The notes beneath the pieces are model-generated. The model searched no databases, had not been told where the DNA came from, and saw only the letters and a list, made by a program, of their open reading frames with translations. Source: Chryseobacterium luteum (lineage in GTDB: Bacteria; Bacteroidota; Bacteroidia; Flavobacteriales; Weeksellaceae). From it: a stretch of 64,000 nt of DNA. Made by a program: the position numbers and the translations under genes. Shown here in pieces: positions 1 through 64,000 of the stretch. The stretch lies in NCBI RefSeq assembly GCF_000737785.1, contig NZ_JPRO01000014.1, positions 186,001-250,000 on the forward strand, in the 5' to 3' direction. The stretch's first letter is position 1. The number at the start of each line of letters is the position of its first letter.

Positions 1-1
1 A

Positions 2-1183
2 CAGACCGTTATTGAAGATGATCTGCTTCTCATAAAAGACCTGGAAAAACTGATTTCCGCCTATTCCGAAATAGGAGAAAAGCTCAATCTGAAACAGGCG
101 ATTTCCACTTTTGAAAAATCTTTGCTGGAAGAGGTTTCCCTGATCAACGAAAAGGAAAATATCCTGCATTTTGCCCGGAATTTTAAGAACCATAAGGAAA
201 CATATGTCCCGAAGATCTATGAAGAATATTCCAACAATAATATTCTCTGCATGGAGTTTATCGACGGGATCAAAGTGACCGACAAAGTTTCTCTTTTGGC
301 TCATGATATTGATCCTGTAAAAGTATCGGAAGTAGGACTCAGACTGTTTGTTTCACAGATTCTGGATTACGGTTTTTTTCATGCCGACCCGCATGCCGGT
401 AATATCCTGGTGAAAAAAGACGGGAAAATCGTTTTTATTGATTTTGGTGCGGTAGGAAAGATCCAGCCGAATGATAAGGAAATTCTTGAAAGTCTGATCG
501 TAAGCTTTGTCGCTAAAAATTCACATAAAATTGTCCGCTATCTCAAAAAAATGGCGGTCAGCTACGAAATTCCCGATGAAAGAAGATTTGAAAACGATGT
601 GGAAGATATTCTCAACTTCGTGCACAGCTCATCGCTGCAGGATATCAATGTTCAGGTGATCATCAATAAAATGAAAGATATTCTGAAGGACAACAGGCTT
701 TATATGCCCGATTATTTTTATCTTCTGTTTAAAGGAATCAGCCTGATAGAAGGAGTTGGCAGAACAATCAATCCGGATCTGGATATCGTGAAAAGTCTTC
801 ATCCTTACACCAGGAAAATCTTTACGAAAAAGATCAAGCCCAAGAATCTTTTAAAAACCGGAATGGACAGAATGATGAATTTCACGGATAATGTAGATGA
901 AATTCCCAAAGAACTCAGATCTGTACTTCAGAAACTGGATGATAATAAATTCACGGTTTCCAGCGAGATTAAAAATATTGAAAAAACCAACCAGCTGATC
1001 AAATCCAGTATCATCAATTTAATTCTGGCTATGGTTTTGGGAGCTAATATGATTGCCACAGCGATTGTTTTTGTTTCAGAATCTGGTCCGCGGATAGGGG
1101 AAATGTCTTTAGTTGCGGTATTGGGCTTTGTACTTTCCATTATACTGGTTCTGGTACTTCTGCTGAGGGTTACCAGGAAATAA
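2..1183 (+). CDS. ABC1/AarF/UbiB-family atypical kinase, 5' truncated by the window
   Basis: The frame is open from the first bases, so the gene starts upstream and about 393 C-terminal residues are visible. The atypical-kinase catalytic loop HADPHAGNILV is encoded at about 380-412 and the DFG-containing FIDFGAVGKI at about 431-460. The C-terminus has two adjacent hydrophobic helices (about 1010-1175) ending in a short basic tail, typical of membrane-anchored UbiB/ABC1 proteins. Family members support quinone biosynthesis or lipid homeostasis through ATPase activity. The Bacteroidota paralogues have not been tied to one substrate, so I give no symbol. Family assignment is firm; role is inferred. 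Confidence 0.9.
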   Translation, partial: QTVIEDDLLLIKDLEKLISAYSEIGEKLNLKQAISTFEKSLLEEVSLINEKENILHFARNFKNHKETYVPKIYEEYSNNNILCMEFIDGIKVTDKVSLLAHDIDPVKVSEVGLRLFVSQILDYGFFHADPHAGNILVKKDGKIVFIDFGAVGKIQPNDKEILESLIVSFVAKNSHKIVRYLKKMAVSYEIPDERRFENDVEDILNFVHSSSLQDINVQVIINKMKDILKDNRLYMPDYFYLLFKGISLIEGVGRTINPDLDIVKSLHPYTRKIFTKKIKPKNLLKTGMDRMMNFTDNVDEIPKELRSVLQKLDDNKFTVSSEIKNIEKTNQLIKSSIINLILAMVLGANMIATAIVFVSESGPRIGEMSLVAVLGFVLSIILVLVLLLRVTRK

Positions 1184-1309
1184 ATAAGAAGCCGGAAATC
1201 AGATTTTAGAAGTTTAGCCGGGAAACTTAGAGATCCCCAATAGGAACTCAAATTCAATACCTCACAATTTACATCACAAAACCCGCCCTGCGAAACAAAT
1301 AACAAACCT

Positions 1310-1819
1310 ATGAAAAAACTTATTTTAATGACTCTTGCTTTCTGCAGTTCATTATTTATTGCTCAGGAATCCGTTGAAAAAGGTATTTCCGGAGATTTCG
1401 ACGGCAATGGAACCAAAGAATATGCCTACACCAAAGTCAGTGACTGTACTGATGAATGTGACGGAAAATGTGAAACGACCATTTATTTCAGTGATAAAAA
1501 AATAAAGCCGTTCATCATTTCACCTGCTTATGACGGTACTTTATACAACCTGGGAGATCTCAATGATGACGGAAAAGATGAGATCGGTTTTTACCCGGGC
1601 TGGTGTACAAGCTGCTGGCATGCTTTTCATGTGTATACATTGAGTAAAAAAGGCTGGAAACCTTTGGTGCCATCTATTTCCACGCACTGCACACAGTGGG
1701 AAGAAGAGAAATTTCCGATCAGAAAAGACCCTGAAAAGAAAGGATATGTGATCATAACTTCAAGTATATGGAAAGATGATGATATTAAAATTGAAAGTAC
1801 AAGCGTGAAGCTGAAATGA
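1310..1819 (+). CDS. Exported protein with FG-GAP-like DxDxNG motifs, function unknown
   Basis: 169 residues beginning with a signal peptide (hydrophobic core at residues 4-18, likely cleavage near IAQ). Two short acidic loops, GDFDGNG at 28-34 and GDLNDDG at 82-88, resemble calcium-binding FG-GAP/VCBS blades. Several cysteines (SDCTDECDGKC, then CTSCW) could form disulfides after export. Only two motif copies are present, too few for a full beta-propeller. The gene stands alone 126 bp after the kinase gene. I recognise no specific function; a periplasmic or surface location is inferred. Confidence 0.8.
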   Translation: MKKLILMTLAFCSSLFIAQESVEKGISGDFDGNGTKEYAYTKVSDCTDECDGKCETTIYFSDKKIKPFIISPAYDGTLYNLGDLNDDGKDEIGFYPGWCTSCWHAFHVYTLSKKGWKPLVPSISTHCTQWEEEKFPIRKDPEKKGYVIITSSIWKDDDIKIESTSVKLK

Positions 1820-1835
1820 GTTTCCGGTTGTAGTG

Positions 1836-1882
1836 TTGGAGGGTTTGAGGGTTATTGTGTTTGAGAGTTTAGAGTGATGATA
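1836..1882. repeat. Degenerate GGGTTTGAG-type intergenic tract (CTCAAAC family, minus orientation)
   Basis: A low-complexity stretch made of GGAGGGTTTGAGGG and GTTTGAGAG words spaced 7-9 bp. Its reverse complement resembles tracts at about 4860-4908 and 36330-36404, and the same-strand tract at 55720-55765. It has no coding potential. Confidence 0.5.
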
Positions 1883-2062
1883 CTTGCCAGGTAAGTGAAG
1901 CCGTTTATTTATTTCAGTTGTAAAAATCTGCGAAATCTCCAAATAAGATAGATTTTAAAAATTTAAACAGCCTCTTAAACCTAAAACCTTAGTTCTTGAA
2001 AAATTCATATGCGAAGCAAAATTGACAATTGACATTAAGCTTAACCTCTAAATTTAAATACC

Positions 2063-2070
2063 TATCTTTG
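2063..2070 (+). promoter_or_regulatory. Bacteroidota -7 element (TATCTTTG) for the DEAD-box helicase gene
   Basis: TATCTTTG matches the TAnnTTTG consensus exactly. Only four bases (CACC) separate it from the ATG at 2075, so transcription should start at or next to the start codon and the mRNA may be leaderless. A -33 TTTG is not obvious; a weak TTAA lies 18 bp upstream. Confidence 0.55.
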
Positions 2071-2074
2071 CACC

Positions 2075-3436
2075 ATGGAAAAACTCACTTTTGCGGATTT
2101 TGACCTGCCGGTTAAAATTCTTGATGTTTTAGCGGATCTGGAATTATTCGAACCTACACCTATTCAGGAAAAGAGCATTGGCCCTATACTTTCCGGGAGA
2201 GATGTAATGGGGATCGCACAGACCGGGACCGGGAAAACATTGGCTTATCTTCTGCCCGTTCTTAAAACATGGAAATATAACAAAACAGGGAATCCTACTG
2301 TTTTGATTCTTGTTCCTACAAGAGAATTGGTGGTACAGGTAGCGGAAATTGTTGAGAAACTGACAGAAAATATTACCGCAAGGGTGATCGGAATATACGG
2401 AGGGAAAAATATCAATACACAGAAGCTGCTATTTAATGACGGATGTGATATTTTAGTAGGAACTCCGGGAAGGGTGATGGACCTTGCCATTGACAATGCG
2501 ATTTCATTGAGAGAAATACAAAAGCTGATCATTGATGAGTTTGATGAGATGCTGAACTTAGGGTTCAGACCGCAGCTTACCCATATTTTTGAAATGATGA
2601 AGCCTAAAAGGCAGAACATTCTTTTCTCGGCTACAATGACAGAAGCGGTAGATGAAATGCTGGATCAGTATTTCGCAAGCCCGATAGAAATATCCTTGGC
2701 AAAATCTGGAACGCCTCTTGAAAAAATTGAGCAGTCCGGTTACAAAGTGGACAACTTTAATACAAAGATCAATCTTCTTGAACATTTATTGAAAACTAAT
2801 GAAGATGAAATGTCCAAAGTGTTGATTTTCACTAACAATAAGAAAAATTCTGATCTTCTGTTTGCAAAAATTGACGAACTTTTCCCTGAGCAGTTTGATG
2901 TAATTCACTCGAACAAATCTCAGAACTACAGGCTTAAAGCCATGAAAAGGTTTGAAAATGAAGAGATCAGAGGACTGATTACCACCGATGTAATGGCCAG
3001 AGGTCTGGATATTTCGAATATTACCCACGTTATCAACTTTGAAACCCCTGAAATTCCTGAACAGTACATCCACAGAATAGGAAGAACGGGTAGGGCGGAT
3101 AAAGACGGTAAGGCAATTACTTTTGTAACTAAAAAAGAAGAAGCTTACGTACTTGATATTGAGCTTTTAATGGACAGAGATCTTAAATTCAACGATTTCC
3201 CAGCAGAAGTAAAAATAAATCCTAAGAAGATTGCTTCCGAGGAAGATGTGATCATCATGAAAAATCCGGCACAGGTAAAACTGTATGACGGAGGAGGAGC
3301 ATTTCACGAGAAAAAGGATAAAAACAAGAAAGAAAACTGGGGAGGACCTTCCAAAAGAAAAGTACCGAAGAAATTTGGAGCTAACAGGTCCCAGCAGAAA
3401 TCCATATCAGTATCAAAATCCAAGAAAAAGAAATAA
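2075..3436 (+). CDS. DEAD-box ATP-dependent RNA helicase (DEFD variant)
   Basis: 453 residues with the full set of superfamily 2 motifs. These are AQTGTGKT (48-55, motif I), PTREL (81-85), TPGR (130-133), DEFD (154-157, motif II), SAT (185-187), then ARGLD and HRIGRTGR near 332-338 in the second RecA domain. The tail after about residue 400 is rich in lysine and arginine, as in RhlE/DeaD-type proteins that bind structured RNA. Motif II reads DEFD instead of DEAD; the catalytic D and E are kept. Probable roles are RNA remodelling in ribosome assembly or cold adaptation. It is monocistronic, with its own promoter and terminator. Confidence 0.95.
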   Translation: MEKLTFADFDLPVKILDVLADLELFEPTPIQEKSIGPILSGRDVMGIAQTGTGKTLAYLLPVLKTWKYNKTGNPTVLILVPTRELVVQVAEIVEKLTENITARVIGIYGGKNINTQKLLFNDGCDILVGTPGRVMDLAIDNAISLREIQKLIIDEFDEMLNLGFRPQLTHIFEMMKPKRQNILFSATMTEAVDEMLDQYFASPIEISLAKSGTPLEKIEQSGYKVDNFNTKINLLEHLLKTNEDEMSKVLIFTNNKKNSDLLFAKIDELFPEQFDVIHSNKSQNYRLKAMKRFENEEIRGLITTDVMARGLDISNITHVINFETPEIPEQYIHRIGRTGRADKDGKAITFVTKKEEAYVLDIELLMDRDLKFNDFPAEVKINPKKIASEEDVIIMKNPAQVKLYDGGGAFHEKKDKNKKENWGGPSKRKVPKKFGANRSQQKSISVSKSKKKK

Positions 3437-3463
3437 AAAAAATCCCGTACAGGGATTTTTTTG
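3437..3463. terminator. Bidirectional intrinsic terminator
   Basis: A-tract, then ATCCC-gtaca-GGGAT, then T-tract, directly after the helicase stop codon. The symmetrical A and T runs also serve the convergent SGNH hydrolase gene. Confidence 0.8.
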
Positions 3464-3477
3464 TTTTACATGGGATG

Positions 3478-4134
3478 CTATTTCATATAGGGCCTCATAA
3501 CCTTCGCCCAGGCTTCATAACCTTCGGGAGTGATGTGGAGCATATCTTCCACAAAAAGATCTCTTCTTACATTCCCATTGGAATCCTCCATGGCTTTTGT
3601 AATATCAATGAACTCTGCATTGGGTTCTTTTTTCATGAAAGCGGCAATCTTCCTGTTTGTTTCTTTCATCTGTGGCCACAGTATTTCGCGGCTCGGCGAA
3701 TATTTTATAGAAATATAATCTACTTCAATATCGGGAAATCTTTCACGGATCTTTTTGTAGAACGTTTTAAACCTGTTGACCACAACTTTGGCTTTCAGGT
3801 CATTATTCTCTGCAAAATCATTGTCACCGCAATAGATAATGATCTGTTTAGGCTGGTAAGGGCTTAAAAGATCATCGGCAAAATAGTTAAGATCCGTCAA
3901 TTTTGATCCGCCAAAACCCCTGTTGATAATCGTTTTGCCGGGAAAATAGCTGGCAACGTCTGTCCATTTGGTGAAAGAAGAGCTTCCTATCAGCAGGATG
4001 GCGTCTTTTGGCGGAGGGTTCTCCTGATCCGCTTTTTTGAAATTCTGGATGTCCTGCCAGAACACCGGCTTTTTTTCCTGTGAAAAGGATAAGGCAAAAT
4101 ACAGCAATACAAATGCTGAAAGAATCTTCTTCAT
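3478..4134 (-). CDS. Secreted SGNH/GDSL-family hydrolase
   Basis: About 218 residues from the ATG at 4134; the frame opens three codons earlier at a TTG, but the signal peptide MKKILSAFVLLYFALSFSQ fits the ATG. Numbered from the upstream TTG, SGNH blocks are visible: GSSS with the nucleophile Ser (53-56), GFGGS (76-80), GDND (106-109) and a terminal DxxH in the DMLHITPEGY segment. The family contains lipases, esterases and carbohydrate deacetylases acting outside the cytoplasm; the substrate cannot be read from sequence. It converges on the helicase gene across a shared terminator. Confidence 0.88.
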   Translation of the reverse strand: MKKILSAFVLLYFALSFSQEKKPVFWQDIQNFKKADQENPPPKDAILLIGSSSFTKWTDVASYFPGKTIINRGFGGSKLTDLNYFADDLLSPYQPKQIIIYCGDNDFAENNDLKAKVVVNRFKTFYKKIRERFPDIEVDYISIKYSPSREILWPQMKETNRKIAAFMKKEPNAEFIDITKAMEDSNGNVRRDLFVEDMLHITPEGYEAWAKVMRPYMK

Positions 4135-4166
4135 TACAATCAATTTTAAAATATATGATAAATGTA

Positions 4167-4196
4167 ATAAAAAACTCCCGATAAAATCGAGAGTCT
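4167..4196 (-). terminator. Intrinsic terminator of the lipocalin-like lipoprotein gene
   Basis: On the minus strand, ACTCTCGAT pairs with ATCGGGAGT (one G-T pair) around a 3-nt loop and is followed by a run of T. It begins 6 bp beyond the stop of the 4201-4662 gene. Confidence 0.75.
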
Positions 4197-4200
4197 GTGT

Positions 4201-4662
4201 TTATCTTTTATAGGTCACATAAGTGAGATCATCCGTACCATCACCGTTCTGGTCAAATGCACCAAACAGCTGGGCCATTTTCAGATCCTTGCTTGTAAGG
4301 ACTTCTACTCTGTACCATTTTTCGGTATCATTGTCATTTTTAATGCTTAACAGCTTAGATTCTTCGGTATAGGTATATTTACCTTCAGTTTTCCCGTTGA
4401 TCTGGCATTCAAGTCCGTTTTTGGAATAATACGTATAGCTGGTATAATAATCACTTCTGAAGTGCAGAATATCTTTAGCTTGACAGTCAGACGGAGTTTC
4501 TGTATCAAGTACTGTTTTATTGTCTTTTCCGGAAATAATTTCTATTTTGCTTACCTTCCAGTCTCCGCTCATCATTTCCAATTCATAGGCTTCGATATTG
4601 TCATCTTTACAGGAAGTTAGTGCCAGAGCTGAAAAGGCAAATAAAAGTAGCTGTTTTTTCAT
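4201..4662 (-). CDS. Small lipoprotein, lipocalin-like
   Basis: 153 residues from the ATG at 4662; a GTG two codons upstream is less likely. The N-terminus is a lipoprotein signal with lipobox ALTSC (Cys 18) followed by KDDN, so it is lipid-anchored after export. The body begins with GDWKVSKIEI and continues as short beta strands with a KYTYTEESKLLSI segment, the pattern of Bacteroidota lipocalin-like lipoproteins of about 150 residues. The ligand is unknown. The gene is monocistronic, with its own terminator. Confidence 0.75.
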   Translation of the reverse strand: MKKQLLLFAFSALALTSCKDDNIEAYELEMMSGDWKVSKIEIISGKDNKTVLDTETPSDCQAKDILHFRSDYYTSYTYYSKNGLECQINGKTEGKYTYTEESKLLSIKNDNDTEKWYRVEVLTSKDLKMAQLFGAFDQNGDGTDDLTYVTYKR

Positions 4663-4859
4663 TTTCACAAATTTAAGAATATGCTAAAATATAAATAAAT
4701 TTGAAATATTTATAATGAAATCATGCTTTTTTAAACGAATGTTTATAAATAACAGTTTTTTTTATAACGAAGAGAGAAGAGAGAGTCCAAAATGTGCAGA
4801 TTTAGGTTACAGGGATGAGCCACCGTTTGGCAGATATTGAATCAACAGCAACTCGTTCT

Positions 4860-4908
4860 GCACTCATTTACCCTCAAACTCTTCACTATAAAACCTAATA
4901 ACTCATCT
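4860..4908. repeat. CTCAAAC-family degenerate tract, plus orientation
   Basis: Contains CTCATTTACCCTCAAACTC and an ACCTAATAACTC word, closely like the tract at about 36335-36378. It extends into the last codons of the alcohol dehydrogenase gene. A small GAAGAGA heptad duplication lies at 4769-4782. Confidence 0.45.
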
Positions 4909-6058
4909 CTACAATTTTATAAGCATCCTGGGGTGTCAGTTTTTTATATTCGCCTAAACCAGACCAGTTTCTGTCCGTAAATGCTTTTTCAACTCTTTCA
5001 GCAGTACCTTTATAGTCTTCAGTATATTCCGAAAGCTTCGTTTTGATGTTCAGGCTGTGGAAGAATTCTTCCATTTTTCTGATCCCAAGTTCTGCTTTTT
5101 CTTCCATAGTCCCTTCTTTGATTCCCCACACTCTTTCAGCATACTGGGCCAGCTTTCCTTTTTTAGTTTCGAAATTATAACGGTAGTGGGAAGGAGCAAT
5201 AACGGCCAGAGTTCTTGCATGGTCAATGCCGAAATAAGCCGTCAGTTCATGTCCCATTGCATGTACAGCCCAATCGGTGATGACTCCTTTCTGGATAAGT
5301 CCGTTCAGAGCCATGGTACAGCACCACATGAAGTTTCCGGCAGCGTTATAGTCGAAATCATCAGCCAGAACTTTTGGAGCCGTTTCCTGAAGACTGATCA
5401 GAATGCTTTCTGCAATTCTTTCCTGAAGGTCTGCAGAAGAAGGTGCCGTCATGTACTGTTCCAATACGTGGGTGTAGGCATCTGTAATTCCATTCACGAT
5501 CTGGTTTTTAGGAATCGTTCTGATCACTTCAGGATCAAGCACCGAAAACTGCGGGAAAAGTCCCGGTCCGCCGGAAGACAGTTTTTCGTTAGTTTCTCTT
5601 CTAGAAATCACATAGCCTGAATTCATTTCCGAGCCTGTTGCCGGTAAAGTAAGGATACTTCCGAAAGGCATTCCTTCCCCTTCAAAAGTTCTCACAGAGT
5701 TTCTGAGGATTTCCCACGGCTCGCCATCATAGTTAGCAGCGGCTGAAAGGAATTTAGTTCCGTCGATCACAGATCCACCGCCTACAGCGAGAAGATAGTT
5801 GATGTTTTTTTCTTTGATAAAACTTAAAGCGTTAATCAGTACTTCATATTCCGGATTGGCAGGCACGCCCCCGAATTCATATAGATCATGATCTTTTAAA
5901 GCTTCCTTTACCTGATCGTAAACACCGTTGTTCTTGATGCTTCCGCCTCCGTAGATCATTAATATTTTGGCATCTTTCGGAACTTCACGGGAGATTTTTG
6001 CGATTTCCCCTTTTCCAAAAAGTATTTTTGTAGGATTTTTAAATTCGAAATTAAGCAT
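4895..6058 (-). CDS. Iron-containing alcohol dehydrogenase, YqhD/BdhA type
   Basis: 387 residues, normal length for the group III iron-dependent alcohol dehydrogenases. The N-terminal Rossmann-like domain has the nucleotide-binding GGGSVIDGTK segment. The helical domain carries the expected metal ligands in DAYTHVLEQ (Asp and His), HAMGHEL and GIDHARTLAV (His). The closest characterised relatives are E. coli YqhD and clostridial butanol dehydrogenases, which reduce aldehydes with NADPH. The physiological substrate is unknown; detoxifying short aldehydes is a reasonable inference. Monocistronic. Confidence 0.92.
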   Translation of the reverse strand: MLNFEFKNPTKILFGKGEIAKISREVPKDAKILMIYGGGSIKNNGVYDQVKEALKDHDLYEFGGVPANPEYEVLINALSFIKEKNINYLLAVGGGSVIDGTKFLSAAANYDGEPWEILRNSVRTFEGEGMPFGSILTLPATGSEMNSGYVISRRETNEKLSSGGPGLFPQFSVLDPEVIRTIPKNQIVNGITDAYTHVLEQYMTAPSSADLQERIAESILISLQETAPKVLADDFDYNAAGNFMWCCTMALNGLIQKGVITDWAVHAMGHELTAYFGIDHARTLAVIAPSHYRYNFETKKGKLAQYAERVWGIKEGTMEEKAELGIRKMEEFFHSLNIKTKLSEYTEDYKGTAERVEKAFTDRNWSGLGEYKKLTPQDAYKIVEMSY

Positions 6059-6307
6059 TGTTCTAAATTTATTTGATTCAAATTTACGGAAAGCAATATG
6101 AAAACAGAGTTAATGAAATTTTAAAATTACTATCATGGTCTTTTATAATAACAATAAGTTTTATGATAAACATGTTTTACTTTAAAGATGCAAAGAAGAA
6201 ATCAACAAAGTTGATTTAACGAAGCTATCTCTTTAAATAGCATAAATAATCTGCATAATTTGCTCAATCAACGAGAGTATTTATAAACGTAACATTTTGA
6301 TTTACAG

Positions 6308-6928
6308 TTATTTCTTCTGGTAAACGGCTTGATTACAATGGTCACTCTTGAAATAAATGCCATTATTTTTCGATTCCAGTTTTCCGGTTTTTCTGCTGAT
6401 CTTTATGAAGTGAGATTCTTTTATTTCCGGGCAGCTTTTGGATTTTGAAACATACAGATAAATATATTTGTCCTCAATTTTATAGGAACCACTTACTTTA
6501 TTGCTTGTATCTATTTTAAAACCATAAGTTTGGACTAATAAAACAGCTTCCGGAAGATTGTCAACTGTTCCGATAAAATCCCTCAGTTGCTGTTCATTAG
6601 AGAAATAGACAGACCGGTCTTTTTTGCAGGCAAGAATGTAAGAAAAACATCTGTTTCCAATACACTGCTGGAAGAAGCCTTTCTCAGGAAGAGGCTCATT
6701 GATGGTCATGAAATCCGGCATCTGGCTTTCGTAGATCACAGCCTTTTCAGGATCGGGATCATTGGTAAGCACTCTCCAGTAACTATATTCTTTGTCCGGA
6801 ACAATGAACGGGTAGAGGAGTTCGGTATTGTCAAGGATTTCCGGAATTTTTTTGAAATCGGCGGGAATTGTATTTTGGGAAAGTAATAGACTCGGTATCA
6901 GAAAAGAAATGATCGAAATAATTTTCAT
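6308..6928 (-). CDS. Exported protein of unknown function
   Basis: About 206 residues from the ATG at 6928, chosen because MKIISIISFLIPSLLLSQ is a clean signal peptide; an in-frame ATG 8 codons upstream would add a basic hydrophobic extension. The mature part is mixed alpha/beta with several cysteines (FQQCIGNRCFSYILACKK, then SCPE and HCNQ) that may form disulfides in the periplasm. No domain recognised. The 15-bp gap from the lipoprotein gene at 6968-7372 suggests co-transcription. Confidence 0.7.
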   Translation of the reverse strand: MKIISIISFLIPSLLLSQNTIPADFKKIPEILDNTELLYPFIVPDKEYSYWRVLTNDPDPEKAVIYESQMPDFMTINEPLPEKGFFQQCIGNRCFSYILACKKDRSVYFSNEQQLRDFIGTVDNLPEAVLLVQTYGFKIDTSNKVSGSYKIEDKYIYLYVSKSKSCPEIKESHFIKISRKTGKLESKNNGIYFKSDHCNQAVYQKK

Positions 6929-6967
6929 AATTATTATTTTCTTAAATAGCATTAAGGACTGTTTAAA

Positions 6968-7372
6968 TTATTGCAATATAATTTTATAATATCCTTTTTC
7001 GTCTGTTACATCAATACCTATGCCTGTAAATGTTAATTTATTGATCTGATACCCATCACAGCCTCCTTTGAATTCTGACGACTGTATTGAAAAATCAAAA
7101 GCTTTAACATTAGATTGAAAAATATATTTTTTTGTACCATTATAAGCACCCACCTTTTCTAAAATAACCATGTCGTCGGATGTTTTGGTTAATTGTACTC
7201 CAACCTGATTTTCATCCTTGACCGAATAAGTGGTAAGCGTTCCGTTTGTGATCAGATTTTCATCATCAGAATTAACGAATTTGAAAGCTACCGTCTGAGG
7301 AGCATTATAGCAATCTTCACCACAGGCTGTGAAAATAAAAGTCATTAAAAGGAATATGAATATATTTTTCAT
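6968..7372 (-). CDS. Small lipoprotein of unknown function
   Basis: 134 residues with lipoprotein signal MKNIFIFLLMTFIFTAC (lipobox FTAC, Cys 17). The remainder is predicted beta-rich with no motif I recognise; it contains a second Cys pair (EDC and GGC). It lies 15 bp upstream of the other exported protein on the same strand, so the two probably form a two-gene transcript. Confidence 0.7.
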   Translation of the reverse strand: MKNIFIFLLMTFIFTACGEDCYNAPQTVAFKFVNSDDENLITNGTLTTYSVKDENQVGVQLTKTSDDMVILEKVGAYNGTKKYIFQSNVKAFDFSIQSSEFKGGCDGYQINKLTFTGIGIDVTDEKGYYKIILQ

Positions 7373-7778
7373 GAGATGTTGATTAATTTCTATGAAAAGT
7401 AAATTTAATCATTAAACTGTTGTATTCAAAATTATAATAAACTTGAATTGTTATAATGGTTCCTGAATGTTTTTAGAACCTGTGCAAGCTGATAATCCGT
7501 ATCAAAATCGTTGATGTTAACTTCTGTTTTTTCGTTGTTGTGGAAAAAATATAAATAATTGATATTTTAATTTTTAAGTAGTGAACCAAAAAAAATGCTG
7601 CCACGAATGCACGAATTTACTAATTTTTGTGGCTATGGATATTTTTTAGCATAAAGAGATTCGTGCATTCGTGGCATTCTACAATAGATACAGAATATTA
7701 CAGATAAAAACTGCAGGTTTGTCATCATGCATGGATTCACGGCTTAATTCCATAGAAAATATTATTTTTTAACCTTTT
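7373..7778. other. Gene-free gap of 406 bp holding a small palindromic element
   Basis: AT-rich sequence with no convincing coding frame. Its only clear structure is the 78-bp inverted-repeat element at 7599-7676. The 5' part presumably holds the promoter of the 6968-7372 gene on the minus strand. Confidence 0.6.
7599..7676. repeat. 78-bp palindromic MITE-like element, 18-bp perfect inverted repeats
   Basis: The left arm TGCCACGAATGCACGAAT (7599-7616) is the exact reverse complement of the right arm (7659-7676); 42 AT-rich bases separate them. From memory, related ATTCGTGCATTCGTGGC words occur widely in Flavobacteriia intergenic DNA; a genome search is needed. Confidence 0.75.
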
Positions 7779-8210
7779 TCACTTATCAACATCTGTACTG
7801 ATCAGGTCTCTTGCATAAGAAGTTGCCTTTTGATATTTTCCAAAAAATGTTGCCTTAAATTCATTATCAATTTTTCCTTCTTTCATAAATTCATAAACAA
7901 TCTCGGCTCTGATACCTCTGAGTTCGAATAAAACAAGTTTATAAGTATTTTTCTTATTGTCAACTTGAAATAAAGTATCAAATGCTGTCACTGCAGTTGT
8001 TACAGCTCCCAGAATTAAAATGGGTTTAGCTGTTTTGAGATCTTCAATCTCGGATATTCCTGCCAGAACGGTAATTATTCCTGCAAAAATAATTTGGGTA
8101 ATACGGATAATGTAGAACATCCAGATGTAGTTATATGCCTTTCTTTGAATCCTGTTAATTTCCTTTTGTATCTGCAGATAAAAAGGATCAGTTATAGAGT
8201 CTTCTTTCAT
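7779..8210 (-). CDS. Small two-TM protein, possibly SLATT/DUF4231-like
   Basis: 143 residues: an N-terminal amphipathic helix (1-28), two hydrophobic helices (about 31-50 and 62-80, separated by SEIEDLKTAK) and a soluble helical C-terminus with VTAFDTLFQVDNKKNTYK. This layout, and the stretch just after the second membrane helix, resemble 2-TM SLATT/DUF4231 proteins, some of which are effectors of nucleotide-sensing conflict systems. No cyclase, SLOG or toxin partner is adjacent, so the gene looks like an orphan. Family assignment is tentative. Confidence 0.6.
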   Translation of the reverse strand: MKEDSITDPFYLQIQKEINRIQRKAYNYIWMFYIIRITQIIFAGIITVLAGISEIEDLKTAKPILILGAVTTAVTAFDTLFQVDNKKNTYKLVLFELRGIRAEIVYEFMKEGKIDNEFKATFFGKYQKATSYARDLISTDVDK

Positions 8211-8326
8211 GGTAAATAGTTTTAAATAAAGTTATCGAATTAATTTTAAAAAAGAATATCAAAATAATTTTGTTCCGGGCACTCCTTTTTTTGTCATTTG
8301 TCAATTAATTTAATTCCAAAATCCAT

Positions 8327-8334
8327 TACATTTG
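8327..8334 (+). promoter_or_regulatory. -7 element (TACATTTG) for ppc
   Basis: An exact TAnnTTTG match, four bases upstream of the ATG at 8339, again predicting a near-leaderless mRNA. A TTTG at 8297-8300 could be the -33 element, though the 26-bp spacing is longer than usual. Confidence 0.5.
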
Positions 8335-8338
8335 TTAT

Positions 8339-10873
8339 ATGATACACGACCAACGAGCAGAAAAATTCAGGCAGATCGTGGAGAATAAATTCCAGATCTA
8401 CAATTCATTATTTATGAGCCTGCCTTATGATAAAATGACCAATATCGGGATGCTTCTTCCCTTTCTTTACGAGGAAAGCCGAAATGGCTATGAAGAAGGC
8501 AAAACCCCTGAGGAAATTGTCGAAGAATTCTTTAAAAACCATACCGGCCTTCAAACAGAAGAACAGAAACTCGAACTGCTTTTTAAAATCATACAGTACA
8601 TCGAAAGACAGGTGGTTTTGTTTGACAGTATAGAAGATGCTGCATTTCCAAATCTCCATTCTGAAAGTGACAGCGGAACAGTGACCAATCTTTTTGAACG
8701 TTCATACCAGGACCATAAACTTGAAAAGGTCCGTGAAAAGCTGAAGGATTTTACAGTGAAAGTAGTTTTTACAGCGCACCCGACTCAGTTTTATCCAAGT
8801 TCGGTACAGAGGATCATCCAGGATTTGCGCGGAGCTATTACCAGCGATTCCGTTACCCAGATCGATATGCTCCTGCAGCAACTGGGAAAAACGCCTTTCG
8901 TTAACAAAGAAAAACCAACCCCGATTGATGAGGCATTGAGCATCATTTCCTATTTAAGATATGTCTATTACGATACCATTGGGGAGCTGTTTACCAAGAT
9001 TAAAAAGACTTTCAGAGACGGTCATTCCCATCTTCACGAAGATCTTATCCAGCTTGGTTTCTGGCCGGGTGGAGACAGAGACGGAAATCCGTTTGTGACA
9101 GCTGATGTTACGGAAAGAGTGGCAGAAGAGCTCCGTTCCGCTATCCTGAAGTCTTATTACAGTCATTTGAAATTTATAAGAAGAAGATTAAGTTTCAGAG
9201 GAGTTTCTGAAGCATTGACGCAGTTGAGTGATGAACTTTACGGAGCCATCTTCAACGGAAATATGATCACAGCGGAAGATATCCTGAAAAAGGCTGATGA
9301 AGCAGAAAAAATACTGGTCAATGAGCACAATTCCCTGTTTTTGGATCTTCTGGTCAACTTTAAAGACAGGGTGAAAATTTTCGGAACTCACTTTGCGACA
9401 TTGGATATCCGCCAGGACAGCAGGATTCATCAGCAAGTAATTGATGATGTTTTTGCAAAAGTATACGGAGATGCAGACGCTTCCGAAGAAGAGAAATTTA
9501 ATAAATTAATCCGGATTGGTGAAAAAGTCAATGCAGATCAGTTTGAAGATATTGTTAAAGATACCCTGTTAACGGTTTCACAGGTTTCCGGAATCCAGGA
9601 TCTGAATGGCCAGAGAGGAATAAACCGCTATATTATCTCCAATTCCGATGCTGTAAAAGATGTAATGAATGTATATGCATTTTTTAAAATCTGCGGATAT
9701 CAGGATGAAGAAATTAAAATGGACATTGTTCCGCTTTTTGAAACCATGGAAGGTCTTGCCAATGCTGAAAATGTAATGAACGAGCTTTATCAGAATCCTG
9801 TTTATAAAAAGCACCTTGAAAGCAGAGGAAATCAGCAGACGATCATGCTAGGCTTTTCAGACGGTACGAAAGACGGTGGATATCTGAAAGCAAACTGGGA
9901 AATTTACAAGGCCAAAGAAGTCTTAACTAAACTTTCCGTTCAGAATGGAATTAAAGTCGTATTCTTCGATGGCAGGGGCGGGCCGCCTGCAAGAGGCGGT
10001 GGCAAAACCCACGATTTTTATGCTTCGCAGGGAAATACTATTGCCAATAATAAAATAGAGCTGACGATTCAGGGACAGACCATCACCAGTATTTTCGGAA
10101 ATAAGGAACAGGCCAAATACAATTTTGAACAGCTTCTGACCGCCGGGGTGGAAAATGATGTTTTTAAAAATTCTAAAAAAGACCTTACAGAAAAAGAAAG
10201 AAAACTGATCGCCGAGCTGGCTGATATCAGCTACAAAAAATATTCAGACCTTAAAGCTCACCCGATGTTTGTTCCTTATCTCCAGGAGATGAGTACCCTG
10301 GAATATTATGGTAAAACCAATATCGGAAGCCGCCCGTCCAAAAGAGGAAACGGAAGCGAACTGAAATTTGAAGACCTTAGAGCAATCCCGTTTGTAGGCT
10401 CATGGTCACAGCTGAAGCAGAATGTTCCCGGATTTTTCGGGTTTGGATTTGCCATGCAGCAGATGAAAGAGCAGGGAAGGCTGGGTGAAGTAAAAGAGCT
10501 GTATAAAGGCTCTGATTTCTTTAAAACATTAGTTTTGAACTCAATGATGAGCATGAATAAATCCTATTTTCCGCTGACGTATTACATTAAGAACAATCCG
10601 AAATTCGGAGCATTCTGGAATATACTTTTTGATGAATATGTTCTTTCAAGGGATATCATGCTTGAACTTACCGGCTTCAAAATGCTGCAGGAAGAAGACC
10701 CGCTGTCCAGAAAATCGGTGAAGATCCGTGAAAAGATTGTGCTGCCATTACTGAGTATTCAGCAGTATGCACTGATGAAAATCCAAAAAGGGGAAGGAAA
10801 TAAAGAAGCCTACGAAAAGCTGGTGACCAGATCATTGTTTGGAAATATTAATGCGAGCAGAAACTCAGCTTAA
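8339..10873 (+). CDS. ppc: Phosphoenolpyruvate carboxylase
   Basis: 844 residues, slightly short of the 880-960 of enterobacterial enzymes. It carboxylates PEP with bicarbonate to oxaloacetate, replenishing the TCA cycle. Key signatures are VVFTAHPTQ (catalytic His 147), GFWPGGDRDGNPFVT, LDIRQDS, GFSDGTKDGG (about 505) and the glycine-rich FDGRGGPPARGGGKTH loop (about 543-558), then QGQTITSIFG. The C-terminus reads NASRNSA rather than the QNTG end conserved in most PEP carboxylases. Monocistronic with a strong terminator. Confidence 0.97.
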   Translation: MIHDQRAEKFRQIVENKFQIYNSLFMSLPYDKMTNIGMLLPFLYEESRNGYEEGKTPEEIVEEFFKNHTGLQTEEQKLELLFKIIQYIERQVVLFDSIEDAAFPNLHSESDSGTVTNLFERSYQDHKLEKVREKLKDFTVKVVFTAHPTQFYPSSVQRIIQDLRGAITSDSVTQIDMLLQQLGKTPFVNKEKPTPIDEALSIISYLRYVYYDTIGELFTKIKKTFRDGHSHLHEDLIQLGFWPGGDRDGNPFVTADVTERVAEELRSAILKSYYSHLKFIRRRLSFRGVSEALTQLSDELYGAIFNGNMITAEDILKKADEAEKILVNEHNSLFLDLLVNFKDRVKIFGTHFATLDIRQDSRIHQQVIDDVFAKVYGDADASEEEKFNKLIRIGEKVNADQFEDIVKDTLLTVSQVSGIQDLNGQRGINRYIISNSDAVKDVMNVYAFFKICGYQDEEIKMDIVPLFETMEGLANAENVMNELYQNPVYKKHLESRGNQQTIMLGFSDGTKDGGYLKANWEIYKAKEVLTKLSVQNGIKVVFFDGRGGPPARGGGKTHDFYASQGNTIANNKIELTIQGQTITSIFGNKEQAKYNFEQLLTAGVENDVFKNSKKDLTEKERKLIAELADISYKKYSDLKAHPMFVPYLQEMSTLEYYGKTNIGSRPSKRGNGSELKFEDLRAIPFVGSWSQLKQNVPGFFGFGFAMQQMKEQGRLGEVKELYKGSDFFKTLVLNSMMSMNKSYFPLTYYIKNNPKFGAFWNILFDEYVLSRDIMLELTGFKMLQEEDPLSRKSVKIREKIVLPLLSIQQYALMKIQKGEGNKEAYEKLVTRSLFGNINASRNSA

Positions 10874-10881
10874 ATTATACT

Positions 10882-10911
10882 AACGCCTTTCGATTGAGAG
10901 GCGTTTTTTTT
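10882..10911 (+). terminator. Intrinsic terminator of ppc
   Basis: AACGCCTTTC-gatt-GAGAGGCGTT followed by a T run, starting 9 bp after the stop codon. Confidence 0.85.
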
Positions 10912-10912
10912 C

Positions 10913-11224
10913 AACACAAATATTTTAATACAAATGAGCACAATGATTTTCTGTGGTGAATTTTAGATTTTGGCTAAAGCTGTTTGCTCGGTTGAAAAGT
11001 GAAACGGGCTGAAGCCCGTTCCTATTGAATATATTTGTCACAGGTATACAATTTGAGCAATCTGTATAATCTGTGGAATTAAAACTGATATTTATTAAGG
11101 CAGGGTGAAGTATGACAATGAAATGGAATCAAACCCTTTCTATGGACTTGAATTTGGAATACTTCTTCGAACTTACCCCTGAGTAGCTTAAAATTTGTGG
11201 TATTTGTATTAAAATATTTGTGTT
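10913..11224. repeat. 312-bp inverted-repeat element with 23-bp perfect arms
   Basis: The bases at 10913-10935 (AACACAAATATTTTAATACAAA plus T) are the exact reverse complement of 11202-11224. The interior has no open frame; it contains the small palindrome AACGGGCTGAAGCCCGTT at 11003-11020. With the ppc terminator it fills the 405-bp gap before the protease gene. Flanking target duplications are not evident. Confidence 0.7.
11003..11032. repeat. GGGC-TGAA-GCCC palindrome, dispersed family
   Basis: An 8-bp perfect stem, AACGGGCT/AGCCCGTT, followed by CCTATTGAATAT. The whole 30 bp matches 44838-44867 at 25 positions; all five differences are transitions. Confidence 0.6.
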
Positions 11225-11278
11225 ATTCGTGTTTAAAAATAAAACCCATCTGCAAAATCAACATCAATTAAAAATAAT

Positions 11279-12883
11279 TTATTCCTTTAAAAACTTCTCA
11301 TAAAAAACCTGATCCTTCGCCTGAATTTTCAGATAATAAGTTCCCTTCGGAAAATCTTCTACTTTGATGGATTTCTGACTGCTATTTTTTCTGATCAGCT
11401 TCCCTAAGTTATCATATACTTCCAATGACAGAATTTCACTTTCAGAAGCAATATTTAAAATATTCCTGACAGGATTCGGGAAAATAGCCAGTTTTTCTTT
11501 TTTCACCATTTCAGAGGTATTCAATACCTGATTGTAAAGGTTTCCGAAATTGAGAATACCATAACCCATCTGATCCGTATGGCCGGGATAAAGTGAAGCG
11601 GTCTGCCGGAGTTTGGTTCTCATCTGCTCCCTGTCCATCGAAGGGAATGCCTGCACGAAACATGCTACACCACCTGCGGCAATAGGCGTTGCAATCGAGG
11701 TTCCGTTTACTGAGGTTAATGTACTGTTGGTAACTGTTGCGGATGCAGTTCCTCTTGCACTTCCATCAGGTTTTACCACTCCAAGCGCATTGGGGCCATA
11801 TGATGAAAATCCTGAAGAATTTCCTGCTGAATCTACTGATCCTATGGTGAATACCTTAGGATTATCTGCAGGGGTTATGATGTAATGCCACGGCTGAAGT
11901 CCTGAATTTCCTGCAGCGGCGAGAACGAAAATTCCTTTATTGGCAGCTATTTCAGCAGCTCTTGCAATAAAAGAAGTGGTTCCATTCATATCTAAGTAGC
12001 TGTAACTGTATCGGGAATCGTCGAAAACATTGTATCCAAGAGAAGATGTGATGATATCGACTCCCTTTCTGTCTGCTTCTTCTGCTGCTTCTATCCAATA
12101 TAATTCCTCTTCCGGAATTTCACCAACAGCATTTTCGCTGCGGTAAAGATAAAAGTCGGCATCCGGAGCTGATCCTACAAAGGTGTTTTCGATATAGCCC
12201 CCGATAGCTCCCAGCACAGCAGATCCATGATTGCTTATAGAAGTGCTGTATACGTTGCTTGTTTTGGTCACAAAGTCATACACCCCTTTAATCTGATTGT
12301 TGGTCCGTAATCTTTCAAATGCCGATCCGGTATTTACATAAGGAAAACCGGCATCAATAACGGCAATAGATACCCCTGTTCCGGTAAATCCGGCAAGGTG
12401 AAGAGGTCTTACATTGATCTGGTCGATCTGTGCAGAACCGGAGCCATAATCAAAAACAGTCAGCGTCTCCTGAGTTTCGGAAGAAAAGTTCCATTTATTT
12501 TGTTGTGCTGTTTTGGGAACAGAATTATTATTTCTTGCAAATCGCTCTACTGATGATACATAGGGCTGTGCCTGTAAAACTGTTATCTGTGCCTGAGTTG
12601 CATTTACAGCCGCTCCGTTAAGCCATTTCGAATAGTCTGTAACGGTAAAGCCAAGGTTCTGGAGATTCTGAATATAAGACTGTTCGATAGGAGCATCCTG
12701 ATCATTCAGCGGAATACCCAGTGAAGTACGTCTGTTAAGGGATTTCTGAGCCAGCTCTGAAAGCGGATTCGCATAAAAAGCAGCTTTATTCGGTTTGCCT
12801 GTAAAATAAACAAAAACAAGCTCCGTCTGTGCATTTACAGCCGAGTAACCCACTAAAAGACAAAAGAGTAAAAGTTTTTTCAT
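11279..12883 (-). CDS. Secreted S8 subtilisin-like serine protease with T9SS sorting domain
   Basis: 534 residues: signal peptide (1-18), a prodomain-like region to about 150, then a subtilase domain. Catalytic Asp 177 is in VIDAGF, His 219 in SNHGSAV and Ser 396 in NGTSIATP; oxyanion-hole Asn 326 is in AAAGNSG. The last about 75 residues form a type A Por secretion sorting domain (IFPNPVRN, then VYDNLGKL, KGTYYLKI), so export through the type IX system and surface attachment or release are expected. Probable role is degrading extracellular protein for nutrition. Substrate range unknown. Confidence 0.95.
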   Translation of the reverse strand: MKKLLLFCLLVGYSAVNAQTELVFVYFTGKPNKAAFYANPLSELAQKSLNRRTSLGIPLNDQDAPIEQSYIQNLQNLGFTVTDYSKWLNGAAVNATQAQITVLQAQPYVSSVERFARNNNSVPKTAQQNKWNFSSETQETLTVFDYGSGSAQIDQINVRPLHLAGFTGTGVSIAVIDAGFPYVNTGSAFERLRTNNQIKGVYDFVTKTSNVYSTSISNHGSAVLGAIGGYIENTFVGSAPDADFYLYRSENAVGEIPEEELYWIEAAEEADRKGVDIITSSLGYNVFDDSRYSYSYLDMNGTTSFIARAAEIAANKGIFVLAAAGNSGLQPWHYIITPADNPKVFTIGSVDSAGNSSGFSSYGPNALGVVKPDGSARGTASATVTNSTLTSVNGTSIATPIAAGGVACFVQAFPSMDREQMRTKLRQTASLYPGHTDQMGYGILNFGNLYNQVLNTSEMVKKEKLAIFPNPVRNILNIASESEILSLEVYDNLGKLIRKNSSQKSIKVEDFPKGTYYLKIQAKDQVFYEKFLKE

Positions 12884-12925
12884 GAAGTTATTTTTTATAA
12901 AGATAAAACAAAATCAATAAAATTT

Positions 12926-12954
12926 TTGATAGGATTTTAAATTCCTTATTTTTA
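12926..12954 (+). promoter_or_regulatory. Promoter of the surface-sugar operon
   Basis: TTG at 12926-12928 and TATTTTTA at 12947-12954, 18 bp apart, approximate the Bacteroidota -33/-7 pair 15 bp before the aminotransferase ATG. Confidence 0.4.
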
Positions 12955-12969
12955 CACAAATATTTATTT

Positions 12970-14094
12970 ATGAAAAAAATTCAGATGGTTGACTTGCAAA
13001 GTCAGTATTACAAAATAAAGAATGATGTAGATAATGCAGTTTTAAATGTAATGGATTCTGCGGCTTTTATCAATGGCCCTGAAGTAAAGTCTTTCCAGAA
13101 TGAATTGGAATCTTATTTAGATGTAAAGCATGTGATCCCTTGTGCTAACGGAACCGATGCTTTGCAGATCGCGCTGATGGCTTTGGATCTTAAAGAAGGG
13201 GACGAAGTGATCACCGCAGATTTTACTTTTGCTGCTACAGTGGAAGTGATTCATCTGCTTAAACTGAAATCAGTACTGGTAGATGTAGATTACGATACAT
13301 TCACGATCTCTACGGAAGAAATTAAAAAAGCGATCACGCCAAGAACAAAGGCAATCATTCCGGTACATATTTTCGGACAGTGTGCCAATATGGAAGAGAT
13401 CTTAAAAATTGCAGAAGAACACAATCTGTATGTCATTGAAGACAATGCACAGGCAATAGGATCACAATATACATTCTCTGACGGAACTGAGAAATATGCC
13501 GGAACAATGGCAACTGTGGGAACCACTTCATTTTTCCCTTCCAAGAATTTAGGTTGCTATGGTGATGGTGGAGCTATTTTTACCAATAATGATGAACTGG
13601 CGCACCGTTTAAGAGGAATCGTAAATCACGGGATGTATGAGAGGTATTATCATGATGAAGTTGGGGTAAACTCAAGGCTTGACAGTATTCAGGCGGCGGT
13701 TTTAAGAAAAAAACTTCCCAATCTTGATTCTTACAACGATGCAAGAAGAAAAGCAGCTGATTATTATGACGAAGCTTTTGCCGGAAACGAAAATATTTTA
13801 ACTCCAGAAAGGGCGGAATATTCTACTCATGTATTCCATCAGTATACTCTGAGAATTCTGAATGGAAAACGTAATGAACTTCAGAAATTCCTTACAGAAA
13901 AAGAAATTCCTGCAATGATTTATTATCCGGTAGCCTTAAGAAAACAAAAAGCGTATTATCAGGAAAGCAACGATGCGGATTTTGTGAATACAGACATGCT
14001 TTTGGACCAGGTAATTTCTCTTCCGATGCATACAGAACTGGATGAAGAGCAGCTGAAGTATATTTCGGATGCTGTATTGGAGTTTATGAAATAA
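12970..14094 (+). CDS. DegT/DnrJ/EryC1-family sugar-nucleotide aminotransferase
   Basis: 374 residues, fold type I PLP enzyme. PLP-forming Lys 192 lies in FFPSKNLGCYGDGGA; CANGTDAL (58-65) and VIEDNAQAIG (155-164) are the cofactor and Asp-containing segments; the GVNSRLDSIQAA stretch is typical of the family. Members transfer an amino group from glutamate to keto-sugar nucleotides for LPS O-chains, capsules or glycoproteins. First gene of a four-gene run with a membrane protein, galE and a nucleotidyltransferase, which supports a cell-surface sugar role. The exact sugar is unknown. Confidence 0.92.
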   Translation: MKKIQMVDLQSQYYKIKNDVDNAVLNVMDSAAFINGPEVKSFQNELESYLDVKHVIPCANGTDALQIALMALDLKEGDEVITADFTFAATVEVIHLLKLKSVLVDVDYDTFTISTEEIKKAITPRTKAIIPVHIFGQCANMEEILKIAEEHNLYVIEDNAQAIGSQYTFSDGTEKYAGTMATVGTTSFFPSKNLGCYGDGGAIFTNNDELAHRLRGIVNHGMYERYYHDEVGVNSRLDSIQAAVLRKKLPNLDSYNDARRKAADYYDEAFAGNENILTPERAEYSTHVFHQYTLRILNGKRNELQKFLTEKEIPAMIYYPVALRKQKAYYQESNDADFVNTDMLLDQVISLPMHTELDEEQLKYISDAVLEFMK

Positions 14095-14095
14095 T

Positions 14096-14539
14096 ATGCT
14101 TCACGACGAAAGAATACTTAAGAATAAGTTTGCTTATTTTTTTACAATTGTTTTTATTTTAGGTTGGATTATTTATTATGGAGTATTCGTAATTAATGTT
14201 TTACTTAAAGGTTATAGATTAGTAGAAAAGTACATTCAATTTAGAATTCCGATCTATTTTTTAAATTTCATAGCATTTACATTATTGATTGTGACATTTG
14301 TACATGTGTTCAAAGAATCAAAAAAAATGTTTATATATTTAAATATTACAGGTGCTTCAATCATAATTTTAGCGTCAATGAGTTTTTATATTAATTATGA
14401 TGAGAAATGGGGAGCATATATTTATTCTTTTTTATTTGGGCTAACCTTGTTTTTAATAGGACCGATATTACTTATAAATTACTTAAGGCATTCGCCTGCA
14501 AAGAGCGAAATAGACAATATAGGAAAACACAACGATTAA
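14096..14539 (+). CDS. Four-TM membrane protein of unknown function
   Basis: 147 residues starting 1 bp after the aminotransferase stop, so translation is probably coupled. Four hydrophobic helices (about 14-35, 50-67, 76-95 and 103-125) and a short charged tail; no recognisable family motif. The gene is markedly more AT-rich than the genes on either side, with many TTT/ATT codons. It is retained inside a sugar operon, so a role in transport or assembly is possible but unsupported. Confidence 0.72.
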   Translation: MLHDERILKNKFAYFFTIVFILGWIIYYGVFVINVLLKGYRLVEKYIQFRIPIYFLNFIAFTLLIVTFVHVFKESKKMFIYLNITGASIIILASMSFYINYDEKWGAYIYSFLFGLTLFLIGPILLINYLRHSPAKSEIDNIGKHND

Positions 14540-14558
14540 AAAATATTAAACAAAAAAA

Positions 14559-15578
14559 ATGGCAATACTTGTTACAGGAGGATTAGGATACATAGGGTCC
14601 CACACAGTAGTAGAACTCATCAATAATGGGTTTGAAGTTGTTATTGTGGATGATTTATCCAATTCCGAAAGGTTTATTTTAAAAAATATTGAAGAAATTA
14701 CAGGTAAAAAGCCCGTTTTTTATCCTTTTGATTTGAGGAGAAGAGAACTTCTTACCCAGGTTTTTGATGCTCATCAGATCGAAGGATGTATCAATTTTGC
14801 AGCGTCTAAAGCTGTAGGTGAAAGCCAGGTAATGCCTATAGATTATTATGAAAATAATTTATTTACACTGATCAATATTCTTCAGGAGTTTAAAGAAAGA
14901 AAGCTCTCCAATTTTATTTTCAGCTCTTCATGCACGGTATATGGACAGGCAGAGAAAATGCCCATTGATGAAAATACTCCACTGAAACTTCCGGAAAGTG
15001 TATATGGTAAGACCAAGCAGATGGGTGAGGAGATTTTAGCCGATTTTGCAAGAGCTTATAACAGCAGAATTTCTTTGCTGAGATATTTTAACCCTATTGG
15101 CGCCCATCCTTCAGGGAAATTGGGGGAGCTTCCCATAGGTGTTCCTAATAATTTGATTCCCTATGTTACTCAGACCGCTGCAGGAATCCGCGAGAAACTG
15201 AATATCTGGGGTGATGATTATGATACGGAGGACGGAACCGCGGTCCGTGATTATATTTACGTTGTTGATCTGGCTAAAGCTCACGTAAGTGCCCTTAAGA
15301 AACTAATGGAGAGCAACGAAGAAACGGTGATTGATATATTTAACCTGGGAACAGGAAAAGGCTCATCCGTACTGGAAGTTGTGAAAGCCTTTGAAACAGC
15401 CAATGATGTAAAGGTTCCTTACCAGATCTGTCCGAGGAGAGAAGGTGATATTACCGTTGCCTATGCCAATGCTGATAAAGCTGAAAAAGAGCTTCACTGG
15501 AAGTCTGAAACTCCATTGCAAGAATCTTTGAGAACCGTCTGGAAATGGCAGCAGTATCTTGATTCCAGGGCTGTTTAA
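14559..15578 (+). CDS. galE: UDP-glucose 4-epimerase
   Basis: 339 residues, standard length. Extended SDR with the NAD-binding GGLGYIG (7-13), the Ser cluster FSSSCTVYG and the active-site Tyr149-x3-Lys153 in SVYGKTK; NPIGAHPSG and the RYF segment match GalE. It interconverts UDP-glucose and UDP-galactose for surface polysaccharide precursors or galactose use. It starts 19 bp after the membrane protein gene in the same operon. Confidence 0.95.
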   Translation: MAILVTGGLGYIGSHTVVELINNGFEVVIVDDLSNSERFILKNIEEITGKKPVFYPFDLRRRELLTQVFDAHQIEGCINFAASKAVGESQVMPIDYYENNLFTLINILQEFKERKLSNFIFSSSCTVYGQAEKMPIDENTPLKLPESVYGKTKQMGEEILADFARAYNSRISLLRYFNPIGAHPSGKLGELPIGVPNNLIPYVTQTAAGIREKLNIWGDDYDTEDGTAVRDYIYVVDLAKAHVSALKKLMESNEETVIDIFNLGTGKGSSVLEVVKAFETANDVKVPYQICPRREGDITVAYANADKAEKELHWKSETPLQESLRTVWKWQQYLDSRAV

Positions 15579-15683
15579 AATAAGAACTTAAAAAAACAAT
15601 TATAATACAAAATCTTTTCCCGCAATATGGACCTTCCTTTAGAAAGAATAAACTGTTGTAGTGGAATTTTAATTGACATTATT

Positions 15684-16136
15684 ATGAAGACACAAAAAAT
15701 AGGTATTACATTCTCCTCATTTGATCTGCTGCATGCAGGGCACATCAAAATGCTTGAAGAAGCTAAAACAGTATGTGATTATTTAATCGTAGGGCTTCAG
15801 GTTGATCCGTCGCATGATCGCCCGACTAAGAACAAACCAAGCCAAAGCATTGTTGAGAGATACATTCAGCTAAAGGCTGTAAATGCAGTAGACGAAATCA
15901 TTCCTTACTATACAGAAGAAGATCTTCTCGATATTTTGAAGTCTTTTGTGATCGATGTAAGAATCATAGGGGATGATTACATGAACAGGGATTTTACAGG
16001 TAAGCAATATTGTGAAGAGAAAGGAATTGAGATCTTTTACAACAAAAGAGATCACAGGTTTTCCACCAGCGATCTTAGAAGAAGGATCTATGAAGCTGAA
16101 AAAGAAAAATTAGAAAGAACAGAAACCGTAAAATAA
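15684..16136 (+). CDS. Cytidylyltransferase-like nucleotidyltransferase (TagD/RfaE-C type)
   Basis: 150 residues from the ATG at 15684. An in-frame ATG at 15627 adds 19 residues with no similarity to the family start, and KIGITFSSFDLLHAGH must lie at the N-terminus. HAGH (17-20) is the nucleotide-binding HxGH motif, and the STSDLRRRI segment near the end corresponds to the family's second signature. It probably activates a phospho-alcohol or sugar phosphate with CTP or ATP. Last gene of the surface-sugar operon, ending at a terminator shared with the receptor gene. Confidence 0.85.
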   Translation: MKTQKIGITFSSFDLLHAGHIKMLEEAKTVCDYLIVGLQVDPSHDRPTKNKPSQSIVERYIQLKAVNAVDEIIPYYTEEDLLDILKSFVIDVRIIGDDYMNRDFTGKQYCEEKGIEIFYNKRDHRFSTSDLRRRIYEAEKEKLERTETVK

Positions 16137-16171
16137 AAAAATCCCGAAAAATATTTTTCGGGATTTTTTTG
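16137..16171. terminator. Bidirectional intrinsic terminator
   Basis: ATCCCGAAAAAT and ATTTTTCGGGAT (16141-16164) form a perfect 12-bp palindrome flanked by A and T runs, between convergent genes. Confidence 0.85.
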
Positions 16172-16175
16172 TGTA

Positions 16176-18698
16176 TTACATTGGAGCCTGCTGATCGTCG
16201 CCACTTTCGTTGGCATTGATGTCTTTTTTCCTTTTAGGCTGCTCTACTTTTTCACCTTGTTTGAATCGGTAAGTGAGAGATAAAGCAAACTGTCTCGGCT
16301 GCCATTGCATATAGCTGTCTCTGGTATAATTAGGTCCATATGCCGTAGATTGCATAGATCTGGTATTGAAAATATCCTGGATATTGAAACTTAATGTACC
16401 ATTACCTTTCCATATTGTTTTAGATGCTCCTAAATTTACAGCATACATATCTTTTCTGTCTATACTTTGTGTTTTCTGTCCCCCTCTGTAGAATCCTTGT
16501 AGCTGGAAACTAAGAGTTTTGTCAATTTTGAAAGTAGAGCTAAGTCTGGCTCTGGTAGAGAATCCTTTTCCTTCAAATGATGTAGGCTTGTCCATAATCG
16601 CAGGATCAAAATATACTCCGGTTGTCTTATATCCGAATAAATCTACATTTCCTAAGAATTTAAGCCATTTTGTAGCATCCCAGTTAAAGTTAAGATCCAT
16701 TCCGTAACGGTCATCTGTTCCTAAGTTGATAGGTTTAGTATGAAAGACGGTCATTGCATCTTCAGTATCGGTGGCAGGTATCGTTTCATCATACACCAGC
16801 ATTTTTACATCATCAGTTGAGTGTCTGTAATAAATAGTAGGGTTGATGGTAAAATTCTTTTTAGAAATGCTGTATCCTATCTCATAAGAGTCTACATAAG
16901 AAGGGTTCAGATCAATATTTCCGTCAAAAATATTCTGGCTATCACTGTAATTTGGATTTGGAATCAGAAAGAAAGAACGAGGACGATCAATTCTTCTTGA
17001 GTAATTCAGTAAAAATTGATTGTCTTTTGCTATTTCATAACTTAAAAATACACTTGGGAAAAGATTGTTGTAGTTTTTAGATTTAATTACTGCATCTCCT
17101 GCCTTGTTTACGTAGTTGATATCAACTTTAGATACTTCGTCTCTAAGTCCTAACTGATATCCTAATTTTCCTATTTTGCTTCTGAACTGAGCATAGAATG
17201 CATTGAACATTTCTTTGTAGTTGGCGTCATAGGTATAGTCAGGAAGAAAATTAGGTGTCAGGTCAGACGATTTACGTCGCATGACGATATTACTATAGTC
17301 ATTGTTGTTTGCATCCAATCTGTAACCGGCTTCTACCTTAGAATTTTCACCAATCGGAAGTTCATAATCAGCTTTGGCTATCACCGATTTATTGACTGTA
17401 TGCTGATTAATAAGATCCCGAAGTTTAAATTCACCATCGGTTGCATCACTGATGTCACTATCATTATTGGAACGGTTTCTCTGTACGCTCAATGAAAGAG
17501 CAAGATTTTGTCCCTTGTCATCAAATTTATGGTCCAGCCCAAAGTCTCCCTGAAATGCAAGATTATTTCCGCTTCCAATACTTGACCTCTGTCTGAAAAC
17601 ATCTGCACCTACGAATGGATAATCAAAATAATTGATATTTCCTGTATTGTCACTGTCAAAAGTTCTAACCGTTCCGGAGGCATTTACCGAAGTCTTATCG
17701 GAAATATCAAAAGTCAGTCCGCCAGAAGCATTATAATTGTCACTTTTATTTTTGCTGATAGATTCATTATGTTGCTCTTTGTTAATACCACTATTAAAGA
17801 AAGCGTCGGTTCTGCTGGTACTTTTAGACTCTCTGTACCCGCCTCCACCGTTTAAGAACCATGTGAACTTACCTTTTCTCCAGCTCAGGTTGGTGTTAAG
17901 AGCAGTTTGGGGAAGATATCCTAAAGTTCCTGTAACACTTCCATTGAAGCCTGTTTTCTTATTCTTTTTTAAAATAATATTCAAAATACCGGCAGTACCA
18001 CTGGCTTCAAATTTAGAAGAAGGATTGGTGATCACTTCAATTCTGTCGATCTGGTCTGCAGGAATACTTTGAAGCGCATTCGCTCCGTCATCTATTCCAA
18101 GCAGGGCAGAAGGTTTTCCGTTGATCAGGAATTTCACGTTGGAACTTCCTCTCATAGACACAGTACCGTCAGTATCCACGGAAACAGAAGGAACATTGGA
18201 AAGAACATCCTGAAGATTTCCACCCTTGCTTACAATATCCTGTGAAGGGTCGTAAGTTTTCTTGTCAAGCTCAACTTTATAAGGTTTTGTAGCCGCTGCA
18301 GTGATTACCACACCCTGTATTTCCTGGGTTTTTCCATCCATCGTAGTTGTGGCTTCCGGTTGTATAGATAAAGCACCAATGTTTCCAGGTCCTGCAATAC
18401 TTTTATTGACTATGCTTTTTTTGTAGTCAATTGCTTCTACTGTAATGTCGTAATTTCCAGGGGCAAGTTCCAGTTTGTACTGTCCTTTTTCATCGGTCAG
18501 TACAGCATCGCTTAATGATTTGTTCGCTTTATTGCTGAACGTTACAGAAGCATAAGGAACCGGCTGGTTGTTTTTGTTGACAATCATTCCCATAACACCT
18601 GCCTTCTCCTGGGCAAATGCCATCGCAGCTGCCGAAAGTACAAAAGTAAGCGCCAGCGTTTTTTTTGTGAAAATGTTGACAATTTCCGTCTGATTCAT
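16176..18698 (-). CDS. Outer-membrane beta-barrel receptor, TonB-dependent-like with carboxypeptidase-like N-domain
   Basis: 840 residues. After a signal peptide (about 1-29), a carboxypeptidase-regulatory-like beta-sandwich follows (30-100; GVMGMIVNKNNQPVPYASV). Next is a plug-like domain (VLSNVPSVSVDTDGTVSMRG, then INGKPSALLGIDDG and IEVITNPSSKFEASG), then a long beta barrel ending in ALSLTYRFKQG. This architecture matches the outer-membrane beta-barrel 3 group of Bacteroidota receptors. No SusD partner follows, so it is not a classical SusCD system. The substrate may be a peptide, a siderophore or other; unknown. Confidence 0.9.
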   Translation of the reverse strand: MNQTEIVNIFTKKTLALTFVLSAAAMAFAQEKAGVMGMIVNKNNQPVPYASVTFSNKANKSLSDAVLTDEKGQYKLELAPGNYDITVEAIDYKKSIVNKSIAGPGNIGALSIQPEATTTMDGKTQEIQGVVITAAATKPYKVELDKKTYDPSQDIVSKGGNLQDVLSNVPSVSVDTDGTVSMRGSSNVKFLINGKPSALLGIDDGANALQSIPADQIDRIEVITNPSSKFEASGTAGILNIILKKNKKTGFNGSVTGTLGYLPQTALNTNLSWRKGKFTWFLNGGGGYRESKSTSRTDAFFNSGINKEQHNESISKNKSDNYNASGGLTFDISDKTSVNASGTVRTFDSDNTGNINYFDYPFVGADVFRQRSSIGSGNNLAFQGDFGLDHKFDDKGQNLALSLSVQRNRSNNDSDISDATDGEFKLRDLINQHTVNKSVIAKADYELPIGENSKVEAGYRLDANNNDYSNIVMRRKSSDLTPNFLPDYTYDANYKEMFNAFYAQFRSKIGKLGYQLGLRDEVSKVDINYVNKAGDAVIKSKNYNNLFPSVFLSYEIAKDNQFLLNYSRRIDRPRSFFLIPNPNYSDSQNIFDGNIDLNPSYVDSYEIGYSISKKNFTINPTIYYRHSTDDVKMLVYDETIPATDTEDAMTVFHTKPINLGTDDRYGMDLNFNWDATKWLKFLGNVDLFGYKTTGVYFDPAIMDKPTSFEGKGFSTRARLSSTFKIDKTLSFQLQGFYRGGQKTQSIDRKDMYAVNLGASKTIWKGNGTLSFNIQDIFNTRSMQSTAYGPNYTRDSYMQWQPRQFALSLTYRFKQGEKVEQPKRKKDINANESGDDQQAPM

Positions 18699-18866
18699 AA
18701 GGTATTTTTTGTGTAAAATCGTAAAGATATAAGTCTTAATATTGTGAAATCATTAATTGGGCGGGATTTCAAATATTACGATTTATGTATTATTTATAGA
18801 TGTATAAGTCGTATATAGTTCTTAAAAGTTAATTATCGTATTGTTAAATAAAAGTTAAATTGTTTT

Positions 18867-19892
18867 TTATTTGATATTTTTTGAATTCAGCCAGTCCTGA
18901 TAAGCTTTTGCATTGATGGCATGCTCCTCCGCACTTGCTGTAAACTTATGATACCCAAACCTTTTAGGATCGGCGCACATAAATATGTAATTATTGTTTT
19001 CTGCATTCAAAACTGCATCCACAGAGTTTTTATCTACAACACAGATAGGTCCCGGAGGAATTCCTGCGTTGGCGTACGTATTGTAGGGCGATGGTGTAGA
19101 CAAATGTTTATATAGCACTCTTTTGATAGGTTCCCTGAAGTTGGTCTGCTTGTTAATCGCATAGATCACCGTAGGATCAGACTGAAGCTTCATTCCTTTT
19201 CTGTAGCGGTTCAGGTAGAGGCCTGCAATCGTTTTCATTTCATCCTTTTTCCCTCCTGATTCTTTGTAAACAATAGATGCCAGCGCATACACCTGATCTC
19301 TGGTCAGACCGGATTGCTGCTCCTTGTTCTTTCTTTCGCTTGTCCAGAATTCATTGTACTGTTCATCAAACTTTTTGAAAAATTCTTTCGGGCTTACTGT
19401 CCAGAAAAAATTATAAGTATCGATGAAAAAATATTTTTTTAGATCTTCTGCATTTTTATACCCTTTTTCTGCGGCTACCTGATCCAGATCATTCACAAAA
19501 TGTAAAGAATCAAGCTCTGTCTTTTTGGTTACTTTACCGATCATCTGGTAAACATCGCCGAAATCTCCTATTCTGAAGCTGTTTTCCGACTGGTTTCCGG
19601 CCTTGATCATATTCACAAGATTAGAGTTGCCTGCCCCTGACTGAAAATGATATCGCCCCGGCTTAAAAAATTTATCAAGATCTTTATCTCTGGCAACGGC
19701 TTCAAAAGATTCCTTATCTTTTACATATGGACTTACGGAATCAAGAATCTGTCTGAAATCCGCTTTATGGGGAATCAGGACATACCCGTCTTTCTGTACG
19801 TTGTTTCCATAGTATTTATTATAAAATCTCAAACCAAAAAATCCTGCCGCTCCAACTATAATGAGAGCGATAATAAGAACAGTTTTTTTCAT
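18867..19892 (-). CDS. mltG: Endolytic peptidoglycan transglycosylase MltG
   Basis: 341 residues, YceG family. An N-terminal membrane anchor (about 4-22) is followed by a LysM-like region and the catalytic domain. Signatures are LASIVYKESGGKKDE, containing the catalytic Glu, LQSDPTVIYA and SPYNTYANAGIPPGPI. It cleaves nascent glycan strands in the periplasm and sets strand length. It lies 30 bp downstream of dapF on the same strand, linking it to supply of the diaminopimelate used in peptidoglycan. Confidence 0.95.
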   Translation of the reverse strand: MKKTVLIIALIIVGAAGFFGLRFYNKYYGNNVQKDGYVLIPHKADFRQILDSVSPYVKDKESFEAVARDKDLDKFFKPGRYHFQSGAGNSNLVNMIKAGNQSENSFRIGDFGDVYQMIGKVTKKTELDSLHFVNDLDQVAAEKGYKNAEDLKKYFFIDTYNFFWTVSPKEFFKKFDEQYNEFWTSERKNKEQQSGLTRDQVYALASIVYKESGGKKDEMKTIAGLYLNRYRKGMKLQSDPTVIYAINKQTNFREPIKRVLYKHLSTPSPYNTYANAGIPPGPICVVDKNSVDAVLNAENNNYIFMCADPKRFGYHKFTASAEEHAINAKAYQDWLNSKNIK

Positions 19893-19922
19893 TATTAAAA
19901 AAGTTGATTAAAAGTTTAGTTT

Positions 19923-20690
19923 TTAAATAAGATCTATTTTACCTCTAAAAACTTGCTTTGCAGGACCTTCAAGCCAAATATTTTGAAAAGAATTTCCCTT
20001 TTTTTCAGCATGAACCTTAAGATTGCCTCCTAAAGTTTTAACTTTTACGGAGATTAGATTATTTTTTTGCAGAAAAGTTAAAGCAGAAGCCGTAACTCCT
20101 GTTCCGCAGCTGTAAGTTTCGTCCTCAACGCCTCGTTCATAGGTTCTTACGAAAATTTCATCATCAGTAATTTTTTCAACAAAATTCACATTGATGCCTT
20201 TTTCCTTATAGTTTTCCGAGTTTCTTATTCCGTGTCCTTCCGCAAAAACATTGTAATTCACCAGATCTTCCACGTATTTTACATAATGGGGCGACCCTGT
20301 ATTCATCACGGTATCTTCCCCGTCGCCGGAGATCGTATCCACATCAATCATCTTTAATTTAATGATACCGTTATGGATTTCTGCTTCATGCTTACCGTCT
20401 GTAGCAATAAATTGACATCTATCCTCGAAAATATCCAGGAAAAAAGCAAAAGCAACCAGACATCTTCCGCCGTTTCCGCACATCGTACTTTCGCCTCCGT
20501 CAGAATTATAGTATACCATTTTGAAATCATAAGCATCGTCATTTTCCAGAAGGATAAGTCCGTCTGCACCGATTCCGAAACGTCTGTCACACAATTTTTC
20601 AATAAGATCTTTCTCTTTAGGGAACTGCAGATCACGGTTGTCAATCATCACAAAATCATTTCCAGTCCCTTGATATTTATAAAATTCCAT
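19923..20690 (-). CDS. dapF: Diaminopimelate epimerase
   Basis: 255 residues. The two catalytic cysteines are visible: Cys 71 in MCGNGGRC and Cys 195 in YSCGTGVTAS. It converts LL- to meso-diaminopimelate in the cytoplasm for lysine and peptidoglycan synthesis. The N-terminal KYQGTGNDFVMID segment is diagnostic. Probably co-transcribed with mltG. A terminator of the upstream lipoprotein gene lies just before it, so dapF probably has its own promoter in the preceding about 45 bp. Confidence 0.97.
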   Translation of the reverse strand: MEFYKYQGTGNDFVMIDNRDLQFPKEKDLIEKLCDRRFGIGADGLILLENDDAYDFKMVYYNSDGGESTMCGNGGRCLVAFAFFLDIFEDRCQFIATDGKHEAEIHNGIIKLKMIDVDTISGDGEDTVMNTGSPHYVKYVEDLVNYNVFAEGHGIRNSENYKEKGINVNFVEKITDDEIFVRTYERGVEDETYSCGTGVTASALTFLQKNNLISVKVKTLGGNLKVHAEKKGNSFQNIWLEGPAKQVFRGKIDLI

Positions 20691-20733
20691 ATTCTTAGTC
20701 TAAAATTAACGGGCAAAATTAATATATTTAAAA

Positions 20734-20766
20734 TGAAAAACGAACAGTGTTAGCTGTCCGTTTTCT
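20734..20766 (-). terminator. Intrinsic terminator of the lipoprotein gene
   Basis: On the minus strand AACGGACAG-ctaaca-CTGTTCGTT (one G-T pair) is followed by a T run. It separates the pnuC-lipoprotein pair from dapF. Confidence 0.7.
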
Positions 20767-20780
20767 TATTTATAATCGTT

Positions 20781-21476
20781 TTATCTAAATCCGCCTCCGC
20801 CTGACTGCTGTCTCGTAGAACCGCTGCTTTGCGGAGTATTGCTCTGGGTGCTTGTGCTTCCCCTGAACCCGCCGCCGGATGACTCCGTTGGTCTGGTATT
20901 ATTTTGATTTTGATTATACTGTTGTGTATTTCTGAAACCACCGCTGCTTTGGTTATTCTGGCTTCCCTGATTGTTCTGGGAATTTCCACCTGAATTCCTG
21001 AAGCCTCCCGTATTCTGGCTGCCCTGCGGTCTCTGGTTATTATTCGAATTGCTGTTATTCGAATTTCGGAATCCAGTATTATTACTGCTGTTTCTTGTAC
21101 CGGTTCTGTTATTATTGAAACCGCCATTATAATTTCCTCCGCTGTTGGTACGTGTATTCTGGAATCCGTTAGCCTGTCTCTGTGAAGTTACCGTAGTTTT
21201 TCTTTCCACATATACCTTTCTTCGGCTGTCCCCTGAATTATAGTAATAATAAGGAATACCGTTATCATAGTAATAATTGACATCGTTTCTGTAATAATAG
21301 CCGTCATTTCCATAATAACCGCCGTTTCCGTAATATCCGGATGGGGCATAGTAATATCCGTTATCATAATATGGATCTCCGTAGCCATTATTTGCATAAC
21401 CGTCGCTATATGCCAAACACGATGTCAGACTGCTGATAGCTAAAATACTGAATGCTATTTTAAATAAATTTTTCAT
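20781..21476 (-). CDS. Low-complexity Tyr/Gly/Asn/Gln-rich lipoprotein
   Basis: 231 residues. Signal MKNLFKIAFSILAISSLTSC with lipobox LTSC (Cys 20). Residues 24-75 are a Tyr/Gly/Asn-rich segment with repeating NGYG, YYGNGGYYG and YYYRND patterns; from about 95 the chain is Asn/Gln/Ser/Gly-rich with repeated NNTGFRN, GGFRNSGG and GGGFR units. No globular domain is evident, so the mature protein is probably disordered at the cell surface or periplasm. Its start overlaps the pnuC stop by 4 bp (ATGA). The opposite composition bias also leaves a spurious 125-codon frame inside it. Confidence 0.8.
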   Translation of the reverse strand: MKNLFKIAFSILAISSLTSCLAYSDGYANNGYGDPYYDNGYYYAPSGYYGNGGYYGNDGYYYRNDVNYYYDNGIPYYYYNSGDSRRKVYVERKTTVTSQRQANGFQNTRTNSGGNYNGGFNNNRTGTRNSSNNTGFRNSNNSNSNNNQRPQGSQNTGGFRNSGGNSQNNQGSQNNQSSGGFRNTQQYNQNQNNTRPTESSGGGFRGSTSTQSNTPQSSGSTRQQSGGGGFR

Positions 21477-22150
21477 GACTTTATTGTACTTTTTTCTTTT
21501 AAACTTTTTTTCCAGTTAAGGTATCCTGAGATAGCCATTATAGTAAATACCAAATATTGAACCGAAGTGATGCCAAGTTCCTTAAAAATCATCATGGGGA
21601 TACAAATAAAATCTCCGATGATCCAGAAAATCCAGTTCTCAATGCGCTGTTTAGCCATAAACCACATACCGACTAAAAATATGGAAGTGGTAATCACATC
21701 GAGCCAATTGGCCCAATCAAGATGATACAATCCTAAGCTGGCTCCCTCTATGGAAAACTTATTGTCTATATAAGGTTTGTAATAATAAATAAGGGTAACC
21801 AGTGCCAGACTTAATATAAAAAGAACCCCGGCAAACATTCTTTCTTTATTTGTCGCCCAGCTTACCTCTACATGAACGTGATCTTTAGAATTTTTAGACC
21901 ACAGGATCCAGCCGTAAACACTCATTGCCGTATAATAAACATTGATCATACAGTCGCCCAGCAGACCGAAGTTAAACAGGATATAAACATAGATCAGAGT
22001 AGAGATGATGCCGGCAGGGTATACCCAGATATTCTTTTTAATTGAAAAATAGACGCTCAAAATTCCGAAAAATGCACCGGTAGCTTCCAGGAGAATTTGT
22101 ATACCGCTGTAGTTTTCATACGGCTTTACAAAAAGATCATATAAATTCAT
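21473..22150 (-). CDS. pnuC: PnuC-type nicotinamide riboside transporter
   Basis: 225 residues from the ATG at 22150; a TTG six codons earlier is less likely. Seven hydrophobic segments and the PnuC signature region with WANWLDVITTSIFLVGMW and RIENWIFWIIGDF. Family members facilitate uptake of nicotinamide riboside (PnuC) or other vitamin precursors (PnuT for thiamine, PnuX for riboflavin). No thiamine or flavin riboswitch is seen upstream, so the vitamin cannot be assigned with certainty. The stop overlaps the start of the lipoprotein gene. Confidence 0.88.
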   Translation of the reverse strand: MNLYDLFVKPYENYSGIQILLEATGAFFGILSVYFSIKKNIWVYPAGIISTLIYVYILFNFGLLGDCMINVYYTAMSVYGWILWSKNSKDHVHVEVSWATNKERMFAGVLFILSLALVTLIYYYKPYIDNKFSIEGASLGLYHLDWANWLDVITTSIFLVGMWFMAKQRIENWIFWIIGDFICIPMMIFKELGITSVQYLVFTIMAISGYLNWKKSLKEKSTIKS

Positions 22151-22316
22151 GCGATCAAAAATAAGCAAAAATTAACACTTCCGGAAATAAACTAAATAAT
22201 GTGTAAATCAGTTTTTTAAATAGGTTTATTTAAAATAAATCACGAAAGTTTATTAATAAACGTTAAGGTTTGTAAAATTTTTATATTTTCGTAAATCTTT
22301 AATTAAATAAAAAAAC

Positions 22317-23861
22317 ATGTCTAAAATTTGGGTTAAGAAGCCAATGAGCGCTTACGAAGCTGATATCAAAAAGAGTCAGCTGAAACGCGTTCTGGGAAAA
22401 TGGAGCCTTACTGCTATCGGAATCGGAGCAATCATTGGAGGAGGAATTTTTGTACTTACAGGAACAGGTGCTTATTATAATGCAGGGCCGGCACTGGCGC
22501 TTTCATTTGTAATTGCAGGAATTGCCTGCGTATTTGCAGCACTTTGCTATGCAGAATTTGCTTCCATACTTCCCGTAGAAGGTTCAGCTTATGCTTATGC
22601 ATATGGTACGGTAGGAGAAATTTTCGCCTGGATCATAGGCTGGGGACTGATACTGGAATACGCTATGGGATCTATGACCGTCGCCGTGTCCTGGTCGGGA
22701 TATTTTGCAAAACTTCTCAAAATGTTCGGACTACACCTTCCTGCTTATCTTACCACAGACCCACAGACCTATATTGCAGCAGGAAATTCCGGGTTTTCCA
22801 TGAACTTACCCGCATTTTTGATTGTTTTCTTTGTGATTTCCATCCTTGTAAGAGGAACAAAAGGGGCTGCTAAAGCCAATAACTTCATTGTAGTACTTAA
22901 AGTTTCTGCTATTATTTTCGTAATCGTTGCAGGCGCTTTTATTATTTTCAATTCTGCGGATCCTTTTAAAAACTGGGCTCCTTTTATTCCTGAACCAACC
23001 ACTATTACAGAAAATGGAGTCTCACATTCCGCTTACGGTCTGGCAGGTGTGGTTGCGGGAGCATCCGCTATTTTCTTTGCTTATGTAGGTTTCGATGCCG
23101 TTTCCACACAGGCGGGAGAAGCTATTAACCCTAAAAAAGACGTACCGTTTGCCATCATCGCTTCGTTGATCATCTGTACACTTTTATATATACTTGTTTC
23201 TTTAGTGTTAACGGGAATGATGCATTATACAGACTTTAATCCGCTCGGTAAATATCCGGATGCCATCAAAGCGCCTGTAGCCTATGCATTTGATATTGCC
23301 GGGTATGCCTGGGCAGGTTACATTATTACCATTGCCGCCACTATAGGACTGATCTCGGTATTGATGGTAATGATTATGGGACAGTCAAGAATTTTCCTGG
23401 GAATGTCTAAAGACGGACTGATTCCTGCCACTTTTTCAAAAGTAAATCCTGAGACAGGAGTACCTACCAAGAACCTTCTTATTTTAGGAGTAGTCATTGC
23501 TATTGTAGCTTCCCTTACTCCAATTAATGATCTTGCCCATATGACCAGTTTCGGGACGTTATTTGCGTTTACAATGGTATGTGTGGCCGTTTGGGTATTA
23601 AGAGTGAAAGAACCTCACTTACAGAGAAACTTTAAAGTTCCTGCCTTACCTCTTATTGCCTGTTTAGGTATCGCAATCAATATTTATCTGATCTTTAACC
23701 TGAGTAAAGAAGCACAGATGTATTCTTTTGCATGGCTGATCATCGGATTTTTTGTTTACTTCCTGTACAGTAAAAAACATTCCAAGCTTCAGAACGGAGG
23801 TTATGGAGAAACTTTTAAAGCAGAACAGGAACCTTTAGAAAAACCTGATATAGATTTATAA
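22317..23861 (+). CDS. APC-superfamily amino acid permease (cationic amino acid type)
   Basis: 514 residues with about 12 membrane helices. TM1 contains the unwound glycine motif GAIIGGGIFVLTG. A FAYVGFDAVSTQAGEAINPKKD segment (helix 6 and the following loop) is typical of the YfnA/CAT group. It probably imports amino acids by proton symport across the inner membrane; substrate unknown. Monocistronic, ending at a strong symmetrical terminator. Confidence 0.93.
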   Translation: MSKIWVKKPMSAYEADIKKSQLKRVLGKWSLTAIGIGAIIGGGIFVLTGTGAYYNAGPALALSFVIAGIACVFAALCYAEFASILPVEGSAYAYAYGTVGEIFAWIIGWGLILEYAMGSMTVAVSWSGYFAKLLKMFGLHLPAYLTTDPQTYIAAGNSGFSMNLPAFLIVFFVISILVRGTKGAAKANNFIVVLKVSAIIFVIVAGAFIIFNSADPFKNWAPFIPEPTTITENGVSHSAYGLAGVVAGASAIFFAYVGFDAVSTQAGEAINPKKDVPFAIIASLIICTLLYILVSLVLTGMMHYTDFNPLGKYPDAIKAPVAYAFDIAGYAWAGYIITIAATIGLISVLMVMIMGQSRIFLGMSKDGLIPATFSKVNPETGVPTKNLLILGVVIAIVASLTPINDLAHMTSFGTLFAFTMVCVAVWVLRVKEPHLQRNFKVPALPLIACLGIAINIYLIFNLSKEAQMYSFAWLIIGFFVYFLYSKKHSKLQNGGYGETFKAEQEPLEKPDIDL

Positions 23862-23876
23862 AAAAATATCAACTTA

Positions 23877-23903
23877 AAATCCACAGAATTCTGTGGATTT
23901 TTT
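23877..23903 (+). terminator. Intrinsic terminator of the permease gene
   Basis: AAAATCCACAG-AATT-CTGTGGATTTT, a perfect palindrome, followed by further T. It lies 13 bp before the next gene's start. Confidence 0.85.
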
Positions 23904-23915
23904 ATTTTTGTCTGT

Positions 23916-24941
23916 ATGAAAAAAACTTTTTCCATTTTATTTTTCTGTCTGGGAATACTGATATTTTCACAACAAATAGAAAGCTTTACCACGATCCTGA
24001 ATGATAAGATAAGCATAAGAGCCATTGAAATATATGATAACAAGGTCTGGTACAGCGGTACAGATTCCAAATTCGGATATGTAAATTTAAAAAATCCGAA
24101 ACGTCAAAAACAGATAAAGCTTTCTGAAAAAACATTACAGTTTAGAACTTTAGCTCAGGATAAAAAATATTTTTATACGATAAACATTGAAAGTCCGGCT
24201 TATTTTTTTCAAATAAATAAAAGGAGTTTAAAGCATAGTATTATTTTTGAGGACACTTTGAAAACTGCTTTTTATGATGCACTTCATTTTGTGGATGATA
24301 ATAAAGCATTTGCATTAAGCGATCCCGACAAAGATGGTAATGCACGTATTTTACAGTATAATAAGAAAGATAATATTTTTTGGAAAAATCAGACAAACGG
24401 TTTGGAATTTAAAAAAGGAGAGGCGGCATTTGCTGCAAGTAATTCTAATATTGCATCATCAGAAAATCATTTTTGGATAGCAACAGGAGGTGTTACTTCA
24501 AGAGTTTTTCGAAAAGATTTCGATACCAATATTCTTTGGCAATTCCCGAAGCAACCTTTTATTTCCGGAACATCATCACAGGGAATTTATTCCATCGATT
24601 TCTACAAAGATTTATTTGGTATTGCAGTGGGTGGTGATTATACCAAGCAGGATGAAAATATCAATAATATTGCCACTACAAATAACGGTGGAGAAAGCTG
24701 GACTATTCGTGCTTCAGGGAAAAATGCAGGTTATATGACCTGTGTAAAAATAAAACCTGGTTCAAAAGGAAAAGAAATTATTGCAGTGGGAGATAGGCAT
24801 ATCAGCTATTCCTCTGATTTCGGAAAAACCTGGAAGAAAATGTCTGATGAAAAAGGATTTTTTGTATGCAGTTGGGTGAATGCAAATACAGTTGTTTTTG
24901 CAGGAAAAGACAGGATCTCACTCATGAAATTAAAATTTTAA
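23916..24941 (+). CDS. Secreted BNR-repeat / YCF48-like beta-propeller protein
   Basis: 341 residues with a signal peptide (MKKTFSILFFCLGILIFSQ). Asp-box-like motifs occur at TTNNGGESWTIR and SSDFGKTWKKM near the C-terminus, and the preceding repeats of W/F-containing beta strands fit a propeller of the sialidase-like/photosystem-assembly type. Bacteroidota homologues are often called oxidoreductases, but no catalytic residues are recognisable. Location is periplasmic or extracellular; function unknown. Confidence 0.8.
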   Translation: MKKTFSILFFCLGILIFSQQIESFTTILNDKISIRAIEIYDNKVWYSGTDSKFGYVNLKNPKRQKQIKLSEKTLQFRTLAQDKKYFYTINIESPAYFFQINKRSLKHSIIFEDTLKTAFYDALHFVDDNKAFALSDPDKDGNARILQYNKKDNIFWKNQTNGLEFKKGEAAFAASNSNIASSENHFWIATGGVTSRVFRKDFDTNILWQFPKQPFISGTSSQGIYSIDFYKDLFGIAVGGDYTKQDENINNIATTNNGGESWTIRASGKNAGYMTCVKIKPGSKGKEIIAVGDRHISYSSDFGKTWKKMSDEKGFFVCSWVNANTVVFAGKDRISLMKLKF

Positions 24942-25054
24942 ATCTTAGGTATAGAATTTATCACTATTTGAAGGATTTCAGTAACGATCATATTTAGACT
25001 CATTATAAAATACGGCCTAATATATTTCATGGTTTAAAATTCATTCGTAATGGT

Positions 25055-25094
25055 TAATTTTGCAGGATGAAATTTATTGTATGTTAAATTTCAT
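25055..25094 (+). promoter_or_regulatory. hemN promoter with a 9-bp inverted repeat at the predicted start site
   Basis: TAATTTTG (25055-25062) matches the -7 consensus. Immediately downstream ATGAAATTT (25067-25075) and AAATTTCAT (25086-25094) form a perfect inverted repeat with a 10-bp spacer, overlapping the expected transcription start. It could be an operator or a 5' hairpin. Confidence 0.45.
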
Positions 25095-25118
25095 GACTTG
25101 TAATATTTAAATTTTGAA

Positions 25119-26477
25119 ATGAATTCTTTAATAGATAAATATAATATTCCCGGACCGCGCTACACGTCTTATCCTACCGTTCCCTATTGGGACGAAACTA
25201 CGTTTTCGCCTGAAAAATGGAAGGAGACTGTGATCCGGTCATTTCATGAGAGCAATGCAGAGGAGGGAATTTCTATTTACATTCACCTGCCTTTCTGCGA
25301 GGCATTGTGTACGTTCTGTGCCTGTCACAAGCGTATTACAAAACAGCACAGCGTTGAAATTCCTTATCTGGAAAGTGTTTTAAAAGAATGGAAGCTCTAT
25401 CTTGAGCTTTTTGAGGAAAAACCGAAGCTGAAAGAACTTCACCTCGGAGGGGGTACTCCTACATTTTTTTCTCCGAAAAATTTAAAAACCTTACTGGAAG
25501 GGATCTTTGAAACGGTTGAGATAGCAGAGCATCCCGAATTCTCTTTTGAAGGACATCCCAATAATACAACCAGGGAACATCTTCAGACTTTATACAATCT
25601 GGGTTTCAGAAGGGTGAGTTTTGGGGTTCAGGATTATGATCCTAAAGTACAGAAGGCGATCAACAGGATTCAGCCTTTTGAAAACGTGAAAAATGTAACG
25701 GAATGGGCCAAGGAAATCGGGTACAGAGGAATCAGCCATGATTTGGTCTTCGGACTTCCGCACCAGAGTTGGGAGGCTATGGAATATACCATCAGAAAAA
25801 CAATGGAACTGAAGCCGGACAGACTGGCTTTCTATTCTTATGCACACGTGCCTTGGGTAAAAGGAGTGGGACAGAGAGGTTTTGATGAAAATGATTTACC
25901 AAGCGGTGAAGAAAAGCGCCGTTTATACGAAGACGGGAAAAAGCTGCTTCAGGAATTAGGCTATATTGAAGTGGGAATGGATCACTTCTCTCTGGAACAC
26001 GATGATCTTTACCAGTCTTTGATCCATAAAAAACTTCACAGAAACTTTATGGGCTATACTTCAAGCAATACCCAGCTGATGGTAGGTCTTGGAATGTCTG
26101 CCATTTCAGATTCATGGTACGCCTTTGCCCAGAACGTAAAAACGGTGGAAGAATACCAGAAAATTATTGAAGAAGGTAAAATTCCTGTGGTAAAAGGCCA
26201 TATTCTGAATGAAGAGGACCTTACTGTGAGAAGACATATTCTGAATCTGATGTGCCAGCTTGAAACTACATTTACAGATAAAAATTCCTTCCCGGAACTG
26301 GAAAATGCATTTGAAATGCTGGAAGAAATGGAAAAGGATGAATTGGTGGAAATCTATGACCATCAGATTAAAATCACTGAAAAAGGAAGAGCATTTACGA
26401 GAAACGTTGCCATGGTTTTTGATCTCAGAATGATGAGAAACAAGCCGGAAACGAGGATTTTCTCGATGACGATATAA
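25119..26477 (+). CDS. hemN: Oxygen-independent coproporphyrinogen III dehydrogenase (radical SAM)
   Basis: 452 residues. N-terminal PGPRYTSYPTVPYW is the HemN start motif; Cys 60, 64 and 67 ligate the 4Fe-4S cluster (FCEALCTFC), with HemN's extra Cys at 69. GGGTPTF and FGVQDYD are also diagnostic and distinguish it from the HemW paralogue. It decarboxylates coproporphyrinogen III to protoporphyrinogen IX without oxygen, for heme synthesis at low oxygen. Monocistronic with its own promoter and terminator. Confidence 0.96.
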   Translation: MNSLIDKYNIPGPRYTSYPTVPYWDETTFSPEKWKETVIRSFHESNAEEGISIYIHLPFCEALCTFCACHKRITKQHSVEIPYLESVLKEWKLYLELFEEKPKLKELHLGGGTPTFFSPKNLKTLLEGIFETVEIAEHPEFSFEGHPNNTTREHLQTLYNLGFRRVSFGVQDYDPKVQKAINRIQPFENVKNVTEWAKEIGYRGISHDLVFGLPHQSWEAMEYTIRKTMELKPDRLAFYSYAHVPWVKGVGQRGFDENDLPSGEEKRRLYEDGKKLLQELGYIEVGMDHFSLEHDDLYQSLIHKKLHRNFMGYTSSNTQLMVGLGMSAISDSWYAFAQNVKTVEEYQKIIEEGKIPVVKGHILNEEDLTVRRHILNLMCQLETTFTDKNSFPELENAFEMLEEMEKDELVEIYDHQIKITEKGRAFTRNVAMVFDLRMMRNKPETRIFSMTI

Positions 26478-26484
26478 AAAGCAA

Positions 26485-26515
26485 AAGCGGTTCATTATTT
26501 GAACCGCTTTTTTTG
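26485..26515 (+). terminator. Intrinsic terminator of hemN
   Basis: AAGCGGTTC pairs with GAACCGCTT around a short AT loop, followed by a T run. It lies 8 bp after the stop codon. Confidence 0.85.
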
Positions 26516-26562
26516 ATTGGAATTGTTATAATGCCATATAAATCAAGTAGAACTCAACCATA

Positions 26563-27927
26563 TTATTTGATGATAAGTTTCTGGCTGTACGATTTCACAT
26601 CTCCCGATTTGATGATCAGGTAATAAGCTCCCGGCGGAATTCCTGTAATATCAACACTGCCGTCATTTTCAATTTTTGCTTTCTCCAAAACTATTTTTCC
26701 TTCCGTACTGATCAGATCGGCGGTACTGTTCATATCTGTAAGTCCTTCAATGAAAAATTTTTCAGAAGCCGGATTGGGGTGGATGCTGATAGGGCTCATG
26801 CTGGAAGTTTCATCTGTTGCCAGGCTTCCTGTTGTGATCTTAAATATCTTTCCGCTGTTCACGGCAGCCACAAACAGTTCTTTCTGGGAATTCTGCCCGA
26901 ATGTGGAAAAATTATTACCTGAACTTGCCGGGTTCCAGACAATGGAATTATCCGGATTCAAAATTCCGATCTGCTCAGAACAGTAATCTGCGAAGAAATA
27001 TTTTCCCTGAAGCGCCGGATATTGGCTTCCTCTGTAAACATAGCCGCCGGTGATGGAGCATCTGTCTCCCGAATGATCATAAACAGCTATCGGGAATGTC
27101 ATCGTGGCCATGGCAGCACATCCGGCTGTATTGTAAGCATTGTTGCCCTCATAACAGCGCCATCCGTAATTAACCCCGGCTTGCGTAACAGGCATTCTGT
27201 TGATTTCTTCAATGGCTCCCTGTCCCACATCGGCGATCATTGCATTTCCCGTGGTGGTATCAAACGAGAATTTCCAGGCATTTCTGAGGCCATATGCCCA
27301 GATCTCATCGGCTCCGTCAACTCCAATGAAAGGATTTCCCGCCGGAATATTATAAGGGCCGGTAGCATTTACGTCTATTCTTAACATTTTTCCTAAAAGT
27401 GAATTCTTGTTCTGGGCATTGTTGTTAGGATCTCCACCGCTTCCGCCGTCTCCTGTAACGATCCAGAGGTTTCCGTCAGGAGCAAAATGAATGCTTCCCC
27501 CGTTGTGGTTGTCAAAAGGTTTAGGAATGTTCAAAAGGATTTTTTCAGAAGCAGGATCCGCAATGTCCGGGTTGGCAGAGCTTACGGAATATCTTGCTAC
27601 AACGATGTTTCCGGCGGTATTGTTGTAATACACAAAGAAATATCCGTTGGTTGAATACTGGGGATGAAATGCAAGGCCAAGAAGGCCTCTTTCTCCTCCG
27701 TAAAGAACTTTGGAGCTGATATTGATAAAATCAGAGCTGTTGATCGTTCCGTTGGGCTGGATGATCTTAATGATTCCGTTCTGCTGTACGACGAAGAGAC
27801 GGGTGTCATTGGCGTTCGTAATTTCAACGGGGCTGGTGAGCCCGGACGCAAATTCTACTAAATTAATGCTTTGAGAATTAGCAATTAAAGAAGAAAAGAT
27901 GCCTAAAGTAAAAAATAATTTTTTCAT
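26563..27927 (-). CDS. Secreted PQQ-type glucose/sorbosone dehydrogenase with T9SS sorting domain
   Basis: 454 residues. Signal peptide (1-18), a six-bladed GSDH propeller and a C-terminal sorting domain. Propeller landmarks are GLTSPVEI, GERGLLGLAFHP, NHNGGSIHFAPDG, VTGDGGSGGDPNN, LLGKMLRID and YGLRNAWKFSFD, which hold the PQQ- and calcium-site segments of soluble aldose dehydrogenases. The last about 75 residues (IHPNPASEKFFIEG, then PGAYYLIIKSG) are a T9SS type A domain, so it reaches the surface or medium. Electron acceptor and sugar are unknown. Confidence 0.93.
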   Translation of the reverse strand: MKKLFFTLGIFSSLIANSQSINLVEFASGLTSPVEITNANDTRLFVVQQNGIIKIIQPNGTINSSDFINISSKVLYGGERGLLGLAFHPQYSTNGYFFVYYNNTAGNIVVARYSVSSANPDIADPASEKILLNIPKPFDNHNGGSIHFAPDGNLWIVTGDGGSGGDPNNNAQNKNSLLGKMLRIDVNATGPYNIPAGNPFIGVDGADEIWAYGLRNAWKFSFDTTTGNAMIADVGQGAIEEINRMPVTQAGVNYGWRCYEGNNAYNTAGCAAMATMTFPIAVYDHSGDRCSITGGYVYRGSQYPALQGKYFFADYCSEQIGILNPDNSIVWNPASSGNNFSTFGQNSQKELFVAAVNSGKIFKITTGSLATDETSSMSPISIHPNPASEKFFIEGLTDMNSTADLISTEGKIVLEKAKIENDGSVDITGIPPGAYYLIIKSGDVKSYSQKLIIK

Positions 27928-28118
27928 AATATTTTGATATTTAGTGTATTGATAAGTGAATGAAAATTTTATACCAATCGGAATTTGAAAATTTCATTAC
28001 GATAAGAAAGAAAAATTATTAAATCTTAAATAGAAGTTGAAACTCCGATATATCTGAAAATAAACCGTTTCTGCTGTTAAAAAATTCATAAAATAATAAT
28101 AAAATCATTATATTTGCC

Positions 28119-28126
28119 GACTTAAT
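28119..28126 (+). promoter_or_regulatory. -7 element (TATATTTG) for secDF
   Basis: An exact TAnnTTTG match 19 bp upstream of the secDF ATG, leaving a short leader. Confidence 0.5.
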
Positions 28127-28145
28127 TTAATGTAGTTATAACAAA

Positions 28146-31055
28146 ATGCAAGGAAAAGGACTTATTACAATTGTTGCTATTGTACTAGGGTTAATTTGCT
28201 TAAATGAGCTATTACCAACTTGGTACGCCAGCAAAATTGAAAAGCAGGCGACTGCTGTTGCAGGAGACAATCCGGAAAAGTATCAGAAAGAAATCACAAG
28301 ACTTTCTAAGGATACTTTGAACCTGGGATTCACAAAACTTTATTACACTAAAGCCAAAGACAAGGAAATGAAACTTGGTCTTGACTTGAAGGGTGGGATC
28401 AACGTCCTTTTGGAAATTAACCAAAGAGACCTGGTGAATGATTTAACCAATTATTCTACCAATCCTGTTCTTATCGAGGCTTTAAACAAGACTGATGAAG
28501 TTCAGAAGAATTCTACAAAATCTTATATTGATAATTTCTTCGATCAGTTTGAGGCGATCAACAGAGCAAAAGGGACGAACCTTAAGCTTGCAGATCCTGA
28601 ACTTTTCGGAAATACGAATTTATCAGAGATTAAGTATAACACTTCTGATGATCAGGTAAAAAGTATTATCAAAAGAAGAATTGATCTTTCTGTAGGAACA
28701 GCTTTCGAGGTGATCAGAACCAGAATCGATAAAATGGGTGCGGTGCAGCCAAACGTTCAGAGAGTACCTGGAACGGCAAGAATTTCTGTTGAAATGCCTG
28801 GTATGAAAGATATCGACAAGGTGAAGAAAATGCTTCAGACTTCCGCAAAACTTCAGTTCTGGGAAGTACAGCAGGTTCCTGAAATTGCTCCATATTTCCA
28901 GACATTAGCTACAATGGTGGCTATAAAAGGAGATTCAATGGGAGTTGCGAAGAATACCAACTTCATGAATCTTTTAAACCTTGACAAATTAAGAGCAAAC
29001 GGTGTTGCAAGCGTAAAACTTTCCGATACTGCGGCCATCAATAAAATTTTGAGCAGCAAAGTAGGTCAGTCATTACGTCCGGCCAACATTAAATATACTC
29101 AGTTCATGTGGGGTTACAAGCCTGAAGCTACGGATGCTGAAAGTTTAGTATTGTATGCAATCAGAGGTAACATTAGCCAAAAAGCTCCGGTAGACGGTGC
29201 TGTTGAAACTGCAAGTATTAGCTATGATGAGCTAAGCAGAGTAGTAGTAGACATGCAGATGGATTCTAAAGGTGCTAAAGAATGGAAAACTTTAACTGAG
29301 AAAAACGTTGGTAAACCGGTTGCTGTAACATTGGATGGTAGAGTTTATACTGCGCCAAACGTTGTAGGCGCAATTCCTAACGGTAGAACTCAGATCTCTG
29401 GTAACTTCTCTCAGGAAGAAGCTAAAGAATTGGTTGACGTTCTAGGAGCTGGTAAATTACCTGCAGGTGCAAAAGTGGTTCAGGCTACTGTTGTAGGACC
29501 TTCATTAGGTCAGGAGTCTATTAATGCAGGGGTTATTTCATTTGCTATCGCATTTCTGATTATTATTGTTTATATCATTTTCTATTACGGTGGTGCAGGA
29601 GTGTACGCTGTAATTGCAATGATCATCAACTTATTCTATATTTTCGGAATCATGGATTCCGGAGACTTTACATTAACGCTTCCCGGTATCGCAGGTATTG
29701 TTCTTACGATGGCCATGGCGGTCGATACGAACGTAATTATCTACGAAAGAACCAAAGAAGAATTGTTTGCGGGTAAGAGCATCCTGGAAGCTTATAAAGA
29801 CGGTTTCAAACATGCATTAAGCGCGATTGTTGATGGTCACTTAACGACATTATTAACGGCTGGTGTACTTTTCTTATTCGGAACAGGACCTATTAAAGGA
29901 TTTGCTTTGACTTTAGGAATTGGTATCTTAATGACATTCTTTACTTCCGTATTGCTTTCAAGAGTAATGATCTTCTCAAGACTGAACAAAGGAAAACACC
30001 TTTCTGTCTGGACACCTCCAACGAAAAACCTATTCAGAAATACGTGGATTGATTTCATCGGGAAAAGAAAATATGCCTATATCGTTTCTGCTGTTTTAAC
30101 AGTGGTTTGTATTGCATCTATTGCGATCCACGGATTCAAATACGGAATTGACTTTACAGGTGGTAGAAACTATGTGGTAAGATTTGATAAAGCGGTTAAT
30201 GCTGAAGATATCGAACATAACTTAGTAAAAGTATTTAAAACTGAAGACGGTAAGAACTCTTCTGTTGAGGCTAAAACATTCGGAAATGACAAGCAGCTAA
30301 AGATCTCTACAGATTACCTTATCGAAGATGAATCTTTAAAAGCTGACCAGACTGTAGAACAAAAATTATACGAAGGCTTAAAAGGAAGTTTACCTGCTAA
30401 TACTACATTGCATGATTTCAAATCTGCAGATAAAGAGCATGCAGGAATCATTTCTTCCGAAAAAGTAGGACCAACGGTAGCAGATGATATCAAAACTCAC
30501 GGTATTCTTGCCGTAGTGGCTGCTTTGGCAGGTATCTTTATCTATATCCTGTTAAGATTTAGAAAATGGCAATTCTCATTGGGTGCTGTTGCAGCATTGT
30601 TCCATGATGCGGTGATTATCCTGGGAGCTTATTCATTGCTTCACAAGTATATGCCGTTCAATATGGAGATCAATCAGGATTTCGTTGCAGCAATCCTTAC
30701 CGTATTGGGTTATTCAATTAACGATACTGTTATTATTTTCGATAGAATCAGAGAGTATTTAAGAGAGAAGAAGGCTTTAACATTGGCAGGATTATTTGAT
30801 GACTCTATCTCCAGTACGTTAGGTAGAACATTCAACACTTCATTCACAACGATCCTTGTAATTCTGGCGATCTTCATCTTCGGTGGAGACAACCTGAGAG
30901 GATTTATGTTTGCCATGCTGATCGGTATCGGATTCGGTACTTATTCATCCATCTTTATTGCATCGGCTATCGCTTATGATTTCCTTAAGAAAGGAAAAGA
31001 AGAAGAGGTGCACGGTAGAACAACAAGTACCAAAGAAGTGCTTGCTTCAAAGTAA
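28146..31055 (+). CDS. secDF: Fused protein-export membrane protein SecDF
   Basis: 969 residues, the SecD and SecF halves in one chain as in many Bacteroidota. Landmarks of SecD are LGLDLKGGINVLLEI, the long periplasmic P1 domain (about 90-440) and the VGPSLGQESINAG and MAMAVDTNVIIYERTKEEL membrane motifs. SecF follows from about residue 640 with DFTGGRNYVVRF, VGPTVADDIKTHG and GYSINDTVIIFDRIREYL. Twelve membrane helices are expected. It uses the proton motive force to complete Sec-dependent export in the inner membrane. Monocistronic. Confidence 0.97.
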   Translation: MQGKGLITIVAIVLGLICLNELLPTWYASKIEKQATAVAGDNPEKYQKEITRLSKDTLNLGFTKLYYTKAKDKEMKLGLDLKGGINVLLEINQRDLVNDLTNYSTNPVLIEALNKTDEVQKNSTKSYIDNFFDQFEAINRAKGTNLKLADPELFGNTNLSEIKYNTSDDQVKSIIKRRIDLSVGTAFEVIRTRIDKMGAVQPNVQRVPGTARISVEMPGMKDIDKVKKMLQTSAKLQFWEVQQVPEIAPYFQTLATMVAIKGDSMGVAKNTNFMNLLNLDKLRANGVASVKLSDTAAINKILSSKVGQSLRPANIKYTQFMWGYKPEATDAESLVLYAIRGNISQKAPVDGAVETASISYDELSRVVVDMQMDSKGAKEWKTLTEKNVGKPVAVTLDGRVYTAPNVVGAIPNGRTQISGNFSQEEAKELVDVLGAGKLPAGAKVVQATVVGPSLGQESINAGVISFAIAFLIIIVYIIFYYGGAGVYAVIAMIINLFYIFGIMDSGDFTLTLPGIAGIVLTMAMAVDTNVIIYERTKEELFAGKSILEAYKDGFKHALSAIVDGHLTTLLTAGVLFLFGTGPIKGFALTLGIGILMTFFTSVLLSRVMIFSRLNKGKHLSVWTPPTKNLFRNTWIDFIGKRKYAYIVSAVLTVVCIASIAIHGFKYGIDFTGGRNYVVRFDKAVNAEDIEHNLVKVFKTEDGKNSSVEAKTFGNDKQLKISTDYLIEDESLKADQTVEQKLYEGLKGSLPANTTLHDFKSADKEHAGIISSEKVGPTVADDIKTHGILAVVAALAGIFIYILLRFRKWQFSLGAVAALFHDAVIILGAYSLLHKYMPFNMEINQDFVAAILTVLGYSINDTVIIFDRIREYLREKKALTLAGLFDDSISSTLGRTFNTSFTTILVILAIFIFGGDNLRGFMFAMLIGIGFGTYSSIFIASAIAYDFLKKGKEEEVHGRTTSTKEVLASK

Positions 31056-31076
31056 TATCAACTACAATAAATAAGT

Positions 31077-31108
31077 AAAGGCCGCTTCGAAAGAAGCGGC
31101 CTTTTTTT
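31077..31108 (+). terminator. Intrinsic terminator of secDF
   Basis: AAAGGCCGCTTC-gaaa-GAAGCGGCCTTT with a GNRA loop and a T run. Confidence 0.9.
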
Positions 31109-31332
31109 GTACAGGGTCTAGCAGATAAAGAGTAGATGAATTAAAATTATTAGATCCTCAACAAATCATCGAATCAAATTTCGGAATTTTCTCCCCGACC
31201 ATTAAAAATTCACCATTACCTTGCGAAGCAAAACTCACAATTGAAAGTAGTAAGCTGTATCATATCCTTTATCCAAATCCTGACTCTTTCTCCAAAACTC
31301 ACAATTTAGAACCATTATATTTCAGATTTCAT

Positions 31333-31340
31333 TATTTTTG
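31333..31340 (+). promoter_or_regulatory. -7 element (TATTTTTG) for the MFS exporter gene
   Basis: An exact TAnnTTTG match 7 bp before the ATG at 31348, implying a very short or absent leader. Confidence 0.5.
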
Positions 31341-31347
31341 CAACATT

Positions 31348-32583
31348 ATGGAAAACTCAAGGAAAAAAGCGGCCATTGGCTTCATATTTATTACTTTACT
31401 GATTGACATTACCGGATGGGGAATCATTATTCCTGTCGTTCCCAAATTAATTGAGGAGCTTATCCATGCCGATATCAGTGAGGCTGCAAAATATGGAGGG
31501 TGGCTTGGTTTTGCCTATGCATTTACCCAGTTTATTTTTTCTCCGGTGGTGGGGAATCTGAGTGATAAATACGGGAGGAGGCCTATTATCCTGATCTCCC
31601 TCTTTGGATTTGCGGTAGATTATATTTTTCTTGCCCTTGCCCCAACCATCTGGTGGCTTTTCCTGGGACGGGTTATTGCAGGGATCACAGGAGCCAGTGT
31701 AACAACGGCCAGTGCCTACATTGCTGATATTTCTACGGATGAAGACAGGGCTAAGAATTTTGGTCTTATTGGGGCTGCATTCGGTCTCGGATTTATTATC
31801 GGGCCTGTACTGGGAGGAATTCTGGGGCATTATGGTGCCAGAGTGCCGTTCTATGCGGCAGCAGGTTTATGCCTTTTAAATTTCCTTTACGGGTATTTTG
31901 TTCTTCCTGAAAGTTTAGATAAAGATAAAAGAAGAGAATTTGATTTGAAACGTGCCAATCCAATCGGTTCATTTAAGTTTTTAGGCAAGCATCCGGAAAT
32001 TTCGGGACTGATCTTTGCCCTTATTTTAATTTATATTGCAGGTCATGCCGTACAGAGCAACTGGAGTTTTTTCACCATGTATAAATTTAGCTGGACAGAA
32101 AGGATGGTGGGAATTTCATTAGGTGTGGTAGGGCTTTTGGTAGGTTTGGTTCAGGGTGTTCTGATACGCTGGACAACTCCAAAGCTTGGCGAAGAGAAAA
32201 GTATTTATTACGGATTGGCTCTGTATGCATTGGGGATGCTGTTATTCGCTTTTGCTACAGAAGGCTGGATGATGTTCGCGTTTTTGGTTCCTTACTGCTT
32301 AGGAGGGATCTGCGGACCGGCACTGCAGTCGGTGATTACTAAAAGTGTTCCTTCCAATGAGCAGGGAGAACTTCAGGGAGCATTGACCAGCTTAATGAGT
32401 GCCACTTCTATCATAGGACCGCCCTTGATGACCAACCTGTTTTACTTCTTCACGCACGATGAAGCACCGTTTGAATTCTCGGGGGCACCGTTCTTCCTGG
32501 CGTTTATTTTAATGGCGATAAGTGTCGTGATGACCTATTATGCTTTTCAGAAAAAAAATAAAAAACTGATCGAAAAATTGTAA
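31348..32583 (+). CDS. MFS efflux transporter, TCR/Tet family
   Basis: 411 residues, 12 membrane helices. TM1 reads [15 protein letters not shown], as in class TetA-like exporters, and the loop 2-3 motif A is [13 protein letters not shown]; motif C-like glycines occur at [11 protein letters not shown]. The family includes tetracycline exporters, but also many chromosomal transporters of unknown substrate, so resistance should not be assumed. An AraC regulator follows on the same strand after 47 bp and may control it. Confidence 0.9.
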
Positions 32584-32630
32584 TCAGAGGGAACTTAAAG
32601 ATTGAAATTATTGTAAATTAAACAGATCTT

Positions 32631-33530
32631 ATGAGCCGTATTCCTCAATATAAACCTGATGACTTTAACCCGATCCTCAATATAGACTGGGCTGAAAGAA
32701 GTGCAGCAAAAAAGGAAGTGAATGATTTCTTTATAGAACCGCTCCAGGCCCTTAAAGATGCAAGAACTCCTTCCCAGCCGCACAGGAAAACGGTTAATGA
32801 TTTTATATTCATAAGGAAAGGGAGTATAGAAAAAATGGTATGCTCCAGCCTGTATGACGTGCAGGAAGGAATGATCATGCTTCTCCCTCCCCACAAGATC
32901 CGGACCTTTATCCATAATACTCCCGATGTAGAAGGATTTTACTGTCATTTTTCCAACGAATTCATTGCGGAAGGCCCCGGGCTGAAATATTTGCAGGATA
33001 TACTGAACCATGCAGATATCATTTATAATCCGACCCTGTTTCCTGATGATGAACACCGTGAGAGGATCTTTCTTATTCTTCAGCAGATGGAGATTCTTTA
33101 CTATCAAAATCAAAGTTTAGATCTTGTACGGCTGTATCTTTTTACTTTATTGGGAGAGATCCGCCATTTTATAGAGAAGCTCCCACGTCCTAACCTGTCT
33201 GTAAATGAAACATTGGTATTCCGTTTCCGGAAGCTGATCACCGGCCAGATCCAAAATCTTCATTCGGTGAAGGAATATGCCGATCTGCTCAGTGTTTCGC
33301 CCAATCATCTGAACAAATCCGTAAAAAATGCTACAGGCAAAACTGCCTCAGAAATTATCAATGAATCCTTATTAATGGAGGCCAGGGCCCTTCTTTCACT
33401 GTCCCATCTTTCTGTTTCTGAAATTGCTTTTGCGTTGGGTATAGATGATGTTTCCTATTTTTCCCGCTTTTTCAGAAAGCACAGTGGCATGAGCCCTTCG
33501 GATTACAGAAAGAGGATTGATTTGTCCTGA
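32631..33530 (+). CDS. AraC-family transcriptional regulator
   Basis: 299 residues. The N-terminal half is a cupin-like sensor domain (FIRKGSIEKMVCSS, then GMIMLLPPHKIRTF). The C-terminal about 100 residues hold both helix-turn-helix units: VKEYADLLSVSPNHLNKSVK, and SVSEIAFALGIDDVSYFSRF leading into FRKHSGMSPSDYRKR. It is likely a ligand-responsive activator of the flanking MFS exporter or of the beta-barrel gene 75 bp downstream. The ligand is unknown. Confidence 0.92.
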   Translation: MSRIPQYKPDDFNPILNIDWAERSAAKKEVNDFFIEPLQALKDARTPSQPHRKTVNDFIFIRKGSIEKMVCSSLYDVQEGMIMLLPPHKIRTFIHNTPDVEGFYCHFSNEFIAEGPGLKYLQDILNHADIIYNPTLFPDDEHRERIFLILQQMEILYYQNQSLDLVRLYLFTLLGEIRHFIEKLPRPNLSVNETLVFRFRKLITGQIQNLHSVKEYADLLSVSPNHLNKSVKNATGKTASEIINESLLMEARALLSLSHLSVSEIAFALGIDDVSYFSRFFRKHSGMSPSDYRKRIDLS

Positions 33531-33605
33531 TAATAGATGTGTCTGTTCTAACCATATTCTCTTGTATTTCAGAATTTTGCTGGTATAATTGATGAAGATT
33601 CAAAC

Positions 33606-34262
33606 ATGAAAAAAATACTATTTCTGACAGTTGGTTTAATTCCTATGCTCTTCTGTTCCCAGAGCAATACCCGGATCTCAAATCCACCCGTTATATTTGA
33701 AGCTTTGGCCGGAAATAAAGGCTTTGCTTCACAGATGACAGTGAATAAAGCATTTGAAGGAAGTGAAAAACTGGGTTTTTTCAGTGTGGCCAATATCTCT
33801 TCAAAATGGTCGGAGGATCATTCCAAAGATGCCATGATACAGGCCAATCTTACCTTCGAGATCATCAAAAATATCCGTTTGGTGGGCGGTTCTCACTATA
33901 CCCCTACCACAGGCCTTCGACCTACTGCCGGATTTATGTATTCCCTGAATTTTAATGATTTTTTATTGGTGGTCAATCCAAGATTGATAGGCTTTTCCAA
34001 AAGCAGTATTGCCGAAGGTTTTATTATGATGGAGTACAAACCTAAGATCAGTGAAACATGGACCGGATATTCCCGCATCCAGGGACTGTATTCTGAAACC
34101 ACAGAAGATGGAGAACACGCCCGCAGTTATCTGATGCTCAGACTTGGGGTAACTTATAGGTCCATCACTTTTGGGGCAGGAGCCAATTTCGACAGTTACG
34201 GACCTTTCAAAGAAAGCAAGCAGAATTATGGACTATTTGCTTCTGCCAGATTATTTAACTAA
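33606..34262 (+). CDS. Exported beta-strand-rich protein, probable outer-membrane barrel
   Basis: 218 residues with a signal peptide (MKKILFLTVGLIPMLFCSQ). The mature chain alternates hydrophobic and polar residues (FGAGANFDSYG, YGLFASARLFN) and ends in Phe-Asn, with a strand pattern typical of a small outer-membrane barrel. No characterised homologue is recognised. It follows the AraC gene by 75 bp and may be its target. Confidence 0.75.
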   Translation: MKKILFLTVGLIPMLFCSQSNTRISNPPVIFEALAGNKGFASQMTVNKAFEGSEKLGFFSVANISSKWSEDHSKDAMIQANLTFEIIKNIRLVGGSHYTPTTGLRPTAGFMYSLNFNDFLLVVNPRLIGFSKSSIAEGFIMMEYKPKISETWTGYSRIQGLYSETTEDGEHARSYLMLRLGVTYRSITFGAGANFDSYGPFKESKQNYGLFASARLFN

Positions 34263-34320
34263 AAACATAAAGCATCGTTATTTTATACAATAAACCTGTT
34301 TAAACTTATATTTTAATATA

Positions 34321-34490
34321 GTTGGGCAATCGCAAAGAAGCAAATTATATTATAAAATACGTTTTAAGGCGCAAAGATTTTATGTGCGATAAAATTTCTA
34401 ATTTTTTATTATAGAGCTTTTGCTGAAAATCCTTGATTTTCCTGTGCCTTAAAACATCGATAAAACTTTGCGCTTTTGCGATTTTCCAAC
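34321..34490. repeat. 170-bp imperfect palindromic element (GTTGG...CCAAC)
   Basis: The left end, with AATCGCAAAGAAGCAAA then GTTTTAAGGCGCAAAG, pairs with the reverse complement of the right end, which has AATCGCAAAAGCGCAAAG then GTTTTAAGGCAC. The termini are GTTGG and CCAAC. It is non-coding and fills most of the gap before DoxX. Confidence 0.65.
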
Positions 34491-34530
34491 AAAAAATTTT
34501 AAACAAATTCAATCATTTAATTCTTTTATT

Positions 34531-34998
34531 ATGAAACATTTATTTTTTAAAACGAATGAAACATGGACCGGAACTTTCCTCCGATGGACATTAAGCATCG
34601 TTTTTATTCCGCACGGACTACAGAAAACATTTGGGCTGTTCGGTGGAATGGGATTCAGCAAAACAATGGACGTTTTTACACATGATCTGAATCTGCCTTT
34701 TATTGCTGCATTTACAGTAATAATGGTGGAGTTTTTGGGATCATTTCTGCTGCTCTTAGGCTTAGGGACGAGATTTTGGGCACTGTCATTTATTGGCTTA
34801 ATGACAGGAATTATGCTGACGGCTCATGTTGAGAACGGTTTTTTTATGAACTGGTTCGGAACTCAGAAAGGAGAGGGCTGCCAGTTTGATATTCTGGCCA
34901 TTGGAATTGCTTTAGCTTTACTGTTTGAGGGGGCCGGGAAATTATCAATGGACGGATGGATATTTAACAGAAGAATAAAGAGTGAAATTGGACACTAA
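34531..34998 (+). CDS. DoxX-family membrane protein
   Basis: 155 residues from the ATG at 34531; the in-frame extension to 34468 runs into the 170-bp repeat element and is rejected. Four membrane helices: TLSIVFIPHGLQKTFGLFGG, AAFTVIMVEFLGSFLLLLG, ALSFIGLMTGIMLTAHV and FDILAIGIALALLFEGAGKL. These are DoxX hallmarks, including the HG and the terminal GAGKLS. DoxX proteins are linked to thiol-redox and stress responses, but the activity here is unknown. Confidence 0.88.
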   Translation: MKHLFFKTNETWTGTFLRWTLSIVFIPHGLQKTFGLFGGMGFSKTMDVFTHDLNLPFIAAFTVIMVEFLGSFLLLLGLGTRFWALSFIGLMTGIMLTAHVENGFFMNWFGTQKGEGCQFDILAIGIALALLFEGAGKLSMDGWIFNRRIKSEIGH

Positions 34999-35005
34999 TA
35001 AAATA

Positions 35006-35032
35006 GGGAAGCCATTAAAGCTTCCCCATCTT
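35006..35032 (+). terminator. Probable terminator after the DoxX gene
   Basis: GGGAAGC-cattaaa-GCTTCCC, a 7-bp stem, followed by a weak T-rich stretch. Confidence 0.55.
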
Positions 35033-35064
35033 TTATTGAAAATATAATAATGTGTTCAGAGTTT

Positions 35065-36009
35065 TTACGGATAAAGTGATTTTGTTCCGTTGCTTACAAC
35101 ATTGCTTCCCAAACCTGAAAACGATACAGAGAAGTTACTCGAATTAAAGCTTAAAGAACCTGTTGGGGTACATAGTCCAAGTGCATATCTGCATTGTCCG
35201 TAGGCTCCTGTTTTCTTGGTCACCTTACTTTCGCTTTTAGCTTTGCCTAAGCTTATATTTCCCCAGTCACTTACGTCGACATTAGAAACCGTAGAACCGG
35301 AATAGTAGATGGTGATCTGATAACCGATTTCGCCTCTTTTAGATCCCCAAAGCCACTTGGCCGTCCACCATTCCTTAAACCATTTTGAAGATACTTTAGC
35401 CTGGGCATCGCTGGGAGAAGTCTCTGAATTCCCTCTGGCATCCATCATTACAAGTCCCGCAAATACGTTATCCCAGATAATCCCTGACTCATTGTAAAAA
35501 CATAGAGACGTGAATTGCTCTCCTTTGTAATTCCATGAAATTTCCAGAAGATCAGTACCGGTTTTGATTTGCTCTGAAGCAGACTCTCTAAGTCCTTTTT
35601 GAGTTTCTGTCAATTGATCTCCGGAGAATAATACTCCTATTTTTCCCACTTTTACAGTTTCAGGAGCAAGAATATTTCCTTCTGCTGTAAACTGTTCTCT
35701 GTCAGAAATTAAATCCTGTACGATATCAATCCCTTTTTGAGTTGAAAGTTTTCCTAAAACGGTAATTCCGGTGATCTGTAAATCGTTCTTTAGATACTGC
35801 TCAAGATTTTTCTTCGAATCATTAATCTGGATCTGAACATTTTCCGGAACAGTCTTTAATCCCGGTGTAATTTCCTTTTTCAGGTCAGAAGTTGATACTT
35901 TAGAGACAGAAGATTCCTGCATCATTTCACTGTTGTCATCCTGACAGGCAGTAAGCGTTAGTACCGATATCACGGCAAAAAGCTTGAAAGTAGTAACAAG
36001 TTTTTTCAT
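35065..36009 (-). CDS. Lipoprotein of unknown function
   Basis: 314 residues. Lipobox LTAC (Cys 22) followed by QDDN. Residues 40-160 are helix-prone with many Lys/Glu; the C-terminal half contains a Trp-rich stretch (WFKEWWTAKWLWGSKRG) and a Ser/Gly/Asn-rich beta segment near the end (SLSFNSSNFSVSFSGLGSN). No known family recognised. It has a free-standing context with repeat-rich DNA upstream. Confidence 0.75.
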   Translation of the reverse strand: MKKLVTTFKLFAVISVLTLTACQDDNSEMMQESSVSKVSTSDLKKEITPGLKTVPENVQIQINDSKKNLEQYLKNDLQITGITVLGKLSTQKGIDIVQDLISDREQFTAEGNILAPETVKVGKIGVLFSGDQLTETQKGLRESASEQIKTGTDLLEISWNYKGEQFTSLCFYNESGIIWDNVFAGLVMMDARGNSETSPSDAQAKVSSKWFKEWWTAKWLWGSKRGEIGYQITIYYSGSTVSNVDVSDWGNISLGKAKSESKVTKKTGAYGQCRYALGLCTPTGSLSFNSSNFSVSFSGLGSNVVSNGTKSLYP

Positions 36010-36114
36010 AGTTCAATATTTAATGATTTTGTGTATACTAAATATAGTGAAATTAATCATAAATCTCTTTTGTTTGAATTAAATATTTGTGAACTGAAAG
36101 TTGAGGGGAGGTTA

Positions 36115-36212
36115 AGGAGAGGGGAGAATCAAGAGCCAAGAGTCAAGAGTAAAGATGCCAGACGTTAGATATCTGATATCTGATATCTGATATCAGATAT
36201 CTGATATCAGAC
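36115..36212. repeat. Phase-locked heptad repeat tract (14 units)
   Basis: AGA occurs at 36118, 36125, 36132, 36139, 36146, 36153, 36160 and 36167. TGA or AGA then continues in the same phase at 36174, 36181, 36188, 36195, 36202 and 36209. The last six units (36168-36209) are near-identical GATATC(T/A). On the opposite strand the consensus is NTCTNNN. Confidence 0.8.
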
Positions 36213-36242
36213 ATTAGTAGTGGTGGCTTCGAGAGTTTCAGC
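36208..36242. repeat. Composite-repeat core, copy 1
   Basis: 35 bp that align with the reverse complement of 55771-55805 at 29 positions, with identical order of flanking modules (heptad tract on one side, CTCAAAC tract on the other). Confidence 0.7.
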
Positions 36243-36329
36243 AACCGGATATTTATGCTTATTAGCTAGGATTATAGATACCAGAATCAGACGATAAATC
36301 ATTAACTCAACAACAAGTAACTAGCAACA

Positions 36330-36404
36330 CTCCAAACCCATTTACTCTCCCCACTCAAACTCTCAAACCCTAATACTCCCGTACTCTCAAACCCGGGAAC
36401 GCTC
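36330..36404. repeat. CTCAAAC-family degenerate tract
   Basis: Repeated CTCCAAACCC, CCACTCAAACTCTCAAACCC and GTACTCTCAAACCC words at 7-8 bp spacing. Related tracts are at about 4860-4908, and in inverted orientation at 1836-1882 and 55720-55765. Confidence 0.6.
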
Positions 36405-36475
36405 CAAAATCTTAAAATTTGTTTAAAATTTTAGTTTACCGTAAATAAATGTATAAACTTTCGTAATTTTACCCC

Positions 36476-36811
36476 ATGGAATTAAGCATTGGAGAAATGG
36501 CACTGATCGCGGTGGCGATTGTTGTATTATTCGGTCCGGATAAACTTCCTCAGATAGCGCGTGACCTTGGAGCAGGCGTTAGAAAGATGCGCGGAGCAGT
36601 GGAAGACATTAAAACTGAGATCATGAAGGAAACCGACAACCCGGTTTCTGAGATCAAGCGCGAAATTGAGAAGGTAAAAGATGCAGCAAAAGACTTCAAT
36701 CCCATGAAGGATATCCAGAAAGATATTGTGACTGAACCTTCCGTTACTAATGAACCTCTTAAACTCAAGCCTGCCGACGACGAAAATTACGAAGGGCCTG
36801 TAAGCAGATAA
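36476..36811 (+). CDS. tatA: Twin-arginine translocase subunit TatA/E-like
   Basis: 111 residues. Short N-terminal membrane helix (about 7-22, MALIAVAIVVLFGPDKLP) with the FGPDKLP hinge, then the amphipathic helix IARDLGAGVRKMRGAVED and a charged tail. TatA oligomers form the pore for folded twin-arginine substrates. TatB-like character cannot be excluded because Bacteroidota often have more than one TatA-type protein. No tatC is adjacent. The stop is 3 bp before the PAP2 gene, so they are likely co-transcribed. Confidence 0.9.
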   Translation: MELSIGEMALIAVAIVVLFGPDKLPQIARDLGAGVRKMRGAVEDIKTEIMKETDNPVSEIKREIEKVKDAAKDFNPMKDIQKDIVTEPSVTNEPLKLKPADDENYEGPVSR

Positions 36812-36814
36812 TTC

Positions 36815-37381
36815 ATGGAGGAGATCATTCAGGAAGATAAAAAGGTTTTTCTATACCTTAATAACTTGGGCGACACTTCCTTCGACCAGTTTTGGATGCT
36901 TATTTCCAGTACATGGATCTGGGTCCCGCTTTATATTATATTCCTTTACTTTTTATACAAGAACTATCAGCTAAAATCCTTAGTTTTTATCCTTATATTC
37001 ATTGCACTTGGCGCTACAGTCTCCGATCAGCTGGCAAGTGTTTTCAAATATGGTGTGGCCAGGCTGAGGCCCTGCCATGATCCCAGTATAGAACATTATA
37101 TGAGGATCGTGAAGTGCGGCGGACAGTACGGGTTCTATTCTGCCCATGCTTCCAATACCTTCTTTCTTGCAGCTTATTTAAGTATTTTATTAAAAAAGAA
37201 GCTCAATTGGTTTCCATATGCTATATTTGTATGGGCTGTGGTAGTTTCTTACAGCCGGATATATTTAGGAGTGCATTTCCCGATAGATATTTTGGTGGGG
37301 GCGTTTGTTGGATCTTTATTGGGAGTGGTATTTGGAGTGCTCGCCAAAAAAGTCATCAACAAACAAACTATAACTTCATGA
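36815..37381 (+). CDS. PAP2-superfamily membrane phosphatase
   Basis: 188 residues with six hydrophobic segments. The three phosphatase motifs are KYGVARLRP, YSAHASNTF (variant of PSGH with the His retained) and SRIYLGVHFPIDIL. Such proteins dephosphorylate undecaprenyl pyrophosphate, lipid A or phosphatidate-type lipids at the periplasmic face. It lies between tatA and the TPR gene; its stop overlaps the next start by 4 bp (ATGA), indicating coupling. Confidence 0.92.
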   Translation: MEEIIQEDKKVFLYLNNLGDTSFDQFWMLISSTWIWVPLYIIFLYFLYKNYQLKSLVFILIFIALGATVSDQLASVFKYGVARLRPCHDPSIEHYMRIVKCGGQYGFYSAHASNTFFLAAYLSILLKKKLNWFPYAIFVWAVVVSYSRIYLGVHFPIDILVGAFVGSLLGVVFGVLAKKVINKQTITS

Positions 37382-38193
37382 AAAAATCTTCACTATTGAC
37401 GGCATTTTTATGCTCATCATTAAGTCTTCTTTACGCACAGGATAAAAATAAAGCCGAAGAATGCTTTAAAAAAGCCGACTACAAGTGTGCAGAAGAACAA
37501 TACGCCAAACTTGCAGAAAAAGAGCAGATCCAGAAATTTCAGTCTGAATACTACAATAATCTGGGGACGGCCCAAAGACGGCTGGGGAAGCCTGCATTAG
37601 CTTTAAAATCCTATGAATCCGCTTTAAAAGCTAATCCTTTATCGGCTCCTGTATATGCCAATCTTGCATCACTGAACAGTCAGAAAGGAAATAAGACAAA
37701 AGCCCTTGAATATATCTCCACCGGCCTTAAGATTGATGCCGAAAATCCTGAATTTTACCTTACCCGTTCCAAAATTTACGACAGCCAGGGGAAAAAAGAC
37801 CTTGCCCTGAATGATCTCAAACAAATCCTGACCTTTGCACCGGATAATATTTTTGCAAAAACAGGATTGGCTAATCTCAAAAAAAATAGCGGCGATCTGG
37901 AAGGAGCCTTGAAAGATTACAACCAGCTGATCTCCGAAAAACCGGAATCCCTTCTCTATAACGGAAGAGCAGATGTCTATTTCAAAATGAAAAAGTCTAA
38001 GGAAGCTCTTGCAGACGTTAATAAAGCTATTTCAATTGATCCTAAATTTTCTCATTCTTATGTAACCAAAGCATTGGTGCTGTTCGATACCGCAAAGCCT
38101 AAAGAAGCCTGTGAAAATCTGGATAAAGCAGTAGGTTTAGGCTATGAAAAAGCTATTCTGGCAGATTATTATGCTAAATGTGCAAAAAAATAA
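37378..38193 (+). CDS. Exported TPR-repeat protein
   Basis: 271 residues from the ATG at 37378, which overlaps the PAP2 stop; a longer in-frame opening to 37114 lies inside the PAP2 gene and lacks a signal. MKKSSLLTAFLCSSLSLLYAQ is a signal peptide. At least five to six tetratricopeptide repeats follow (for example YYNNLGTAQRRLGKPALALK, then LASLNSQKGNKTKALEY). A scaffold role in the periplasm or envelope is inferred; partner unknown. Third gene of the tatA-PAP2-TPR operon. Confidence 0.88.
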   Translation: MKKSSLLTAFLCSSLSLLYAQDKNKAEECFKKADYKCAEEQYAKLAEKEQIQKFQSEYYNNLGTAQRRLGKPALALKSYESALKANPLSAPVYANLASLNSQKGNKTKALEYISTGLKIDAENPEFYLTRSKIYDSQGKKDLALNDLKQILTFAPDNIFAKTGLANLKKNSGDLEGALKDYNQLISEKPESLLYNGRADVYFKMKKSKEALADVNKAISIDPKFSHSYVTKALVLFDTAKPKEACENLDKAVGLGYEKAILADYYAKCAKK

Positions 38194-38206
38194 ATCTTTT
38201 ATATTA

Positions 38207-38254
38207 TTAGTTTCGGGGCCGGCATGAAATGCCGGCCCCGAAACTAATTTTTTA
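38207..38254 (+). terminator. Very strong terminator: perfect 19-bp stem, GAA loop
   Basis: TTAGTTTCGGGGCCGGCAT (38207-38225) and its exact complement (38229-38247) flank the 3-nt loop GAA, followed by a T run. Its GC content is far above the surroundings. It ends the tatA operon. Confidence 0.9.
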
Positions 38255-38320
38255 TCACACAAACACTCTATGATGATAAAGCTTTTCTTAATTTTGACTT
38301 TTCAATCAATAAAAAAATAA

Positions 38321-38776
38321 ATGTTAAACATTGTTCTTATAGAACCCGAAATACCCAATAATACAGGCAATATCGGACGGTTATGTGTGGGTACTGAAAG
38401 TAAGCTGCACCTGGTTCATCCGTTCGGATTTGTAATCAATGATAAAAATCTGAAAAGATCAGGTTTAGATTACTGGGTACACCTTGACGTTACCGAATAT
38501 GCAAATGTTGAAGAGTGGATGAAAAATATTCCAGATACTTCCCGCGTTTTTTTAATGAGTTCACATGCTGAAAAATCATATCTGGAAACCGATTTCCAGG
38601 ATGGTGACTGGCTGGTTTTCGGTAAGGAAAGTGTTGGCCTGAGTAAAGAAGTCTTGGATAGGTTCAAAAATCATCTGACGATTCCCATGTCAAAACTGAT
38701 ACGAAGTTTTAATATTGCCAATTCCGTTGCTTTTGTAGTAGGTGAAGCAAAAAGACAGATCATCCTGAAAGGTTAG
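38321..38776 (+). CDS. trmL: tRNA (cytidine/uridine-34 2'-O)-methyltransferase, SPOUT family
   Basis: 151 residues, usual length for TrmL. MLNIVLIEPEIPNNTGNIGR at the N-terminus is the family hallmark; the SAM-binding knot region contains FGKESVGLS and IPMSKLIRSFNIANSVAFVV. It methylates the wobble ribose of tRNA-Leu isoacceptors in the cytoplasm. Monocistronic; convergent with rlmH. Confidence 0.95.
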   Translation: MLNIVLIEPEIPNNTGNIGRLCVGTESKLHLVHPFGFVINDKNLKRSGLDYWVHLDVTEYANVEEWMKNIPDTSRVFLMSSHAEKSYLETDFQDGDWLVFGKESVGLSKEVLDRFKNHLTIPMSKLIRSFNIANSVAFVVGEAKRQIILKG

Positions 38777-38804
38777 CAGAATAAGAGGTTTATTTTCAAA
38801 ATTT

Positions 38805-39278
38805 CTAATCATTATGGTACGGCTTTCCCTGTAAGATCTGATCGGCACGGTAAAGCTGCTCCACGATGAATAGACGGATCATCTGATGTGTAAATGTCAT
38901 TTTTGAGAGTGACATTTTTTCGTTGGCCCTATTGTAAACCTCCTCTGAAAAACCGTAAGCACCTCCAATCAGGATATGAACTTTTTTAACTGACGAATTC
39001 ATCCATGTATCAATTTTCTGAGCAAATTCACGGCTGGTAAACTGTTTCCCTTTTTCGTCGAGGATAATAACCAGATCAGTTTTGTCAATGTGATTGGAAA
39101 ACATCTTGGATTCTTCCTTTTTCAGAAGTTCCGGAGAAAGGTTTTTGGCGTTTTTTATATCAGGAATTTCAGTGATTTCAAAGTTCCAGTGCTTGGGAAG
39201 ACGGGTGAGATAATAACTGATCAGGGATGTGATCTCCTTATCATCTGTTTTACCGATACAAAGTAAGCTGATTCGCAT
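38805..39278 (-). CDS. rlmH: 23S rRNA (pseudouridine1915-N3)-methyltransferase
   Basis: 157 residues from the ATG at 39278 (E. coli protein 155); the upstream in-frame ATG adds five residues before the conserved MRISLLCIGKT. The SPOUT knot is visible as LVIILDEKGKQFTSREFA, IGGAYGFSEEV and the terminal LSLSKMTFTHQMIRLFIVEQLYRA type signature. It acts on the assembled 70S ribosome at helix 69. Confidence 0.95.
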   Translation of the reverse strand: MRISLLCIGKTDDKEITSLISYYLTRLPKHWNFEITEIPDIKNAKNLSPELLKKEESKMFSNHIDKTDLVIILDEKGKQFTSREFAQKIDTWMNSSVKKVHILIGGAYGFSEEVYNRANEKMSLSKMTFTHQMIRLFIVEQLYRADQILQGKPYHND

Positions 39279-39625
39279 GTATAGAAATTTCAAAAGGCAA
39301 AGATATCACTTTTTGTGCTGGAAAATAAGCAGACCAATGAAAGCCGGGCTGAAAAATGTTAAAATAGAAACCCTGTTTCATTTTGTATATTTTTAATGTT
39401 TAAGTCATTTTAATGTTAAAATTCATTTATTTATTGTCTTTTTACGTTTATTCATCTATACACAAGAGTTGAACTGTTAGAGAGTTGCTATTTACCCCTC
39501 AATGGAGTATTGGGATACAGAAAAGGAAAATGTTTATATTTGTACAGAAACTTATTAAAAGCAGCAGATATTTCTCCATTTAAGGCAGCAGTTGAGTTGT
39601 TTATTAAGAAAAATGCACCAAATAG
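39279..39625. other. Gap of 347 bp between rlmH and the BrkB-type gene
   Basis: AT-rich, no coding frame. TATATTTG at 39535-39542, with TTG 22 bp upstream at 39510-39512, is a plausible promoter for the plus-strand gene and would give a leader of about 75 nt. I see no repeat or RNA structure that stands out. Confidence 0.5.
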
Positions 39626-40639
39626 ATGAGTATAAAAGTTCCTAAATTTATCCTGAAGATTCAGGAGTTTTTTGAAGGTATCCATATTCCTGTTTTGGGA
39701 ATATCGCTCTGGCAGATGTTTCAGATCTATATTTCCGGGATTTTCAAAGGGAAAATCGGAAGAAAGGCGGCGGCTATTTCCTGGAGCTTTACCATCAGCC
39801 TGTTTCCCTTTCTGCTCTTTCTGCTTTCCGTTTTGCCGTACATGCCGCATTATGACAAGCTTCAGTTTTATATTTTTGAAGTTTTGATGCACAATGTTTT
39901 CCCTTCTAATATGGAAGGCGATGTAAGAGGGTATATTGAGACCAATATCATCCCGAATATGAAAGGAATCAGTAACCTGACCATCGTGCTGGCATTGGTT
40001 TTTGCTACCAATGGAACCTTTTCGCTGATCAATGGATTCAATGAAAATTCAGATGAAAAGCTCACCGATGTAAAAGAATTCATTCTTTCCTTTTTTATAA
40101 CAATAGGGTTCATTACTATTGTCTTTCTGGCACTTTTCGGAGTGTATTATGTAGAAGTTGTAATGAAGCTTTTTACGCCGGCGTATGATATTTCCTGGCT
40201 TGTAAAAAACCTTTCCAAGATTATAGGATTTGTGTCTTTTCCGGTCTTTTATTTCATTCTTCTTACTCTTTTTTACTGGTTGGGAACGGTAAGGATTGCC
40301 CGGTTCAGGCAGGCGGTACCCGGAGCTATTTTAACAACGGTTCTGTTTGTTGTCACTACTTTTATCTTCGCAATTTATGTGAAAGATATTGCCAGATATA
40401 ACGTTCTTTACGGATCCATCGGAAGTATGATTCTGCTGATGGTTTGGGTCAATGTCAATGTCTATCTTCTTCTGTTCGGAAACGAGCTCAATATGGCCCT
40501 CAGGAAACTGAGAATCGAAAAGCTGCTGTCTGATGAAATCAAAAGAGAAGCGGTTCATTATCAGGGAAAGGTTACAGAACCTAATCTGGAAAGCGATGAA
40601 GAGCACAAAAGGAAACTGGAAGAAAGAAAAAAAGATTAA
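39626..40639 (+). CDS. YihY/BrkB-family inner-membrane protein
   Basis: 337 residues with six membrane helices. Typical family segments are KAAAISWSFTISLFPFLLFL near the N-terminus, GTFSLINGFN and GSIGSMILLMVWVNVNVYLL (late helix, often GWILLWLY-like in relatives). The old name ribonuclease BN is a misassignment. Function unknown; transport or lipid roles have been proposed. The C-terminus (about 305-337) is highly charged. It ends in a 4-bp tail-to-tail overlap with nhaA. Confidence 0.9.
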   Translation: MSIKVPKFILKIQEFFEGIHIPVLGISLWQMFQIYISGIFKGKIGRKAAAISWSFTISLFPFLLFLLSVLPYMPHYDKLQFYIFEVLMHNVFPSNMEGDVRGYIETNIIPNMKGISNLTIVLALVFATNGTFSLINGFNENSDEKLTDVKEFILSFFITIGFITIVFLALFGVYYVEVVMKLFTPAYDISWLVKNLSKIIGFVSFPVFYFILLTLFYWLGTVRIARFRQAVPGAILTTVLFVVTTFIFAIYVKDIARYNVLYGSIGSMILLMVWVNVNVYLLLFGNELNMALRKLRIEKLLSDEIKREAVHYQGKVTEPNLESDEEHKRKLEERKKD

Positions 40640-41814
40640 TTTTCTTCAGCGTTCATATCTTTTTTGGAACTCATACTTAATATGATAAATCCTAAAACTG
40701 CCGCCAGGAAAGAAGCAATAAGAATCGCAAATTTAGCTTCATCCTGAATATAAATATCATCCTTAAAAGAAAGCAGTGCAATAAAAATTGACATGGTGAA
40801 TCCTATTCCCGCCAGTAAACCGACTCCCGCCATTTGTGGCCATGTACTGTTTTGAGGAAGGGAACTGAGCTTTAATTGAATGGCAATAAAAGAAAATAGG
40901 TTGATCCCAATCAGTTTCCCCAATACCAGCCCGCAGATAATTCCCAAACCTAATGTACTGGTCACTCCCGCTACCATTTCACTGGTAAAAGCAATGTTGG
41001 TATTCGTCAAAGCAAATATCGGCATGATCAGAAAACTTACCGGAAAATGAAGCTTATGCTCCAGTTTTTCTAAGGGTGAAATTTCTACATCAGACACATT
41101 CGTGGGAATAGAAAAGGCAAGCAGAACTCCGGCTATCGTGGCATGAATCCCGGAATGATGCAGGAAATACCATAAAAATAATCCCGGAATAATATAAAAA
41201 ACAAGGCGGGTAACCTTAAAAAAGTTTAAAAGAAACAACAGTGCTGCTGTTCCAAACGAGAGCAGGAGATACGTCCAGTGAATTTGTTCAGTATAGAAAA
41301 TAGCGATCACCAGGATGGCACCCAGATCATCCACAATAGCCAGTGCCGCCAGGAATATTTTAATCGAGTTGGGGATCTTTTTTCCCAGCATGGAAATAAT
41401 AGCCAGTGAAAAAGCAATATCCGTAGCCATAGGAATTCCCCAGCCGCTGCCGTATTCCGTTCCGTAATTGAAAATGGTGTAGATCACTGCGGGAACCAGC
41501 ATTCCGCCAATAGCCGCAAATATGGGAAGTGAGGCATTTTTAAAAGAAGACAGTTCGCCTTCTACCATTTCCCGTTTGATCTCAAGTCCTACCAGCAGGA
41601 AAAAAACAGCCATCAGCCCGTCATTGATCCAGATGCTCACAGGATAAGTAAGGTGAAAAACAGAAGTTCCCACTTCCTGGTCTAAAAAACGCTGAAATCC
41701 TTCACCTGCGGAAGAATTGGCAAGTAATAATGAAGCCAGCACGCAGAAAATAAGTATAATTCCCGATGCCTGATTGCTGCTGAAAAATTTTTTAAAATAT
41801 AAAGATAAATTCAT
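40636..41814 (-). CDS. nhaA: Na+/H+ antiporter NhaA
   Basis: 392 residues, about 12 helices. The cation-binding Asp pair sits in LAALAIVDDLGAILVIA, and the pH-sensor/entry segments WINDGLMAVFFLLVGLEIKRE and GGMLVPAVIY are canonical. It exchanges cytoplasmic Na+ for H+ at the inner membrane for salt and alkaline tolerance. It starts 2 bp after the rel stop on the same strand, so both may share a transcript. Confidence 0.96.
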   Translation of the reverse strand: MNLSLYFKKFFSSNQASGIILIFCVLASLLLANSSAGEGFQRFLDQEVGTSVFHLTYPVSIWINDGLMAVFFLLVGLEIKREMVEGELSSFKNASLPIFAAIGGMLVPAVIYTIFNYGTEYGSGWGIPMATDIAFSLAIISMLGKKIPNSIKIFLAALAIVDDLGAILVIAIFYTEQIHWTYLLLSFGTAALLFLLNFFKVTRLVFYIIPGLFLWYFLHHSGIHATIAGVLLAFSIPTNVSDVEISPLEKLEHKLHFPVSFLIMPIFALTNTNIAFTSEMVAGVTSTLGLGIICGLVLGKLIGINLFSFIAIQLKLSSLPQNSTWPQMAGVGLLAGIGFTMSIFIALLSFKDDIYIQDEAKFAILIASFLAAVLGFIILSMSSKKDMNAEEN

Positions 41815-41816
41815 TT

Positions 41817-44027
41817 TTATGACTGTAATCGTCTCACTCTTGAAACCCCGTCGATATTTTTAAGTTTTTTAAATGTTTCTTCAAGCTGACCTTTATTTTT
41901 AACTTCAAGATTAATATTGCCGGTGAAAACACCGTTATTGGATTCTATCGACATGCTTTTCATATCCATTCCCATGCTTCCGCTGATCACGGTGGTAATA
42001 TCGTTGATCATTCCCATCCTGTCAAGACCTTCGATTTCGATCTTAACCCTGTTTTTAAAGCTTTCCGCATTCACCCATTTGGCAGGGATCACACGGTAAT
42101 CGTACTGTGCCCTCAGGTTGATGGCATTCGGGCAGTTGTCGCTGTGCACTTTAATACCGTCAGAAATTGTAATAAACCCGAAAATTTTATCGCCGGGAAT
42201 TACCGTGCAGCATTTCGCATAGCTGTAATTCAGCTTTTCTTCATCTTTTCCGAAAACGATCATATCCAGATTCTGCTCTTTAGGCTCATCAAAATGAACA
42301 TTTTTCGGCGGAGATTTTCTGAACCTTGATAGCAGGTTGTTAAACACATTTTTGCTTTCAAGATATTTTCTCAGGCTGCTTGCATCCAGTTCATTGCTTT
42401 GGAATTTAAGGAACAGTTCCTGAGAAGATTTCAGATTGAAAAATTTCTGAAGCTTGTTGATCTCCTCATCATTAAAGTTGATCTTCGCATGGCGCAGTTT
42501 TCTCTGAAGAATTTCTTTTCCATCTTCCACCAGCTGGTTTTTCTGGGAATTCAGGTAGCTTTTGATCTTGGATTTTGCCTTGGATGTCACTACAAATTCC
42601 AGCCAGTCAGATTTAGGCTTCTGATTCTGTGAAGATAAAATATCTACCTGATCGCCATTCTGAAGAACGTAAGAAATAGGAACCAGTTTTCCGTTGATCT
42701 TTGCCCCAAGACATTTCATTCCCAGGTCAGAGTGAACCGCAAAAGCGAAATCCAAAGCTGTAGCATTTGTTGGAAGGATCTTGATTTCCCCTTTTGGAGT
42801 AAAGACAAATACTTCCTTGGAATATAAATTAAGCTTGATATTATCTAAAAGTTCAGAGGTCGAAAGGTTCTGCTGTTGCTCAAGAATATCACGGATTTCA
42901 GTAACCCATCTTTCAAAATTCCGGTCATCGGAGCTTTGTTTGTAACCTTCTTTATACTTGTAATGAGCGGCGACCCCTTTTTCGGCGATCTCATCCATTC
43001 TTTCCGAGCGGATCTGTACTTCAATCCATTTTTTATCCGGTCCCAGAACCGTTAAGTGTAGGCTCTCGTACCCTGTAGAACGGGGCTGTGTGATCCAGTC
43101 CCTCATTCTTGAAGGGTTACTGTGATAAACATCCGTTACGATAGAGTAAATTTTCCAGGCCAGGAATTTTTCGTTTTTGGCGTCCGATTTATAAATGATC
43201 CTGATCGCATAATTGTCGAAGACCTCTTCAAAAGAAACACCCTGTTTCAGCATCTTCCTGTAAATGGAGGAAATAGCTTTCGCACGGCCTTTGATCGTAA
43301 AGTTCAGGCCTTCTTCTTTCAGTTTTTCCGAGGCTTCCGTTTTAAATTCCTCAATATATCTTTCACGGCTTTCTTTTGCCAGCTCCAGTTTTTCAGTGAT
43401 CTCATTATAGACCTCCGGATTGTTGTATTTTAATGAAAGATCTTCAAGCTCAGATTTGATGTTGTACAGTCCAAGACGGTGGGCCATAGGGGCGTAAATA
43501 TATACAGTTTCCGAGGCAATCTTTTTCTGTTTGTCCGGAGCCATGCTTTCCAGGGTTCGCATATTGTGAAGACGGTCGGCAATTTTGATCAGAATGACCC
43601 TGAAATCTTCAGACAGCGTGAGTAACAGTTTCCTGTAATTTTCAGACTGTACGGAAATATTCTGGTGATTCATAATGGAGATCTTGGTGAGCCCGTTCAC
43701 AATATTGGCGATCTTTTCTCCAAAGATTTTTTTCAGATCTTCATAGGTATAGTCGGAATCCTCTATCACATCATGCAGCAGGGCGCAGGCAATAGAAGTA
43801 GCACCCAGACCGATTTCTGTTGCTACTATTTTGGCAACGGCGATCGGGTGGTAGATATAAGGTTCACCGGATTTCCTCCTTTGATCCTTATGGGCATCCA
43901 ATGCGATATCGAATGCCTTCCGGATGAGTTTGTTATTTTCCTCGTCCAGAGTCCTGTATGTATTTGAAATCAGATCCTTATACCGGGCAAGGATCTCTTT
44001 GTTTTCCTGTTCTAAATCGTAACTCAT
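41817..44027 (-). CDS. Bifunctional (p)ppGpp synthetase/hydrolase, RelA/SpoT family
   Basis: 736 residues in the usual domain order. The HD hydrolase (YIYHPIAVAKI, ACALLHDVIEDS; both metal ligands present) is followed by the synthetase (RDWITQPRSTGYESLHLTV, EVQIRSERMDEIAEKGVAAH). Then come TGS (VFTPKGEIKILP), the Cys-containing zinc-finger region (YAKCCTVIPGDKI) and the C-terminal ACT domain (RVKIEIEGLDRMGMIND). Intact hydrolase and synthetase motifs argue for a bifunctional Rel enzyme controlling the stringent response. Upstream of nhaA. Confidence 0.95.
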   Translation of the reverse strand: MSYDLEQENKEILARYKDLISNTYRTLDEENNKLIRKAFDIALDAHKDQRRKSGEPYIYHPIAVAKIVATEIGLGATSIACALLHDVIEDSDYTYEDLKKIFGEKIANIVNGLTKISIMNHQNISVQSENYRKLLLTLSEDFRVILIKIADRLHNMRTLESMAPDKQKKIASETVYIYAPMAHRLGLYNIKSELEDLSLKYNNPEVYNEITEKLELAKESRERYIEEFKTEASEKLKEEGLNFTIKGRAKAISSIYRKMLKQGVSFEEVFDNYAIRIIYKSDAKNEKFLAWKIYSIVTDVYHSNPSRMRDWITQPRSTGYESLHLTVLGPDKKWIEVQIRSERMDEIAEKGVAAHYKYKEGYKQSSDDRNFERWVTEIRDILEQQQNLSTSELLDNIKLNLYSKEVFVFTPKGEIKILPTNATALDFAFAVHSDLGMKCLGAKINGKLVPISYVLQNGDQVDILSSQNQKPKSDWLEFVVTSKAKSKIKSYLNSQKNQLVEDGKEILQRKLRHAKINFNDEEINKLQKFFNLKSSQELFLKFQSNELDASSLRKYLESKNVFNNLLSRFRKSPPKNVHFDEPKEQNLDMIVFGKDEEKLNYSYAKCCTVIPGDKIFGFITISDGIKVHSDNCPNAINLRAQYDYRVIPAKWVNAESFKNRVKIEIEGLDRMGMINDITTVISGSMGMDMKSMSIESNNGVFTGNINLEVKNKGQLEETFKKLKNIDGVSRVRRLQS

Positions 44028-44084
44028 TTGTGCTAATGCCTATATTTAAACGAAAATACGAAATTTTTTAAACTTTTCAGCCAT

Positions 44085-44113
44085 AAAAAATCCGCAGACT
44101 GCTCTGCGGATTT
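44085..44113 (-). terminator. Intrinsic terminator upstream of rel
   Basis: AAATCCGCAGA pairs with TCTGCGGATTT; the minus strand then has a T run. It ends the transcript of the 44138-44503 gene before rel. Confidence 0.8.
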
Positions 44114-44137
44114 CCGGTTATTAGGTTTTATGTTTTG

Positions 44138-44503
44138 TCAGAATTTCACTTCTGAATCCATACCGCTGCTCGATGACTTTATTTTCACATCGGGGCTGTT
44201 ATGGATTTCGGCTCTGTTTCTGGCATTGATAAATCTTTTGATGTTATCATAATTGGCCTCTCCAATACCCATATTCTCTAACAGGTAAGTCTTCAGTACT
44301 GAGTTTTGGCTGAAAATATTCCGGACGCCATCAGTTTGGTTATTATCTTTTACCGCAACACTCGCCAGGTATTGAGAGGTATCAGAGCCGTTATTAAGGT
44401 ATACTATATAATCTGAATCTTCCAATCCTGAATTTTCCAGATCGGCTTCAAGCTTTTTGTAATCGCTGTGATGTGCAAATAATCCAGCTAATATATTTGA
44501 CAT
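44138..44503 (-). CDS. Small soluble protein, possibly general-stress-like
   Basis: 121 residues with no signal or membrane segment. MSNILAGLFAHHSDYKKLEADLENSG followed by DSDYIVYLN suggests a compact ferredoxin-like fold, as in the 17M-type general stress domain, where a short beta strand is followed by a helix that starts with an acidic residue. The tail from about 100 is Ser-rich and likely disordered. Assignment is only a suggestion. It has its own terminator and lies between the rel and acs genes. Confidence 0.65.
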   Translation of the reverse strand: MSNILAGLFAHHSDYKKLEADLENSGLEDSDYIVYLNNGSDTSQYLASVAVKDNNQTDGVRNIFSQNSVLKTYLLENMGIGEANYDNIKRFINARNRAEIHNSPDVKIKSSSSGMDSEVKF

Positions 44504-44878
44504 AGCAATAGTTTTTAAATTGTATTTAAAGATAATAAATATTTTCCAATATTTTTAATATAAATTCAATGAATTTAACTTTTTAATGATTTGTCTATAA
44601 TATAATGTTAAAATGTTTGAAAATATCTATTGAACACCTGTTTAAGTTTAATAATGATATAAACATGAAATCTGAGAAGATAAAAACTTTGATAAACTGC
44701 AAAAAGCACAAAGTTTTTTGGTGATAGATTGTGCATTAAAAAAATGAAGATTTTATATTTTAACCATTAAAAAAGGATCTCATAAAATATGGGAAATATG
44801 AAAATGATTATACTTTTCTATTGTTACAGGTAAAAAAAACGGACCGAAGCCCGTTTCCATTAAATATTATTTTGAATT
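44504..44878. other. Gap of 375 bp downstream of acs
   Basis: Very AT-rich with no coding frame. It contains AAAACTTTG and CAAAGTTTT arms near 44685-44717 (9-bp inverted repeat) and, at 44832-44856, the acs terminator. The rest is probably the promoter of the small 44138-44503 gene. Confidence 0.5.
44832..44867 (-). terminator. acs terminator with a C(TTCG)G tetraloop, member of the GGGC-GAA repeat family
   Basis: On the minus strand AAACGGGC-TTCG-GTCCGTTT is followed by a long T run; the closing pair and TTCG loop form the very stable UUCG tetraloop in RNA. The sequence is 25/30 identical to the palindrome at 11003-11032. Confidence 0.8.
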
Positions 44879-46786
44879 CTAAATCCTTTCATTTTTAATT
44901 TCCTCCACAATTTCAGGATTCAGTAAGGTAGAAATATCTCCGAAATTGCTGAAGTCGCCTTCCGCAATTTTTCTCAGGATCCTACGCATAATTTTTCCGG
45001 AACGTGTTTTAGGAAGCCCGGAAACAAACTGGATCTTATCAAGTTTCGCAATAGGTCCTATCTGGTCTGAGATCAGCTGATTGATCTCTTTTTTAAGGTT
45101 TTCCTTGTCACGGCCTTCCCCGGTTTCCTTTAAGATCACGAAACCGTATAAGGCATTTCCTTTAATATCATGAGGGTAGCCCACAATAGCAGATTCTGCA
45201 ACGGCAGGGTGTTCATTGATGCTGTCTTCGATGGGTGCTGTTCCTAAATTGTGCCCTGAAACAATGATCACATCGTCTACACGGCCTGTAATTCTGTAAT
45301 ATCCGACTTCATCTCTCAGTGCGCCGTCACCGGTGAAATATTTTCCCGGAAAAGCACTGAAATAGGTTTCCTTATACCGTTGGTGGTCTCCCCAGATCGT
45401 TCTTGCGATTCCCGGCCATGGAAAACGGATGCAGAGATTTCCCGTCACCTGGTTTCCTGTAATTTCATTGCGTTTATCATCCATCAGTACAGGCTGGATT
45501 CCCGGAAGGGGAAGTGTAGCGTAGGTAGGTTTGGTAGGGGTAACGAAAGGAAGGGGAGAGATCATGATTCCTCCTGTTTCCGTCTGCCACCAGGTATCAA
45601 CAACCGGGCATTTTTTCTTGCCGACATGATCGTTGAACCAGTGCCATGCTTCTTCATTGATAGGTTCTCCCACGGAACCGATTACTTTCAGCGTGCTGAG
45701 ATCATGCTTATCTACCCATTCCGAGCTTTCTTTGGCTAATGAACGGATGGCGGTAGGAGCGGTGTAGAATTGGGTGATCTTATGTTTTTCGATGACTTCC
45801 CAGAAACGGTCCGGTTCAGGATACGTAGGTACACCTTCAAAAATGACAGTGGTTGCCCCGTTCAGCAGCGGTCCGTATAAAATGTACGAATGCCCCGTGA
45901 TCCATCCTATATCGGCTGTACACCAGTAAATGTCGTTCTCCTTATAATTAAATACATTTTTAAATGTGTAGGCTGTGTACACCATGTAACCTGCGGAAGT
46001 GTGAAGCATTCCTTTAGGTTTTCCCGTAGAACCGGAAGTGTAAAGGATGAAAAGAGGGTCTTCGGCATCCATGATCACAGTCACGAAATCAGCGGAGGCT
46101 TTTTCGTAAAGGTCAGCCAGCCAGTGGTCTCTGCCTTCTTTCATTCTGATCTCGTTGTTTGTTCTTTTCACAACCAGAACGGATTCCACGCTTGGTGTTT
46201 TTTCCAGCGCTTCGTCTACAATGCTTTTCAGATCCAGTACTTTGTTTCCTCTGTAGCTGCCATCTGACGTAATGATCATCTTCGCATTACAGTCATTCAC
46301 TCTTGAAGCCACGGCAGAAGCGGAAAATCCTGCAAAAATAACGGAATGTACAGCTCCCAGTTTGGCGCAGGCCAGCATGGTAATGGCCAGTTCAGGAATC
46401 ATCGGAAGGTAGATGCAGACTCTGTCGCCTTTTTCAATTCCCATTTCGCGCAGAACGTTGGCTGTTTTATTAACGCGGTTGTAAAGTTCAGTGTAAGAAA
46501 TATGCTGTGCTTCTTCTTTCGGGTCATTGGGTTCCCAGATGATCGCAGTTTTTTCTCCCCTTACTGCAAGATGTCTGTCAATACAGTTTTTGGTGATATT
46601 TAATTTGGCATTCTTAAACCATGTGATTTTGGCTTCGTTCATATCATACTTAACCACCTTGCTCCATCTCTGGTACCAGACAAAATTCTGATCAGCTATC
46701 TTGTCCCAGAATTTTTTAGGATTTTTGATAGACTTTTTGTACTCTTCAAAATAATGTGGCAGATCTTCAATTAAGTAATTTCTCAT
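44879..46786 (-). CDS. acs: Acetyl-CoA synthetase (AMP-forming)
   Basis: 635 residues, usual length. P-loop-like YTSGSTGKPKG, the acetate-pocket region WWQTETGG, GDGALRDEVGYYRITGRVDD and the C-terminal acetylation-site motif LPKTRSGKIMRR are all present. It activates acetate to acetyl-CoA through acetyl-AMP in the cytoplasm. The lysine in SGKIM is the usual regulatory acetylation site. Last gene of the carboxylate module, 53 bp after the PrpE-like gene and followed by a strong terminator. Confidence 0.97.
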   Translation of the reverse strand: MRNYLIEDLPHYFEEYKKSIKNPKKFWDKIADQNFVWYQRWSKVVKYDMNEAKITWFKNAKLNITKNCIDRHLAVRGEKTAIIWEPNDPKEEAQHISYTELYNRVNKTANVLREMGIEKGDRVCIYLPMIPELAITMLACAKLGAVHSVIFAGFSASAVASRVNDCNAKMIITSDGSYRGNKVLDLKSIVDEALEKTPSVESVLVVKRTNNEIRMKEGRDHWLADLYEKASADFVTVIMDAEDPLFILYTSGSTGKPKGMLHTSAGYMVYTAYTFKNVFNYKENDIYWCTADIGWITGHSYILYGPLLNGATTVIFEGVPTYPEPDRFWEVIEKHKITQFYTAPTAIRSLAKESSEWVDKHDLSTLKVIGSVGEPINEEAWHWFNDHVGKKKCPVVDTWWQTETGGIMISPLPFVTPTKPTYATLPLPGIQPVLMDDKRNEITGNQVTGNLCIRFPWPGIARTIWGDHQRYKETYFSAFPGKYFTGDGALRDEVGYYRITGRVDDVIIVSGHNLGTAPIEDSINEHPAVAESAIVGYPHDIKGNALYGFVILKETGEGRDKENLKKEINQLISDQIGPIAKLDKIQFVSGLPKTRSGKIMRRILRKIAEGDFSNFGDISTLLNPEIVEEIKNERI

Positions 46787-46839
46787 ATCCCTTCGTTTTT
46801 TGAATTTTATTAATATTAAATATATGTTTAATTTATGGC

Positions 46840-48726
46840 TTAAGCCCTGTATTCATTGATTTTTTCCTGGATTTCCTCAATGATTTTTTCATCATCTATC
46901 GTGGATGGAACCTGGAAATCCTTCCCATCCAGCAATGTTCTGATCAGTTTTCTTAAAATCTTGCCGGAACGGGTTTTAGGTAAGCGTTTGACAACCATTG
47001 CATTCTTTAGAAAAGCTACAGCACCGATTTTCTCACGAACCATTCTGATGATATCTTTTTCAATTTCTTCTTCTGTAATTGCCGAACCGTTTTTTAAAAC
47101 AACCGTTGCAAAAGGAACTTGTCCTCTCAATTCATCATCAATGCCTACGACTGCGCACTCTGCAACATCAGGGTGAGAAGAGACAATTTCCTCCATTTCT
47201 GATGTGGAAAGCCTGTGTCCGGCTACATTAATGACATCATCCACTCTTCCTGTAATGAAAATATAGCCGTCTTCATCCTGAATAGCACCATCACCGGAAA
47301 AATAGTACCCTTTATACTGTGACAGATAGCTGCTCTGAAAACGCTCATGGTCATTCCAGATTCCTAAAAGGGCACCGGGAGGGAGCGGAAGTCTGATCAC
47401 GAGATAGCCTTCATGGTGCGGATCAAGTTCCAGTCCGTTTTCATCAAAGATCCTGATGTCGTATCCCGGAACAGGTTTTCCTGCGGAAGCTCTTTTGATT
47501 TGATAGTCAGCGTCAAAAGTCATCAGACCTAACATCGGCCATCCGGATTCTGTCTGCCACCAGTGATCAATAGCAGGAACCCCGATATGTTCTGCGAACC
47601 AGTCTAAAGTAGCTACATCGCACCGTTCTCCGGCGAGAAACTGTTTTTTGAAATGGGTGAGATCGTATTTCTTAACCAGTTCTCCGTTCGGATCTTCTTT
47701 TTTAATCGCTCTGATGGCTGTAGGAGCGGTAAACATAACGGAAACTTTATATTCCGAAATGATTCTCCAGAATGTACCTGCGTCAGGGGTCATGATGGGT
47801 TTTCCTTCAAAAATGATGGTTGTATTCCGGTTAATAAGGGGGCCGTACACGCTAAAGCTGTGGCCTACCGCCCATCCGAAATCTGATGCGGCCCAGTAAG
47901 TTTCCCCGGGTTCCACACCGTAAATATATTTCATGGAAAACTTCAGCGCGGTTGCATAACCTCCGGTATCGCGTGCAATTCCTTTTGGTTTTCCTGTTGT
48001 TCCTGATGTATAAAGCAGGTACAGAGGATGAGTTGATTCTACTGAAACACAATCTGCAGGTTCTGATTTTTGAACCAGTTCTTCATAATCTATCAGCCCT
48101 TCAAACATTTCGTGCCGGTTGTCTGCCAGTTTTCTGTTGTAAACAATGATGTTATCTACTTTATCCTGCGCCAGTTCAATAGCTTTTTCAACAAGCGGTA
48201 AATAGGGAATTCTTCTTGCTATTTCTATACCTGCTGTGGCTGTTATCAGAGCTTTTGGTTTACAGTCATCAATTCTCACGACCAATTCATGCGGTGCAAA
48301 ACCCCCGAAAACCACATTATGGATCACTCCGATTCTTGCACAGGCCAGCATCGCAAAAAGAGTCTGCGGGATCATGGGCATATAAATAACGGCTGTATCA
48401 CCTTTTTTTAAGCCTAATGAAGCAAGTCCTCCTGCCAATTTTGAGATTTCTTCTTTAGCCTGATTGAAAGTATAGGTTTTCTTCTGATCGGTAACGGGAG
48501 AATCGTAAATAATGGCGGTTTGGTCTCCAAAACCGTCCTCAATATGTTGGTCAATGCACAGGTGGCATATATTAAGTTTTCCGTCAGCATACCACTGCGG
48601 ATACTCATTTTTATCTTTAGAAAGGATCTTTTCCGGGAACTCAAACCATTGTATTTCTTTGGCCTGTTCCTTCCAGAAATTTTCTTTGTTTTCTATACTT
48701 TGCTTAAACAGATTATCTGCGTCCAT
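46840..48726 (-). CDS. prpE: Acyl-CoA synthetase, probable propionyl-CoA synthetase (PrpE-like)
   Basis: 628 residues, paralogue of the adjacent acs. YTSGTTGKPKGIARDTGGYA is the PrpE form of the AMP-binding motif; WAASDFGWAVGHS, HWWQTESGWP and LPKTRSGKILRK follow. The GIARDTGG segment and ASDFGWAVGHS distinguish it from acetate-specific Acs (GMLHTSAGY, TADIGWITGHS) and match propionate- or short-chain-acyl activating enzymes. It probably makes propionyl-CoA. It lies directly upstream of acs; dispersed repeat DNA separates it from the sensor genes. Confidence 0.88.
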   Translation of the reverse strand: MDADNLFKQSIENKENFWKEQAKEIQWFEFPEKILSKDKNEYPQWYADGKLNICHLCIDQHIEDGFGDQTAIIYDSPVTDQKKTYTFNQAKEEISKLAGGLASLGLKKGDTAVIYMPMIPQTLFAMLACARIGVIHNVVFGGFAPHELVVRIDDCKPKALITATAGIEIARRIPYLPLVEKAIELAQDKVDNIIVYNRKLADNRHEMFEGLIDYEELVQKSEPADCVSVESTHPLYLLYTSGTTGKPKGIARDTGGYATALKFSMKYIYGVEPGETYWAASDFGWAVGHSFSVYGPLINRNTTIIFEGKPIMTPDAGTFWRIISEYKVSVMFTAPTAIRAIKKEDPNGELVKKYDLTHFKKQFLAGERCDVATLDWFAEHIGVPAIDHWWQTESGWPMLGLMTFDADYQIKRASAGKPVPGYDIRIFDENGLELDPHHEGYLVIRLPLPPGALLGIWNDHERFQSSYLSQYKGYYFSGDGAIQDEDGYIFITGRVDDVINVAGHRLSTSEMEEIVSSHPDVAECAVVGIDDELRGQVPFATVVLKNGSAITEEEIEKDIIRMVREKIGAVAFLKNAMVVKRLPKTRSGKILRKLIRTLLDGKDFQVPSTIDDEKIIEEIQEKINEYRA

Positions 48727-48753
48727 ATTGATTTTTGTGTTTCATGTTTTTTT

Positions 48754-48913
48754 GTCATTGCGAGGAGCGAAGCGACGAAGCAATCTCTTTAAAACAATGC
48801 TAAGACCTAATGTTCTAAACAACTTAACAAAATCTTAATGGTTAAAATTGAAACCATTAAGGTCTGTTTAAGAAGTAAGATTATTAAGATTGCGTTGCTT
48901 TGCCCGCAATGAC
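48754..48913. repeat. 160-bp palindromic element beginning GTCATTGCGAGGAGCGAAG
   Basis: The left arm at 48754-48787 and the right arm at 48886-48913 are imperfect inverted repeats. A perfect 10-bp hairpin (CTTAATGGTT, 8-nt loop, AACCATTAAG) sits at 48834-48861. It has no open frame. GTCATTGCGAGG-type arms are, from memory, a widespread intergenic repeat in unrelated bacteria. Confidence 0.75.
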
Positions 48914-48939
48914 GTTGTATTATTATTTCCGGTATCTCA

Positions 48940-48981
48940 GTCTCAAGTCTCAGATCTCGTGTCTAATGTCTTGAATCTGTC
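48940..48981. repeat. Phase-locked heptad tract (6 units, NTCTNNN)
   Basis: TCT recurs exactly every 7 bp at 48941, 48948, 48955, 48962, 48969 and 48976 (GTCTCAA, GTCTCAG, ATCTCGT, GTCTAAT, GTCTTGA, ATCTGTC). It abuts the end of the response-regulator gene. Confidence 0.75.
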
Positions 48982-49343
48982 TACCCAAACATCTCCTCAA
49001 TCTGCTGCATCAGTTTTTTAATGGAATAGGGTTTCGTTACATAGGCATCGGCGCCCATTTCCATACCTTTCTCGATGTCTTTCGGGTTGTTTTTTGCGCT
49101 CAGGAATATGACTTTTGTGTCTTTCATTCTTTCATCTTCTTTAATGGCTTCCAGAGTGCTGTACCCGTCCAGGTTCGGCATCATGATGTCCAGAAGAATA
49201 ACGTCGGGAACCATTGTTTTCAGGAAATCCAGGACTTCCGTTCCGTCTCTTGCAATATAAACGTCATAGCCGTTTTTCTTAAAGCTGTATTCCAGCGACA
49301 TTAATATTTTGTGTTCGTCATCGGCAATAATGATCTTTCTCAT
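48981..49343 (-). CDS. Receiver-only response regulator
   Basis: 120 residues, a single CheY-like domain with no output domain. The acidic pocket is DD (8-9), the phosphorylated Asp 52 lies in LLDIMMP, and the conserved Thr/Ser and Lys are in IFLSAK; KPYS follows. It starts 6 bp after the hybrid sensor kinase, its probable partner. Lacking DNA binding, it must act through protein contact or a phosphorelay. This differs from the CrbS/CrbR and CbrA/CbrB pairs, whose regulators bind DNA. Confidence 0.93.
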   Translation of the reverse strand: MRKIIIADDEHKILMSLEYSFKKNGYDVYIARDGTEVLDFLKTMVPDVILLDIMMPNLDGYSTLEAIKEDERMKDTKVIFLSAKNNPKDIEKGMEMGADAYVTKPYSIKKLMQQIEEMFG

Positions 49344-49349
49344 AGATGT

Positions 49350-52049
49350 TTATTGGTTTTGTTCAACTTCATTTTTTGTTATGTTGTACGGAATGTTTAT
49401 CGTAAAAGTGACGCCCAAACCGCTGTTTTCCGCTTTTATTGTTCCTCCGTGGGCCTGTACGATTTTCTTTGAAATAGCCAGCCCGAGCCCGCTTCCCGTA
49501 GGTTTCAAAATATTCTGGTTTTTTGACTGGTAAAATTTATCGAAAATCATCTCCAGGTCTTCTTCAGGGATGTGCCGACCTGTATTGAAAATAGTAATGA
49601 TCAGATGATCTTCTTTTTCAGCCAGTTTGGTTTGTATAGTTCCCTGATCATCGGTAAATTTTAAAGCATTTCCGAAAATATTCTGGAAAAGCTGGATCAT
49701 TCTTGCCTCGTCATGTTCCAATACGGTCTGATTCAGAAGATTGACTTCACTTAAATGGATGTTTTTCTGCTGTATCAGGTGGAGTAGTGGATTTAAAGCT
49801 TTTTTGTAGGTTTCAAGAATATTATTTTCCTGGATATTTAAAGCAATTTCGCCGTGTTCCAGTTTATCAAGGTAAAGAATATCGTTGATGATCTCGCTCA
49901 GCCTGTCAGATTCTGTGATGATATTGTTTAAAAATTCCTGCTTGATGTCCGGTGGAATATCATCATCATCCGCTAAAATTTCGCCTGCCGAACGAATGGC
50001 GGTAATTGGTGTTCTTAATTCGTGGGCTACGGAATCCAGGAAGTCGTCTTTCTGGCGGTCTTTAACGATTAAGTTTTCATTGGCTGTCCTTAGATCATCA
50101 GAGAGTTTCTGTAGCTCTTCAGACTGCTCTGTCAGCTTTTTATTAAGGATAATATTTTCTTTGGATTCTTCTAAAATATTTAAAACTTCCTTCAGGGATA
50201 TTTTATCTTCTTTCGTCACTCCTTCAATCAGTATTTTTGCTGAGGCTGTCCCAATTCTTCCTGCTAAAAGATTTTCTGAGAATTTGATAAACCTTGAATC
50301 CGCCGTTTCAGTGTTGGAGTCGATATTGTATTTTAAATTAAAGATCCTTAAAGCCTGTTCCGTTTTGTTTTTGCCTAAAAACCGTTCCAGAATGTTTTTA
50401 ATATCTGAAACATAAGCCGTTCCGCGCCAGATGAAAGCGTTCTCATGATTCTGGATGTGCTTGTCGATGTCCACATACAATTCCGCAAAATTCCGTTCCC
50501 TGTAATTTCCTTTAACGCTAACGGAAATAATCGTAAAAAGAGAAGTGTTAACTAAGGTTGACCAGAAGAATATTTGCGGGATCCTGCTCAAAAAGGAAAT
50601 ATTGAAAAATCCGAAGACATCATATATTTCGCGGATCACTCCTTTGAATTCCTGATTGTACGAGAAATAATACTGCGGAATAATCAGTCCGAAATAGCAG
50701 ATCGCCAATCCTGCCAGAAGTCCTGCTACAGCACCTTTATAACTTCCTCTTCTCCAGAATATCGCTCCGAAAAAAGAAGGTGCCAGCTGTGCGATCACCA
50801 CAAATGAGATAAGTCCTACAGAATCCAGTGATGTTTTCAGAATAAAATATTTATAAAAAACAAAGGCCATAATGATCAGGGCAAATATGCTGAATTTCCT
50901 GATATTGGTAATATTTCTTGTATTCTGAACCTCGTTGTCGGATTTGAATTTCCCCAGCAAACCGTAAGGAATGATGAGGTTGTTGGAAAGCATGATGGAC
51001 AAGGTGATGGCTGAAATGATGATCATGGAAATACATGAGCTCAGCCCGCCGAGGAATACAAAAACCGTAATTAAAGTATTGCCAAAATGCTGCGGAATCA
51101 GGATAGAGTAGAACTCGGGATTTACTTTCTCTCCGTCAAAAATAAGTCTTCCGGCCCAGGCGATAGGAAAGATGAATATGGTGAAGATCAATAAGTAAAG
51201 AGGAAAAAACCAGATTGCTGTCTTGATGTGTTTTTCCTGTCTGTTCTCAATAATCGCTGTGTGAAACTGTCTCGGAAGAATGCAGATCGCTGTGGCAGAG
51301 ATCATACACAAAACCATCCAGTTCATGGCATCTTCAATCCCGTTGAATGTATTTTTTTCTTTAAAATCTTCAAATTTACTCGCCTTCTCATAGATATCTG
51401 AAAAGCCGTCGAATACAAAATAAATGACAAATACACCCAAAATAATGATGAAGAAAAGTTTTAAAAAACTCTCCAAAGCAATGGCTGAAATAATTCCCAA
51501 ACGTTTTTCTGATGCATCCACATATCTGGTTCCGTAATAGGAAGAAAACAGAGCGATCAAAACAACTACAAACGTTGCATTGTCGGTCAGTATATTGTTG
51601 GACATCGAAGTTTCGGTCACCAAATGGAAGGTTTCGGAAATAGCTTTGATCTGAAGTCCGATATAAGGTACGATGGCGAGCAAACAGACAATCGTGATAA
51701 TGGCACTAAAGCTTCTGCTGTTTCCGTATCGTAAAGAAATAAAGTCCGCAAGGCTGCTGATTTTATTGATTCTGGAAATTCTTACAATTCTCGTGTTAAT
51801 ATAGATCCATGCAGGAATAATCATGACGGGGCCAATATAGATCGGCAGATAATTCAGTCCGCTTGTAGCCGCAACACCAATACTTCCGTAGTACGTCCAG
51901 GCCGTGCAGTACACCGCCAGAGACAATGCGTAGATGTAGGGATTGTTGATCCATCGCTTGCTCTTCTTCTTCTCTGCCAGATGGGCAACTAAGAACAAAA
52001 GGGCGAGATAGATTAAAACAACAACAAATAACGCGAGACTACTCATCAT
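49350..52049 (-). CDS. Sodium:solute symporter-type sensor histidine kinase (CbrA/CrbS-like)
   Basis: 899 residues. Residues 1-480 form about 13 membrane helices of the SSS (SLC5) fold, with landmarks SLAVYCTAWTYYGSIG, SLADFISLRYG and SAITLSIML. A cytoplasmic linker with a coiled coil (about 600-665) follows, then HisKA with phospho-acceptor His 676 in DSVAHELRTPITA and HATPase_c with NALKF and GSGLGLAISKKI. Relatives sense or transport acetate, histidine or proline and control acs or carbon use. Its position beside acs and prpE fits carboxylate sensing. It overlaps the small membrane gene upstream by 11 bp. Confidence 0.93.
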   Translation of the reverse strand: MMSSLALFVVVLIYLALLFLVAHLAEKKKSKRWINNPYIYALSLAVYCTAWTYYGSIGVAATSGLNYLPIYIGPVMIIPAWIYINTRIVRISRINKISSLADFISLRYGNSRSFSAIITIVCLLAIVPYIGLQIKAISETFHLVTETSMSNNILTDNATFVVVLIALFSSYYGTRYVDASEKRLGIISAIALESFLKLFFIIILGVFVIYFVFDGFSDIYEKASKFEDFKEKNTFNGIEDAMNWMVLCMISATAICILPRQFHTAIIENRQEKHIKTAIWFFPLYLLIFTIFIFPIAWAGRLIFDGEKVNPEFYSILIPQHFGNTLITVFVFLGGLSSCISMIIISAITLSIMLSNNLIIPYGLLGKFKSDNEVQNTRNITNIRKFSIFALIIMAFVFYKYFILKTSLDSVGLISFVVIAQLAPSFFGAIFWRRGSYKGAVAGLLAGLAICYFGLIIPQYYFSYNQEFKGVIREIYDVFGFFNISFLSRIPQIFFWSTLVNTSLFTIISVSVKGNYRERNFAELYVDIDKHIQNHENAFIWRGTAYVSDIKNILERFLGKNKTEQALRIFNLKYNIDSNTETADSRFIKFSENLLAGRIGTASAKILIEGVTKEDKISLKEVLNILEESKENIILNKKLTEQSEELQKLSDDLRTANENLIVKDRQKDDFLDSVAHELRTPITAIRSAGEILADDDDIPPDIKQEFLNNIITESDRLSEIINDILYLDKLEHGEIALNIQENNILETYKKALNPLLHLIQQKNIHLSEVNLLNQTVLEHDEARMIQLFQNIFGNALKFTDDQGTIQTKLAEKEDHLIITIFNTGRHIPEEDLEMIFDKFYQSKNQNILKPTGSGLGLAISKKIVQAHGGTIKAENSGLGVTFTINIPYNITKNEVEQNQ

Positions 52050-52233
52050 ATTTTTTTACGATTACAAAAGAAATAATGATGGAGATCATCCAGACCGCGA
52101 ACAGGTAGATCAGGATCATCGGGTAGCCGAAAACATCTTTTTCACTGTTAAAAAGCAGTGAAATAGGGATGCTGAAAGCCATCATCAGTCCGATGCTCAG
52201 GATAACCAGTTTTTGTTCGTGTCTTTTCTTCAT
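52039..52233 (-). CDS. Small two-TM protein preceding the SSS-kinase
   Basis: 64 residues from the ATG at 52233; a GTG 14 codons upstream runs into a hairpin and is less likely. Two hydrophobic helices (about 8-24 and 35-55) and a basic/acidic KKYDE end. It overlaps the kinase gene by 11 bp, so translation is coupled. Many SSS transporters are encoded with a 60-100-residue two-TM partner (for example DUF485-type with ActP), and this could be an analogous subunit. No family assigned. Confidence 0.7.
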   Translation of the reverse strand: MKKRHEQKLVILSIGLMMAFSIPISLLFNSEKDVFGYPMILIYLFAVWMISIIISFVIVKKYDE

Positions 52234-52251
52234 AAATGATGATTGATAAAA

Positions 52252-52287
52252 GATAATTGATGAGTAACCTGTCACTCATCAATTATC
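52252..52287. repeat. 14-bp perfect inverted repeat between the two small membrane genes
   Basis: GATAATTGATGAGT (52252-52265) and its exact complement (52274-52287) around an 8-nt loop. There is no T run, so an RNA processing or stability hairpin is more likely than a terminator. Confidence 0.6.
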
Positions 52288-52303
52288 ATTAATCTTTTAT
52301 AAG

Positions 52304-52531
52304 TTAAATCTTATCGTCCGAATATTCTCCTGTCAGCGAGTAGTATCCGAAAATAGCCATTCCGCCCGAGATGATCGGCATCAGCACAAATAAGATGATG
52401 ATCCCGAATACCAGATCTTCCTGCTTTCCTGAGGTGATTTTTGGAATTCCTAAAACTGTGGTTCCGAAATATCCCACCACCAAAGCTACTGCAATCCAGA
52501 GTATGCCTAATATTTTTTTTAGTCCGTTCAT
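52304..52531 (-). CDS. Small two-TM protein (possibly DUF6814)
   Basis: 75 residues: helix 1 at about 6-28 (ILGILWIAVALVVGYFG), helix 2 at about 42-66 (LVFGIIILFVLMPIISGG), acidic C-terminus. The MNGLKKILGILWI start is reminiscent of a short Bacteroidota membrane family found next to MHS transporters; the DUF label is from memory and uncertain. It lies 44 bp after the MHS transporter and is probably a small accessory subunit. Confidence 0.68.
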   Translation of the reverse strand: MNGLKKILGILWIAVALVVGYFGTTVLGIPKITSGKQEDLVFGIIILFVLMPIISGGMAIFGYYSLTGEYSDDKI

Positions 52532-52575
52532 TTTAGTAGTTTTAAAATTAGTAAAAAATTTAAGTGATCAGGTGT

Positions 52576-54156
52576 CTAATCGTGAATATTATTATTCTTA
52601 TTTTTAAGATAAAATAATCCGATGACTAAACAGACTCCAGCGACTCCAATTGGATACCAAAGCCCTTCCAGATACCAGGTTGGATGTCCCGCATCCTTTC
52701 CCTGAGTTACCAGATAAGTTGCCACTGCCGGAAGAAGTCCTCCGAATACTCCGTTTCCGATATGATAAGGTAAAGACATTGAGGTATAACGGATCCTCAC
52801 AGGGAACATTTCGACAAGGAAAGCTGCGATCGGCCCATAAACCATCGTTACAAAAATCACCTGAATGAACACTAAAAAGACCAGATACCATCTTGTATCA
52901 TTGCTTAGCGTAATAGATTTTGTGACTTTTGGCTCTTCCACTTTTCCGTCTTTCATTACAGGACCCGCTGCAGACCAATGTACGATGCTGTCTTTCTTAA
53001 TGAATGTTCCGTCTGTAAATGTAGTTTCTTTATGGAATGTAATTAAGCTGTCCGACGCTATATCTTTGTGGATAGCGGCGGTTCTTGTTTCTTTGATTCC
53101 ATTATTTGCGACGGTTTTAGCTTCGATATTTACACTTTTGTACATGCTGTCGTAAATAGGCCTGTAGGCTAAAATAGCAACCAGCATACCTGCCATCATA
53201 ATTGCTTTTCGTCCTATTTTATCTGATAGCCAGCCGAAAAACACGAAGAACGGTGTACCCATTAATAAGGCGGTCGCCATTAAATAATCAACCTGCATCG
53301 AATCTATATTCATTACTTTTTGCAGGAAACTCATAGCGTAGAACTGTCCCGTATACCAGATAACGCCCTGTCCCATGGCAGCACCAAATAATGCCAGTAA
53401 TACAAATTTGAAATTAAATTTATTTCCGAAACTTTCTTTTAAAGGGTTTTTAGATGTTTTTCCTTCACTTTTAGCCTTTGCAAAAAGCGGAGATTCTTTC
53501 ATGTTTTTTCTGATGAAATAAGATACTCCCACCATTAAAATTGAAATCCAGAACGGAACTCTCCATCCCCAGGAATCAAATTCTTCCGCAGACAACGTGT
53601 TTTTAGTAATTAAAATGACGATTAATGAGATGAAAAGTCCTGCAGTTGCTGTAGTCTGAATCCATGAAGTCCAGTAACCCCTTCTGTGTGGCTGCGCATA
53701 TTCTGCAACATAGGTTGCTGCACCCCCGTATTCTCCTCCCAGGGCCAAACCTTGTAAAAGTCTTAAAATTAAAACTAAAACCGGCGCCATGAATCCGATG
53801 GTTTCGTACCCGGGAATACACCCGATCAGGAAAGTGGAGAATCCCATGATCAAAAGAGTAACGAGAAAGGTGTATTTTCTTCCGATAATGTCGCCTAATC
53901 TTCCGAAGAATAAAGCTCCGAAAGGCCTTACCACAAACCCGGCTGCAAAAGTCGCCAGTGTAGATAAAAATGCTGCGGTAGGATTATCTGCCGGGAAGAA
54001 TTTCGTCGCTAAAACGATTGCTAAACTTCCAAAAATATAAAAGTCATACCATTCTATCAGAGTACCGAGTGATGAGGCGGTGATCACGCTCCAGATGGTG
54101 CGGTTCTTCTGCCGTTCGGTCATATTCTCGTAGTTCTCGTGGTGATTTTCGCTCAT
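52576..54156 (-). CDS. MFS transporter, metabolite:H+ symporter (MHS) family, with large hydrophilic insert
   Basis: 526 residues against about 430 for typical MHS members. TM1 contains SLGTLIEWYDFYIFG and loop 2-3 motif A GRLGDIIGRK; ALGGEYGGAATYVAEYA and MFPVRIRYTSMSLPYHIGNG are MHS signatures. An extra charged, Ser/Thr-rich segment of about 80 residues (about 340-420, encoded near 52895-53135) interrupts the chain just before the late helices. Family substrates are dicarboxylates, proline, betaine or 2-oxoglutarate. The setting suggests a short-chain carboxylate. Confidence 0.92.
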   Translation of the reverse strand: MSENHHENYENMTERQKNRTIWSVITASSLGTLIEWYDFYIFGSLAIVLATKFFPADNPTAAFLSTLATFAAGFVVRPFGALFFGRLGDIIGRKYTFLVTLLIMGFSTFLIGCIPGYETIGFMAPVLVLILRLLQGLALGGEYGGAATYVAEYAQPHRRGYWTSWIQTTATAGLFISLIVILITKNTLSAEEFDSWGWRVPFWISILMVGVSYFIRKNMKESPLFAKAKSEGKTSKNPLKESFGNKFNFKFVLLALFGAAMGQGVIWYTGQFYAMSFLQKVMNIDSMQVDYLMATALLMGTPFFVFFGWLSDKIGRKAIMMAGMLVAILAYRPIYDSMYKSVNIEAKTVANNGIKETRTAAIHKDIASDSLITFHKETTFTDGTFIKKDSIVHWSAAGPVMKDGKVEEPKVTKSITLSNDTRWYLVFLVFIQVIFVTMVYGPIAAFLVEMFPVRIRYTSMSLPYHIGNGVFGGLLPAVATYLVTQGKDAGHPTWYLEGLWYPIGVAGVCLVIGLFYLKNKNNNIHD

Positions 54157-54206
54157 GTTGATTGATTTTGATGTTAAAAAATTAAGATATTGAGTTCATC
54201 CTGAGT

Positions 54207-55586
54207 TTAAAGGTAAATCTGAAACTGTACAATGAATTCGCCTTTTGAAGAAGGGCTTTCCGTAGGGCTGGTATACACAGGTCTTGTGGAATATTGTGTG
54301 GTGATCTTTGCATGATGCCCGTCTATAAACCAGTTGGCGCCTACATCAAACTGTGAAGACGGCTTATCCAATGCTTCAAAGCTTTTATGGGTATATGCCG
54401 CGAAAGGCTGTATTCTGATCTTCGGTTTTTCTGACTGGCTGGGAAGAAGCAAGCCTGCCTGGGCATAAACCACATTCCCAGTTCCTATCATTGGTTGAAG
54501 GTTTCCGGGACCTGCAATCGCTTTGTTTCCCGTGAAATTAGGATCAGAGGCTGCAATATTCATTGTTCCCAGATTTCTGATGTAATTAGGACCGAAATTA
54601 TAGTTGTAATATCCGGCATAGGCAGAAACGGCCATTTTATGTTTCGCATTTCCCAAAGGAATATCTGCAAAGGCGTCTACTGCTACAAGTGTGATATCAT
54701 GTTTTTCAATATTGGAATTAACAGATGTTCTGGTCCCGTCTGTCTGATGATAAAAACCTGCACCCACATTGAAAACTTTCTTTGTTCCCAAATACGAACC
54801 CACTTTGAAAGGAAGTGTATTGGATTCTTCATCCAGAAACTGATATTCCACATATCCGGCTTTTGAAAAGCTTGGGTTTCCATTGTTATCCACGGCTGCG
54901 GCTCTTGCAGGATCTGTGACGTTCACCGGAACCAAGTCGGTTGCAAAAGGTTTGTTTAAGCTGAAGCGGTATTCCAGTTTTCCATATTTTCCTTTGGCAA
55001 ACATTCCCAGCTGTCTTGCAAACTGATCGGAATTGTCAATTAACGGCCATGAGAAAATAGGAGAGTCTACAGTAAGGAAATTCAGGGTCGAAGCCATAGT
55101 CATACGGGAAAGTCCCATGTAGTAATGAAGCCCTGCCCCTAAAGATAAACTGAATTTTCCTGCTTCTCCGGGTAAAATAACTGCATACTCATTCCATGCA
55201 TCATGAAAAAATAACTGTGGTTTCTTCCCGTTTCCATACCCTCCTGTCCCTGTAGTGCCTGTTGCCCCACCATTAATGAAGGTCTGGTTATTGATCCCGA
55301 AATGGGCCAGGATCATGTATCTTTTAGAAATTTGTGCGTACATTAAAGCACGTAATCTTCTGTTTCCCAGACTCCACGAATTGTCGGTGGCTTCTCCTGC
55401 AACCATGCTTCCCGGGTTCATCTGGGTATTTCTGAGCCAGAACTGGTCCCATAAAATAAATCTGATGTACTTGTCTCCTTCCGGATTGAGGTTTAATTTT
55501 AATCCGCCTCCGTAATCAGGAGAACCCTGTGAATATAAAGAACTGCTTATTAGGGCTAATCCAATAAATGAAAGTAATTTCTTCAT
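54207..55586 (-). CDS. Outer-membrane porin-like beta-barrel protein
   Basis: 459 residues with a signal peptide (MKKLLSFIGLALISSSLYSQ). The chain is dominated by amphipathic strands (YGKLEYRFSLNKPF, KVGSYLGTKKVFNVGAGFYH) and ends GEFIVQFQIYL with a terminal aromatic-aliphatic strand, as expected for a 16-18-strand barrel. It resembles porins encoded next to carboxylate transporters. First gene of the module, 50 bp before the MHS transporter, so it probably admits the same solute through the outer membrane. Confidence 0.82.
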   Translation of the reverse strand: MKKLLSFIGLALISSSLYSQGSPDYGGGLKLNLNPEGDKYIRFILWDQFWLRNTQMNPGSMVAGEATDNSWSLGNRRLRALMYAQISKRYMILAHFGINNQTFINGGATGTTGTGGYGNGKKPQLFFHDAWNEYAVILPGEAGKFSLSLGAGLHYYMGLSRMTMASTLNFLTVDSPIFSWPLIDNSDQFARQLGMFAKGKYGKLEYRFSLNKPFATDLVPVNVTDPARAAAVDNNGNPSFSKAGYVEYQFLDEESNTLPFKVGSYLGTKKVFNVGAGFYHQTDGTRTSVNSNIEKHDITLVAVDAFADIPLGNAKHKMAVSAYAGYYNYNFGPNYIRNLGTMNIAASDPNFTGNKAIAGPGNLQPMIGTGNVVYAQAGLLLPSQSEKPKIRIQPFAAYTHKSFEALDKPSSQFDVGANWFIDGHHAKITTQYSTRPVYTSPTESPSSKGEFIVQFQIYL

Positions 55587-55719
55587 AAATTATCAATTTT
55601 TGGCGTTGTTTTTTGTGAAAGCCAAATTGTAATTAATAATTTATTTAAAGAAATTTAATATATATTATTGGTAAGTATATAGTTTTTACTTAACTGGTTG
55701 GTTTTTAGTGACGAGTAGT

Positions 55720-55765
55720 GGAGTTTAAAAGTCTGAGTGTTTGAGAGTAAATGAGTTTGGGTAGC
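55720..55765. repeat. CTCAAAC-family tract, minus orientation
   Basis: GAGTGTTTGAGAGTAAATGA and GAGTTT words; the reverse complement resembles 36330-36404. It is part of composite-repeat copy 2. Confidence 0.55.
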
Positions 55766-55770
55766 TGGTA

Positions 55771-55805
55771 GCTGACATTCTCGAAGCAACCACCGCTATT
55801 GTCTG
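55771..55805. repeat. Composite-repeat core, copy 2 (inverted)
   Basis: The reverse complement matches 36208-36242 at 29 of 35 positions. It is followed by a heptad tract and preceded by a CTCAAAC tract, in mirrored order to copy 1. Confidence 0.7.
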
Positions 55806-55870
55806 AAATTTGAAATCTGATGTCTTATGTTTGACATCTTGATTCTTAGCTCTTGATTCTAATATCTTAC
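55801..55870. repeat. Phase-locked heptad tract (10 units, NTYTNNN)
   Basis: Ten consecutive heptads with T-(C/T)-T at positions 2-4: GTCTGAA, ATTTGAA, ATCTGAT, GTCTTAT, GTTTGAC, ATCTTGA, TTCTTAG, CTCTTGA, TTCTAAT, ATCTTAC. It ends exactly where the following minus-strand gene ends. Confidence 0.8.
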
Positions 55871-56287
55871 CTACTTCTTAAACCTTTCCCACTTAATCAA
55901 CATATACTTATCAGCAAATTGGGTAATGATAAGGCCGGAGTTTTTAATGTTTTCTTCCTGAGCAATATATTCAATCAGCTCATTTTGTTTTAAGATTTTA
56001 TAAACAGGATGGAATTCAGAATGGGGCGGTCTTGTGATATTGTATTTCTTGATCCATGAACTGATGGTTACATGAGAAACTCCGATAATCCGCTCTATTT
56101 CACGGAAGCTTAGACCTTCAAGATAGAGTTGTAATGCTTTGGTTACATAGTAGTCATCAATCTGTTTCCCCATTTTTTTAACGGTGAAATAATACTTGCA
56201 GTCTTTGCAGAGGAAACGTTGTTTTTCGTTGATGATTCCGCTTTTTACAATCTCATTACCACCACATTTTGGACACTTATTTTCCAT
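55871..56287 (-). CDS. Zinc-ribbon/HTH DNA-binding protein related to IS1-type InsA
   Basis: 138 residues. N-terminal CPKCGG and CKDCKYYF (CxxC...CxxC zinc ribbon, residues 5-30) followed by a helix-turn-helix (LYLEGLSFREIERIIGVSH, then VTISSWIKKY), as in InsA and transposase N-termini. The last 45 residues are a small helical domain; there is no DDE catalytic domain and no inverted repeats or InsB frame nearby. It is therefore probably a domesticated transposase DNA-binding protein acting as a regulator. It is divergent from the arginine cluster. Confidence 0.8.
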   Translation of the reverse strand: MENKCPKCGGNEIVKSGIINEKQRFLCKDCKYYFTVKKMGKQIDDYYVTKALQLYLEGLSFREIERIIGVSHVTISSWIKKYNITRPPHSEFHPVYKILKQNELIEYIAQEENIKNSGLIITQFADKYMLIKWERFKK

Positions 56288-56297
56288 AGCTATATGT

Positions 56298-56325
56298 TTT
56301 TAGCAAATATATAATAATTTAGCAA
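56298..56325 (-). promoter_or_regulatory. Two direct TTTGCTAAA repeats over the promoter of the zinc-ribbon gene
   Basis: On the minus strand TTTGCTAAA occurs at 56325-56317 and 56306-56298, 19 bp apart. The second copy overlaps a TATATTTG -7 element. The layout suggests an autoregulatory operator. Confidence 0.5.
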
Positions 56326-56393
56326 AATAATAATTCTATATAAAGATAAAATTACCTGTATATTTCATTTAAACAAAAAAAATATCTTTATAA

Positions 56394-56426
56394 TTTGGTT
56401 TTTAAAGTTATTATGCTTTAAATTTG
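56394..56426 (+). promoter_or_regulatory. Promoter of the arginine cluster
   Basis: TTTG (56394-56397) and TAAATTTG (56419-56426), 21 bp apart, match the Bacteroidota -33/-7 consensus; the ATG is 21 bp further on. I see no convincing ArgR box. Confidence 0.6.
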
Positions 56427-56447
56427 CCGGAAAATTCAGATAAATAA

Positions 56448-57053
56448 ATGGAAATAGAAATTTCCTCATGCGAACATCTAATGTATGTGAGTGAAATACA
56501 GCAGGAAATGTATGATTCTGCACAGCGTAGAGGAACGGGGATCGCAAAACGTTCCATCGAATATTTAACGAAAAAGATTTCAGAGGGCAATGCTGTGGTT
56601 GCTACTGAAAATGGCGAATGGGTGGGGTTTTGTTACATTGAGACCTGGTCACACGGCCAGTTTGTAGCAAACTCGGGACTCATTGTATCTCCCAATTACA
56701 GGAACAGGGGAGTAGCCACTTTTATCAAAAATAAAGTTTTCAGGTTATCCAGAGAAAAATATCCCAATGCAAAAGTATTTGGGTTAACCACAGGACTTGC
56801 TGTCATGAAGATCAACAGTGATCTTGGCTATAAGCCGGTGATTTATTCTGAACTGACTCAGGATGAAGAATTTTGGGACGGGTGTAAGAACTGTGTGAAC
56901 TACGAAATTTTAATGAAAAAGGAACGTAAAAACTGTCTGTGTACAGCCATGCTTTTTGTTCCTGAAAAGAATGATAAAGTAAACGGGACTGAAATTCAGC
57001 AGTCCGAAATAGATTGTTACAATGGAGAAAAAGAAAGTCGTCTTAGCGTTTAG
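56448..57053 (+). CDS. GNAT-family acyltransferase, probable N-acylglutamate synthase of the arginine pathway
   Basis: 201 residues. GNAT core: a VGFCYIETW strand, then LIVSPNYRNRGVATFIKNK, the acyl-CoA loop of motif A (R/Q-x-x-G-x-G/A variant), and LGYKPV near the end. A Cys-rich segment (CKNCVN, then CLCTAM) lies at the C-terminus. Leading an arginine operon with no other argA or argJ in view, it most likely acylates glutamate. The gene overlaps argG by 32 bp, implying coupled translation. The role is inference; homology to classical ArgA is limited to the fold. Confidence 0.8.
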   Translation: MEIEISSCEHLMYVSEIQQEMYDSAQRRGTGIAKRSIEYLTKKISEGNAVVATENGEWVGFCYIETWSHGQFVANSGLIVSPNYRNRGVATFIKNKVFRLSREKYPNAKVFGLTTGLAVMKINSDLGYKPVIYSELTQDEEFWDGCKNCVNYEILMKKERKNCLCTAMLFVPEKNDKVNGTEIQQSEIDCYNGEKESRLSV

Positions 57054-58218
57054 CGGAGGTTTGGATACCTCATACTGTGCCAAGTATCTTAGTGAAACAC
57101 TGGGATACGAAGTGTATGCAGTGACTGTAAATACCGGAGGTTTTTCTAAAGAAGAAGAAAAAGAGCTGGAAAAAAAAGCCTTCAATCTTGGGGTGAAGGA
57201 ATACAGGTGCGTGGATGCTCAGGAGGATTACTATAATTCTTGCGTAAAATATCTGATCTTCGGAAATGTGCTGAAAAACAACACTTATCCTTTATCTGTG
57301 AGTGCAGAGCGTACCGTTCAGGCACAGGCAATTGCAAAATATGCCATTGAAAGCGGTGCGGATGCTATTGCTCACGGAAGTACGGGAGCCGGAAACGATC
57401 AGGTTCGTTTCGACTTGATTTTCCAGATAATGTGCCCGGAAGTGGAGATTATCACGCCGATCCGCGATATGAGCCTGTCCCGTGAAGAAGAAATTGAATT
57501 CCTGAAAAGCCACGGCTATGAGAGGGAGTTTCAGAAAGCTCAGTATTCCGTGAATAAAGGACTGTGGGGGACTTCAGTAGGGGGAAAAGAAACATTAACA
57601 TCAAGAAACTACCTTCCTGAAGAAGCTTTTCCATCACAGATTAAAGAAACGCAGCCCTCAGAACTGGAAATTGAGTTTAAAAATGGTGAGGTTGTAGCCG
57701 TAAATGGAGAAAATTTTGAACATTCCGTGTATGCTATTCAGAAAATTGAAGAACAGGCTTCCGCTTACGGAATTGGCCGTGACATCCATGTTGGAGATAC
57801 AATCGTTGGAATCAAAGGAAGAGTAGGATTTGAAGCGGCGGCAGCATCTGTGATCATCAAAGCCCATCATTTATTGGAAAAACATACACTTTCAAAATAT
57901 CAGCAGATGATAAAATCCCAGCTATCCGACTGGTACGGAAACTGGCTTCACGAAGCACTTTTCTTAGATCCGGTGATGAGAAATATTGAATCTTTCTTAA
58001 CGGATTCTCAGGAAACGGTCAGCGGAAAAGTATTTGTAACCCTTTATCCATACAGATTTGTTTTAAACGGAATTGAATCCAGGCACGATCTGATGTCAGA
58101 TAAATTCGGAAGCTACGGCGAAGCAAACAGGGCCTGGACGGCTGAAGATGTGAAAGGCTACACAAAAATTGTAAGCAATTCTTTAAATATATACCATCAG
58201 ATAAATTCAGTGTTTTAA
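57022..58218 (+). CDS. argG: Argininosuccinate synthase
   Basis: 398 residues. PP-loop SGGLDTS (11-17), then AHGSTGAGNDQVRFD and the ITPIRDMSLSREEEIEFL segment, all diagnostic. It joins citrulline and aspartate with ATP in the cytoplasm. The start at 57022 lies inside the GNAT gene. It precedes argC by 61 bp that hold two small hairpins. Confidence 0.97.
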   Translation: MEKKKVVLAFSGGLDTSYCAKYLSETLGYEVYAVTVNTGGFSKEEEKELEKKAFNLGVKEYRCVDAQEDYYNSCVKYLIFGNVLKNNTYPLSVSAERTVQAQAIAKYAIESGADAIAHGSTGAGNDQVRFDLIFQIMCPEVEIITPIRDMSLSREEEIEFLKSHGYEREFQKAQYSVNKGLWGTSVGGKETLTSRNYLPEEAFPSQIKETQPSELEIEFKNGEVVAVNGENFEHSVYAIQKIEEQASAYGIGRDIHVGDTIVGIKGRVGFEAAAASVIIKAHHLLEKHTLSKYQQMIKSQLSDWYGNWLHEALFLDPVMRNIESFLTDSQETVSGKVFVTLYPYRFVLNGIESRHDLMSDKFGSYGEANRAWTAEDVKGYTKIVSNSLNIYHQINSVF

Positions 58219-58222
58219 TGGA

Positions 58223-58267
58223 GAACCCGAAGGGTTCAATAACAATAGCCACAGGCGAAACCTGTGG
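58223..58267. repeat. Two GAA-loop intergenic hairpins between argG and argC
   Basis: GAACCC-GAA-GGGTTC (58223-58237) and CCACAGG-CGAAA-CCTGTGG (58249-58267). There is no T run, so they are not terminators; possibly RNA stability elements. Confidence 0.65.
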
Positions 58268-58279
58268 AAAAGAATAAAA

Positions 58280-59245
58280 ATGAAAAAAAATATTGGAATC
58301 ATTGGAGCCAGCGGTTACACAGGAAGCGAATTGGTGCGTTTATTAGCTTTTCATCCCAATGCAGAATTGAGTTTTTTATATAGTCGTTCCAATTCGGGGA
58401 AAAGGATCTCTGATTTATACCCCGATTTGGCGACGGTTTGTGAAATGGTTTTAACTGATAAAATTGAAGTCGCGGATATTCTTTTTCTATGTCTTCCGCA
58501 CAAAGAAAGTCAGAATTGGCTCAGTCAAAATCCTGTTAATGAGGAAACTTTAGTGATTGATCTCGGAAATGATTTCCGTTTGGATGGAAACTTTGGAAAC
58601 AGAAATTTTATCTACGGACTTCCAGAAATTAATAAAAAAAATCTGGCAAGAGCAAAAAGTATTGCCAATCCGGGATGCTTTGCAACGGCCATTCAGCTCG
58701 CTCTTCTTCCATTGGCAGGAAAAGGTTTGTTGAATGAAGTGTACACAACAGGAATTACAGGTTCAACGGGTGCGGGCCAGTCTTTACAGGCAACAACACA
58801 TTTTACGTGGAGGAACGATAATATTTCAGCATACAAAACTCTGACGCATCAGCATGTAGATGAGATTTTACAGCAGTTAATTTCGTTTAATCATAAAGAT
58901 ATCAGTCTCAATTTCGTTCCGTGGAGGGGTGATTTTGCAAGGGGAATTTTTACAAGTTCGACAGTGAAAACAGATTTAATACTTTCAGATATCATTCAGT
59001 TGTATCAGGATTTTTATGAAGAAGAGCCTTTTGTAAAGGTAAGTGAGCATGCCATTGATTTGAAGCAGGTTGTCAATACCAATCGCTGTGTGATTTATAT
59101 AGAAAAGAGTGGAAATGTAGCAGTTATTCACTCAGCGATTGACAATTTGTTGAAAGGAGCTTCCGGGCAGGCAGTTCAAAACATGAATATAGCGATGGGC
59201 TGGGAAGAGAATTTAGGGCTGAACTTAAAACCTGTAGCATTTTAA
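58280..59245 (+). CDS. argC: N-acetyl-gamma-glutamyl-phosphate reductase
   Basis: 321 residues. NADP-binding GIIGASGYTGSELVRLL at the N-terminus and catalytic Cys 133 in NPGCFATA; GITGSTGAGQS and the late HSAIDNLLKGASGQAVQN are typical. It reduces acylglutamyl phosphate to the semialdehyde. In Bacteroidota the acyl group may be acetyl or succinyl. Middle of the arginine cluster. Confidence 0.96.
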   Translation: MKKNIGIIGASGYTGSELVRLLAFHPNAELSFLYSRSNSGKRISDLYPDLATVCEMVLTDKIEVADILFLCLPHKESQNWLSQNPVNEETLVIDLGNDFRLDGNFGNRNFIYGLPEINKKNLARAKSIANPGCFATAIQLALLPLAGKGLLNEVYTTGITGSTGAGQSLQATTHFTWRNDNISAYKTLTHQHVDEILQQLISFNHKDISLNFVPWRGDFARGIFTSSTVKTDLILSDIIQLYQDFYEEEPFVKVSEHAIDLKQVVNTNRCVIYIEKSGNVAVIHSAIDNLLKGASGQAVQNMNIAMGWEENLGLNLKPVAF

Positions 59246-59531
59246 AAGGTGAATAGCCAATAAAGTGAATGGTCAATAAGTCAATTGTGAATTTTTAAAC
59301 TCAAAGCAAAACCGACCTAGGAAAATGGAGCGTTAAGAAAATTAATTCTATGAACGTTAAGAAAATTCTACTGTTTGAAGCGCGAGACAAATATTAAGTC
59401 GAAAAACAAATGCCGAATTCGCGCAAGTTTTAGAATTTTTAGAGAATAGAAATAATTTTTAGCGGAATTTTCCAGTCTTGAACTTTTGTTTCTTTTGTTT
59501 CAAGACAAAAGAAATTAATTAAAACAAAAAA
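59246..59531. other. argC-argD spacer with alternative hairpins, dispersed-repeat-like
   Basis: 286 bp with no coding frame. GTCTTGAA (59475-59482) can pair with TTCAAGAC (59499-59506). Alternatively TTCTTTTGT (59490-59498) pairs with ACAAAAGAA (59505-59513). The two stems exclude each other. The surrounding sequence resembles, from memory, a repeat common in Flavobacteriia. Confidence 0.6.
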
Positions 59532-60671
59532 ATGAATTTATTCAACGTATATCCATTATTCAACATAAATCCGGTAAAAGCCAAAGGTTCATTCCTTTGG
59601 GATGATAAAGGAAAAAAATACCTGGATTTTTACGGAGGTCACGCAGTGATTTCCATCGGACACAATCATCCGCATTATCAAAATAAATTAAAAGAACAGT
59701 TAGAGAAAATTTCTTTCTATTCAAATTCTGTTCAGAACGAATTACAGACTGAACTGGCTGAAAAATTAGGAAAACTTTCAGGATATGAAAATTATAATCT
59801 TTTCCTGTGCAATTCAGGGGCTGAGGCTAACGAGAATGCCTTGAAGCTGGCATCTTTCCATAACGGAAAAAGTAAAGTGCTTTATTTCTCGGGATCATTC
59901 CACGGAAGAACTTCTGCGGCGGTTTCTGTAACTGACAATCCAAAAATTGTTGCTCCTGTCAATTTTTCTGAAAGATTCATCAAATCTGAATGGAATGATA
60001 TCAAACAGTTTGAAGAGGTCTTTGAAACTCAGGGAAGTGAAATTTCATCCGTTATCATTGAAGGAATTCAGGGTGTGGGCGGAATTGTGATCCCGGCAGC
60101 AGAATTCCTGTCCAAAATTAAAGAACTGTGTGAAAAGTACAATGCAGCTCTGATTCTCGATGAAGTTCAGTCAGGATACGGGAGAAGCGGATATTTCTTT
60201 GCCCATCAGGAGTTTGGAATTGAACCGGATATGATCACTACCGCAAAAGGAATGGGGAATGGTTTCCCGATCGGTGGTGTTCTGATTCATCCAAAGTTTC
60301 AGGCAAGCAACGGTTTGCTGGGAACAACATTCGGGGGAAATCATTTGGCCTGTGCTGCGGGAATCGCTGTTCTGGATGTGATGAAGGATGAAAATCTCAC
60401 GGCAAATGCTCAGAAAATGGGTGATTATATTGAAAACGAAATTAAAGATCTTCCACATATCAAATCCATCCGGGGGAAAGGATTAATGATCGGAATAGAG
60501 CTGGATCAGGACTGTTCAGAAGTGAGGAAAAGCTTATTGTATGATCATCACATTTTTACAGGAAATTCCAATGACAAAAGTGTATTGAGGATCCTTCCGG
60601 CTCTTAATATCGGAAAAGAAGAGACCCATCTTTTTGTCGATGCTTTAAAAACAGTACTGGAGGAAATTTAA
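59532..60671 (+). CDS. argD: Acetyl-/succinylornithine aminotransferase
   Basis: 379 residues, class III PLP aminotransferase. FLCNSGAEANENALKLA binds the cofactor phosphate, LILDEVQSGYGRSG holds Asp 210 and TAKGMGNGFPIGG the PLP Lys 239. It converts acylglutamate semialdehyde to acylornithine. The acyl specificity (acetyl or succinyl) is not decidable from sequence alone. Confidence 0.95.
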   Translation: MNLFNVYPLFNINPVKAKGSFLWDDKGKKYLDFYGGHAVISIGHNHPHYQNKLKEQLEKISFYSNSVQNELQTELAEKLGKLSGYENYNLFLCNSGAEANENALKLASFHNGKSKVLYFSGSFHGRTSAAVSVTDNPKIVAPVNFSERFIKSEWNDIKQFEEVFETQGSEISSVIIEGIQGVGGIVIPAAEFLSKIKELCEKYNAALILDEVQSGYGRSGYFFAHQEFGIEPDMITTAKGMGNGFPIGGVLIHPKFQASNGLLGTTFGGNHLACAAGIAVLDVMKDENLTANAQKMGDYIENEIKDLPHIKSIRGKGLMIGIELDQDCSEVRKSLLYDHHIFTGNSNDKSVLRILPALNIGKEETHLFVDALKTVLEEI

Positions 60672-60804
60672 AAATGATTTGGGAAGTTAAAATGATTTTT
60701 TGCTGAGTGAAATGCCATTGCGAACATAACAACAGATTAAAAATCTTAGCCTTCTTTACATTAATAACCTTCACCCACTAATATGTAGAATAAAAAATTA
60801 TCAG

Positions 60805-61764
60805 ATGAAAAAATTCACCTCTGTAAGCGACGTAAAAAACTTACAGGAAATCATAAAAAAAGCTTTACAGATTAAAGAAAATCCCCATTCCGAAACAGAA
60901 AAAGGAAAGGGGAAAACCATAGGACTTGTATTTTTAAATTCAAGTTTGAGAACCCGTTTAAGCAGCCAGATCGCAGCCCAGAATTTAGGATTGAACGTCC
61001 TGACTTTAAATGCAGCCCAGGAAGCCTGGAATCTGGAATTTGCAGACGGAGCCGTAATGAATGGTGACACTGTTGAACATATTAAAGATGCCATCGAGGT
61101 ATTAAACCAATACTGTGACATCATTGCAGTGCGTTGTTTTGCAGGAATGAAGTCTAAAGAAGACGATGTTAATGAAAGTATCCTGAGTCAGTTTGAGCAG
61201 CATGCCAAAGTGCCCGTAGTTTCTCTGGAATCTGCCACACGACATCCGCTTCAAAGTCTGGCAGACTGCATTACCATTATAGAAAACTGGAAAAAAGATC
61301 ACAAGCCGAAAGTGGTTCTGACCTGGGCGCCGCACATTAAACCGATTGCTCAGGCCGTTGGAAATTCTTTCGCAGAATGGATGCAGGAAATGGATGTTGA
61401 TTTCGTGATTGCTAACCCTGAAGGATATGATCTGGATAAAAGTTTCACAAAAGATACCAAAGTAATCCATAACCAGGATGAAGCCTTAAAAGATGCCGAT
61501 TTTATCTATGTGAAAAACTGGTCCTCTTTCGATGAATACGCAGCTATGCCGGAAGTAAAAGAAAACTGGATGCTGACCAGAGAAAAACTCGAAAATACCA
61601 ACGCTGCAAAAGTAATGCACTGCCTTCCTGTCCGACGTAATGTAGAATTGAGTGATGAAGTAATGGACGGGGAAAACTCCATCATTTATCAACAGGCCAA
61701 AAACCGGATTTTTTCTGCCCAAACGGTTTTCTCTGAAATTTTGGACGAAATTAATTCAAAATAA
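60805..61764 (+). CDS. argF': N-acyl-L-ornithine carbamoyltransferase (ArgF')
   Basis: 319 residues. The carbamoyl-phosphate loop reads FLNSSLRTRLS (43-53) rather than the STRTR of ordinary OTCase, and EHIKDAIEVLNQYCDIIAVR, HPLQSLADC and HCLPVRRNVELSDEVMD are typical of the acetyl- and succinylornithine carbamoyltransferases of Xanthomonas and Bacteroides. It therefore carbamoylates acylornithine before deacylation, and the M20 deacylase downstream acts on acylcitrulline. Acetyl versus succinyl preference is unresolved. Confidence 0.93.
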   Translation: MKKFTSVSDVKNLQEIIKKALQIKENPHSETEKGKGKTIGLVFLNSSLRTRLSSQIAAQNLGLNVLTLNAAQEAWNLEFADGAVMNGDTVEHIKDAIEVLNQYCDIIAVRCFAGMKSKEDDVNESILSQFEQHAKVPVVSLESATRHPLQSLADCITIIENWKKDHKPKVVLTWAPHIKPIAQAVGNSFAEWMQEMDVDFVIANPEGYDLDKSFTKDTKVIHNQDEALKDADFIYVKNWSSFDEYAAMPEVKENWMLTREKLENTNAAKVMHCLPVRRNVELSDEVMDGENSIIYQQAKNRIFSAQTVFSEILDEINSK

Positions 61765-61788
61765 TTAAACCTCATAGGTTTCACTCGC

Positions 61789-61822
61789 AAATCTTGTCAA
61801 GGTTTAAAATCTTGTCAAGGTT
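61789..61822. repeat. Tandem pair of AAATCTTGTCAAGGTT, 18-bp period
   Basis: Two identical 16-bp copies at 61789-61804 and 61807-61822 in the argF'-argB gap. Too short for an element; possibly dispersed. Confidence 0.5.
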
Positions 61823-61839
61823 CTCAAAAAAGGTTTGCA

Positions 61840-62634
61840 ATGAAAGATAAATTATACATCATAAAAATCGGCGGTAATCTAATTGATGATGAACAATTAC
61901 TGGACGGATTTTTAGAGCAGTTTTCTGAAATTAACGAAAAGAAAATTTTAGTTCATGGAGGCGGAAAACTGGCAACCACTCTGGCTGATAAATTAGGTGT
62001 TGAACAAAAAATGATCAACGGACGGAGAATCACCAATAAAGATACGCTGGATATTGTGGCAATGGTGTATGCAGGAAGTATCAATAAAAATATTGTGGCA
62101 AAGCTTCAGCAGAAAAAATGCAGGGCAATAGGTTTTTCCGGAGCCGATGCGAATTTAATTAAAGCAAGGAAAAGAGAACATGCGGAAATAGATTTCGGAT
62201 TTGTAGGGGATATTGAGAAGAAAAGCGTAAACAGGAAATTGATCTCAAAATTGATTAAGCTTAAGCTTGTCCCTGTTTTTTCAGCGATTACGCATGACAA
62301 AAAGGGAAATCTTTTCAATACCAACGCAGATACGATTGCTTCAGTCATTGCTCAGGCTTTATCTGCAAAATATGATGTTGAGCTGTTGTATTGTTTCGAT
62401 AAAAAAGGGGTTTTGGAAGATGTCGGAAATCCTGAATCTGTTATAAAAAATATTTCGGAAGAAAAATTTTCAACATTGAAAAATGAAGGAAAACTTCATA
62501 AAGGAATTCTGCCCAAATTAGAAAACGCGCTTGGAGCAATAAAAAACAACGTAAACAAGGTATTCCTGATTAAAGAAACCGAATTAAAAAACCATATAGA
62601 AAACCATCATGCAGGAACTGAAATCTGTTTATAA
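61840..62634 (+). CDS. argB: Acetylglutamate kinase
   Basis: 264 residues, amino-acid kinase fold. The first Gly-rich loop is IKIGGNLID and the second VHGGGK (about 39-44); DTIASVIAQALSA is the late nucleotide-binding segment. It phosphorylates N-acylglutamate, the second step of the pathway. Its 3' end overlaps the M20 gene by 26 bp, implying coupled translation. No N-terminal feedback extension of the hexameric type is present. Confidence 0.94.
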   Translation: MKDKLYIIKIGGNLIDDEQLLDGFLEQFSEINEKKILVHGGGKLATTLADKLGVEQKMINGRRITNKDTLDIVAMVYAGSINKNIVAKLQQKKCRAIGFSGADANLIKARKREHAEIDFGFVGDIEKKSVNRKLISKLIKLKLVPVFSAITHDKKGNLFNTNADTIASVIAQALSAKYDVELLYCFDKKGVLEDVGNPESVIKNISEEKFSTLKNEGKLHKGILPKLENALGAIKNNVNKVFLIKETELKNHIENHHAGTEICL

Positions 62635-63691
62635 TAAAGAAGAGCTACTGAATCAGGCAGTTGAATTGCTGAAAAAACTGATCGCAATTCCTTCATTCAG
62701 CAAGGATGAATACAATACGTCCGTAGAAATTGAGAATTTTTTTAAAGAACATCATATTCCTGCAAAACGTTTTAAAAACAACATTTGGGCAGTCAACAAA
62801 AACTTTGACGTATTCAAGCCGTCCATTCTGCTGAATACACATCATGATACGGTAAAACCTAATAAAGCATACACATCAGATCCTTTTCTTCCGGTTGAAA
62901 AGGACGGTAAACTGTACGGATTGGGAAGTAATGATGCCGGAGCTTCTCTGGTTTCCATGACTCAGGTTTTTTTACACTTTTATGAAAAAGAAGATTTAAA
63001 ATTTAATTTAGTTATTGCTTTGACGGCTGAGGAGGAGATTTCAGGATTTGATGGAATTGAGGCCTTATTTCCACAGCTTCCGAATATCGAACTCGCCATT
63101 GTAGGAGAACCCACGCAGATGAATCTGGCGATCGCGGAAAAAGGACTTTTGGTGATAGACGGGGAAATGAAAGGAACTCCTTCTCATGCTGCTCATCCGA
63201 ACGATGATAACTCCATTGTAAAATGTATGCAAGATCTTCAGAATATTCTGAGTTTCAGATTTCCGAAGGTTTCAGATTATTTGGGGGAAGTTAAGATTAC
63301 GCTGTCAGGAATTCATTCGGGGGTTCAGCATAACGTAGTTCCGGAAGCCTGTACCTTCACTTTGGATGTAAGGGTTACGGATGAATATTCCAATAAAGAA
63401 GCATTTGAAATCATTCAGTCACACATGAAATCAACATTAACGGCCAGGTCTTTCAGGTTGAATTCCTCAAAAATCGAAATGGATCACCCTTTTGTTCAGG
63501 CAGGTCTGGAAACAGGGAGGACAACCTATGGTTCGCCAACATCATCAGATCAGGCGATTATTCCATGCACATCCGTTAAAATAGGTCCCGGCGACAGCAC
63601 GCGCTCCCACACGGCAGATGAATACATTTATATAAAAGAAATAGAAGAAGGAATCGAGATCTATATCAGGATCTTAGAAAAAGTTTTATAA
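62609..63691 (+). CDS. argE: M20-family deacylase, probable N-acetylcitrulline/acetylornithine deacetylase
   Basis: 360 residues. Metal-binding and catalytic residues of M20 are visible: NTHHDTV (metal His and adjacent Asp 80), SNDAGA (bridging Asp 109), TAEEEISG (catalytic Glu pair about 141-142), VGEPT and SHTADEYI near the end. Because the neighbouring carbamoyltransferase is of the acylornithine type, the expected substrate is N-acylcitrulline. Symbol argE is by position; true specificity unverified. Confidence 0.88.
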   Translation: MQELKSVYNKEELLNQAVELLKKLIAIPSFSKDEYNTSVEIENFFKEHHIPAKRFKNNIWAVNKNFDVFKPSILLNTHHDTVKPNKAYTSDPFLPVEKDGKLYGLGSNDAGASLVSMTQVFLHFYEKEDLKFNLVIALTAEEEISGFDGIEALFPQLPNIELAIVGEPTQMNLAIAEKGLLVIDGEMKGTPSHAAHPNDDNSIVKCMQDLQNILSFRFPKVSDYLGEVKITLSGIHSGVQHNVVPEACTFTLDVRVTDEYSNKEAFEIIQSHMKSTLTARSFRLNSSKIEMDHPFVQAGLETGRTTYGSPTSSDQAIIPCTSVKIGPGDSTRSHTADEYIYIKEIEEGIEIYIRILEKVL

Positions 63692-63692
63692 A

Positions 63693-63779
63693 GAGAGAAG
63701 TTAGAAGTTAGAAGTTAGAAGCCGGAAATTTATGCATACGATGGCACTAATATCTAATATCTAACATCTAATATCTAAA
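63693..63779. repeat. Inverted pair of heptad tracts before argH
   Basis: 63700-63720 is exactly three GTTAGAA units (preceded by GAGAGAA at 63693). 63752-63779 is ATCTAAT, ATCTAAC, ATCTAAT, ATCTAAA. The first set is the reverse complement type of the second, so the region can fold back. The rest of the 271-bp gap shows no gene. Confidence 0.75.
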
Positions 63780-63962
63780 AAATAAATGTTTTGACAACAC
63801 TCAGCAGACGATGAAGTTTGAATATTTTTAATAAAGATTTATGCAAAAATTAAAATTAAGAATGAAAAGCTTAAAAATGTGGAAATGTTTAAAGTTTTAT
63901 GAAGAATGAAAGAAGCTCTGCTGAGCAAGTCAAAGCAAAACTGAATTTTAAAAGAAAAAATT

Positions 63963-64000
63963 ATGAAAAAAATATGGCAGAAAGACGATAATGCCACCAA
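63963..64000 (+). CDS. argH: Start of argininosuccinate lyase, cut by the window end
   Basis: ATG at 63963 opens MKKIWQKDDNAT, which matches the start of Bacteroidota argininosuccinate lyases, and argH is the one arginine gene otherwise missing from the cluster. Only 12 residues are visible, so the call rests on this motif plus position. It would release arginine and fumarate as the last step. Confidence 0.75.
   Translation, partial: MKKIWQKDDNAT

Follow-up and report, generated by a model that had tools for sequence, protein, structure and literature searches.

Intergenic heptad arrays with an AGA/TCT core in Chryseobacterium luteum and other Bacteroidota are polar with respect to neighbouring genes

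The 7-nt class among the long simple sequence repeats of Mrazek (2007) and the cyanobacterial STRR tandem heptads of Mazel (1990) are said to be simple or consensus repeats, not repeats with a fixed core among free positions. The closest described counterparts of the arrays reported here are the heterogeneous (GGGANTN)n heptads that Rehm et al. (2015) found in two Xanthomonas genomes and the GGGGA(C/T)T heptads of Nostoc (PMC4692102). According to the accessible portions of that paper, the G-rich strand is the sense strand in the first 50 bp past a stop codon and the antisense strand in the last 50 bp ahead of a start codon, and the heptads lie nearer to the 5' neighbouring ORF whatever its orientation, with averages of 28 and 160 nt in Xanthomonas. 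Convergent pairs are many in Xanthomonas and few in Nostoc, 83% of the repeats have kept their gene context, though not their length, between the two Xanthomonas genomes, and most heptad repeats of one Xanthomonas are transcribed. Quadruplexes formed in vitro; the link of this best-studied case to G-quadruplexes is tentative, and the authors state that a functional role has yet to be worked out (PMC4692102).

Direct repeats of TAACTGA (MacGregor 2015, PMC4679880), published for Beggiatoaceae, cyanobacteria and some Bacteroidetes, in the last beside other heptamers, are likewise intergenic heptads that often lie near start codons. In the accessible part of that paper they differ from the arrays described below in that the unit is exact, near variants are rare as repeats in the main genome and there is no TCT core; polarity relative to stop codons was not found described in the same text. 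Our literature search, limited to open papers, found no report of TCT/AGA arrays. The sequence-only reading of the present locus had taken its grammar to be undescribed, a statement overturned by these two published sets, the first of which is also intergenic, with inverted pairs and an identical polarity.

The window, i.e. the whole stretch of DNA that was analysed (64,000 nucleotides of a C. luteum contig), contains the following features:

36114-36169, minus strand: degenerate TCT heptad array of 8 units (AGA on the plus strand)
36172-36206, plus strand: near-perfect palindromic (TCTGATA)n tract, forming an opposed outward pair with array 36114-36169
36222-36246, no strand: imperfect hairpin core GGTGGCTTCGAG...CAGCAACC, recurrent next to arrays, recognized from the sequence; weak fold (z -1.2)
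36330-36395, plus strand: octad/heptad mosaic (CTCAAACY), its C-rich strand running toward a rightward gene at 36476 (TatA family)
48941-48982, plus strand: degenerate TCT heptad array of 6 units, with orthologous arrays in relatives
55728-55762, minus strand: GAG-rich octad stretch (locus L010), its C-rich strand running toward a leftward gene (54207-55586)
55767-55794, no strand: hairpin core GGTAGCTGACATTCTCGAAGCAACC; fold z -1.9
55802-55871, plus strand: degenerate TYT heptad array of 10 units, with orthologous arrays in relatives
63692-63719, minus strand: TCTAACT microsatellite of 4 units, beginning at the stop codon of an M20-peptidase gene (62609-63691)
63753-63780, plus strand: TCTAAYA tract of 4 units, the outward partner of 63692-63719

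Direct counting confirmed TCT or AGA at an exact 7-bp phase at every site that the sequence-only reading had named: AGA eight times in 36118-36169 and four times in 63696-63719, TCT six times in 48941-48978 and four times in 63753-63776, and TYT ten times in 55802-55867, where two of the 10 units read TTT instead of TCT. Its count of 14 units up to 36209 holds in so far as six later TGA or AGA units are present, but these are part of the near-perfect palindromic tract, which as (GATATCT)n can equally be read as TCT units of the opposite strand (36172-36206). Array 36114-36169 points, with the 3' end of its TCT strand, to the start of a leftward gene (35065-36009) across a gap of 104 bp. Array 48941-48982 adjoins the stop codon of a leftward response-regulator gene (48981-49343) and array 55802-55871 that of a leftward HTH-domain gene (55871-56287); with the microsatellite at 63692-63719, three tracts adjoin a stop codon (48981, 55871 and 63691) and not two, as had been counted.

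When only strict TCT runs are compared, adjacent units share 9 of 24 free positions in 36118-36160, 5 of 16 in 48941-48978 and 2 of 12 in 55802-55867. Pooled over the window's three degenerate runs, this agreement (16/52, or 0.31) equals the expectation from composition, and the earlier claim of free variation at the other four positions roughly holds for them; it fails for 36168-36208, 63696-63721 and 63747-63778, which TRF scores as ordinary tandem repeats (94%, 100% and 92% matches, respectively). The claim that the sequence is not a simple microsatellite divides in the same way, being right for the degenerate tracts (even though TRF scored AGAGTCA at 36125-36155, with 83% matches, and a 14-mer at 55836-55868, with 78%) and wrong for the near-perfect ones (92-100%). 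On the AGA strand, the window tracts carry a single GGGG in one unit (36121-36124) and lack four GGG tracts, and therefore are not classed as a quadruplex-forming repeat. No Rfam family matched window positions 35900-64000 above the gathering threshold, and a plasmid search with window positions 36050-36480 returned no similar DNA.

The heptad tracts are parts of bigger mosaics, which also hold CTCAAACY octads and a hairpin resembling GGTGGCT...AGCCACC; relatives carry GGTGGCTGAG..CTCGAAGCCACC forms of the hairpin core at 55767-55794. The octads make up a second repeat family (CTCAAACY and its GAG-rich reverse complement) in intergenic mosaics (36330-36395, 55728-55762 and loci L003-L028), and CTC octads with at least 4 units had array-type polarity in 8/8 cases. 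A dispersed hairpin-type repeat, TCATTGCGAGGAGCGAAGCGACGAAGCAATCT, occurs with its imperfect inverse at 48755-48786 and 48888-48914, ahead of array 48941, and several relatives have stretches akin to it at the same site. A TTCACTTGCGAAGCAAAATTCACCATT-like block recurs in the intergenic mosaics of loci L009, L012, L013, L016 and L020, and in one relative (G071) it is duplicated along with a heptad tract at the site corresponding to 36010-36475. The same relative has a 329-aa ORF (L193:14687-15676) that by eye looks like an insertion-sequence transposase and that sits between the halves of a GGTGGCTGA...CTCGAAGCCACC hairpin, next to an orthologous array. In genome G017, a unit of ~80 bp (hairpin plus TCT tract) is tandemly repeated at the site corresponding to 55587-55870, which indicates that a hairpin can be copied jointly with its array.

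Of the properties of these arrays, the period is the best established, and TCT is their leading, not sole, core. Runs were defined as at least 5 identical trimers, of any kind, at a fixed period, and the sample of the C. luteum genome was 748 kb (contigs C2 and C4 and the window). In this sample there were 71 runs at period 7 (59 of them intergenic) and 42 at period 14, with 0 to 4 at periods 4-6 and 8-13. Three replicates of a first-order Markov null of intergenic DNA gave 0, 0 and 1 runs at period 7; the outcome named in advance as refuting the sequence-only reading, equal frequency in shuffled DNA, was thus absent. The further copies that it predicted elsewhere in the genome were also found, with 56 exact 5-unit TCT matches at period 7 (overlapping ones included) vs 3 at period 8.

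When the degenerate runs at period 7 in noncoding DNA were sorted by trimer, AGA/TCT came first in C. luteum (11/21), in genome G022 (8/26, with AAC close at 7) and in genome G155 (3/8), as well as in seven syntenic relatives (34/49, samples that are not independent); in genome G052 it did not lead (4/15, with AAA above at 5 and AAT level at 4). A count of exact 5-unit matches at period 7 over 36 genomes of the genus gave 1944 for TCT, 1379 for CTT and 409 for TTC, counts that include overlapping matches and in which TCTT units enter both TCT and CTT; TCT at period 8 gave 97. An exact 5-unit run was present in 44 of 59 genomes (C. luteum and 58 relatives) and in 132 of 296 genomes of the phylum (C. 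luteum included), a pattern that cannot separate degenerate from perfect arrays. A 7-unit scan of named genomes yielded 118 stretches. Among the 80 loci listed from these, arrays were degenerate by the analyst's threshold in 8/38 from Bacteroidota and 1/42 from others, heptads outside Bacteroidota were mostly perfect or built of few words, and perfect TCT heptads were present in many phyla. Heptad words resembling those of the window occur in two Chryseobacterium loci (L257 and L320).

Polarity relative to genes was scored in four independent samples (C. luteum, G022, G052 and G155, the last two belonging to other families) using crude gene calls based on the longest ORFs. Although these samples are 83-90% coding by the same calls, 49 TCT arrays were noncoding vs 4 coding. 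In 40 of the 49 noncoding arrays, the nearer gene was the one lying 3' of the array as read along its TCT strand (p=9e-6), a count that replaces that of a first run (30/37). The figures for the four samples were 17/22, 12/16, 6/6 and 5/5, respectively, i.e. 11/11 for the two genomes of other families together; in syntenic relatives, which have sites in common, the figure was 34/45. Read in this direction, the distance to the gene had a median of 23 bp (mean 138) on the 3' side and of 155 bp (mean 219) on the 5' side. The TCT strand faces a stop codon in 22 arrays, 17 of which end 0-17 nt from that codon, and a start codon in 27. An inverted partner within 300 bp was found in the outward arrangement for 13 of the 49 arrays and in the inward arrangement for 0 (null: 4/668). 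Polarity is not merely a by-product of such pairs, since arrays without a partner were polar in 30/36 cases (p=7e-5); for those with a partner, the count was 10/13.

By gene order, in intergenic spaces of 80-1500 bp, 34 arrays were located between codirectional genes, 7 between divergent genes and 4 between convergent genes, at densities of 0.23, 0.12 and 0.10 per kb, respectively (p=0.046). Three CTTC arrays, all in G022, gave a polarity of 0/3. GC skew over intergenic spaces goes from G to C outward in C. luteum; the convergent and divergent spaces of G052 had no such skew. Intrinsic-terminator-like hairpins were rarer at gene ends next to arrays (8/33 vs 401/816, p=0.007), as scored by a detector that also fires on 64/520 shuffled sequences. 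When this difference was split by sample and gene order, it was significant only in codirectional spaces of distant genomes (0/9 vs 100/207), and not in the convergent spaces of those genomes or in Chryseobacterium-like samples alone (p=0.62 convergent, 0.10 codirectional). The scarcity of terminator-like hairpins near arrays points to a part in transcription termination, or just to different selection at these places.

Like the heptads of Rehm et al., TCT arrays combine a period of 7 with fixed and free positions and are over-represented outside genes. Their purine strand is sense after stop codons and antisense before start codons (40/49), they lie nearer to the gene on one defined side (medians of 23 and 155, compared with the Xanthomonas averages of 28 and 160 nt), they form inverted pairs with convergent purine strands (13/49, with 0 in the other arrangement), and they occupy the same gene context in relatives with changed length. 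Unlike those heptads, they have an AGA/TCT core of three fixed positions with no recurring G-tract, and thus no quadruplex, and they occur in Bacteroidota, with one site limited to close species. AGA/TCT arrays are real, widespread in the phylum and polar; the polarity is the new observation on them, and their core is new to an anatomy that is already published.

At three orthologous window sites, relatives with arrays retained TCT at 268/300 positions and the other positions at 266/400, in an alignment optimised on non-TCT positions that took the end of the gene as its fixed point; its phase was picked by TCT count, a choice that favours TCT and under which some aligned units are probably not homologous. 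Species with fewer than 4 TCT units were dropped from this count and site 63690 was left out. A floating-phase alignment reversed the result (TCT 0.62 vs 0.70 for the others), with wrong phases and non-array DNA aligned. As judged from these alignments, the comparison shows TCT being kept while the other positions drift, only among close species. Unit number varies between species at the three sites compared. A chain of at least 4 TCT units was present at the 48940 site in 6/8 loci at an identity of at least 87% and in 2/22 loci at 83-85%, and several of the latter loci have other hairpin-type repeats there. At the 63690 site, more distant relatives bear other purine and pyrimidine tracts (among the loci listed, with minus-strand loci not turned). 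Conservation of the arrays is shallow, and arrays come and go among species of the genus.

Our preferred, tentative reading is that these are polar intergenic heptad arrays with an anatomy of the Xanthomonas and Nostoc type and the core AGA/TCT, in which TCT is retained as a putative single-strand recognition site in border transcripts. Duplication or slippage of 7 bp would make and resize the tracts, as suggested by the period and by the occurrence of perfect tracts beside degenerate ones, and the four other positions would drift while TCT is better retained, as the three orthologous sites show for close species. Given the observed polarity, a transcript running toward the gene would carry UCU every 7 nt and one leaving the gene AGA every 7 nt, and TCT may act in such transcripts at gene borders as a repeated recognition site. 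The most plausible putative partner would be a multi-site pyrimidine-binding RNA protein. The RRM protein RbpB of Bacteroides was considered and set aside, a term search of one paper having returned no binding motif.

Three explanations had been offered in the sequence-only reading, and its interpretation is partly supported. Decayed tandem duplication fits poorly, as the degenerate runs of the window have an intact TCT beside four positions that agree no more than at random, and TCT is better retained at orthologous sites. A binding array fits best, one that would act at the nucleic-acid level with a putative partner. A structural spacer agrees with the hairpin at some sites (63690-63785, z -4.7), but only 13/49 arrays have an inverted partner.

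It is possible, if somewhat doubtful, that mutation alone explains the arrays. Slippage of 7 bp would need TCT microhomology, so that units without TCT would go uncopied and be lost, and the arrays would have no function in the cell. In the accessible parts of the literature, heptads are cited as the commonest class of long simple repeat in the majority of genomes surveyed in one study, and an interaction with the polymerase has been offered as the cause (PMC4679880, PMC4692102). The presence of perfect TCT heptads in many phyla (among the 80 loci listed of 118), the variation of unit number between species at three sites and the coming and going of arrays within the genus all agree with this explanation, as does the similarity of neighbouring units when 21 arrays are pooled (agreement at 170/312 free positions vs 0.31 by chance). 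By itself, however, slippage gives no reason to expect strands that are polar with respect to genes both before and after them, and the degenerate arrays of the window lack the excess similarity of neighbours (16/52) expected from recent copying.

Rho is the best named factor and would be a special case of the single-strand recognition that we prefer: UC every 7 nt would provide putative rut sites, transcription entering a gene from the intergenic space would be terminated, and the arrays would insulate units. We consider this unlikely. We know of no exact register for rut sites, and the free positions on the TCT strand have no excess of C over G (144 C, 151 G). The pyrimidine strand does run toward the gene on both sides, the arrays are located where intrinsic-terminator-like hairpins are rarer, and the RNA-binding domain of Rho (PF07497) is encoded in the C. 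luteum genome. Rut sites are likewise YC-containing RNA tracts; in the available text of one paper the clefts of Rho prefer YC motifs, and Rut sequences of B. subtilis are preferentially antisense to genes (PMC12350095). Their published spacing, however, is 11-15 nt in the accessible parts of two sources, compared with 7 nt in TCT arrays: a C spacing of 11-13 nt (PMC6407284) or the rule (YC)N9-13 (PMC9160355), which accommodate 14 (2x7) and not 7. Six arrays sit 1-15 nt ahead of a start codon with no promoter room between. Furthermore, three cyanobacterial genomes (one of them a metagenome assembly, the published strain not being among them) have no PF07497 match, and the heptads of Nostoc have the same polarity in the accessible text (PMC4692102).

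Quite unlikely is a mobile MITE- or REP-like inverted repeat, spread by a transposase, with TCT tracts as its outer arms and the GGTGGCT...AGCCACC hairpin as its core. Such an element would account for pairs that are outward only, for recurrent hairpin cores, for a presence confined to close species at one site and for a word order that by eye is similar across sites (TCTGAAA, TCTGATG, TCTTGCA, TCTTGAT, TCTTGGC, TCTTGAA), and the C. luteum genome has four Y1_Tnp matches. However, 36/49 arrays are equally polar although an inverted partner is missing from the 300 bp around them, and the arms at one site can differ (octads on the left and heptads on the right at 55728-55871). REP/RAYT was rejected: although Y1_Tnp genes are present, the surroundings of ~1.8 kb at 3/4 loci (L249 left out) contain, by eye, other hairpins and neither the GGTGGCT core nor a TCT array.

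Very unlikely, finally, are intercistronic RNA hairpin arms that stabilise or separate mRNAs, with TCT/AGA as the always-paired part: 63692-63719 and 63753-63780 fold as one stem with helices of 3-6 bp and a mismatch every 7 bp (z -4.7 over 63690-63785) and 36100-36225 folds with z -3.4, but single arrays (36/49) have no partner, array-bearing intergenic regions fold no better (median z -1.15, n=12) than a random part of the rest (-1.54, n=32), and RNA hairpins account for some pairs only.

In the accessible heptad literature we found no accepted explanation for the abundance of such repeats. The TCT/AGA arrays, runs of which are carried by many genomes of the phylum, form a second, independent set that agrees with the published one in polarity, pairing and placing, and because they lack recurring G-tracts, quadruplexes cannot be the reason for the anatomy common to both kinds. 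Their grammar of a fixed core among free positions offers a clean handle on what reads the register, as TCT can be scrambled and the rest kept. We suggest, with some hesitation, that polar heptad arrays may form a single class that spans phyla and whose core differs by lineage, being GGGA in Xanthomonas and Nostoc and AGA in Bacteroidota. Purine cores on the gene-leaving strand would in this class be kept in a 7-nt register by a general mechanism common to all, other than G-quadruplex formation or Rho.
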